The notes under the pieces: generated by a model | What the model was told of the DNA's origin: nothing | The model's input: the letters and a program-made list of their open reading frames with translations, nothing else | Database searches by the model: none | Origin: Flavobacteriia bacterium | Lineage (GTDB): Bacteria; Bacteroidota; Bacteroidia; Flavobacteriales; Schleiferiaceae | Length of the DNA stretch: 32,908 bases | Assembly (NCBI GenBank): GCA_013373425.1 | Contig: JABXHW010000058.1 | Location: 1-32,908, forward strand | Direction of reading: 5' to 3' | In this document: positions 1 to 32,908 of the stretch, in pieces | Layout: each line of letters starts with the position of its first letter | Numbering within the stretch: the stretch's first letter is position 1 | Made by a program: the position numbers and the translations under genes

Positions 1-53
1 TACCCAGTACCCAGTACCCAGTACCCAGTACCCAGTACTCAGTACCTAGTACC
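1..53. repeat. TACCCAG heptamer tandem array
   Basis: Seven consecutive 7-base units followed by a partial unit. The first five are perfect TACCCAG; the two nearest the gene have drifted to TACTCAG and TACCTAG. The array ends two bases short of the stop codon of the Fe-S carrier gene. The same heptamer reappears, same strand, at the last 13 bases of the window. The array is truncated by the window edge, so its real length is unknown. Confidence 0.95.
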
Positions 54-55
54 AT

Positions 56-670
56 TTACCCATTTATCGCCTCCACGTCGTTCACCAACGTCGGCAGCAT
101 CTTCTGCATCAGATTGAGGATACCATTCTTCAAAGTCATCGTAGAAGATGGACATCCAGAACATGCGCCTTGGAGTTGAACGCGGACAATCTTATTCTCG
201 TAACCGGCGTATCGAATGTTGCCACCATCTTGAGCAACGGCTGGCTTCACGTATTCTTCAAGAATCTCGATGATTCGGGTTTCTACCTCGTCGAGGTTAG
301 AAGGGTCAATGTCTTCAGTAATATTCGACGGTGTTTCTTGAGCCGTTTCCTTGATATCAACAGGAGCAGTTATTACCGGCTTTCCCTCTTTTAGATACTC
401 TGTGATGAACCCTCGAACTTCATGCGTCACTTCCTCCCATTCAATCACATCGAACTTAGAAATTGCCACAAAATTAGTGGAGATGAAGACCTCCTTGACA
501 AATGGAAAGTGGAAAAGCTGACTCGCAAGTGGTGATGGCTTCGCTTCTTCAATATTGTGAAACTCAACACTGTCGCCTTCCAAAATGCGCTTGTTAGCAA
601 CGAACTTCATCACTCCTGGATTAGGAGTCATCTCTGCATAAACTTCAACGGGAACCTGAGTGGTGCTCAT
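56..670 (-). CDS. Nfu/NifU-type iron-sulfur cluster carrier
   Basis: The 204-residue product matches the two-domain Nfu architecture: an N-terminal Nfu_N-like domain (about residues 8-95, beginning EVYAEMTPNPGVMKF) and a C-terminal NifU-like domain (about 128-200) with the CxxC motif at C170 and C173 (GACSGCPSS). In this family two monomers use that motif to bind a transient 4Fe-4S cluster and pass it to apo-proteins in the cytoplasm. Start is ATG. A TATCTTTG box at 689-696 on the same strand is a good Bacteroidota -7 element. The gene is divergent from the carbonic-anhydrase-like gene, and its stop abuts the heptamer array. Family assignment is firm; the client proteins are unknown. Confidence 0.92.
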   Translation of the reverse strand: MSTTQVPVEVYAEMTPNPGVMKFVANKRILEGDSVEFHNIEEAKPSPLASQLFHFPFVKEVFISTNFVAISKFDVIEWEEVTHEVRGFITEYLKEGKPVITAPVDIKETAQETPSNITEDIDPSNLDEVETRIIEILEEYVKPAVAQDGGNIRYAGYENKIVRVQLQGACSGCPSSTMTLKNGILNLMQKMLPTLVNDVEAING

Positions 671-688
671 TTCGTATCAAATTTGAGG

Positions 689-696
689 CAAAGATA
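689..696 (-). promoter_or_regulatory. Putative -7 box (TATCTTTG) for the nfu-type gene
   Basis: Matches the Bacteroidota sigma-A consensus TAnnTTTG, about 19 bases upstream of the ATG. No TTG -33 element at the usual 17-23 base spacing is visible, so this is a motif-only call. Confidence 0.5.
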
Positions 697-758
697 GGGG
701 ATAATACCGACCTTTGTTACACCATTGAATCTGATTCTAATTCCAATAGATAACAACT

Positions 759-1286
759 ATGGCATTGATTAAAGAAGTGAACGGAGTAGGTCCTGAAATG
801 GGCAAAGATTGCTACCTCGCAGAAACATCTACCATCGTAGGAGACGTACATATGGGGGATCAATGTAGCTTATGGTTCAATGCTGTAGTGCGCGGAGATG
901 TTAATGCTATTCGAATGGGAAATAAGGTCAATGTGCAAGACAATGCCGTGATCCATTGCACCTATCAAAAGGCAGCGACCACCATTGGTGATAATGTGAG
1001 TATTGGTCACAATGCCATTGTCCATGGTTGCACAATACACGACAATGTGCTCATTGGAATGGGCTCCATCGTAATGGACGATTGTGTAGTAGAAAGCAAT
1101 TCAATCATTGCAGCTGGTGCCGTCCTAACCGAAGGTACTCATGTGCCATCTGGAACCATCTATGCCGGTATTCCCGCTCGAAAAATAAAGGATATTACTC
1201 CAGAACTCACCAAAGGAGAGGTAGAGAGAATTGCAAATAATTATGTGATGTACTCTTCTTGGTTCAAAGAGGGGAGTCACCTTTGA
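759..1286 (+). CDS. Gamma-carbonic-anhydrase-like hexapeptide-repeat protein
   Basis: A 175-residue left-handed beta-helix protein of the YrdA/PaaY/gamma-CA type, with hexapeptide repeats from about residue 20 to 130 and a C-terminal helix. The three histidines expected to bind the metal are present at H66, H84 and H89 (IHCTY, IGHNAIVHG). The conserved RGD (45-47) and QD (60-61) that order the trimer interface and active site are also present. The catalytic proton-shuttle loop of the archaeal Cam enzyme is absent, as in most bacterial homologues, so actual carbonic anhydrase activity is uncertain. It is divergent from the Fe-S carrier. Its TGA stop abuts the TAA stop of the convergent murI with no base between. 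Confidence 0.88.
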   Translation: MALIKEVNGVGPEMGKDCYLAETSTIVGDVHMGDQCSLWFNAVVRGDVNAIRMGNKVNVQDNAVIHCTYQKAATTIGDNVSIGHNAIVHGCTIHDNVLIGMGSIVMDDCVVESNSIIAAGAVLTEGTHVPSGTIYAGIPARKIKDITPELTKGEVERIANNYVMYSSWFKEGSHL

Positions 1287-2084
1287 TTATTTCCAAATGT
1301 CCAATTCGGACAACTGAATTTCCTTTCTAAAGAAGTGACGGGCAATGCGTTCGAATGTTGGTGTGAAATCACTCACAAAGAAAGAAGCACTTCCTTCTTG
1401 AACTCCTCCATTGAGCATGTTTGAAGAAGTGAGGACTTCCTTTACGTGCTGCGCTACAATATTCGGGGTATCCATCAATACAGTCTCTTCTCCAAGTATT
1501 TGATTGAATAGGTCGGTCAAGAGTGGGTAGTGCGTACATCCAGGAATAAGCGCATCTATCTTTTGCATCTCTGGAAGACCTAAGTAGTGCTCCGCAGTTT
1601 TTGTTGCGATTTCAGACTTCTCTAGGCCTTCTTCTATCACTGGAACAAGCAGAGGCGTGGCCAATGCGTGGATGGCAACATTTGGGTGAATAGACGCTAT
1701 CTTATCTTGATATACACCTGAGCCTATAGTGGCCCTTGTACCAATGATGCCAATGTCGTGAATGCTTGGGTTAATCGCTCGAATGACAGGATCAATCACA
1801 TTGATGACGGGAACTTGGGGCTCGAAATTCTCGCGCAGTAGTTCGGTAGCCACGGAACTTGCCGAGTTACAAGCTATCACTATTGCTTTAGCCCCTGATT
1901 TCACTAAGAAATCTGCGATGCCCATGCTGTAATTACGAATGGCTTCCGGAGATTTTTCGCCGTATGGAAGGTGTGCTGTGTCGCCAAAATAGATGACATC
2001 CTCGTTGGGAAGAACATCGCGGATGGCCTTGGCAACAGTAAGTCCGCCAACTCCAGAATCGAATATGCCGATGGGTTTATTCAC
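1287..2084 (-). CDS. murI: Glutamate racemase
   Basis: This enzyme interconverts L- and D-glutamate, supplying D-Glu for peptidoglycan in the cytoplasm. The 265 residues show all family landmarks: GIFDSGVGGLTV at the N-terminus (D9, S10), PYGEKS (40-45), the first catalytic cysteine C72 in ACNSAS, and the second, C183, in GCTHYPLL, followed by H185. The reading frame begins with a GTG codon at 2082-2084, not ATG, and no obvious Shine-Dalgarno sequence precedes it. It lies downstream of the ompH terminator, so it probably has its own promoter or depends on read-through, although no TAnnTTTG box is visible in the 42 bases between. It converges on the carbonic-anhydrase-like gene. Confidence 0.96.
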   Translation of the reverse strand: MNKPIGIFDSGVGGLTVAKAIRDVLPNEDVIYFGDTAHLPYGEKSPEAIRNYSMGIADFLVKSGAKAIVIACNSASSVATELLRENFEPQVPVINVIDPVIRAINPSIHDIGIIGTRATIGSGVYQDKIASIHPNVAIHALATPLLVPVIEEGLEKSEIATKTAEHYLGLPEMQKIDALIPGCTHYPLLTDLFNQILGEETVLMDTPNIVAQHVKEVLTSSNMLNGGVQEGSASFFVSDFTPTFERIARHFFRKEIQLSELDIWK

Positions 2085-2126
2085 AGATCGAAGATACGAA
2101 GTGGTTCGAGTTTTTAGTGCAAAAGA

Positions 2127-2152
2127 AAACCCCTCCGTTTCGGGAGGGGTTT
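2127..2152 (-). terminator. Rho-independent terminator of the bamA-ompH operon
   Basis: Perfect 10-bp stem (AAACCCCTCC, 2127-2136, with GGAGGGGTTT, 2143-2152) and a 6-base loop. Read on the minus strand it is followed by TTTTCTTTT. It starts 20 bases past the second ompH stop codon, so it should close the envelope operon before murI. Confidence 0.9.
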
Positions 2153-2171
2153 GAATTGTAAAGAGTCAATC

Positions 2172-2687
2172 TTATTGAAGACCCATGTGAGTCATTACAA
2201 GATTAGAGATGTCATGCTCTGGATCTCTGTAAAGAACTACACCACGACCAGGAGTTGTGTCGAGGATATAGTCGTATCCATTTGCTTCTCCAACTTGATT
2301 GATAGCGTCTTGAAGTTGATTGAGTACTGGAGTAAGAAGTTCTCTCTCCTTATTAGCTAATGTTCGTTGAGCTTCTTGAACGCGTAATTGCAAATTTCGA
2401 GCGTCCGACTGGATGGTTTGCTCAGCCGCAGCGATACGGAGCTGTGTCCAATTGCCACGGTTTGCTTCCAGGTTTTGCTGCTTGCTTTCAATAGCAGTAC
2501 GCTCATCGTCGATGATGCTCTGCAAATCGGTTGACCATTGCTCTAATTCAGCCATTGCGGTTTGATACTCTGGCATTTTTACCAAGATTGAATCAGAATT
2601 GCAATGTCCGATGTTCATTTGTGCCATTGTTGGGATGGCAGCTAAAGTGAATGCAACAACTGCAAATACTTTCTTAATCGTTTTCAT
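2172..2687 (-). CDS. OmpH/Skp-family periplasmic chaperone (second copy)
   Basis: 171 residues: a cleavable signal peptide (KKVFAVVAFTLAAIPTMAQ, cut near residue 22), a short beta-strand start (NIGHCNSDSILVKMPEY), then a long, charged, probably coiled-coil helical pair (about 45-125) and a C-terminal strand region (YDYILDT...GVVLYRDPEHDIS). This is the Skp/OmpH fold, which holds unfolded outer membrane proteins on the way to BamA. It sits 10 bases downstream of a paralogue of exactly the same length and is the last gene before the terminator. Paired ompH genes after bamA are common in Bacteroidota. Assignment is by layout and context; no catalytic residues exist to check. Confidence 0.88.
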   Translation of the reverse strand: MKTIKKVFAVVAFTLAAIPTMAQMNIGHCNSDSILVKMPEYQTAMAELEQWSTDLQSIIDDERTAIESKQQNLEANRGNWTQLRIAAAEQTIQSDARNLQLRVQEAQRTLANKERELLTPVLNQLQDAINQVGEANGYDYILDTTPGRGVVLYRDPEHDISNLVMTHMGLQ

Positions 2688-2697
2688 TTCCTCGTTT

Positions 2698-3213
2698 TTA
2701 ATAACCTAGTTCGTCCAGCACTTTATCGCTGACATCATAATCATCGTTCGCAAACAACATGGTAGCGGAGCCATTCTTGTCGAAGATGAAATCCAATCGT
2801 TCAGATCTCGCTACGGCTCTTACCGCGTTGTAAACTTGATCCTGAATCGGCTTAACCAACTCAGAACGCTTTTTGAAAAGTTCTCCTTGCGGTCCGAAGT
2901 AACGAATACGCAAATTGCGTGCCTCGTCTTTCTTCGCTTGAATAACTGCAAGTCTTTCTTCCTGCATTTCATCGGTTAGAAGGATTCTCTCCGCGTCAAA
3001 CGACTGTTGAAGAGCATCGGCTTCTGAAAGTAGGGCTTCCACCTCTCCGGTCCATTGTAACGACAAGCGATCGATTTCTCGTTGAGCTTGTCCGTACTCC
3101 GGGATTTGCTCGAGGACATATTGAGTATCCACATAAGCGAAATCTTGAGCCTCAGCCCAAAAAGGAGTAGAAAGGAGAATTCCTACGGTTAGTATCCAAT
3201 GTTTAATGCGCAT
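2698..3213 (-). CDS. OmpH/Skp-family periplasmic chaperone (first copy)
   Basis: The frame is open further upstream into bamA (to 3273), but the internal ATG at 3213 gives a textbook signal peptide (MRIKHWILTVGILLSTPFWAEAQ) directly followed by the OmpH start DFAYVDTQYVLEQIPEYGQA. I therefore chose it: 171 residues and a 23-base gap after bamA. A long helical region rich in Q, E, R and K (about 45-115) precedes a conserved-looking tail (LDFIFDKNGSATMLFANDDYDVSDKVLDELGY). It is predicted to be a trimeric holdase in the periplasm handing barrels to BamA. The N-terminal pattern Y/CxDxxxVxxxPEY is shared with the downstream copy, supporting duplication. Confidence 0.89.
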   Translation of the reverse strand: MRIKHWILTVGILLSTPFWAEAQDFAYVDTQYVLEQIPEYGQAQREIDRLSLQWTGEVEALLSEADALQQSFDAERILLTDEMQEERLAVIQAKKDEARNLRIRYFGPQGELFKKRSELVKPIQDQVYNAVRAVARSERLDFIFDKNGSATMLFANDDYDVSDKVLDELGY

Positions 3214-3236
3214 AAGCCCGGCGAATTTAGCGAATT

Positions 3237-5687
3237 TTAGAACTGTTGACCAATCACGAAGTGAGTTTGCCATCCACTAGGTTCTCCGAAGTCCCCCAAT
3301 GGGTCAAATCCATATCCTAGGTCGACACCAAGAAGGCCGAACATAGGCATGAAAATGCGGACACCGGCACCTGCAGATCGCTTGAGGTTGAACGGTCGAT
3401 AGTCATTAAAATTGCTAAACGAGTTCCCTGCCTCCAAAAAGCTCAATGCATAAATCTGAGCGTTTGGATTTGGAGAAATCAAGTATCTCAATTCGAATGA
3501 GAACTTGTTGAACAGTGGATCCCCTGTTCCCGGGCTGAGTGAAAGGTTAGGATAACCTCTCAAACCAATAATTTCACGTCCGTCGATGGCGAAGTTTTGA
3601 AGCCCGTCACCACCCACGAAGAATCTTTCAAATGGCGAAAGACCGTATTCGTCGCTGTAGCTGCCGAGGAAGCCGAATTCAGCATATCCGCGGAATACAG
3701 TGTTCTTAGCGAGTTCTGTGTACCATTCCGCATTGAACTTCCATTTGTGGTATTCAATGAAACGGTAACGGTTCTCATCAAAATAATTTTCAGAGAATAG
3801 GATGCCGTTTTGTGACATGAAGTACGCTGGCAAAGTAGCTTCCAATGACAAGCTGAAGCTAGATCCTCGCGTTGGGAAGATTGGAATATCTCGGTTATCG
3901 CGACGTAGAGAAATATTAAAGTTGGTACTCCAAGAGTTACCGTCTGGCAGCAAGTTGTATTGTCTAGAATTGAAGTTTCTAAGCTCCACACCATAGAACA
4001 AGGTGAAGTAGTCATCAGGAACTCTTAAGCGTGTTCCCATCCCAACATTTACACCTGTAATGGCAATGCGGAACCCGTCATCTACGATATCCTGGTTGAT
4101 GTTGTGGTATGCAGAAAGTGTGAAAGACTGCGGCTTACGTCCACCCAACCAAGGCTCAGTGAAGCTGAAACTATAGCTCTGGAAGAATCGACCAGAAGCC
4201 TGTGCTCTCAAGTTGATGGTTTGCCCATCACCCGAAGGTAGCGGCTGCCAGGCTTTTCCATCCAATACGTTTCTCAAAGAGAAATTGTTGAAACTCAAAC
4301 CGAGTGTACCTACGATTTGGTTTTGTCCCCAACCCCCTTGAAGTTGTAACTGACTTGTGCTTTGCTCCGCCACGGTGTACTCCAAGTCAACTGTTCCTGT
4401 TTCTGGGTTTGGCTGAGGAGTTACGTTGATCGATCTTGGATCGAAGTACGTGAGCTGTTGCAATTCACGAATGGTTCTTTGGATGTCAGATCTACTGAAC
4501 AAGTCACCTGGACGTGTTCTAACTTCGCGATAGATAACGTGGTCATTCGTTCTGTCGTTGCCGACGATGCTCACCTTATTTACTGTAGCTTGTCTGCCTT
4601 CACGAATTCGGATTTCGATGTCGATAGAGTCATTCTCTACCAATACTTCCACTGGGGTAATATTGGAGAACAAGTATCCATTATCGAGGTAGATACTCGC
4701 TACATCTTGTCCCTGCGGATCAAACTGAACACGCTCATTGAGTCTTCTAGAGTTGTAGATGTCCCCACTTTCAATTTGAAGAACGTTTCTAAGAAGCTCT
4801 GTTGAATATTTAGAGTTTCCAATAAAGGAGATGTCTCTGAAATAATACTGCGGACCTTCTTCGAGATACACATCAATTTGAACGCGGGTAGGGGATACTT
4901 GGTAGATGCTGTCACGAATGATTCGAGCATTTCGGTATCCATTCTCGTTGTAGTAGTCTACAATGGTGTTGAGGTCGGCTTCGTATTCCGTTCTCAAGAA
5001 CTTGGAGCTTCTGAAGATGTTGAACCATGCGTAGCGCTTGGTTTCATCCATCTCACCACGAAGGTCGCCGTCGCTGAAATTCTCATTCCCATAGAAGCTG
5101 ATGTTTTCAATACGAACACGCTCTCCAGGTGTTACTTCGATGCGAAGTGTTGCTGTACCCACGGTACCTGTGTCCATTTCAACGGTGATGTTTGAAGTGG
5201 CATTCAGGTAGCCTTTGTCGCGGTAAATCTTGTTGATTTTATTCTGAGAAGTAACAATCAGGTTCTCCGTGATGATGTTCCCTCTTCTGAAGTTCAGTGC
5301 CTCCCTGAGGTCATCCTGCTTGTTCCGGCTAATACCTACGAAGTAGAATCGCGACAAGCGTGGGAGTTCAACCAATCGTATCTCTAAGAATATCACTGTG
5401 CCCTGTTTCTGAACCACCGCAATGCTCACGTCTGCAAACAGACCTTGCTCCCAAAGGCGCTTCACCGCATCCGTCATCTTCTCACCTGGAATGCGAATCT
5501 TATCACCAACGGTCAAGCCAGACAAAAGCTGGATTACTGTTGGGTCCAGGTTATCGGCGCCGACCACCGTCATGCCACCAATCTCGTATTCAGTTCTCGG
5601 ATTGAGCTCAATTTCCTGCGCAAGCGCGGGAATGGACAGAATGATAGTGAGTATGAGGAGGGAGAGGTTCTTTTTCAACATATACAT
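3237..5687 (-). CDS. bamA: Outer membrane protein assembly factor BamA
   Basis: This is the central barrel of the machine that folds outer membrane proteins. About 816 residues: signal peptide (LKKNLSLLILTIILSIPALAQ), five POTRA-like repeats (about 30-420; for example IGGMTVVGADNLDPTVIQLL and VNKVSIVGNDRTNDHVIYREV), then a 16-strand-type barrel ending in the typical C-terminal phenylalanine (FVIGQQF). The barrel carries GLRGYPN, close to the conserved VRGF/Y motif of loop 6. The stop of uppS and the ATG at 5687 overlap by one base (TGATG), implying translational coupling. An in-frame TTG at 5690 and an ATG at 5681 are alternative starts; the latter also gives a full signal peptide. The two ompH genes follow. 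Confidence 0.95.
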   Translation of the reverse strand: MYMLKKNLSLLILTIILSIPALAQEIELNPRTEYEIGGMTVVGADNLDPTVIQLLSGLTVGDKIRIPGEKMTDAVKRLWEQGLFADVSIAVVQKQGTVIFLEIRLVELPRLSRFYFVGISRNKQDDLREALNFRRGNIITENLIVTSQNKINKIYRDKGYLNATSNITVEMDTGTVGTATLRIEVTPGERVRIENISFYGNENFSDGDLRGEMDETKRYAWFNIFRSSKFLRTEYEADLNTIVDYYNENGYRNARIIRDSIYQVSPTRVQIDVYLEEGPQYYFRDISFIGNSKYSTELLRNVLQIESGDIYNSRRLNERVQFDPQGQDVASIYLDNGYLFSNITPVEVLVENDSIDIEIRIREGRQATVNKVSIVGNDRTNDHVIYREVRTRPGDLFSRSDIQRTIRELQQLTYFDPRSINVTPQPNPETGTVDLEYTVAEQSTSQLQLQGGWGQNQIVGTLGLSFNNFSLRNVLDGKAWQPLPSGDGQTINLRAQASGRFFQSYSFSFTEPWLGGRKPQSFTLSAYHNINQDIVDDGFRIAITGVNVGMGTRLRVPDDYFTLFYGVELRNFNSRQYNLLPDGNSWSTNFNISLRRDNRDIPIFPTRGSSFSLSLEATLPAYFMSQNGILFSENYFDENRYRFIEYHKWKFNAEWYTELAKNTVFRGYAEFGFLGSYSDEYGLSPFERFFVGGDGLQNFAIDGREIIGLRGYPNLSLSPGTGDPLFNKFSFELRYLISPNPNAQIYALSFLEAGNSFSNFNDYRPFNLKRSAGAGVRIFMPMFGLLGVDLGYGFDPLGDFGEPSGWQTHFVIGQQF

Positions 5688-6439
5688 CAAGTGCTCTGAA
5701 TCTGCTCGCTTGTTTTGCCAAATCGTCTTTCACGTCCTTGGTAGGTGCGAATTGCATCGTGCAGGTCGTGTTTCTTAAAATCAGGCCACAACACAGGTGT
5801 GAAGTAAAGCTCTGAATAGGCGATTTGCCAAAGCAAGTAGTTGCTTATTCTATATTCTCCGCTTGTGCGGATGAGTAGATCTGGGTGCGGAATATCCGCG
5901 GTGAACATGTGCTGATCAATCACGCTTTCATCGATGTCTGTGCTCTTCATTTCACCAGAAGCCACCTTCTCTGAAATGGTTTGAACCGCATTGACAATCT
6001 CTGTTTTAGCGCCGTAGTTTAATGCCAAGGTCAACGTCATACGCTTGTTATTACGCGTAGCGTCCTTCACTTCGTTGAGTTCACGTTGACATTTTTTCGG
6101 AAGTGCATCGGTTTGACCAATCGAGTTGAGACGAATCTCATTCTTTTGAAGGGTATCCAATTCTTTACCCAAAGTACTCACAAGGAGTTCCATCAAAGCG
6201 CCAACTTCCGCTTTTGGACGGTTCCAGTTCTCCGTAGAGAAGGCATAAACCGTTAAATATTCAATACCGATTTCGGCTGAGGCCGTAGCGATATCACGGA
6301 GTGCTTCAACTCCAATTTCATGACCGCGCATTCGAGTTAGAAAGCCTTGCTTCTTTGCCCATCTTCCGTTTCCATCCATGATGATGGCTACGTGCTTTGG
6401 GATTCTGCTGAGGTCGATATCGTTAGGAACTTCGCTCAT
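5687..6439 (-). CDS. uppS: Isoprenyl transferase (undecaprenyl diphosphate synthase)
   Basis: Condenses isopentenyl diphosphate units onto farnesyl diphosphate to make the C55 lipid carrier for wall and surface glycans. The cis-prenyltransferase signatures are present: HVAIIMDGNGRWAKK with catalytic D22 (numbered from this start), RGHEIGVEAL, YAFSTENWNRP, and near the C-terminus DLLIRTSGEYRISNYLLWQIAYSEL followed by WPDF. I chose the ATG at 6439 because it forms a 4-base ATGA overlap with the preceding DUF6089 gene; an upstream in-frame ATG at 6460 would add seven residues. It is coupled to bamA by a one-base overlap, so precursor supply and barrel assembly are co-transcribed. Confidence 0.95.
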   Translation of the reverse strand: MSEVPNDIDLSRIPKHVAIIMDGNGRWAKKQGFLTRMRGHEIGVEALRDIATASAEIGIEYLTVYAFSTENWNRPKAEVGALMELLVSTLGKELDTLQKNEIRLNSIGQTDALPKKCQRELNEVKDATRNNKRMTLTLALNYGAKTEIVNAVQTISEKVASGEMKSTDIDESVIDQHMFTADIPHPDLLIRTSGEYRISNYLLWQIAYSELYFTPVLWPDFKKHDLHDAIRTYQGRERRFGKTSEQIQST

Positions 6440-7263
6440 CGGTTGATAAAGTTCGTGCATTTTTCGATGAACGGTGGAAGGTTTGCCGAGATGGAAATTC
6501 CAGTAAACACGTACCAGTCGTCATTTTGGTTGTTGCCCCTCGCGTATCCAATCAACTCGTTAGGTCGGTCGGTTCTATTGCTAAGTGCAGCGGCAACATC
6601 GCCGTGTGCGGCTCGGATAATATCTGGATCAGCGTAAACACCACTTACATCATCGATATAATCACTGTACGTTCTTCTGAATCCAAGTTCCACTCCGAAA
6701 CACCAAGTTCTCCCCAAGTTCCACTTGTAGCCCATGCCAAATGGAAGGGTCCATGTTGCAGTTGGATAGTAATTGCCCGGATTAATAGACGTACGTTGCC
6801 CTTCGGTTCCTAATGGAGCGAGGTCGTACCATTCATCTTGATACTGTGCTTGGGGATTGAAAGCGGTAATGCCTGCACCCGCAAACAGGTATGGAGTGTG
6901 CCAGTACTTACTACTTCCAGGGCGATATTGAAAGAAGTTCACTTCACCGATAACTGAGCCTTCGTAGATATTCGATCTGAAATGAAGGTTTCTAAACTGT
7001 CTGTTTTCCAAGGTTGAAAGCGCATCGTCGTTCGCAATTCGTCCAAATGCAAATTGACCACGAATAGCATATCGGTCGTTAAACTGGTGACGGTAGAACA
7101 CACCTCCAGCTACGCCTTGCGGAATATGGATACCATAATGACCAACGTCTCCAATGAAATTTGTGCCGGCCGCAAAAAAGCCGATTTCATTCGAAGTTCC
7201 ACCTCTCTGAGCGAGGGCGAAAAAGCCAGATAACAGTAAGATAATCAGCGCTTTACTCCGCAT
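6436..7263 (-). CDS. DUF6089-like outer membrane beta-barrel protein
   Basis: From the ATG at 7263 the product has 275 residues with a signal peptide (MRSKALIILLLSGFFALAQ). An early motif, EIGFFAAGTNFIGDVGHYG, and alternating aromatic strands suggest a small 8-10-strand barrel (YAIRGQFAFGRI, FGMGYKWNLGRTWCFGVELGFRR). This matches the DUF6089 family found beside uppS and bamA in many Flavobacteriia; the function is not known. The frame is open to 7347, but that extension overlaps the end of nadK, lacks signal-peptide character and contains a likely promoter box, so the internal start is preferred. It ends with a 4-base overlap into uppS. The family name is from memory of the gene order and pattern. 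Confidence 0.8.
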   Translation of the reverse strand: MRSKALIILLLSGFFALAQRGGTSNEIGFFAAGTNFIGDVGHYGIHIPQGVAGGVFYRHQFNDRYAIRGQFAFGRIANDDALSTLENRQFRNLHFRSNIYEGSVIGEVNFFQYRPGSSKYWHTPYLFAGAGITAFNPQAQYQDEWYDLAPLGTEGQRTSINPGNYYPTATWTLPFGMGYKWNLGRTWCFGVELGFRRTYSDYIDDVSGVYADPDIIRAAHGDVAAALSNRTDRPNELIGYARGNNQNDDWYVFTGISISANLPPFIEKCTNFINR

Positions 7264-7290
7264 ATTTATTGTTCCTTTCCAGACAAGCCG

Positions 7291-7298
7291 CAAATATA
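7291..7298 (-). promoter_or_regulatory. Putative -7 box (TATATTTG) ahead of DUF6089-uppS-bamA
   Basis: Exact TAnnTTTG match in the gap between the nadK stop and the DUF6089 start, 28 bases before the ATG. It could let the envelope genes be transcribed independently of CBS-nadK. No well-spaced TTG -33 element is visible. Confidence 0.5.
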
Positions 7299-7322
7299 GT
7301 GTTTTCAATACGGAAAGCCTGC

Positions 7323-8213
7323 TTAATTCCTGCGATCCAAGCCCCATAAAAGCTTGTTGCGCAAAGTGCTCGGGAAGTTTTGAATTTCCGTTTGCACCAT
7401 TCGAATTTTGAAGTCGGCTCTCTCGAGAAAAACTTCGACGTCCTTATCGCAGGTGTAGATCCTAGAATCCACTGAAGTAAGGAATCGATCTTCGCGAGTT
7501 TCCACTTTTAGACGAATCTTGATGTCATTGGGGATAACGAACGGTCGAACGGTCAAATTATGCGGAGCAATGGGAGTAATAACGAAATTTTCACTTCCTG
7601 GCATGATGATCGGTCCGCCACAGGAAAGTGAATAACCGGTTGAGCCAGTAGGTGTAGACACTATGAGGCCATCGGCCCAGTAGGAGTTCAGGTATTCATC
7701 GTTGATCCACGTGTGCACCGTAATCATAGAAGTAGTGTCCTTTCGGCTCACTGCTACTTCATTCAGTGCAAAGTTCGGATCGGGTTGAATAGCATCGCCA
7801 GAAAGTTCAACGCCGATAAGATTTCTCTCTTGGATGGTGTATGATCCTTTGAGCAGTGCAGTTGCTGCTTTCACTACTTCTTCTCGTGCGACATCAGCCA
7901 AGAATCCCAATCGGCCGGTATTGACACCGAGAATAGGAACTCCACTCGTACGCACCAGAGTGGCCGCATCGAGAATGGTGCCGTCGCCACCCACCGTCAT
8001 TAAGAAATCGGGTTTTCCAGCTTCAAACTCCAAATGGGATGCAAACGTCGGGTAGTCTAAGTCTACATCGATGTCACAATGATTCACTAAATGGTCGTGG
8101 AATGGCTTGAAAAAGAACAACTCTACGCCTTCTGCTCGAAGCATATGGTAGAGTTTTTCGATGTGTGGTCTTGCCTCCGGACTAATCGTCTTACCGTATA
8201 CGGCTAACTTCAT
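7323..8213 (-). CDS. nadK: NAD kinase
   Basis: Phosphorylates NAD to NADP, the only known route to NADP in bacteria. The 296 residues contain the diagnostic GGDGT (75-79) within DFLMTVGGDGTILDAATL, the NTGRLGFLA motif (98-106), NEVAVSR and the glycine-rich PTGSTGYSLSCGGP, all expected for the nucleotide and diphosphate sites. Length is typical. The start ATG at 8213 lies two bases past the CBS-protein stop, so the two are an operon. Downstream, 59 bases separate it from the DUF6089 start. Confidence 0.96.
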   Translation of the reverse strand: MKLAVYGKTISPEARPHIEKLYHMLRAEGVELFFFKPFHDHLVNHCDIDVDLDYPTFASHLEFEAGKPDFLMTVGGDGTILDAATLVRTSGVPILGVNTGRLGFLADVAREEVVKAATALLKGSYTIQERNLIGVELSGDAIQPDPNFALNEVAVSRKDTTSMITVHTWINDEYLNSYWADGLIVSTPTGSTGYSLSCGGPIIMPGSENFVITPIAPHNLTVRPFVIPNDIKIRLKVETREDRFLTSVDSRIYTCDKDVEVFLERADFKIRMVQTEIQNFPSTLRNKLLWGLDRRN

Positions 8214-8215
8214 GA

Positions 8216-8875
8216 TTACATGTTCAGGTAGTTCATGAACTGATCAAAGCGCTGCTTGAGATCTTGCTCGTATCGGTTCTCGTGCCAAGCTTGTAAAATC
8301 TTGTACTCATAGCGCTCAAAGGAAGCAATTACCGAACTCAAGTCCGAAAAATTAACACGTAAAGTCACTTCAAACGTTCCTTTGTCTGCGTTCAAGTGAA
8401 TATATGAGGCCAAAATCTTGGCATCGTTACTTTCTACAATCTGGGCAATCTGCGCCAGTGAATAGTCCTGCTGATTTACCTCGAGGATGAAAATACTTCC
8501 TGGAGCCTGTAGACTAAACAACCCGCCAATAGCGTGAAGAACATCATGAGGCAGTAGATAACCCATGTAGTGATTGTCTTCATCCACCACAGGCATGATG
8601 CTCACATGCTCCTCACCATATTTTCTAACAGCGTCGAATAGATGTCGACTGTCCTGTACGGCAGAACGCTGAAAACGCTGACGCAGGTTTTCGAGGATTT
8701 CCGATTCATCGACTTCAAGTGCCGTATCTTCAGAAATCATCCCTTCGTACAGGGTTTCTTGAACGATAGGCCAATGGTGCAGACCGAAGTCTTCCATTTC
8801 TCGCAACGCATCACCCACTGTGCTCTTTGGCGACAGGGGTTTAATGTCTAATTGTATGAGATCTTGTGCAATCAT
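8216..8875 (-). CDS. CBS-domain protein with C-terminal ACT-like region
   Basis: 219 residues. Two CBS motifs (about 8-60, beginning [28 protein letters not shown], and 75-125 with [23 protein letters not shown]) form a Bateman module that usually binds adenine nucleotides. Residues about 138-205 ([29 protein letters not shown]...) resemble an ACT-like ligand-binding domain. No enzyme domain is attached, so it is probably a stand-alone sensor or regulator. It is the first gene of the operon that continues into nadK. Regulation of NAD kinase by adenylate or amino-acid sensing is a tempting idea but only inferred from adjacency. The gene order CBS-nadK next to pdxJ is familiar from Flavobacteriia. 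Confidence 0.87.
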
Positions 8876-8892
8876 TGGCTATGCCTACTCAG

Positions 8893-8900
8893 CAAACTTA
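8893..8900 (-). promoter_or_regulatory. Putative -7 box (TAAGTTTG) for the CBS-nadK operon
   Basis: Exact TAnnTTTG on the minus strand, about 18 bases before the CBS ATG. It lies only nine bases from an oppositely oriented box serving pdxJ. No -33 TTG at standard spacing is seen. Confidence 0.55.
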
Positions 8901-8909
8901 TCGATTTTC

Positions 8910-8917
8910 TACCTTTG
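8910..8917 (+). promoter_or_regulatory. Putative -7 box (TACCTTTG) for pdxJ
   Basis: Exact TAnnTTTG on the plus strand, ending 24 bases before the pdxJ ATG at 8942. This supports the short start over the longer open frame that begins at 8852. No -33 TTG at standard spacing. Confidence 0.55.
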
Positions 8918-8941
8918 ACGTCCTCTATTTTCAACGAGCAG

Positions 8942-9679
8942 ATGACCAGATTAAGTGTAAACATCAATAAGGTTGCTACCCTGCGGAACGCGCGTGGGGG
9001 CAATGTACCTAATGTTCTTCAAACCGCATTGGATTGCGAGCGATTTGGTGCCCAAGGCATCACTGTACATCCCCGACCGGATGAACGACATATTCGCTAC
9101 AGTGATGTACGTGAGCTAGCTCCCGCTGTCACTACAGAATTCAACATTGAAGGCTATCCAACGGAAGATTTCATTGAGCTGGTATTGGAGGCAAAGGCGG
9201 GTCAAGTGACTCTCGTTCCGGATCCACCAGAAGTGCTAACCAGTAATGCCGGTTGGAATACCATAGAGAATGAGGAAATGCTGAAGCCAATCATTCACCG
9301 TTTTCAAGAAGCGGGCATTCGAGTGAGTCTTTTTATCGAGACAGATGAGAAGATGATTGAAGGGGCTAAGAAGGTGGGTGCCGATAGAATTGAATTGTAC
9401 ACAGAGGCTTTTGCGGTGAATCACAAAACTATGGGCAGTGAAGCGGCTGCTGAGTACGCAAAGTCGGCGGCTTATGCACATTCTATCGGTTTAGGTGTTA
9501 ATGCAGGACACGATCTTAGTTTAGATAACCTAGCGGATTTCGTGGCGGCCGTTCCTCACCTAGATGAGGTTTCTATTGGGCATGCACTCATCGCCGATGC
9601 ACTTTACCTCGGTCTTGAAAATACTGTTCAAGCCTACCGCCGCCAGATTGAGCTAGGCTGGGAACGCAAATCAAAATAA
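8942..9679 (+). CDS. pdxJ: Pyridoxine 5'-phosphate synthase
   Basis: Joins 1-deoxyxylulose 5-phosphate with 3-amino-2-oxopropyl phosphate to make pyridoxine phosphate in the DXP-dependent vitamin B6 route. The 245 residues starting [19 protein letters not shown] carry [24 protein letters not shown]...[19 protein letters not shown] and [14 protein letters not shown] followed by [10 protein letters not shown], the phosphate-binding and active-site segments of a PdxJ TIM barrel. The frame is open from 8852, but that start would overlap the divergent CBS gene and the promoter boxes, so the ATG at 8942 is used. A hydrolase gene follows after 13 bases. Confidence 0.96.
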
Positions 9680-9692
9680 AGTTAATAGCTAT

Positions 9693-10466
9693 ATGAAGCT
9701 TTTCAGCAGAGTAATAGGTGAAGGTCCAGATGTGTTAATCATGCACGGACTCTTCGGGATGAATGATAATTGGAACACCTTGGGCAAGCGTTGGGCTGAA
9801 GATTGCGGCATGAGAATGCACATGCTCGATTTGCGCAACCACGGACAATCGCCTCATTCCGATGATCACTCTTACCAGGCTATGGCTGAAGATGTTATTG
9901 AGTACTTAGATGACAACCAAATCGAATCTGCCATTGTAATGGGGCATTCGATGGGAGGAAAAGTAGCTATGCGAATGGCGGTTGACCATCCCGAGCGAGT
10001 GGAGAAGTTGGTGGTTGTTGATATAGCCCCAAAAGGCTACCCCGTGCATCACCAAGAGATTATCGACGCATTGCGAACGCTGGATTTTGATGTACTAACC
10101 AGTCGCAGGGATGCGGATGCCAAGCTCGAAGAGAGCATGCCGAACTTTATGATGCGACAGTTCCTTTTAAAGAGCTTGCATCGCAATGAAAACAAACGAT
10201 TGGAGTGGAGATTCAACCTTGATGCTATTGAGACCAACATCGAGATGGTAGGTGAGGCGATGGAGTCTACAGCGCATTACGATAAAACCACACTTTTTAT
10301 TCGTGGTGAGAAGAGCGGCTATATCAAAGACGAAGACTTATCTACGATCCACGACCATTTTCCAAAAGCAGAGCTCCACACCGTTGGGGGTGCGGGACAC
10401 TGGGTGCATGCCGAGAAGCCGGAGGAAATGTATCGTGAAATCTGCAGCTTCCTTACTGAAGCCTAA
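9693..10466 (+). CDS. Alpha/beta hydrolase, YbfF-like esterase
   Basis: 257 residues with no signal peptide, so cytoplasmic. The alpha/beta-hydrolase core is clear: the oxyanion-hole segment LIMHGLFGMNDNW, DLRNHGQSPHS, the nucleophile elbow GHSMGG with S86, and the catalytic histidine in GGAGHWVHAEKP (H236). The HGLFG...DNW start resembles the YbfF/abhydrolase-11 esterase group. The substrate is unknown; acyl-CoA or short esters are possible. It is probably co-transcribed with pdxJ, though no pathway link is evident. The last 14 bases of the reading frame overlap the convergent DUF2141 gene tail-to-tail. Confidence 0.88.
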   Translation: MKLFSRVIGEGPDVLIMHGLFGMNDNWNTLGKRWAEDCGMRMHMLDLRNHGQSPHSDDHSYQAMAEDVIEYLDDNQIESAIVMGHSMGGKVAMRMAVDHPERVEKLVVVDIAPKGYPVHHQEIIDALRTLDFDVLTSRRDADAKLEESMPNFMMRQFLLKSLHRNENKRLEWRFNLDAIETNIEMVGEAMESTAHYDKTTLFIRGEKSGYIKDEDLSTIHDHFPKAELHTVGGAGHWVHAEKPEEMYREICSFLTEA

Positions 10467-10851
10467 TTCGGATGGTGCGATCGGCGTTCACTCTGAAGCG
10501 CTGGTCTTCCAAGTCTGGAGGTCCGAATGTGCCCCGAGCGTCGTTGGAGAACCCATACTTTTCTTGAGGTATACCCATCAAGTTTTTATCGAGTTCCTGA
10601 TTGCTGTTCTTGTCGTGATAACAAGCAACAGTGTAACTGCCGCCTGAAAGTGAGCTGAAAGTGTGAGAGATAGTTCCGCTAGACGGGATGTCTACAATAA
10701 CCTGCTCAAGGTCGTTGCCATTCGCATCTCTCAAAGCGAGCATCACATTACCTCTGCGTTCGGTGATACCCGTAAATTCAACGGTCAACGAATGCTGAGC
10801 AATGCTCAAAATCGGAATCACAAAAGTAATAAGGAAAAGCGGTAGTCTCAT
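10453..10851 (-). CDS. DUF2141-family secreted protein
   Basis: 132 residues: a short signal peptide (LPLFLITFVIPILSIAQ) and a single beta-sandwich-like domain beginning LTVEFTGITERRGNVMLALRDANG, with the family-typical GSYTVACYHDKNSNQELDKNLMGIPQEKYGFSNDARG. The DKNSNQELDKN stretch looks like a calcium-binding loop. DUF2141 proteins are predicted periplasmic or surface proteins of unknown function. The start overlaps the preceding sorting-domain gene by one base (TAATG), so the two are translationally coupled. The 3' end overlaps the convergent hydrolase by 14 bases. Confidence 0.87.
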   Translation of the reverse strand: MRLPLFLITFVIPILSIAQHSLTVEFTGITERRGNVMLALRDANGNDLEQVIVDIPSSGTISHTFSSLSGGSYTVACYHDKNSNQELDKNLMGIPQEKYGFSNDARGTFGPPDLEDQRFRVNADRTIRIRLQ

Positions 10852-11246
10852 TAACGAATGAGAAGTACGAATCCGCGATCTTCTAGAGTAACGACCCGGG
10901 TCTGTGAAGGGACTTCATATCGGGCAGTCAATCGCCACGCATACACGCCTTCTTTCAAGGTTTGACCGTCATAATAACCGTCAAATGCTTCAGATGGATC
11001 AATAGATTCATATACAAGGCGGCCCCAACGATCGTAGATGCGAAGGTTGTAGCTAACCGGGCTGCAATTTTCAGAAATAATAACGGAGAAAAGGTCATTC
11101 ACTCCGTCGCCGTTTGGTGTAAAGGCGTCCGCTGCAAATACTGAACATCCATCATAAGTTGATGTCTGCTGGGCGTTCATTTCGCCTGCGAACAACAACA
11201 TCGCCAACGTCAGTAGTCCAAATATGTTCTTCTTTGTAGACTTCAT
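10851..11246 (-). CDS. Minimal secreted protein consisting of a T9SS type-B (gliding-motility) C-terminal domain
   Basis: 131 residues. After the signal peptide (KKNIFGLLTLAMLLFAGEMNAQ) and about ten residues, the whole remainder is a CHU_C/gliding-motility-associated sorting domain: FAADAFTPNGDGVNDLF, YNLRIYDRWGRLVYES, an AFDGYYDGQ motif corresponding to the usual W-x-G-x-x-x-G stretch, then GVYAWRLTARY and a short strand to the end. Such domains normally terminate very large surface proteins and direct them through the type IX system. Here there is essentially no passenger. A one-base overlap couples it to the DUF2141 gene. It may be a surface subunit in its own right, or a remnant of a larger adhesin; no frameshift is visible upstream. 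Confidence 0.85.
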   Translation of the reverse strand: MKSTKKNIFGLLTLAMLLFAGEMNAQQTSTYDGCSVFAADAFTPNGDGVNDLFSVIISENCSPVSYNLRIYDRWGRLVYESIDPSEAFDGYYDGQTLKEGVYAWRLTARYEVPSQTRVVTLEDRGFVLLIR

Positions 11247-11253
11247 CTCAAAG

Positions 11254-11261
11254 CAAATATA
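11254..11261 (-). promoter_or_regulatory. Putative -7 box (TATATTTG) for the sorting-domain/DUF2141 pair
   Basis: Exact TAnnTTTG in the 101-base gap between the beta-propeller lipoprotein and the small sorting-domain gene. It lies only seven bases from the ATG, so the transcript would be nearly leaderless. The rest of the gap (11262-11347) shows no hairpin terminator or other recognisable element. Confidence 0.45.
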
Positions 11262-11347
11262 GCGTTTTACCCGAATTGACCTAACGTTAAATGTGTGCGA
11301 CGATTCTGAATTTAGTTTTCTACGTGTTTTGTTGAACGAACGAAGAC

Positions 11348-12550
11348 TTAATCGAAGTCAAGTGTAAGCTTAAATCTCAAAATTCGGCCATTTCCCGCAT
11401 CACATACGTACAGGATTTGGTTGTAATACGCCAAGCCACGAGGCTCGTTGAACTGCGTAAGACCAACTCCCGTACCTCCAAAACTCGAAATAGCATATTG
11501 CGTTTCACCACTGGCTGGTGGAGGTGGAACGCCTTCTAGTCCGTTGGCTGTAAACTGGTATATGCTATCTGTCTCTGAGTCACTCACAAAAATGTAGCGG
11601 CTCGCATCGCCAGCCACCGTTACTCCCATCGGACGGGTGAACTTGCCTGGTTCGTTGAGGTAGCCTTCTGAAAGCGGGTCAGGTCCGTAAATCACTGGAC
11701 GGTACTCGGCCCCAAACTCAGATTCTATGAACTCAATACGTTGAACCTTTAGAAGGTTGTTCTGGTCAATTGACGTAAAGAAGAAATCTGGACTGTTGGA
11801 TGCGCTAAACTGTGGTGCTTTCGTCAGTGTAGAGATATCGAATGGATCCTGGAAGTAATCATTGAACAGACCGCTTGAGGTCTGAACTGAAATAGGGGAC
11901 AAGTAATCGTCGTCGTTGCTGAAGATGATTACTGCATCATCCGGACCTTGGTTGGCATTATTCGAGCTAGGACCTTGACGAGTTACATAATATTGGTTGT
12001 TGCGCGTAGGATTGCTGTTGTCTCCCATCACGGCGATCCCGTTGAAGGTTACTTGTGCATCCGTGCTTGAGAAGCTGTTCTTGAAATAAAAGGGATGAAC
12101 AATGGTATTCTCGATGCGCGCGAAGTCCAATCCATAACCACCCTCACCAAGTTGGTCGATGCGATAAATTGCCGAAAGGCTATAGTCCACACCGTTTACA
12201 GTAGTGTCTTTCGTGCCAATCGCCAGTAGGTCGAATGAACGATCTTGGGTAACGAACTTCAAACCAGGAATGGAGAAGCGACCTTGCTCTCTTCCCGATT
12301 CGTCAATACAAATAATCTCTTCGGTCAGTTCATCGGCTATATAGAGCATCTCATCGAAGCCGGCCACGATGGAAACAGGCTTGCCATAATTGTCTAAGGA
12401 AGGCTGGATGGGCACATATGCGATTTCTCGCGTGCTGTATTCTGGAATTTCGATGAAGTCCAAGTCGGTCTTCTCGCCAAAATAATCTTCACAACCCACA
12501 AGCATCAAGGCTGCAATACAAACCGGTATTAGTCTCATTGCTGTTCTCAT
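11348..12550 (-). CDS. NHL-like beta-propeller lipoprotein
   Basis: 400 residues with a lipoprotein signal peptide: hydrophobic LIPVCIAALMLVGC with the lipidated cysteine at C20 (C16 if the in-frame ATG at 12538 is used). The body contains repeated blade-like segments typical of NHL/6-bladed propellers, for example FTRPMGVTVAGDASRYIFVS followed by DSETDSIYQF, and FNEPRGLAYYNQILYVCDAG followed by NGRILRFKL. The protein should sit at the outer membrane. The start overlaps the stop of the PorV-like gene by one base (TAATG). Its role is unknown; co-location with a PorV homologue and TonB receptor suggests a partner or surface-exposed scaffold of that complex. Confidence 0.82.
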   Translation of the reverse strand: MRTAMRLIPVCIAALMLVGCEDYFGEKTDLDFIEIPEYSTREIAYVPIQPSLDNYGKPVSIVAGFDEMLYIADELTEEIICIDESGREQGRFSIPGLKFVTQDRSFDLLAIGTKDTTVNGVDYSLSAIYRIDQLGEGGYGLDFARIENTIVHPFYFKNSFSSTDAQVTFNGIAVMGDNSNPTRNNQYYVTRQGPSSNNANQGPDDAVIIFSNDDDYLSPISVQTSSGLFNDYFQDPFDISTLTKAPQFSASNSPDFFFTSIDQNNLLKVQRIEFIESEFGAEYRPVIYGPDPLSEGYLNEPGKFTRPMGVTVAGDASRYIFVSDSETDSIYQFTANGLEGVPPPPASGETQYAISSFGGTGVGLTQFNEPRGLAYYNQILYVCDAGNGRILRFKLTLDFD

Positions 12551-13551
12551 TATCGAAGGTCGTTATTGAGTTGGATGCGAATACCAAGATTCTGTTGGAA
12601 ACCGAGGTGGTTCGTTGGATTCACACTGTAATCGAAATAAACGGGATGTCCACCCATCATGGAGCGAACGCCCAAACCGAACGTCGGCCAGTTTTGCCCG
12701 CGGACATTGATCTTGTATCCAGCGCGAACCGCTAAAATCTTCATGTATTCGTACTCCACTCCAATGCGATAATTCTCAGCATTGTCGTTCGGGTGGTTCA
12801 ATTGGATGGCTGTGAGGATACGGTGACGATCTTTCTCATACGGTACCATGGAAACACCAAGACGGAATACATTCGGCAAGGTGTTGTCTTCCAAATTTCC
12901 CGTTTGGATGCGGTTGAAACCTGATGCCAAATACGTCCCCGAAAGTGAAGTGTTGCCTCCAAAATTTTGAACCATAATGGCGAATTGTAACTCCTTCCAG
13001 TCGGTTTGGTACAAGAATCCTACATCCACTGCAGCTGTGTGATTGTAATAGCCAGCAAGCTGTTCGTAGATGTACTTCAACGTCACGCCGAGTTCGAATT
13101 GTGTGCTCAACATGCGAGAGTAGCTCACTCCAGCTGCCATATTGGTGGCGTAAATCATCCTACCTGTTCCTCCAGGTTGAAATTCTGTGCGTTCTTCAAT
13201 CGCACCACTGTTGAGCATATTGATGGATGTGCCAATTGCACTCATCTCATCAATCTTAAAGATTCCCGAAAGCCAGCTTTGATTGATTCCGCCCCCGAGG
13301 AAGTAGTGACTCAAACTGAATGCAGAGGCATCGAGATTGGTCATTCCCGCCGGGTTTTGATATGCGGCATAGGCATCTCCAGATAGAGCCACACTTGCAC
13401 CACCGAGCGCTTGTGATCTCGGACTCATATCGTTCTTCAAAAAGCTCAATGCCGAAAGCCCAGCACGCTCGCCCCCGAATGTAGGAAGCAACTGCGCATG
13501 CATCACTAAAGATGCAAGGGACAAGATGAATATGAATGTGAACTTTTTCAT
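12550..13551 (-). CDS. PorV/PorQ-family outer membrane protein
   Basis: 333 residues: signal peptide (MKKFTFIFILSLASLVMHAQ), then the characteristic N-terminus LSFLKNDMSPRSQALGGASVALSGDAYAAYQNPAGM, followed by amphipathic strands of a FadL-like 14-strand barrel ending NLGIRIQLNNDLR. The SRxxALGGA...D..A...NPA signature is shared by PorV, PorQ and the UPF0164 group. PorV shuttles T9SS cargo from the SprA translocon to the attachment complex. This copy sits in a cluster with three T9SS-cargo-like genes and a TonB receptor rather than with core por/gld genes, so it is more likely a paralogue than the housekeeping PorV. It is three bases downstream of the receptor gene and coupled to the lipoprotein gene after it. 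Confidence 0.85.
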   Translation of the reverse strand: MKKFTFIFILSLASLVMHAQLLPTFGGERAGLSALSFLKNDMSPRSQALGGASVALSGDAYAAYQNPAGMTNLDASAFSLSHYFLGGGINQSWLSGIFKIDEMSAIGTSINMLNSGAIEERTEFQPGGTGRMIYATNMAAGVSYSRMLSTQFELGVTLKYIYEQLAGYYNHTAAVDVGFLYQTDWKELQFAIMVQNFGGNTSLSGTYLASGFNRIQTGNLEDNTLPNVFRLGVSMVPYEKDRHRILTAIQLNHPNDNAENYRIGVEYEYMKILAVRAGYKINVRGQNWPTFGLGVRSMMGGHPVYFDYSVNPTNHLGFQQNLGIRIQLNNDLR

Positions 13552-13553
13552 GC

Positions 13554-16382
13554 TTAAAATCTGAATCCGATTCCGTAGAGAATTTGACGAGGCGCTAAGT
13601 AGCGGGCAGGGTTCCTTGGGTCAACCCCAAATTCCTGTGGACCGTTAAATTGAGGCCTTGGATCTCTCCAAGTGTTTGGCACATCGTCTCCATATTCGTA
13701 TGCTCTACCCGTAACAGGGTTGATGATCTGCGCGTTGTTCCAATCGAGTAAATTTCGAACCTCGATGCTGAAGGTGAGGCCAGAGCCATTCAATTCATTG
13801 GTGAACAAAGTGTAGCTCAACTTCAAGTCGCTGGTGATCCACGGTGTTGCGCGGGCCAAGAGATATTGATCAATCAACACCTGGTATTCCGGACGACCTA
13901 AGTCATTGGTGCCAATTTGCTCTTGTGGTGTGTACCTGAATCCAGAAGAGTATCCGAATTGCAAGAAGGCTTCGAAACCAGTGAGGTTCATTCCCAAAAC
14001 TCTCAAAGTAGAATCAGGCGCGAACACAGTTCCCAAATTGATGTTCCAAGGTCTGTCCCATGCTAGGTACTGCTCACGCGTCAAGGCTACTTCACCATTC
14101 TGTTCAATTTGAAGCGAAGATTCTCTTGCTGAGTTCGACTTACCTCGGGCTTGCTGATAAGCGATATTACCGAAGATTCTAAAGTAATCGCCAGCGCGGT
14201 AGCTACCTCCCAATTCAACCCCCAACACCTTCGCGTAGTCTTGGTTGATGTACATGGTCTTCGTAACTGGTCGACCGGTTTGATCATTTACAATCACTCG
14301 ACGGGAAACGATGTAATCAAATCGGTTGTTGTTATATGCTGCTACCGTGAATGCGAAGTTCTTATTGACAGAAGCTTTGTACCCTACCTCGTAGCTCACA
14401 TTCACCTCAGGGTCGAGGTCTGGATTCCCCAAGAAGCTCAAGAATGAGCGGTCTTGGTAGACTGGATCGAGACCTGCATACATGAAGCGTGGGTGCGGCA
14501 AACGCATACTGTGACCGTAGTTGAAGTAAAGTACGTTGTTCGCAGTAACCGGAAAACTCACATTGATACGTGGTAACAATCGAGCCTTCCAGCTCAAGCC
14601 TAAAATATTCAGGGTTTTATCTTGATAATCCTGACGGATTTGGTCGATTACCGGCGCATTTGGGTCGGCAACAGCATCGTCCGCAAAACGTCCCGGAGCC
14701 CAGATGTTCATACGCACACCCAAAGAAGCGATGATGCCTTTGTAAGTGATTTTGTCCTCCACGAACAGACCGCCACGAATTGGATTAACTTTCCAAATAT
14801 CGTTGCTAGAGCCAATCGAGATAGAAGGCGTTGTGAGCGTATCGTTAATGATGATAGGCGCACCTACCCATGGACGAGTAACGTCTACCCACTGGTACTC
14901 GTTGAAGATGCTTTCAACCCCCATGGTCAACTGATGGACATTGTCCTCAGGGAACCAGTTGGCTTTAGCCCGAATGGTGTATTCTTCTGCGTAGTGATCG
15001 TGCCAAGTTGGCGTGATACCTCCGTTGTTCACCAAGCCATCGCCTGGGCGAACGAAGAAAATTCCTGAAGGATCGTTTGGATTGAAAACACCAACAGGAT
15101 AGGTGATGATATTGTCCTCATCGAGGATTCTATCTACTGTAGGATTGCGGAAAGGTCTGCCGTTGGCGTCAGCTCTCAAATTGGTAAACAATCGACCCAA
15201 GCTCACCGTCATGCCCCACTGCTGAGTGAGTCGCTGACTCAAGTTAATCGCAGTGAGATTACTATGGTGAGTATAAGTGGTAGCATTGTCCAAATTGTTG
15301 CTTCGCTCATACTGATAACCAGGAGAGAGGATGGCATCGAAACCAACAATCTGAAGCGTTCTAGTATTCTGGTTGATATTCAGCGAGTGCTGATTAGTCA
15401 ACGTAATCTTTGTACCTGGGCGAACCAACCAAGCCAATTTCAAGGTGTGAGTCCAAGCGTTAGTCTGGCGAGGAGCCCACAGCTCAGGATTGCCACTGAA
15501 GAGTGAAGACTGCAACTGGCTCGCTTGATTAGGGAAGTACTCGTCGGTTAAGTTCAGCGTGAAGTTGTTGAATAGCGTGAGCTTATTGTTCGTCCCCGGG
15601 ATTGGGAACCCCATGGTAACCTCTGCAATGTCTGTATTGAATGATGTTGCCGCGTTCGGATCGTATAAATGGTCGGTTTGGAACCGGCCACTGATCTCGA
15701 ATTCTTCACCTGCTTCGCGAATCTTCGTGTTGATGACACCTGAAGATCCACCGCCGAATTCTGCGCCAGCACCACCAGTGATTACATCAATCGATTGAAC
15801 GGAACTCGAAGCAACGTTTACACCGAAGCCTGTTCCGGCCAAGGGGTCCTGTGCAGAGATTCCATCAACGATGTACTCTGTTTCATACACACGCGCTCCT
15901 CGAATTTGAAGACCATCCTGTGTTTTGGTTACACCCGCTTGAAGGGCCACAACTTCTTGAACGTCTCTCACGTTCATTTGGGCCATCTCTGTTTGGTTGA
16001 TGGTGATTTCGGAACCGGCCACTTCCAAGTCAACCTGACTCTTTTCACCGATGATGGTCACTTCGTCGATGGTAGTTCCTTGAGCGTCGAGTTCAATGTT
16101 GAGTTCGTTACGACCTGCATTTGCAGTGAAGCCATTCACCTGAATGGTACCGTAGCCGAGCAATTCAAACTTGATGTTGTAATCACCCGGAGGAACGTTT
16201 CTCACCTCGTAGTTTCCTTCAAAGTCGGTTACATCTCCGAGGTAAGTTCCCACGAGGCGGACACCTGTGGCATATAGTGGCTCTCCTGTTTCGGCATCGG
16301 TAACCTGACCAAAAATGGTTGCGGTTTGCGCGAAGGCAAGACCGGAGAACAGCATGAATAGGGAAAGGAGTGTAGCTTTCAT
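13554..16382 (-). CDS. TonB-dependent receptor with N-terminal carboxypeptidase-regulatory-like domain
   Basis: 942 residues: signal peptide (MKATLLSLFMLFSGLAFAQ), a CarboxypepD-reg-like beta-sandwich (about 20-108, IFGQVTDAETGEPLYATGVRLVG...GDYNIKFELLGYG), a plug domain (about 110-235, including VALQAGVTKTQDGLQIRG and SVQSIDVITGGAGAEFGGGSSGVIN), then a large barrel rich in aromatic strands ending YGIGFRF with terminal phenylalanine. This is the Bacteroidota receptor layout. No SusD partner gene is adjacent; instead a PorV-like barrel and lipoproteins flank it. The ligand cannot be read from the sequence; nucleotide or phosphate compounds are suggested only by the co-located nuclease. Confidence 0.93.
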   Translation of the reverse strand: MKATLLSLFMLFSGLAFAQTATIFGQVTDAETGEPLYATGVRLVGTYLGDVTDFEGNYEVRNVPPGDYNIKFELLGYGTIQVNGFTANAGRNELNIELDAQGTTIDEVTIIGEKSQVDLEVAGSEITINQTEMAQMNVRDVQEVVALQAGVTKTQDGLQIRGARVYETEYIVDGISAQDPLAGTGFGVNVASSSVQSIDVITGGAGAEFGGGSSGVINTKIREAGEEFEISGRFQTDHLYDPNAATSFNTDIAEVTMGFPIPGTNNKLTLFNNFTLNLTDEYFPNQASQLQSSLFSGNPELWAPRQTNAWTHTLKLAWLVRPGTKITLTNQHSLNINQNTRTLQIVGFDAILSPGYQYERSNNLDNATTYTHHSNLTAINLSQRLTQQWGMTVSLGRLFTNLRADANGRPFRNPTVDRILDEDNIITYPVGVFNPNDPSGIFFVRPGDGLVNNGGITPTWHDHYAEEYTIRAKANWFPEDNVHQLTMGVESIFNEYQWVDVTRPWVGAPIIINDTLTTPSISIGSSNDIWKVNPIRGGLFVEDKITYKGIIASLGVRMNIWAPGRFADDAVADPNAPVIDQIRQDYQDKTLNILGLSWKARLLPRINVSFPVTANNVLYFNYGHSMRLPHPRFMYAGLDPVYQDRSFLSFLGNPDLDPEVNVSYEVGYKASVNKNFAFTVAAYNNNRFDYIVSRRVIVNDQTGRPVTKTMYINQDYAKVLGVELGGSYRAGDYFRIFGNIAYQQARGKSNSARESSLQIEQNGEVALTREQYLAWDRPWNINLGTVFAPDSTLRVLGMNLTGFEAFLQFGYSSGFRYTPQEQIGTNDLGRPEYQVLIDQYLLARATPWITSDLKLSYTLFTNELNGSGLTFSIEVRNLLDWNNAQIINPVTGRAYEYGDDVPNTWRDPRPQFNGPQEFGVDPRNPARYLAPRQILYGIGFRF

Positions 16383-16384
16383 GG

Positions 16385-17818
16385 TTACCAGTCGAAATCA
16401 GTGTTGAAAATTTGATCCATCAAGTTCTCCAAGTCGCCTGGCACCTTGTTAAAGCGCCAAAGTTCCATGGAGAAGAACACTTGAGAAATATTTCCTTGAT
16501 ACCTTCTTCGTACCCCAACTAGGTTATCTCCTTGCCAACCTGACAATGGAGTAAGCTCTGTGCGGTAGAAGTTTTCGGCATCAGCGGTTTTGATGATAGG
16601 AGTAATCCCTACCAATACATTCGTCGATTGTAGCAATGGATAGGCAGCAGTATCGAACAATGAATACGTTGTGCTATCTGGATAAACTCGAACAAGGCCC
16701 GAACTGCGAACAACGTCGGTCATTGGATAAGTGCCAGAGATTCCACTCAAATCGCTTAAGGTTCCAAATGAAGTTGTGACGAATAACTTCTTACCCATAT
16801 CGGTGTACTCCTGTACAGCAATTCCCATCAAAGCGAGTAGCGGTCCAGTTTGACCAGTTGCCTGGTTTTGGAAAACCTGAGCATCAGCGTGAATGAACAG
16901 CTTGTCGTACTGCTTGAGGATGTGATTTACGGTCGGATTCCAAAACGCCGGCTGCAATTCACCGCCGTTGATTCCGTAATCCAAGAAATCGTAATTCAAT
17001 CCGATATTGTTCAATGCGGTTTGATAGGTTGAAGCTACCGTTGAGCTCTGACCTGAAATCACAAGGATGTCTGATGTTGGTAGAACCAAAGTGACAGCGT
17101 CGGCTGTATCGACATCGGAATAGCTATTCGCGATGTCCTTGGTTCGGAGATAGAGTGTATTTGAGCCGCCAGCTTCAAGGCCATCGATAGTGGCTGCCTG
17201 CGGGTTGTCGTCGTTAGCGAAGTAGACTTCTGCCGTAGTTGGACCAGTACTCACGTTAGGGTCGAGAACAAAAGTCAGTAGCTTTTGATTGGGAGGAATT
17301 GGATACCATGCCCCATTGTTGAAGCGTATTTCTGCTTCGGTGATGGTTTGATCGCCGTCAGAGTCGGTGGCATTCCATCTATACGTAGCCACTCCAATTG
17401 AAGTGCCCGTGGTTTGCACATCCTTTTCAATGGTAGAAACAGGAGGAGTATTTTTCAACGGAATTACAAGTTCCGCTGGAGAAGGATCGCGAAGTGAATC
17501 ATTGTCCAATGCGCGAACGAATAAATTGATATCTACTGAATCTTGTCCAGCTGGGATATCAAAACGGAAGGTGCTGTCTTGGGTAGTCGTGAATGTCCAG
17601 GTCTGCTCATCCAGACTCACTTCATATCCGATGACATAACCGTCTTTGTCAGTGCCGTACCAGCTTAAGCGGACAACACTGTTCAACCGGTTATCCCCCA
17701 CCAAGTTGATTTCTTCAATTGAAATCTGTGTTTGAGGAGGCGTGTTTGCAATGGGTTCTCCCTCTTCGCAGCTGGCGAGGAGTGCTAGTAATGGGAGAAT
17801 GAAAATCAGTTTTCTCAT
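16385..17818 (-). CDS. Large lipoprotein with fibronectin-like repeats and a C-terminal alpha/beta region
   Basis: 477 residues. The signal peptide ends in a lipobox (LLASC, lipidated C17). Two Ig/FN3-like segments follow (about 25-130, TPPQTQISIEEINLVGDNRL...VRLSWYGTDKDGYVIGYEVS; about 130-240, NTPPVSTI...YRWNATDSDGDQTITEAEIR). Residues about 250-470 begin DILVISGQ and look like an alternating alpha/beta, glutamine-amidotransferase-like fold (YDFLDYG, YDKLFIHADAQV, YTDMGKKLFVTTSFG), but I see no catalytic cysteine. I do not recognise a named family. It is two bases from the TonB receptor start and probably an outer-membrane partner of it. It follows the strong terminator at 17838-17863 by only 20 bases. 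Confidence 0.78.
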   Translation of the reverse strand: MRKLIFILPLLALLASCEEGEPIANTPPQTQISIEEINLVGDNRLNSVVRLSWYGTDKDGYVIGYEVSLDEQTWTFTTTQDSTFRFDIPAGQDSVDINLFVRALDNDSLRDPSPAELVIPLKNTPPVSTIEKDVQTTGTSIGVATYRWNATDSDGDQTITEAEIRFNNGAWYPIPPNQKLLTFVLDPNVSTGPTTAEVYFANDDNPQAATIDGLEAGGSNTLYLRTKDIANSYSDVDTADAVTLVLPTSDILVISGQSSTVASTYQTALNNIGLNYDFLDYGINGGELQPAFWNPTVNHILKQYDKLFIHADAQVFQNQATGQTGPLLALMGIAVQEYTDMGKKLFVTTSFGTLSDLSGISGTYPMTDVVRSSGLVRVYPDSTTYSLFDTAAYPLLQSTNVLVGITPIIKTADAENFYRTELTPLSGWQGDNLVGVRRRYQGNISQVFFSMELWRFNKVPGDLENLMDQIFNTDFDW

Positions 17819-17837
17819 GAGCAGAATGAGAATGAAA

Positions 17838-17863
17838 AGGAGAGCCCCCGAAGGAACTCTCCT
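17838..17863 (-). terminator. UUCG-capped rho-independent terminator or attenuator
   Basis: On the minus strand AGGAGAGTTCC pairs with GGGGCTCTCCT (two G-U pairs) around a TTCG loop, and TTTTC follows. It lies eight bases beyond the stop of the OB-fold T9SS protein and 20 bases before the next gene. No promoter is visible between, so partial read-through is likely. Confidence 0.82.
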
Positions 17864-17870
17864 ATCAATA

Positions 17871-20096
17871 TTACTTAGTTACAATAATGCGTGCAGTGTG
17901 AATCTGATGCTTGGCATCGATTACTTGCATGATGTATGCACCGCCGTTCAGGTCGCTCAAGTTGAGTTCAACACGAGCTGAAGATGGGCGGATATCACGA
18001 ACCATTCGTCCGGTCAAGTCGATCAAACGAATAGCGGCGATTGTACCATTCTCCAATTCAACGTTCAAGATGTCTGCTGTTGGGTTTGGATACGCTTTCA
18101 CCAATTCGGTACGCGTCCATTCCACTACAGAAATCTGTGATGTTGGGAGATCGGTAGAGTCTAGGTTCACATTGATACCGATGAAGTCGTCGTTGTTACG
18201 CGGCAACAAGCGGTAGTTCGAGAAACCATAGAAAAGAACACCGCGAACGGCGTCCATTGTCATAGTGTCTGCTACTTCAATAGGACCTACTTCCATTTCA
18301 CCGTCTACGGTTTCGTAGATGCTGTCGGTTACCAATTGAACGTAGAGTGATGATTGTGAAGTAGAGCTCTGACGACCCGCGAGAATACGTCCAGAAGTTG
18401 CGCGTGATGCACCAACTTGGTCAGATACGCTGTAATCACCGAAGCCCATGTTGGTTTCGTTGATGGTCAAGCGCTGTCCACCAGAAAGGCGGTACTCAAC
18501 CAATACACCCTCATATTGCTCCCATCCGAAGTTGGCTTGAGCAACACTGTCAGTTGGATCGATGATAGTCGGAGCGATAGTCGCACGATTACCCGTAAGC
18601 TGAATGTTTGAAACGATGATTTGAGTCATGCCAAAGCTCTCAGCAACCTGACCAGTGATAATCACTTCTTCGTCGCGGAAGTAGTTGCTGATGCCAGCAC
18701 CCACACACCATACACCACTCCAAGCGCTTCCGCCTTCGTCTTGTACATAAAGGTACCCAAGGTCGTGGCGCTTAGTTGAAGCTGTAACGATTCCCTTGAA
18801 GGTAACAGTTTGACCAACCAATGGAGAGTTACCGCTTCCGTCCAATGAGAACTGGATGTCGAAAATCTGTAGACCACCGTCGCGAACGAAGTAGTATTCG
18901 AAGTTTGGCTCAGTTGCGCCAATTGGAGTCGTTGGATAGTAAGAGTCGTTTCCTTGATCGTCCGTTGCTTTGATGTAATAGCGAACCAAAGTTCCGTCTG
19001 CATACTGAGGAATAGTGAATTCGTATTCGTCAGTTGTACCTGCCACCAAGCTCAAAGGCTGACGTGGGAACTGAGAAGGATTCAATGTAGAATCTGCTGT
19101 GAAGTAAACGAATGCAGAGTCAACTGTACCGTCGAAGTCAGAGATGTTCATAGTCAAGTCAACCGATTGGTTGCTTGTTGGAATCGCTGGGTCACGGTCG
19201 AAGTTGCTGATGTATGGAGGAGCAAAACCTACGTTGTAGTGTGTGCTATCGAATGGATTCAACTCGTAGCCACGTGAACCACTGTTCAAGAAACAGCCGT
19301 TTCCGTCGTGACGAAGCATACCGCTCAAGCTGGTGTAGAAAGTACCAGGAACTGGAGGGTTGAATGAACCTGTAGCCTGTGGAGAGAATGGGTTTACGGT
19401 CTGGTGACTTGGAAGCTTTTGCGCCAAGAAACGGTCAGATACGTTGATCACGTTGCCGTTTGCATCTACAACGTTGAAGCTCACACGGCTGTTACCGCTG
19501 AAGTAAATCACGTCAGTTACAGTTACGTTCTGAAGCTCAACGAATGAGTTCTCCCATTGCTCACCTGTAGTTGGGATGTTCACACGGTTGTTATCGTTCA
19601 AGTCACCCAAGTCAACAACTGCAGAACCTGGGGCGCTTGTAGAACCCAAGATGGTGAATGAGTTTCCATCAATTGGCTCCAACTGAGTGCCGTTGTTGAA
19701 GGCATTAACCACACCGATGAATTCGATGATATCTCCTGGCAATGTGGTTTCAATGTTCGGAAGAGGAAGAAGGTTTCCTTGCGCATTTTGATACGCTCCC
19801 ATCACTTCGATTCCTTTGAATGGACCGTTGTTTCCACCGTTTGCTGTATCAGCAATAAAGATGAATGGACGGTGACCGCCTTGAACAGAACCAGAAGCAA
19901 CTTCTGATACATTTCCTGGAGTTACCACTACGCCGCGTGTGCGAATGGTGTCGCCAAAGTAAGCGCTGGTGTCGTTACAGTTTGCGAGGTCGGCTGGACT
20001 CACGTACTGAATCTGACTGATGTCTGCGTAAGTATATTGAGCTTGCGCCATAAAGCCGCTCATTACCATTGCACAGAGGAGTAATACTCTTTTCAT
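17871..20096 (-). CDS. T9SS cargo protein with OB-fold (YhcR-like) nuclease-accessory domains
   Basis: About 741 residues from the ATG at 20096, which gives the signal peptide MKRVLLLCAMVMSGFMAQAQ; an in-frame ATG at 20126 would add ten residues. Two segments look like OB-fold nucleic-acid-associated domains: about 20-190 (ADLANCNDTSAYFGDTIRTRGVVVTPG...) and about 405-560 (FKGIVTASTKRHDLGYLYVQD followed by WSGVWCVG, DEEVIITGQVAESFGMTQI). An Ig-like piece lies between them (NQSVDLTMNISDFDGTVDSAFVYF). The C-terminus is a T9SS type-A sorting domain (KAYPNPTADILNVEL, GAYIMQV, final lysine). It would be secreted to the surface. The neighbouring nuclease may use it as a nucleic-acid-binding partner; that link is inference. 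Confidence 0.8.
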   Translation of the reverse strand: MKRVLLLCAMVMSGFMAQAQYTYADISQIQYVSPADLANCNDTSAYFGDTIRTRGVVVTPGNVSEVASGSVQGGHRPFIFIADTANGGNNGPFKGIEVMGAYQNAQGNLLPLPNIETTLPGDIIEFIGVVNAFNNGTQLEPIDGNSFTILGSTSAPGSAVVDLGDLNDNNRVNIPTTGEQWENSFVELQNVTVTDVIYFSGNSRVSFNVVDANGNVINVSDRFLAQKLPSHQTVNPFSPQATGSFNPPVPGTFYTSLSGMLRHDGNGCFLNSGSRGYELNPFDSTHYNVGFAPPYISNFDRDPAIPTSNQSVDLTMNISDFDGTVDSAFVYFTADSTLNPSQFPRQPLSLVAGTTDEYEFTIPQYADGTLVRYYIKATDDQGNDSYYPTTPIGATEPNFEYYFVRDGGLQIFDIQFSLDGSGNSPLVGQTVTFKGIVTASTKRHDLGYLYVQDEGGSAWSGVWCVGAGISNYFRDEEVIITGQVAESFGMTQIIVSNIQLTGNRATIAPTIIDPTDSVAQANFGWEQYEGVLVEYRLSGGQRLTINETNMGFGDYSVSDQVGASRATSGRILAGRQSSTSQSSLYVQLVTDSIYETVDGEMEVGPIEVADTMTMDAVRGVLFYGFSNYRLLPRNNDDFIGINVNLDSTDLPTSQISVVEWTRTELVKAYPNPTADILNVELENGTIAAIRLIDLTGRMVRDIRPSSARVELNLSDLNGGAYIMQVIDAKHQIHTARIIVTK

Positions 20097-20127
20097 GTGG
20101 TGTGAATTGATAGTGATTATTGACATT

Positions 20128-22299
20128 TTACTTGATGATCACGAATTGACCGGTATACGATTCTCCCGTGTCGAGGTCTTCGACAGAGAACATATACAAG
20201 CCTCTTGCGATGATTTGAAACTCACTTGAAAGCAAATCCCAAGCGTGCTCGCCGCCCGAGAAAACGTTCTCTTCCGGATTCTCTGATCCGAAAGTTTGAT
20301 ACCAGCGGATGTCTGATCCGTCATAATTGGCATCGTGTTCTATTTGGTCGATAAAATCCCCAGCAGAGGTGTAAATGCGGATGATGCATCGCTCTGGCAG
20401 ATTGGCAAAGACCAGTTTGCGGCTCTCTTCTTGGAAGTTTGATTGACCTTCCCAAGAAGCGCCCGCATAGTATGGATTTGGGTAAACGAATGGCTCATTC
20501 GCTTCCATGTCTTCGTTAGCTGGAGTTCCTGCAAAGGCACGGAAATCGTTCGCCAAGAAGCTCGATTCTAATGATTCTAGATTGCTCTCTGGATTGCCTT
20601 GATCGAATGCTGTTACGGCAACTGCGTTCTGCCAACCGTTTTGAACGTTTTCGATGACGTACTTGTATCGATAAGTGGTAGTGTCTCCTTCGAAGAATAC
20701 GGGCTCGTCAAGACGAATCGACTCAAAGCCGGTTTCGTAGAACAAGTCGTTTCCAGCTTGATCATATTGACCTACAAGAATGAAATCTCTTGCCAAGTCA
20801 GGTGTGCCAGTCACATCAAATCCCAAGCGGCTGAGGTAAACTCGGTAGCCTTCAAAGTCCAACTTCTGGGTAATTGGATCCACGGAGCGCTCGGAGTTAT
20901 CCGACCAATAAATTTCAATTTGATTTTCTCCAGGAACTACTCGAGTACGTGGAGTTTCAGGTGGAGAAGGAAGGATGAATCGAGTGATTTCACCATCTCC
21001 GTCTTTGTCTTCATCCGCGTCAAGCAGACCATTGAAGTTGACGTCTTCTCCGTTGTATGCTGTCTGTGCCCATTCGGCATTGCTCACCAAGATTTCTTTC
21101 TGAGCAGTGGTGTTGTCGGCATTCGGATTCCCATCATCTTTCTTCTTCGCCAATACAAAGGCGAAAGAAACATTGATTTCGTCTCCTGGCTCAAAACGAC
21201 GGAACGGACCCACGGAAACGAGGTCGGAGCGGTTTCCAGATCCTTCCAGCAAGTCTTGAATATCCACTCCTGCTCCCTGCTGACATGCTTGGCTTGCTGG
21301 ATCGTTCCAACACGGATTGTCGTTCAATCCAGATGCCATCTTCTGGTAGCGCTGATTGTCGTCTTGTGGGAAGAAGAAAATCGCCTGTGAGCTGTTGTTA
21401 AAGATCCAAGAGTTGTAGTGAACGCTATTGTCTACATCCAATTCCATTTGCCCAGTCACTGAGTTGTATGCAGAATCGATGTCGGGATGGTGGAAACCGT
21501 ACTTGTCTTGTGCGCCTAAGAACTTCTGAGAGATGTAGCTATCGGTGAATCCAACGTCTCCTGTGGCATCGAAGCAGTAGGCCAAATTCAAACTGTCGAT
21601 GAATCCGTTTCCACCTTGAGAATAGAAGGCCGAACCACCAGCGCCAGCAGGTGTAATATTGATATTTCGAACAACTGTGTTCGTCCAAAGTGCGGCATAA
21701 ACGTCATCATAGTAATTCTGACTTACGTTTTTGAACGTCAGATTGACAATGACAAAGAAGTCGCTAAAACGATAATTCCAATTGAACGTCTCCATGGTAA
21801 CCTCAATCCCCATTGGGTTGATGTGATTCTGAATTGGAATGCTTGTCCCAGGAACTACAATATTCTCATCCGTGAAGTTGGCCACGAAGTCTTGGTGGCT
21901 CACTGCGTCCGGGGTGAAGTTTGGATTGTCGAGTAAGGAAGATCTCAACTCTAGGGAGCTGCCAGGCTCAGCGGTGAACTCGAATCCAGAACGACCAGGG
22001 GCATATCCTTGCGGGGCATCGTATGCCGAGGTAGAAACGCGAACGTTTCCGCCATTTTCTAATCCTCCGATCCAAATTCCCGATTCAAAGAGGTGCTCAA
22101 TTCCTGAACCTGCAGGATATTCACACGAAGCGTCTCCCGTTCCGTCTCGGTATCCTCTGAATGCATTTCCGAAAGTTCCCAAGTTGGTAACAGTCAGACG
22201 TACGTTACTAGAATTTGTGATGCGCTGGTCAAAGCTAGTTTGTCCCGTAGCAGTAATCGCGAAAGCGATGGAAATCAAACTGAGTAGATACTTCGGCAT
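20128..22299 (-). CDS. Large secreted protein with T9SS/FlgD-like C-terminal domain
   Basis: 723 residues, with signal peptide (YLLSLISIAFAITATGQ) and no recognised enzymatic domain. Visible parts: a conserved-looking N-terminal region (RLTVTNLGTFGNAFRGYRDG...ESGIWIGGL, about 33-81), a calcium-loop-like acidic stretch at 418-438 (DVNFNGLLDADEDKDGDGEI), an Ig/FN3-like region (about 445-590, NQIEIYWSDNSE...) and a C-terminal sorting-type domain with YPNPY (near 613), IRIYTSAGD and GLYMFSVEDLDTGESYTGQFVIIK. It is one base downstream of the nuclease gene. The function is unknown; a surface structural or adhesive role in the same complex is plausible. Confidence 0.78.
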   Translation of the reverse strand: MPKYLLSLISIAFAITATGQTSFDQRITNSSNVRLTVTNLGTFGNAFRGYRDGTGDASCEYPAGSGIEHLFESGIWIGGLENGGNVRVSTSAYDAPQGYAPGRSGFEFTAEPGSSLELRSSLLDNPNFTPDAVSHQDFVANFTDENIVVPGTSIPIQNHINPMGIEVTMETFNWNYRFSDFFVIVNLTFKNVSQNYYDDVYAALWTNTVVRNINITPAGAGGSAFYSQGGNGFIDSLNLAYCFDATGDVGFTDSYISQKFLGAQDKYGFHHPDIDSAYNSVTGQMELDVDNSVHYNSWIFNNSSQAIFFFPQDDNQRYQKMASGLNDNPCWNDPASQACQQGAGVDIQDLLEGSGNRSDLVSVGPFRRFEPGDEINVSFAFVLAKKKDDGNPNADNTTAQKEILVSNAEWAQTAYNGEDVNFNGLLDADEDKDGDGEITRFILPSPPETPRTRVVPGENQIEIYWSDNSERSVDPITQKLDFEGYRVYLSRLGFDVTGTPDLARDFILVGQYDQAGNDLFYETGFESIRLDEPVFFEGDTTTYRYKYVIENVQNGWQNAVAVTAFDQGNPESNLESLESSFLANDFRAFAGTPANEDMEANEPFVYPNPYYAGASWEGQSNFQEESRKLVFANLPERCIIRIYTSAGDFIDQIEHDANYDGSDIRWYQTFGSENPEENVFSGGEHAWDLLSSEFQIIARGLYMFSVEDLDTGESYTGQFVIIK

Positions 22300-22300
22300 A

Positions 22301-23611
22301 TTATCGCTTCATAAATTTTGCAAAGGCTACTTCACCATTGGCAAGTGTGATTCTCGCCACGTAGATTCCAGTAGGCCAGTTTATATCATGGATCTCAAAT
22401 CGATGAGTATCAGGATGAATCACATTGATGACTCTTCCGTTGAGGTCGAGTATTTCAACTGAGTTTGCACGCCCCGCATTTTCAGGCCATTCTACGCGAA
22501 TGCTATTTGATGTGAGCTGGGCAATTCGGATATAATGTGGTTCTAAACTGTTTTCTTCTGTAGAAACCGACATCTTTTGGATGTCCAATTCTAAAGTGAC
22601 AGGCAAGTGATCTGACATCCCGTGCAACGCTGTAAGGACATTTGCTGGAACGCTGAAGTTCGACCCGTCCGTGATATCGTCGTTCAAGTGCAATCCGTCA
22701 TTGCCAAGAACGGTGAAGCTGTTAGTCACGAATTCCATTCCCTCGGCTCCGTTCAAGATCTCGTCGCTTACGAGAATATGGTCGTATCTATCATCCAATC
22801 CCCCACCTGAGAAACATCCGCTATTGGTATTGGAGGTGCGCGTACTTTGCGTGTGATAGTATCGCATTCCATAGTCGTTGTACCAGTTGCCCGTTTCGTT
22901 GATGGGGTCGTACAAACGCATGCCTACCACGCTGTAATCAATTAGATGCTGGAACGCCGCTGAAGCTCCTGTGTTGAGGTTGAGGTCGCCACACAGAATT
23001 ACATTGTCATCTGGTACGCTCGACTGAATGTATTGCATGATGGCAAGGGCTGCACTGGTTCGCTGATTCTGATCGGAGGTAGTAGATCCAGCTTTGAAAT
23101 GCGCTCCGATGACAGTGAAGAAAATAGTGTCGTTGTCCAATCCGCCAAGCAGTGAGTCTTTGTAGTAGAAGCGATAAAAATCAATCACTCGAACCAGAGA
23201 ACTGCCGCTGGCATCTTGGGTGATGTGAGATTGTGAGTGCAACTCGACATAACGGGTGTCGTAGAAGGCTGCATTCACCAGGTCCGAGAAACTGTTGTTC
23301 GTGTACTGTGCTTTTGCCCAGTGATTCACGCCACCAGTATTTAACGCGTTTGTTAAGATTCGATCTGCTGGCACACCAGAATTGGCGCCAACTTCCTGAC
23401 AAATAAGAATGTGGGGTTCGGCGTGCTGCACGACCGTGTTGAGATAAGTGTCTTTCTGACTCGATGAATTGTTTGAACCATCACACCACGGTGTTGAATT
23501 TCTGTAATTCAACAGGTTGTATGTCATGATCTTAATCCGTTCAGTCGACTGCGCTCCAACCGTCAGACTGCAGGACATTAGAAGTAAAAATACTCCGTAG
23601 ACCTTTGTCAT
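22301..23611 (-). CDS. Secreted endonuclease/exonuclease/phosphatase-fold nuclease with T9SS sorting domain
   Basis: 436 residues: signal peptide (VFLLLMSCSLTVGAQ), an EEP (DNase I-like) domain at about 25-345, and a type-A-like sorting domain from about 360 (VEILDLNGRVI, WPTGIYVARI, terminal KFMKR). Metal and catalytic residues of the EEP fold are in place: N32 in TYNLLN, E73 in CQEVG, H171 in GAHFKAG, D209 and N211 in GDLNLNTG, D277 in RYDHIL, and D334-H335 in SDHLP. An extracellular DNase or phosphodiesterase for DNA or phosphate scavenging is the best guess; a sphingomyelinase-like activity cannot be excluded. It is the first gene of the cluster and has the best promoter in the window upstream. 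Confidence 0.87.
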   Translation of the reverse strand: MTKVYGVFLLLMSCSLTVGAQSTERIKIMTYNLLNYRNSTPWCDGSNNSSSQKDTYLNTVVQHAEPHILICQEVGANSGVPADRILTNALNTGGVNHWAKAQYTNNSFSDLVNAAFYDTRYVELHSQSHITQDASGSSLVRVIDFYRFYYKDSLLGGLDNDTIFFTVIGAHFKAGSTTSDQNQRTSAALAIMQYIQSSVPDDNVILCGDLNLNTGASAAFQHLIDYSVVGMRLYDPINETGNWYNDYGMRYYHTQSTRTSNTNSGCFSGGGLDDRYDHILVSDEILNGAEGMEFVTNSFTVLGNDGLHLNDDITDGSNFSVPANVLTALHGMSDHLPVTLELDIQKMSVSTEENSLEPHYIRIAQLTSNSIRVEWPENAGRANSVEILDLNGRVINVIHPDTHRFEIHDINWPTGIYVARITLANGEVAFAKFMKR

Positions 23612-23678
23612 TCCATGCCTTCATTTCCTCTTCTCTCAACTGAAAATCAGTGAGATTCAATAGGCCCGTTAAGGAGGA

Positions 23679-23709
23679 CAAAGGTATGCATGCAGGGAAA
23701 TTCCCACAA
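23679..23709 (-). promoter_or_regulatory. Full Bacteroidota-type promoter of the nuclease/T9SS cluster, with a palindrome in the spacer
   Basis: On the minus strand a TTG -33 element (23707-23709), a 20-base spacer and an exact -7 box TACCTTTG (23679-23686), about 68 bases before the ATG. The spacer contains a perfect 11-base palindrome, GGGAAATTCCC (23695-23705), where a repressor could occlude polymerase. The remainder of the 125-base gap shows nothing else. Confidence 0.65.
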
Positions 23710-23736
23710 GCCGTAATGTTACCGGAGGTTTAATTT

Positions 23737-26244
23737 TTAACGACGGCGAGTGGTGTCTTGAGTGTCGTTCCACTCGATGATGTACTCTGGCTCTGATTCC
23801 GTCGGATCTTCCTCACCGTTCATAAGTTGTCGAAGTTCTTCTCCTTGCGAACGCCATTCCTCTTGAATGCCGTCTTGTAGAAGTGATCGATCCAAGGTTA
23901 TACTCGGGTTGTCGAGCGTGCCGTAAATACGAATAGGAACAAGGGGTTGCTCACGATTTGACTCTACGATAAACTCACTCAATTCATCACTGGTTTGACG
24001 TCGAGTTCCGAGAGCGTCGAGGAGCTTTAATTTGAGCGAATAGTCGATCTCATTGTTGAAGTTGTGATCGCCTTCAACCCACAATTCCAAAACGCTACTC
24101 TTCACCGTCATTCCAGGAATGTGAATGTTTTGATTGTCAATAGAAAGGTGATTCTCCAAAGTAGCGAATTGTACGTTTTGGAGCTCGGAGATCTCTGCAA
24201 ATCTTGAAAGAGATTCGAGGGGTTTGTAGTTTACAAGTCGACCGTTGGCAATGCGGAAATCTGTTTCTGAAACGAGGCTTTCGAGGACAGGACTTACCTC
24301 TTCATCAAAATAAATTCTTACCGCATAGTCAACATCCGCTACACCATGAATATTCTCGGCTGTCAAGCTTTCCTGACCAAAGTTGTCGAATTGATTAAAC
24401 AGCTCTGAGATGTTGACGCTTCTCAAACTTCCTTTGGTGGTCAGGAGGTAAACGTCTCCTTCAGGATGCCAACGGAAATCGGCTGTCACTCTACCATCCA
24501 CTGCTTGGAAGCTGAGGTCATTGCCTACGATATCTTTGCCCTGGCTGTAGATTTGCCCCTGAAGCTTAGATGCTTTAAAAGATCGGTGTTCAAACTGATC
24601 TACAGTGATACCAACTACATAGTCGAAGTGCATGGATTCAGTGTCTTCCGAACCTTCGCTTCTGTGGTCAAGTTGCCAAGCGAGGATATCTTCAAGAACC
24701 AAATTGTTGGAATGTAGCGATAAGCGGAATTTTGGAGATGGAGTCTCTCCGAATTGAATGGCATTTTCGATGGTGCCTCTTGCTTCAAAATCGGATTCGT
24801 TAGAAGTGAATTTGAGATTATCCAACTGTATGGTAGAGCCTGAAAACTCCATGGAAGTGGAAAGATTTTCTAGTTCCATGCCTGAATCGCGAACTTTCAG
24901 TGCGGCCGATATCAAGTTCATAGAACCTTGCATATAGGCTTTGTCTAGGCCTTCAATTTGAATTGCGGCGAAGGAGCTGAACTTCTTCTCAATTCTAAAA
25001 TCACCAGCGAGAGTTCCCTCTGCTGATTCGTGGAAGTTGGTGCCTGCAAGTGTAAGGGCTTCTTCAAAGTCGATTTCCAAATTGCCCGAAACTGAGAAAG
25101 TAGGCGATTCGAAATTTCTGATGGTCAACCCACCATTCAATGACCCCGTCCTTGTATTGGCGTGGATGTCAGTAACTCGTAATGTCGACTCTTGAAGTGA
25201 TGCACTCTTGCCATTAGAGAATTCACCTTTCAAGCTCAAATTCGAAAGTCGAAGTCCAGATCGTTGGAGGTTTAAGTCGGCTTTGTCCAACTGTGTGGAG
25301 GCATCGATATACACTTCCTTATCGCGAATGCCAATGTTCAAATTCAAGGCAAAGGTTCCGTCTGCATCTACCAGGGTTTTATCCGGGATGAATGAGGCGG
25401 GGAGAAGAGAAACAAATTTTGAAAGGGACAGGTCTTTGCCCGAGAGTCGCCATTGGTTTTGTCCACCAGCGATGTGCCCTTGAGCTGATAGCGCCAGTCC
25501 ATCAATTTCAATTTCACCCCCATCGATAAAGGTTGAATCTCCTTCCACGTGCAAATCGAGTAGGGCAGATACGGCACGATTGGGCAAATAATCCTCTCCG
25601 TCGAGTCTTAGATAACGAACGCCGCCTAGCCAATTTAATTTTGAAGCGAATGCACCATCGGTTAGCGCGCCTTTCAATCCTAGTTTATCGGCGTTGATAT
25701 ACGTTTCCACGTCTGCACCTTGGTCGTGAAAGTAGATGTCGGAGTTGGTTAGTTGAACATCTTCAAGATTGATGGTCAGCTGTGAATTCGTCGTATCTGC
25801 CGACTCTTTCCAGAAGTGGAAGTTATCCCTTCCCGTTCGATGGATTCGTAATTCAACATGGCCTTGGTCGAGTGTGATTCCATTGAGTTCATACTCCGAC
25901 TGAACGAGTTTCCACAGGTTGAATTCGAAATAGACATCCTTAAAATAAAACAACGTGTCCTGCGAAGATCTTGGGAAAACCTCCTTGCAGAACACGTCGT
26001 TAAATCGAACACTCACGTCTGGGAACTGTGAGAAGAAATCGAGACGGATTTCATTCACGGCAACTTCGCTCCCTTCAGCGAGGTAATTGTTTACCTGGTT
26101 TACAACTACGTTGCGCAGCTGATCCTGATTCGTGTATAGATAGCCGAAGGTTGCACCTAGCAGTACAATGGCCGCGAGTAATACACCGGCTGCCCAGCGT
26201 ATCGCGCGTTTCCACCACTTCCTTTTTGGAGCCTCTTCGGTCAT
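23737..26244 (-). CDS. AsmA-like inner-membrane-anchored protein
   Basis: 835 residues: a basic cytoplasmic start (KRKWWKRAIRW), one transmembrane helix (about 17-37, AAGVLLAAIVLLGATFGYLYT), then a long repetitive beta-rich periplasmic body. AsmA-typical stretches include NQVNNYLAEGSEVAVNEIRL and, near the C-terminus, FRIANGRLVNYKPLESLSRF plus a repeated GxLxNPSITLDRSLL ending. AsmA/TamB-family proteins form hydrophobic-groove bridges thought to move lipids between membranes. The tail after about residue 800 is acidic and probably disordered. It follows the RluB-type gene by 91 bases, in which the only structure seen is a dyad. Confidence 0.83.
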   Translation of the reverse strand: MTEEAPKRKWWKRAIRWAAGVLLAAIVLLGATFGYLYTNQDQLRNVVVNQVNNYLAEGSEVAVNEIRLDFFSQFPDVSVRFNDVFCKEVFPRSSQDTLFYFKDVYFEFNLWKLVQSEYELNGITLDQGHVELRIHRTGRDNFHFWKESADTTNSQLTINLEDVQLTNSDIYFHDQGADVETYINADKLGLKGALTDGAFASKLNWLGGVRYLRLDGEDYLPNRAVSALLDLHVEGDSTFIDGGEIEIDGLALSAQGHIAGGQNQWRLSGKDLSLSKFVSLLPASFIPDKTLVDADGTFALNLNIGIRDKEVYIDASTQLDKADLNLQRSGLRLSNLSLKGEFSNGKSASLQESTLRVTDIHANTRTGSLNGGLTIRNFESPTFSVSGNLEIDFEEALTLAGTNFHESAEGTLAGDFRIEKKFSSFAAIQIEGLDKAYMQGSMNLISAALKVRDSGMELENLSTSMEFSGSTIQLDNLKFTSNESDFEARGTIENAIQFGETPSPKFRLSLHSNNLVLEDILAWQLDHRSEGSEDTESMHFDYVVGITVDQFEHRSFKASKLQGQIYSQGKDIVGNDLSFQAVDGRVTADFRWHPEGDVYLLTTKGSLRSVNISELFNQFDNFGQESLTAENIHGVADVDYAVRIYFDEEVSPVLESLVSETDFRIANGRLVNYKPLESLSRFAEISELQNVQFATLENHLSIDNQNIHIPGMTVKSSVLELWVEGDHNFNNEIDYSLKLKLLDALGTRRQTSDELSEFIVESNREQPLVPIRIYGTLDNPSITLDRSLLQDGIQEEWRSQGEELRQLMNGEEDPTESEPEYIIEWNDTQDTTRRR

Positions 26245-26261
26245 GTGTAGTCCTTGCTTTT

Positions 26262-26288
26262 TTGTTGGTGTGAAATTACGACCAACAA
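26262..26288. repeat. 8-base inverted repeat upstream of the AsmA-like gene
   Basis: TTGTTGGT (26262-26269) and ACCAACAA (26281-26288) flank 11 bases, 18 bases before the AsmA start codon. On the minus strand it is followed by an A-run, not a T-run, so it is not a standard terminator for the upstream gene. It could be an operator or a 5' leader hairpin. Confidence 0.4.
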
Positions 26289-26335
26289 TAAGGCCAACGA
26301 ATCATGCCTCAGGTATATTTTTCAACGACCGACCG

Positions 26336-27448
26336 TTAACGAGTCTTTAGATAGTTCACCTCGTCCTTGGTAAGGAAACGATAGTGACCTCTATTCATGC
26401 CTTTCTTGGTCAATCCCGCGAAAGAAGTTCGGTCGAGTTTTACGATTTCATACCCAAAATGCTCGAACATGCGGCGAACGATTCGGTTCTTGCCCGAATG
26501 GATTTCAACTCCGATGTGTGACTTTGATTTCTCATCGGCATACGAAAGTGCATCAGGAGCAATTATTCCATCTTCGAGTTCGATACCTGCTAGAAGTGCA
26601 TCAAAATCTGCCTTCTTGAAGTTCTTGTCGAGTTGAACGGAATAGATCTTTCTTGCGCCGTGTGATGGATGCGTGAGCTTCTTCGCCAAATCTCCGTCGT
26701 TGGTGAACAGAAGAACACCTGTGGTAGCACGGTCGAGTCGACCTACTGGGTAAATGCGCTCTTTTGTAGCGCCGCCAACCAAGTCCATAACCGTTTTTCT
26801 CGCACGTGGGTCGTCCATCGTAGTGATGAAGCCCTTTGGTTTGTTGAGTAAGAGGTATTGCTTTGCTTCCGCTTTGATGAGTTCGCCGTTGTAGCGCACT
26901 TCGTCAGACGGGTTCACTTTGGTGCCAAGTTCGGTAACCACCTTTCCGTTGATTTGAACCAAACCAGCTTGGATAAGCTTATCGGCTTCGCGACGACTGC
27001 TGATGCCTGCTACCGAAAGGAATCGGTTGAGACGCATGGCTTCGTTGAGTTCGCGAATGTTCTCAGCTTGCTTGCGCTTCGGACCGCGGAATACTTTTTC
27101 CTGCTCGTCCTTCGCACCGCCTTTTGGACCTCCTTTGTATGGCTTGCCACCACGACCTTGTGGTCCTTTGGAGTACCCTTCTGAAGAGTGACCTCCTTTT
27201 CGAGGCTTGCTGAATCGATCTTGAGATCCACGGGAATCTCTTGAGTCACGGGAGTCACGCGAATTTTTGAACTCTCTCGAGTCTCTTGAATCTCTCGTAT
27301 CACGCGAGTCTCTTGACCCTCTGGAATCTCTTTCTGAAGATGAACCGCCTTTTCCGGGCTTACTGCCTCGGCCTTGCGGTCCTCTCGGATGGCTTGAGGA
27401 TTCTGGCTTTCCACGACCAGGACCTCTAGATGGCCTTCTACTGTTCAT
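26336..27448 (-). CDS. RluB-type 23S rRNA pseudouridine synthase with long RDS-repeat N-terminus
   Basis: 370 residues from the ATG at 27448; the frame is open to 27505, but a promoter box lies in between. Residues about 1-135 are low-complexity and strongly charged, rich in R, D, S, G, K and P, with a run of RDS triplets (about 40-78). The enzyme follows: an S4 RNA-binding domain (MRLNRFLSVAGISSRREADKLI...) and a RsuA/RluB/E/F catalytic domain with the catalytic aspartate in GRLDRATTG, the LLLNKPKG start and the IHSGKNRIVRRMFEHFGYEI C-terminal motif. It converts a uridine of the 23S rRNA peptidyl-transferase region in characterised relatives. The extension is probably disordered and may bind RNA. 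Confidence 0.92.
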   Translation of the reverse strand: MNSRRPSRGPGRGKPESSSHPRGPQGRGSKPGKGGSSSERDSRGSRDSRDTRDSRDSREFKNSRDSRDSRDSRGSQDRFSKPRKGGHSSEGYSKGPQGRGGKPYKGGPKGGAKDEQEKVFRGPKRKQAENIRELNEAMRLNRFLSVAGISSRREADKLIQAGLVQINGKVVTELGTKVNPSDEVRYNGELIKAEAKQYLLLNKPKGFITTMDDPRARKTVMDLVGGATKERIYPVGRLDRATTGVLLFTNDGDLAKKLTHPSHGARKIYSVQLDKNFKKADFDALLAGIELEDGIIAPDALSYADEKSKSHIGVEIHSGKNRIVRRMFEHFGYEIVKLDRTSFAGLTKKGMNRGHYRFLTKDEVNYLKTR

Positions 27449-27468
27449 CGTCTTAAAATTTAGGTCGG

Positions 27469-27476
27469 CAAAAGTA
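27469..27476 (-). promoter_or_regulatory. Putative -7 box (TACTTTTG) for the pseudouridine synthase
   Basis: Exact TAnnTTTG, 20 bases before the preferred ATG. A TTG on the same strand lies 26 bases further upstream, slightly beyond the usual spacing. Confidence 0.45.
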
Positions 27477-27525
27477 CGAAATTGGAATGAGGTGATTACC
27501 ATCAATCACAATCATTTTCAATGAG

Positions 27526-27894
27526 TTAAGCGCGAGGATAGAAGGCATCTTCTATGTGGATGAATTGCAGTTCATTGCCTGCATGGTAGATGGCAATCAA
27601 ATCAAATCGCGTATCGCCGTGCCAATCCTCATCCTCTATGTATGCTTCAGCGGCACGAAGTAGGCAAGTTTCCTTGTGAGGTGTAATAAAATCCTCAGGG
27701 ACGCTGTAGGTATTGGTGGCGCGTGTTTTCACTTCAACAATGACCAGCACATTATTCTGCTTCGCGATAATGTCAATTTCATCTCGTGCGGCGCGGTAAT
27801 TTCTCTTGATGATGCGATAGCCCTTACGTTCTAGGAAAACCACAGCGGCATCTTCGCCTGCCTTTCCAAATGATTTATTGTGGAGATTGTCCAT
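27526..27894 (-). CDS. YraN/UPF0102-family endonuclease-like protein
   Basis: About 122 residues from the ATG at 27894; the frame can be extended three codons to a TTG at 27903. It shows the family layout: GKAGEDAAVVFLERKGYRIIKRNYRA, then the nuclease-like core DEIDIIAKQNNVLVIVEVKTR with the acidic and lysine residues of a PD-(D/E)XK-like fold, and FDLIAIY near the C-terminus. The biological role is unsettled; Holliday-junction-resolvase-like activity has been suggested from the fold. Cytoplasmic. It sits between the pseudouridine synthase and a small membrane protein on the same strand. Confidence 0.9.
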   Translation of the reverse strand: MDNLHNKSFGKAGEDAAVVFLERKGYRIIKRNYRAARDEIDIIAKQNNVLVIVEVKTRATNTYSVPEDFITPHKETCLLRAAEAYIEDEDWHGDTRFDLIAIYHAGNELQFIHIEDAFYPRA

Positions 27895-27951
27895 GTCGGA
27901 CAAGGTCGGAACTCACTGTGGAGCTAGTCGTGTGGTAAACGCTTAATACGG

Positions 27952-28416
27952 CTATGCGTCGAGGCTGGCCTGTGTTCCGAAAAAGCTAAGTGCGGCCACG
28001 ATTCCACAAGAAATGGTTACTCCAAGGCTTATCGCTTTGAAGGCATCTTTTGAATCGACACAAAGAACGCGTGCTGCGATAACCCCCATATATGCCCCGG
28101 TGATAGGAAGTGGAATCATTACAAATACCATCAATCCCCAAAAGCCATACTTGCCGATTTTGTTACCCACGTTCTTCTTGGCGCGGCGCTGAAGTTTCAC
28201 GCTTCGTTTTCTATACCCTCGATACTGCCAAAGTCTATGGTCGAATTTGGAGATCAGCGTATTGAAAATCGGAAAGACTAGGAGGTTTGCTCCGAGTCCA
28301 ACTAAGAAGGCGAGAAAAGGGTTCAATCCTCTGAGCACGCCAAGTGGAATTCCCACGCGGGCTTCCCCCAATGGTGAAATGGAGACCAAGAAAGTGTGAA
28401 TGGATTCAGCGAGCAT
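27952..28416 (-). CDS. Small multidrug-export-family membrane protein (COG2426-like)
   Basis: 154 residues with about four hydrophobic segments: an N-terminal re-entrant-like stretch ending SPLGEARVGIPLGVLRGL, FLAFLVGLGANLLVFPIFNTLI, a basic cytoplasmic loop (YRKRSVKLQRRAKKN), GFWGLMVFVMIPLPITGAYMGVIAA, and a C-terminal ISLGVTISCGIVAALSFFG. The SPxxEARxGIPxG and PLPxTGAYxG motifs fit the Pfam small multidrug export family (Sm_multidrug_ex). Despite the name, transport function is poorly supported in the family. A TACATTTG -7 box lies 36 bases upstream. Confidence 0.82.
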   Translation of the reverse strand: MLAESIHTFLVSISPLGEARVGIPLGVLRGLNPFLAFLVGLGANLLVFPIFNTLISKFDHRLWQYRGYRKRSVKLQRRAKKNVGNKIGKYGFWGLMVFVMIPLPITGAYMGVIAARVLCVDSKDAFKAISLGVTISCGIVAALSFFGTQASLDA

Positions 28417-28451
28417 CCGTTGTGTAAAGCAAATTTCAAGTGTAGCGCCCC

Positions 28452-28459
28452 CAAATGTA
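28452..28459 (-). promoter_or_regulatory. Putative -7 box (TACATTTG) for the small membrane protein
   Basis: Exact TAnnTTTG in the 114-base gap 28417-28530. No spaced TTG -33 is visible, and the rest of the gap shows nothing else I can name. Confidence 0.4.
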
Positions 28460-28530
28460 GCACCAAAATGTGAAGCGTGGGCTATCTGAAATGCAAGAAA
28501 AGTGTGAAGATTTTAAGAGCAACGATTCGA

Positions 28531-29424
28531 CTAGAAAATGAGTCGAGCAGATTTACCATCCACAATTATTTCTACCTCTGAACCAAGAGGCAATGCCCGA
28601 TTGTCATCTAAGTGTCCAACAGGAAAACCAAAAGCGACAGGAATCGAGTAGTTCGATAGGTGGCGAGCGATGATTTCCTCAGCGGTTTCGCCGAAAGGAA
28701 CTGTGTTGTCATTCATGTCGGTCATGCCCCCAATGACAACACCTGCCACCTCTTTCCACCAGTCATTTCGACTCAAGTTCAACAACATTCTATCAATGTG
28801 ATAGAGGTATTCGTCAAGATCTTCCAAGAACAAAACGTTTCCTTTTAAAGGCGGTTGAGAAGTGCTCCCAAGAGTGGAGTACAATACCGATAGATTTCCG
28901 CCTATCAATTTGCCACTTGCTCTGCCCTTTTGGTTTAGAGCGTGGCTTTCTACGGCGAAAGGGGTTGGACTTCCAGTGAGTGCGGCGTGCAAGGTGGCCA
29001 TGGCCTCTTTGGAATTGCTGCTAACACTGATGGGCATGGTCGCGTGAATCGACTGAATGCCTTTGCGCTGAACTTCACCGTGCAATGCTGTGATATCGCT
29101 GTAGCCAACAATCCACTTCGGTTGAGAAATGAAGCTATCCCAATTAAGCGAGTCGATAATTCGAGCAGTTCCATAGCCCCCACGAGCACACCAGATGGCT
29201 TTGGCTGAAGGGTGGTCTAAACACCACTGCAGGGCCGCAGCACGTTCTTCATCAGTGCCAGCAAATTGGTGATCAATAGCCTCAATCTGCGGAGCCAGCT
29301 CCCATTTCCATCCTTGAGATTCTATCCATTCAAGTGCAGGTTGTAACTCAGCACGTGAGATTTTACGCGCGGTTGCGGTGATTGCAATCGTATCTCCAGG
29401 AAGTAAATGTTTCGGCTGAATCAT
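28531..29424 (-). CDS. LD-carboxypeptidase (peptidase family S66)
   Basis: 297 residues, with no signal peptide, so cytoplasmic. Family S66 enzymes (LdcA) remove the terminal D-Ala from tetrapeptides during murein recycling. Seen here: [14 protein letters not shown] at the N-terminus, the [32 protein letters not shown] substrate-pocket region, the nucleophile S109 in [10 protein letters not shown], an acidic [16 protein letters not shown] segment expected to supply the catalytic glutamate, and the histidine in [17 protein letters not shown]. Divergent from metG with a 97-base gap. The TAG stop forms part of a small 6-bp hairpin (28527-28546) too weak to call a terminator. Confidence 0.92.
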
Positions 29425-29496
29425 GGGCTTTCGCTTGACAATATTTCAGAATTCGAATGTACCCATTTTCCATTCGCTTCTGTCCTGCGTGGATTG

Positions 29497-29504
29497 TACT
29501 TTTG
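29497..29504 (+). promoter_or_regulatory. Putative -7 box (TACTTTTG) for metG
   Basis: Exact TAnnTTTG 17 bases before the metG ATG at 29522, implying a short leader. It supports the internal ATG over the open frame that extends back to 29423. No -33 TTG at normal spacing. Confidence 0.5.
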
Positions 29505-29521
29505 TGCTTCAAATCGACAGC

Positions 29522-31570
29522 ATGCAAGATCCGAAGAGATATACCATTACCGCAGCATTGCCCTACGCAAACGGACCGATTCACATTGGTCACTTAGCTG
29601 GGTGTTATCTGCCAGCAGACATCTACGTTAGATACCTTCGGTTGAAGGGAAAGGATGTGCAGTTCATGTGCGGCTCTGACGAGCACGGTGTTGCCATTAC
29701 GATGAAAGCGCGCAAAGAGGGTATCACTCCACAGCAAGTAGTGGATCGCTATCATGGCATCATGAAGAAGGCTCTGAACGATTTTGGAATCTCATTCGAT
29801 CACTATTCGAGAACTAGCTCGGATGTTCACAAAGAGACGGCTTCGGAGTTCTTTAGGACTTTGTACGAGAAGGGTGTTTTCGATACGCGTGAAACAGAGC
29901 AGTATTTCGATCCTGAAGCGAATCAGTTTTTGGCCGATCGCTACATCATGGGTACTTGTCCGGTTTGTAAGCACGAAGATGCATACGGTGATCAGTGTGA
30001 AAACTGCGGGTCAAGTTTGAATCCTACGGATCTCATCGATCCGCGCTCGACGTTGAGTGGAGCTTCACCTATCTTAAAAAAGACCACGAACTGGTTCTTG
30101 CCATTGGACAAGCTCGCACCAAAGATTCGTGAATTTATCGATCAGCATTCCGACTGGAAGTCGAATGTGTACGGTCAATGTAAATCTTGGTTGGATGCTG
30201 GTGATGGTCTTCAACCGCGCTCCATGACGCGCGACCTTGATTGGGGTGTGCCGGTTCCCGTAGAAGGTGGCGAAGGCAAGGTGCTATACGTTTGGTTCGA
30301 TGCGCCGATTGGCTATATCAGCGCTACCAAGGAGCATCTAGGTGATGATTGGGAGAAGTGGTGGAAATCAGAAGATACCCGCTTGATTCACTTTATCGGA
30401 AAAGACAACATCGTGTTCCACTGCATCATTTTCCCTGCGATTTTGATGGAGCACGGCGAGTATATTTTGCCAGACAACGTTCCGGCGAATGAGTTCTTGA
30501 ACCTGGAAGGAAAGAAGATCTCTACGTCGAGAAACTGGGCAGTTTGGCTCCATGAGTACTTGGAAGACTTTACAGGGAAGCAAGATGTTCTCCGCTATGC
30601 ACTATCTGCGAGCATGCCTGAGACTAAGGACAACGACTTTACTTGGGGAGAGTTCCAGACACGCAATAACAGCGAGCTGGTAGCTGTATTTGGCAACTTC
30701 GTAAACCGTGTGATGGTACTCAATCAGAAGTACTACGACGGTGTATTGCCTGAGGCTGGGGAATGGAGTGAAGCGGATTTGAACGCTATTCAAGAAGTGA
30801 AGGAATCCATTGCCAAGTTAGAATCATCTATAGAGAAATTCCGCTTCCGTGATGCGCTTCAAGGATTGATGGGCATTGCCAGAGCAGGCAATAAATACTT
30901 GGCCGACGAGGAGCCTTGGAAGACACAAAAGACAGATCCAGAGCGCACCAAAACAGTCATGCACTTGGCGACGCAAATCACTACAGCATTAGCTGTCGCT
31001 GCAGAGCCTTTCTTGCCATTTACCTCGGAGAAGATGAGAGGATTCCTCAATCTGTCTGACGATATCAACTGGCAGTCGATTGAAGGAGGCCTTGAGCTAT
31101 TGAAGGCTGGTCATGAACTTGGAAAGTCGGAATTGCTATTTGAGAAAATCGAAGACGAGCAAGTTCAAGGACAATTGAAGAAGTTAGAAGAAACCGCAAA
31201 CGCAGCAGAAGTGGATAACGGAGTACAATTAGAGCCAGCTAAAGAGGAAGCTACTTTTGATGATTTCATGAAGATGGACTTGCGTGCAGCGACCATCTTG
31301 GAAGCTGAAAAGGTGAAAAAAGCGGATAAGCTTCTTAAATTGAAAGTGGATACGGGCTTAGATGTTCGTACCGTGGTGTCTGGAATTGCCGAACATTTCT
31401 CACCAGAAGAAGTTATCGGTAAGCAAGTGTGTTTACTCGCCAATTTGGCTCCTCGAAAAATTCGCGGAGTAGAAAGCCAGGGAATGATTCTCATGGCCGA
31501 AGATGCTGAAGGTAAACTTGTATTTGTTCGTCCAGAGCAAGCCATTGAAAACGGAATGACTATTCGATAA
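29522..31570 (+). CDS. metG: Methionyl-tRNA synthetase with C-terminal tRNA-binding domain
   Basis: 682 residues from the ATG at 29522, giving [20 protein letters not shown] just before the HIGH signature (21-24). The zinc-knuckle cysteines C146, C149, C159 and C162 are present (CPVC, CENC). The second signature reads [11 protein letters not shown] in place of KMSKS, which I regard as normal for this MetRS group. After the anticodon-binding helical domain, residues about 575-682 form an OB-fold tRNA-binding domain ([23 protein letters not shown]...VVSGIAEHF) that in E. coli dimerises the enzyme. The lipoprotein hydrolase follows after 11 bases. Divergent from the LD-carboxypeptidase. Confidence 0.96.
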
Positions 31571-31581
31571 TACTCAAGACT

Positions 31582-32532
31582 ATGAAGCTTCGTCTACTGA
31601 CCATCGCCGCAACAATTTCAGCGACACTCCTCTTTGTAGGGTGTCAAGAGGATCAAATAGAACCACAGAACAACGACGTTGAAGGTAGATATGAGCAAGA
31701 AGTCTTTTCAGCGGTTGTAATCGACAGTGCGGAATACGACACGGATGAAGGGTTGTGGATGGATATCTATCACCCTTCTGGGGATGCGTCCACCAATCGT
31801 CGATTGGTCATCCTTGGACACGGTGGTGCCTTTGTAGCTGGAAGTCGGAAGAATCCTTTGATGGTTGATTACGCGACTCGTTTGGCAAAGCATGGCTATG
31901 TGGTTGCAACATATGATTATCGCCTAGCGGGAGGAATAAACGTCATGTTAGATAGTCTTCAATCCCTGAACGTTGTAGCTCGTGCCATGAGCGACGCTAC
32001 TAACGCCATAGAGTTCCTCATTTCCTCTGCAACCTCTGGCAATCCTTTCGGACTTGACCCAGGTAATATAGTTCTGGGTGGTAATAGCGCTGGTGCTGTA
32101 TTGGCGCTTCATGTTGGACACATGGATGAAAGTGATTCATTGTCGGTAGGAATGAGTCAGGTTATGACCGCCCAAGGGGGTTGGGCTAGCCAGTGGAATC
32201 CAACCTCTGCTGGGCCAATTAAGGCCATTATATCGCTAGCCGGAGGTATTCACAAGACGCATTGGCTGAACAGTTACGGACCGCGGTTAATTATGGCACA
32301 TGGCACTTGGGACCCTGTTGTACCATACAGTTGCGGACACGTCATCAACAACACTCAAACAGCAACCATTCTCTGTGGAACCGCTCCTTTGACGAGTAAA
32401 AGTGAGGCACTCAATCTTGAAAACGAAGCACTCATTTTCCCCGAAATGCTTCATTGCCCTTGGAACGACAGCCAAGCCATCAACGATCAGCTATTCGATT
32501 ACCTCGTTCCTGAGCTGAATAAGGCGTTTTAG
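31582..32532 (+). CDS. Esterase-like alpha/beta hydrolase lipoprotein
   Basis: 316 residues. A lipoprotein signal peptide ends LLFVGC (lipidated C21), so the enzyme should face the periplasm or cell surface. The fold is that of carboxylesterase/BD-FAE-type hydrolases: oxyanion motif HGGAF (80-84), YDYRLAGG, the nucleophile S169 in GGNSAGA, D244 in AHGTWDPVVP, and H291 in EMLHCPWND, completing a plausible triad. An extracellular acyl-ester or carbohydrate-ester substrate is likely but not identifiable. It is probably co-transcribed with metG. The TAG stop lies six bases before the interrupted tRNA gene. Confidence 0.86.
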   Translation: MKLRLLTIAATISATLLFVGCQEDQIEPQNNDVEGRYEQEVFSAVVIDSAEYDTDEGLWMDIYHPSGDASTNRRLVILGHGGAFVAGSRKNPLMVDYATRLAKHGYVVATYDYRLAGGINVMLDSLQSLNVVARAMSDATNAIEFLISSATSGNPFGLDPGNIVLGGNSAGAVLALHVGHMDESDSLSVGMSQVMTAQGGWASQWNPTSAGPIKAIISLAGGIHKTHWLNSYGPRLIMAHGTWDPVVPYSCGHVINNTQTATILCGTAPLTSKSEALNLENEALIFPEMLHCPWNDSQAINDQLFDYLVPELNKAF

Positions 32533-32558
32533 AGTAAGGCCCCATAGTTCAATGGATA

Positions 32559-32659
32559 TCCCGATAGTAGAGGTGGTCCTATAGTTCAATGGATAGAATA
32601 GGAGTTTCCTAAACTCTAGATCTAGGTTCGATTCCTAGTAGGACCACCTCTTGTCGGGA
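32559..32659 (+). repeat. Inverted repeats framing the inserted tRNA
   Basis: TCCCGA (32559-32564) is complementary to TCGGGA (32654-32659), and AGAGGT (32569-32574) to ACCTCT (32646-32651). With the inner acceptor stem this makes a helix of 6 bp, an internal loop (TAGT against TG), then 13 continuous base pairs ending in the inner tRNA. The segment is too small for a group I or II intron and encodes no protein. Confidence 0.85.
32575..32646 (+). tRNA. tRNA-Arg(CCU), nested inside the interrupted tRNA
   Basis: A complete 72-base cloverleaf: acceptor GGTCCTA/TAGGACC, D-arm GTTC/GAAT around AATGGATA, anticodon arm GGAGT/ACTCT around loop TTCCTAA with anticodon CCT at 32608-32610, 4-base variable loop AGAT, T-arm CTAGG/CCTAG around TTCGATT, discriminator A. 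CCA is not encoded. It reads the AGG codon. The bases flanking it on both sides are complementary for another six pairs, so leader and trailer would be base-paired, which usually affects RNase P and 3' processing. Confidence 0.94.
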
Positions 32660-32724
32660 CTAAACCTTAGATGTAGGTTCGATTCCTACTGGGGCTACTA
32701 TTACAAGTGCGTGGGGGCGTGTGG

Positions 32725-32832
32725 ACGTAAGCACGTAATGCAAGTATTGAGTATCCAGTATCAACGTCGACACGCATGCACGCATGCACGCTCGCACGTA
32801 AGCACGTAATCCAAGTATTGAGTATCCAGTAT
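32725..32832. repeat. 37-base direct repeat (two copies) with GCATGCAC iterations between
   Basis: Copies at 32725-32761 and 32796-32832 differ at one base (ATGCAAG versus ATCCAAG). Each starts ACGTAAGCACGTAAT and ends GTATTGAGTATCCAGTAT. Between them, 32771-32791 contains ACGCATGC twice in tandem. No open reading frame or RNA fold is evident. The CAGTA core is shared with the heptamer array, suggesting one family of intergenic repeats. Confidence 0.85.
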
Positions 32833-32908
32833 TCAGTATTTGTTCAGAACAACATCACCCCACAAGATGAGTACCCCACTAGCTGTGCTAAGTTGTACCC
32901 AGTACCCA
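32833..32908. other. Non-coding right end, finishing in a new TACCCAG array
   Basis: No gene seen. It contains a 13-base near-palindrome TTGTTCAGAACAA (32840-32852) and, in the last 13 bases (32896-32908), TACCCAGTACCCA, identical to the first 13 bases of the window and on the same strand. Confidence 0.7.

Follow-up and report, generated by a model that had tools for sequence, protein, structure and literature searches.

Organization of the nested tRNA locus

On direct reading of the sequence, positions 32538–32697 of the window (the 32,908-nt stretch of genome G000 analysed here) contain two Arg tRNA genes, a complete tRNA-Arg(CCU) and, split on either side of it, the 5′ and 3′ halves of another. 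The features of the locus are summarized in Table 1. An earlier sequence-only reading had described this anatomy and its coordinates, and both are confirmed. The inner tRNA is 72 nt long including the discriminator A; ARAGORN places its boundaries at 32575–32648. The acceptor strand of the outer 5′ part pairs with 32690–32696. The outer gene forms all of its acceptor pairs (7/7, one G-U) and all pairs of its T-stem (5/5), which bears out the 7-bp acceptor stem and good T-arm of the earlier description. The two 15-base identities between outer and inner genes noted there are present (32544–32558 with 32581–32595, and 32674–32688 with 32623–32637), and positions 22–34, which the interruption was said to replace, are indeed missing from the outer gene. 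The outer 3′ part and the inner gene also share direct repeat D3.

Table 1. Features at the nested tRNA locus of the window
Feature	Coordinates	Strand	Evidence
Alpha/beta-hydrolase gene (BD-FAE, Abhydrolase_3), upstream	31582..32532	+	Pfam; BLAST matches to L068, L069
Outer tRNA-Arg(CCU) 5′ part, positions 1–21, GGCCCCATAGTTCAATGGATA	32538..32558	+	21/21 identity to ordinary CCU tRNA of G016 (L036)
Insert left arm, 16 nt, TCCCGATAGTAGAGGT	32559..32574	+	Complementarity to right arm; perfect inverted repeat
Inner tRNA-Arg(CCU), intact	32575..32646	+	ARAGORN; Rfam RF00005, 69 bits; sole CCU tRNA found in G000
Insert right arm, 13 nt, CCTCTTGTCGGGA	32647..32659	+	Complementarity to left arm; end TCGGGA as in L234, L135
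Outer tRNA-Arg(CCU) 3′ part, positions 35–73	32660..32697	+	37/38 identity to L036

Beside the tRNA, the insert consists of the two arms only, and a GIY-YIG ORF is absent from it. The inner tRNA is separated from the outer 3′ half by the 13-nt arm alone, with no integrase gene there, as judged within the contig, which ends 211 bases downstream of the nested tRNA. The arms extend the inner acceptor stem through a perfect 13-nt inverted repeat (32569–32581 with 32639–32651), and in the predicted fold arms and inner acceptor form a single long helix. The fold of the 169-nt region has an energy of −65.7 kcal/mol (z = −4.62 against 200 shuffles), and shuffling the right side 200 times never gave pairing as good. 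The outer gene is reported in the window by neither ARAGORN nor Rfam at the gathering threshold. At the gathering score, Rfam gives RF00005 only across the whole window and no group I intron core in the insert. A group I intron in the tRNA-Arg(CCU) gene was thus rejected, with no Rfam match to one in the window.

A 37-nt direct repeat, 97% identical, lies just downstream of the nested tRNA at 32725–32761 and 32796–32832, near the contig end at 32908, and may mark the place where the assembly broke. An assembly chimera at the locus itself is unlikely, because the same nesting occurs in two other genomes (G002 and G010).

Identity and fate of the outer gene

The outer gene had been taken for a tRNA-Arg(UCU). 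Its halves are identical at 58/59 positions to the ordinary tRNA-Arg(CCU) of a family relative, G016 (L036), versus 30/59 positions to the intact UCU gene of G000 itself; the outer gene is therefore the old CCU gene, and the UCU assignment is rejected. Ordinary tRNA-Arg(CCU) genes in this family usually start with GGCCCC. The other tRNA-Arg genes of G000 are an intact UCU gene (L006, on G000:C31), CCG and ACG. The inner gene is the sole CCU among the tRNAs found in this genome (150 of 199 candidates scored, 26 matches; genome rated 96% complete).

Splicing of the outer gene in the window was also rejected. With 13 positions (22–34) absent, no joining of the window halves yields a tRNA, and removal of the insert does not restore a complete tRNA as removal of an intron of the BHB/EndA type would. 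The outer gene has the character of a tRNA pseudogene, being decayed and having an intact CCU gene nested inside it.

The upstream hydrolase gene provides a synteny anchor, since its BLAST matches L068 and L069 each have a tRNA-Arg(CCU) just downstream. In G001, of the same genus, an uninterrupted CCU tRNA follows the orthologous hydrolase gene. This is an empty site, and thus the empty allele expected for a homing element is found at the syntenic place. In G002, also of the same genus, the tRNA at this place is nested, the outer 5′ half is changed and the outer 3′ half is unrecognisable. In the inner tRNA of G002, changes in the acceptor and anticodon stems are paired, which preserves both stems, and there is one further change. 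A nested CCU gene is also present in G010, from a different genus of the family, where the outer gene is diverged yet recognisable. Across the family, 7/88 genomes match the search pattern and 3 of the 7 are nested; a stricter pattern, which misses G002, matches 2/395 genomes in a sample of the order.

The sequence-only reading had suggested looking for the arrangement in related genomes, where it is now found in G002 and G010. Its proposal of a dead copy disrupted by insertion agrees with the empty site in G001 and with the decay of the outer gene in a same-genus relative. Another of its proposals, excision and ligation to a UCU tRNA, is unsupported, because an intact UCU gene lies elsewhere (G000:C31) and the outer halves are decayed at the same-genus locus L030. 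These are the two observations that it had named as signs of a pseudogene. Judged by sequence comparison, the outer gene appears to be a dead remnant, because the CCU gene is uninterrupted in G001 and the outer 3′ half cannot be recognised in G002. Replacement of the outer tRNA by the inner one is well supported, and the inner tRNA would then be its functional substitute.

Recurrence in other bacteria and anticodon agreement

We searched a collection of species genomes for an Arg D-arm closely followed downstream by an Arg-type one and obtained 41 loci, which were classified by eye. Both outer halves are present in 22 of them, in Bacteroidota and Patescibacteria; L082 and L093 have the same sequence there, and L088 is apparently the record of G010 itself. 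Seven further loci have a 5′ half and an arm (L076, L081, L085, L090, L095, L106 and L112), seven have a 5′ tRNA fragment with arms that are not recognised (L073, L077, L084, L087, L097, L098 and L102), and five are chance or other matches (L074, L079, L083, L110 and L113). Computed scores cover the loci of this set other than L110–L113 and exclude the window. The inserts directly follow A21 or position 26, or lie within the anticodon loop or at 37/38. Arm ends like those of the window (TTCCGAT or TCCCGA with TCGGGA or TCGAGA) occur in the Bacteroidota loci L103, L104 and L109, and in L104 and L109 the outer 3′ half resumes at CTAAAC, as in the window.

A second scan was blind to isotype and looked for two T-arms too close together for tandem tRNAs, with the reversed pattern as control. 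Both scans cover inner and outer genes on the same strand only. Among 25 genomes preselected for a D-arm locus, the T-arm scan gave 8 matches in 7 genomes (reversed control 0). In the phylum of L078 (Candidatus Magasanikbacteria, Patescibacteria) it gave 17 matches in 16/239 genomes (reversed control 0); the centre of this set, G408, and also G421 had been chosen earlier for their nested loci. In 296 Bacteroidota genomes there were 6 matches in 5 genomes, versus 9 matches in 2 genomes for the reversed control, so there is no excess in this phylum. Here the window alone was taken as nested, the five other matches (four genomes) being judged on the match string alone. The nested arrangement is rare in Bacteroidota.

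The inner tRNAs at the T-arm matches are Gly, Glu, Pro, Thr, Ile, Leu, Cys, Gln and several Arg, and nested tRNAs with paired arms in Bacteroidota and Patescibacteria comprise Arg, Gly, Leu, Thr, Gln, Pro, Cys and Val. The outer and inner genes agree in anticodon. Twelve of the 25 T-arm matches could be scored (9 whole, 3 partial), and all agree (12/12; shuffles mean 2.0, maximum 9). Eight more look nested and have an unreadable outer anticodon (L115, L121, L124, L125, L126, L133, L135 and L136), while nesting is unsupported in five (L123, L129, L130, L131 and L134). Agreement is 6/6 in the 239-genome set alone, and 10/10 when L114 and L117, which re-find L086 and L080 of the Arg-specific scan, are set aside. 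Over all sets the anticodons agree in 32/34 loci, which were picked for readable sides, not at random, and read by eye; in L091 and L101 the outer anticodon differs from the inner by one base.

The outer genes are often well formed in Patescibacteria (e.g. L078, L082 and L107). A relic under free decay would not have to keep such form, and this counts against the replacement reading; it may reflect insertions that are often new, or a role that the outer fold still has. Several Patescibacteria inserts lie at 21/22, in the anticodon loop or at 37/38 of outer genes with full acceptor and T-arm pairing (L075, L078, L080, L082, L086, L107 and L108), as they would if the outer tRNA were still made, the inner one being excised as an intron or intervening sequence and the outer halves being ligated or used as a two-piece tRNA. 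We regard this as highly improbable. The window halves cannot give a tRNA, G002 has no recognisable outer 3′ half, the outer anticodon is changed in L101, additional palindromes break the outer halves in L096, L105, L107 and L111, and Rfam detects the inner tRNA alone in the window.

The genome of L111 and L120, G425 (Candidatus Falkowbacteria), was examined in depth. Of 41 ARAGORN tRNAs in the stretches examined, six or more are surrounded by remnants of a tRNA of their own type, as assessed by eye. Both outer halves are found for Arg-CCU, Gly-CCC and Leu-CAG, the 3′ half only for Ser-GGA and Ala-CGC, and the 5′ half only for Glu-CUC. The nested Arg-CCU exists alongside a separate ordinary Arg-CCU, which counts against the reading of these inserts as replacement elements.

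Arms and palindromes

Arm pairing was compared with shuffles in 22 loci picked, like those scored for anticodons, for readable sides. In 18 of these loci the pairing of the arms exceeds that of 98.5% of shuffles or more. Pairing falls short of significance in L031 (0.15; G010, of the window's family) and L128 (0.10), and L136 (0.05) and L109 (0.035) show weak pairing. When own arms are compared with arms crossed between loci, the median energies are −20.8 and −10.9 kcal/mol, and 11/22 loci fall below the 5% point of the crossed pairs; this contrast is smaller because palindrome families are shared between loci. The ends TCCCGA/TCGGGA recur in two phyla, and L135 (Glu) has the arm ends of the window and no nuclease.

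These data bear on the view that no element is involved, and that the nesting arose when a tandemly duplicated pair of tRNA genes was rearranged, one copy being broken around the other, intact one. Inner and outer genes are paralogous Arg tRNAs and the outer one decays in a relative, as such a chance pseudogene might. T-arm fragments beside intact tRNAs are also common in viral contigs, where in 56 of the 125 matches listed a predicted tRNA takes in the first T-arm and not the second. Simple duplication does not, however, nest a whole gene with complementary arms. The frequent pairing of the arms, their common ends in two phyla and the recurrence of the insertion points make this origin quite unlikely.

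A different possibility is that the inserts are mobile inverted repeats that carry DNA in their loop and have no homing nuclease; only carriers of the same tRNA would survive, and GIY-YIG genes would be separate passengers. Palindromes resembling the arms do recur in the genomes concerned. The G425 ends CCCCCACACC/GGTGTGGGGG, for example, enclose an empty hairpin, the nested Leu tRNA, the nested Gly tRNA (one mismatch) and small GIY-YIG genes. Further empty palindromes are frequent in outer genes, and the nuclease is absent at most of the nested loci read. Against this, random capture would rarely bring the same anticodon, yet nearly all readable loci agree, unless selection purged the others. 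Around one GIY-YIG ORF of G425 (L202) these ends form an exact inverted repeat of 19 nt, and one locus, L234, holds nuclease, arms and tRNA in a single insert. We therefore consider a nuclease-independent origin possible and rather doubtful.

Small empty palindromes lie just after CCTA (37/38) of outer tRNA-Arg genes in four genomes (L096, L105, L107 and L111); from their positions this looks like a target preference for TA|AG. G000 has 10 sites with hairpins of the TCCCGA type (reversed control 3); one larger repeat accounts, through its copies, for some of these, and no tie to the insert is established. Separately, TCCCGATACTTCGGGA occurs in similar surroundings at G000:C74 98, 1173 and 2206, about 1 kb apart, and at G000:C38 109872, and represents a repeat family of this genome.

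GIY-YIG nuclease genes at tRNAs

In L234, a 413-bp locus, a GIY-YIG gene lies inside a nested tRNA. The first 23 nt of a tRNA-Val are followed by TCCCGATTAATATAAA, a 91-codon GIY-YIG ORF (PF01541, E = 8.5e-17), an intact tRNA-Val(GAC), a tail ending in AATCGGGA and the remaining outer tRNA-Val. The arms are TCCCGATT/AATCGGGA, and the outer 3′ half restarts in the anticodon loop. L234 and the window have the same arm ends and break points within about two positions of each other; the nuclease is extra in L234.

Several GIY-YIG genes of G425 and G422 have remnants of a tRNA on one side and the complete tRNA of that kind on the other: L194 (Cys), L207 and L217 (Glu) and L216 (Ser). L199 (Gln) likewise has the nuclease at a same-kind tRNA, with the 3′ half beyond the nuclease. 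In L234, L226, L248 and L216 the nuclease frame enters the following tRNA gene, and in the first three of these the last residues of the protein are encoded by the 5′ part of the tRNA. In G425 and G422, which were picked for their nested tRNAs, 9 of 14 parsed small GIY-YIG ORFs have a tRNA within about 110 nt. The count excludes a spurious 31-aa frame (L202, + strand), L196 of G002, the unparsed L203 and the fragments L219 and L220.

Two GIY-YIG ORFs of G425 lie directly upstream of tRNA-Ile(GAT) (L139/L202, G425:C3) and tRNA-Tyr(GTA) (L140/L198, G425:C2). Both are bounded by inverted repeats, exact over 19 nt in L202, and the first nucleotides of the tRNAs (GGGCGCG and GGGGGCAGG) are repeated on the far side of the ORF.

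A random sample of the phylum gave 125 PF01541 matches in 39 genomes, and loci were obtained for 30, one per genome (25 small ORFs and 5 large). Seven of the 25 small ORFs have a tRNA less than 200 nt away, in each case on the same strand, where 0.9–1.2 are expected if 45–60 tRNAs per 0.9 Mb are assumed (P = 3e-5 to 2e-4). A cruder ORF search of the same sample, whose centre genome G408 had been chosen earlier for nested loci, placed 5/20 near a tRNA. None of the five large ORFs is near one. The other 18/25 small genes are not near a tRNA, which counts against the homing reading. The PF01541 matches of G000 are three only, in open frames of 448–603 aa, and count against a GIY-YIG origin of the window insert. 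The nested tRNAs encountered in Bacteroidota likewise bear no GIY-YIG gene.

Proposed mechanism

Our preferred reading, to which we give a probability of roughly 60%, is that a homing-type element, bringing a replacement tRNA with it, invades tRNA genes, and that the insert in the window is a derivative lacking the nuclease. A small arm-bounded insert carrying a complete tRNA-Arg(CCU) would have interrupted the resident gene for that tRNA. The inner tRNA would take over; its transcription would presumably start at the resident promoter and its excision fall to the usual tRNA-processing enzymes, while the outer halves would remain as a decaying leader and trailer. The fuller form, found in Patescibacteria, would be arranged as outer 5′ half, arm, small GIY-YIG gene, replacement tRNA of the same isoacceptor, arm and outer 3′ half. 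By analogy with SegB, the small GIY-YIG enzyme may cut the resident tRNA gene, and repair from a nuclease-tRNA donor may install the unit in the gap. If one side were repaired through tRNA homology, one outer half would be left, as in L207, L217 and L199; if neither were, both halves would be left, as in L234 and the window. The outer gene would then decay and collect other palindromes (as in L096, L105, L107 and L111), and the nuclease would be lost. Descent of the window insert from a GIY-YIG-bearing element is suggested by its likeness to L234. The insert could have lost its nuclease, been moved in trans or come from palindromic repeats independently of a nuclease.

More broadly, a tiny GIY-YIG gene and a whole replacement tRNA may form a new class of mobile element that enters the matching essential single-copy tRNA gene as a unit. 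Repeated rounds would lead to tRNA turnover by nesting, and nuclease-free nested tRNAs such as that of the window would be its fossils in Bacteroidota and Patescibacteria. We put this forward tentatively, at a little under even odds. Invasion of a single-copy tRNA gene would be survivable without splicing, because a whole tRNA of the same kind arrives too. Self-splicing and the restoration of one gene end are the known means by which elements persist in essential genes. If the proposal holds, a complete spare tRNA inside the broken one is a third solution; it would explain one route of tRNA gene replacement in evolution and offer a possible job for some of the small GIY-YIG genes of Patescibacteria. 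Such events may hide in genome annotations, because ARAGORN and Rfam reported the inner tRNA alone here.

Relation to known systems and viral sequences

Interrupted tRNA genes are known as archaeal and eukaryotic tRNA introns, sometimes at 37/38, and as split tRNAs. The window differs in that its outer halves do not sum to a tRNA and the insert is itself a tRNA. A description of the nested arrangement was not found in the open literature, subscription papers and preprints being outside the scope of the search. The accessible text of one article deals only with archaeal tRNA introns and CPR rRNA introns (PMC10714607).

According to the available part of its source, SegB of T-even phages is a free-standing GIY-YIG homing endonuclease in the tRNA region that cuts inside phage tRNA genes (PMC13096335). 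Its gene adjoins tRNA genes, as here, and the same text describes microhomology between the nuclease 3′ end and the tRNA 5′ end as well as nuclease-tRNA repeat units (PMC13096335). The system differs in being a phage tRNA cluster, and that text contains no report of a tRNA gene interrupted by a nuclease together with a replacement tRNA of the same anticodon (PMC13096335); moreover, the nuclease is absent from the window. Integrative elements of the SSV and pNOB8 types, as portrayed in the accessible sections of PMC3293823, target tRNA genes and restore one end, and resemble the nested inserts in that the insertion is made harmless by tRNA sequence brought along. They bring part of a tRNA and encode an integrase, whereas the nested inserts bring a whole tRNA, keep both outer halves and are about 100–350 bp long. 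In CPR bacteria, insertion sequences lie in rRNA genes, some with GIY-YIG ORFs outside introns (PMC11270868, main text). These are likewise short inserts in RNA genes of the same bacteria, but in rRNA genes; that main text does not use the word tRNA, and its available passages mention no replacement copy (PMC11270868).

In viral contigs, the Arg-specific nested pattern gave no match and the general T-arm pattern gave at least 120 stretches. Among the 125 viral matches listed, two (L268 and L293) have a fully pairing outer acceptor upstream. Each has a complete tRNA (Ile and Phe, respectively) in the anticodon region of another tRNA, and arms are not evident. The inner tRNA of L293 is Phe and its outer gene resembles Arg(UCU); the isotypes thus differ, and viral cases therefore look different from the bacterial ones. 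A phage origin was rejected on the lack of Arg-specific matches, on the small number of listed matches with a pairing outer acceptor and on the mismatched isotypes of L293. The GIY-YIG protein of L234 has three partial relatives in viral contigs, over 30–36 residues.
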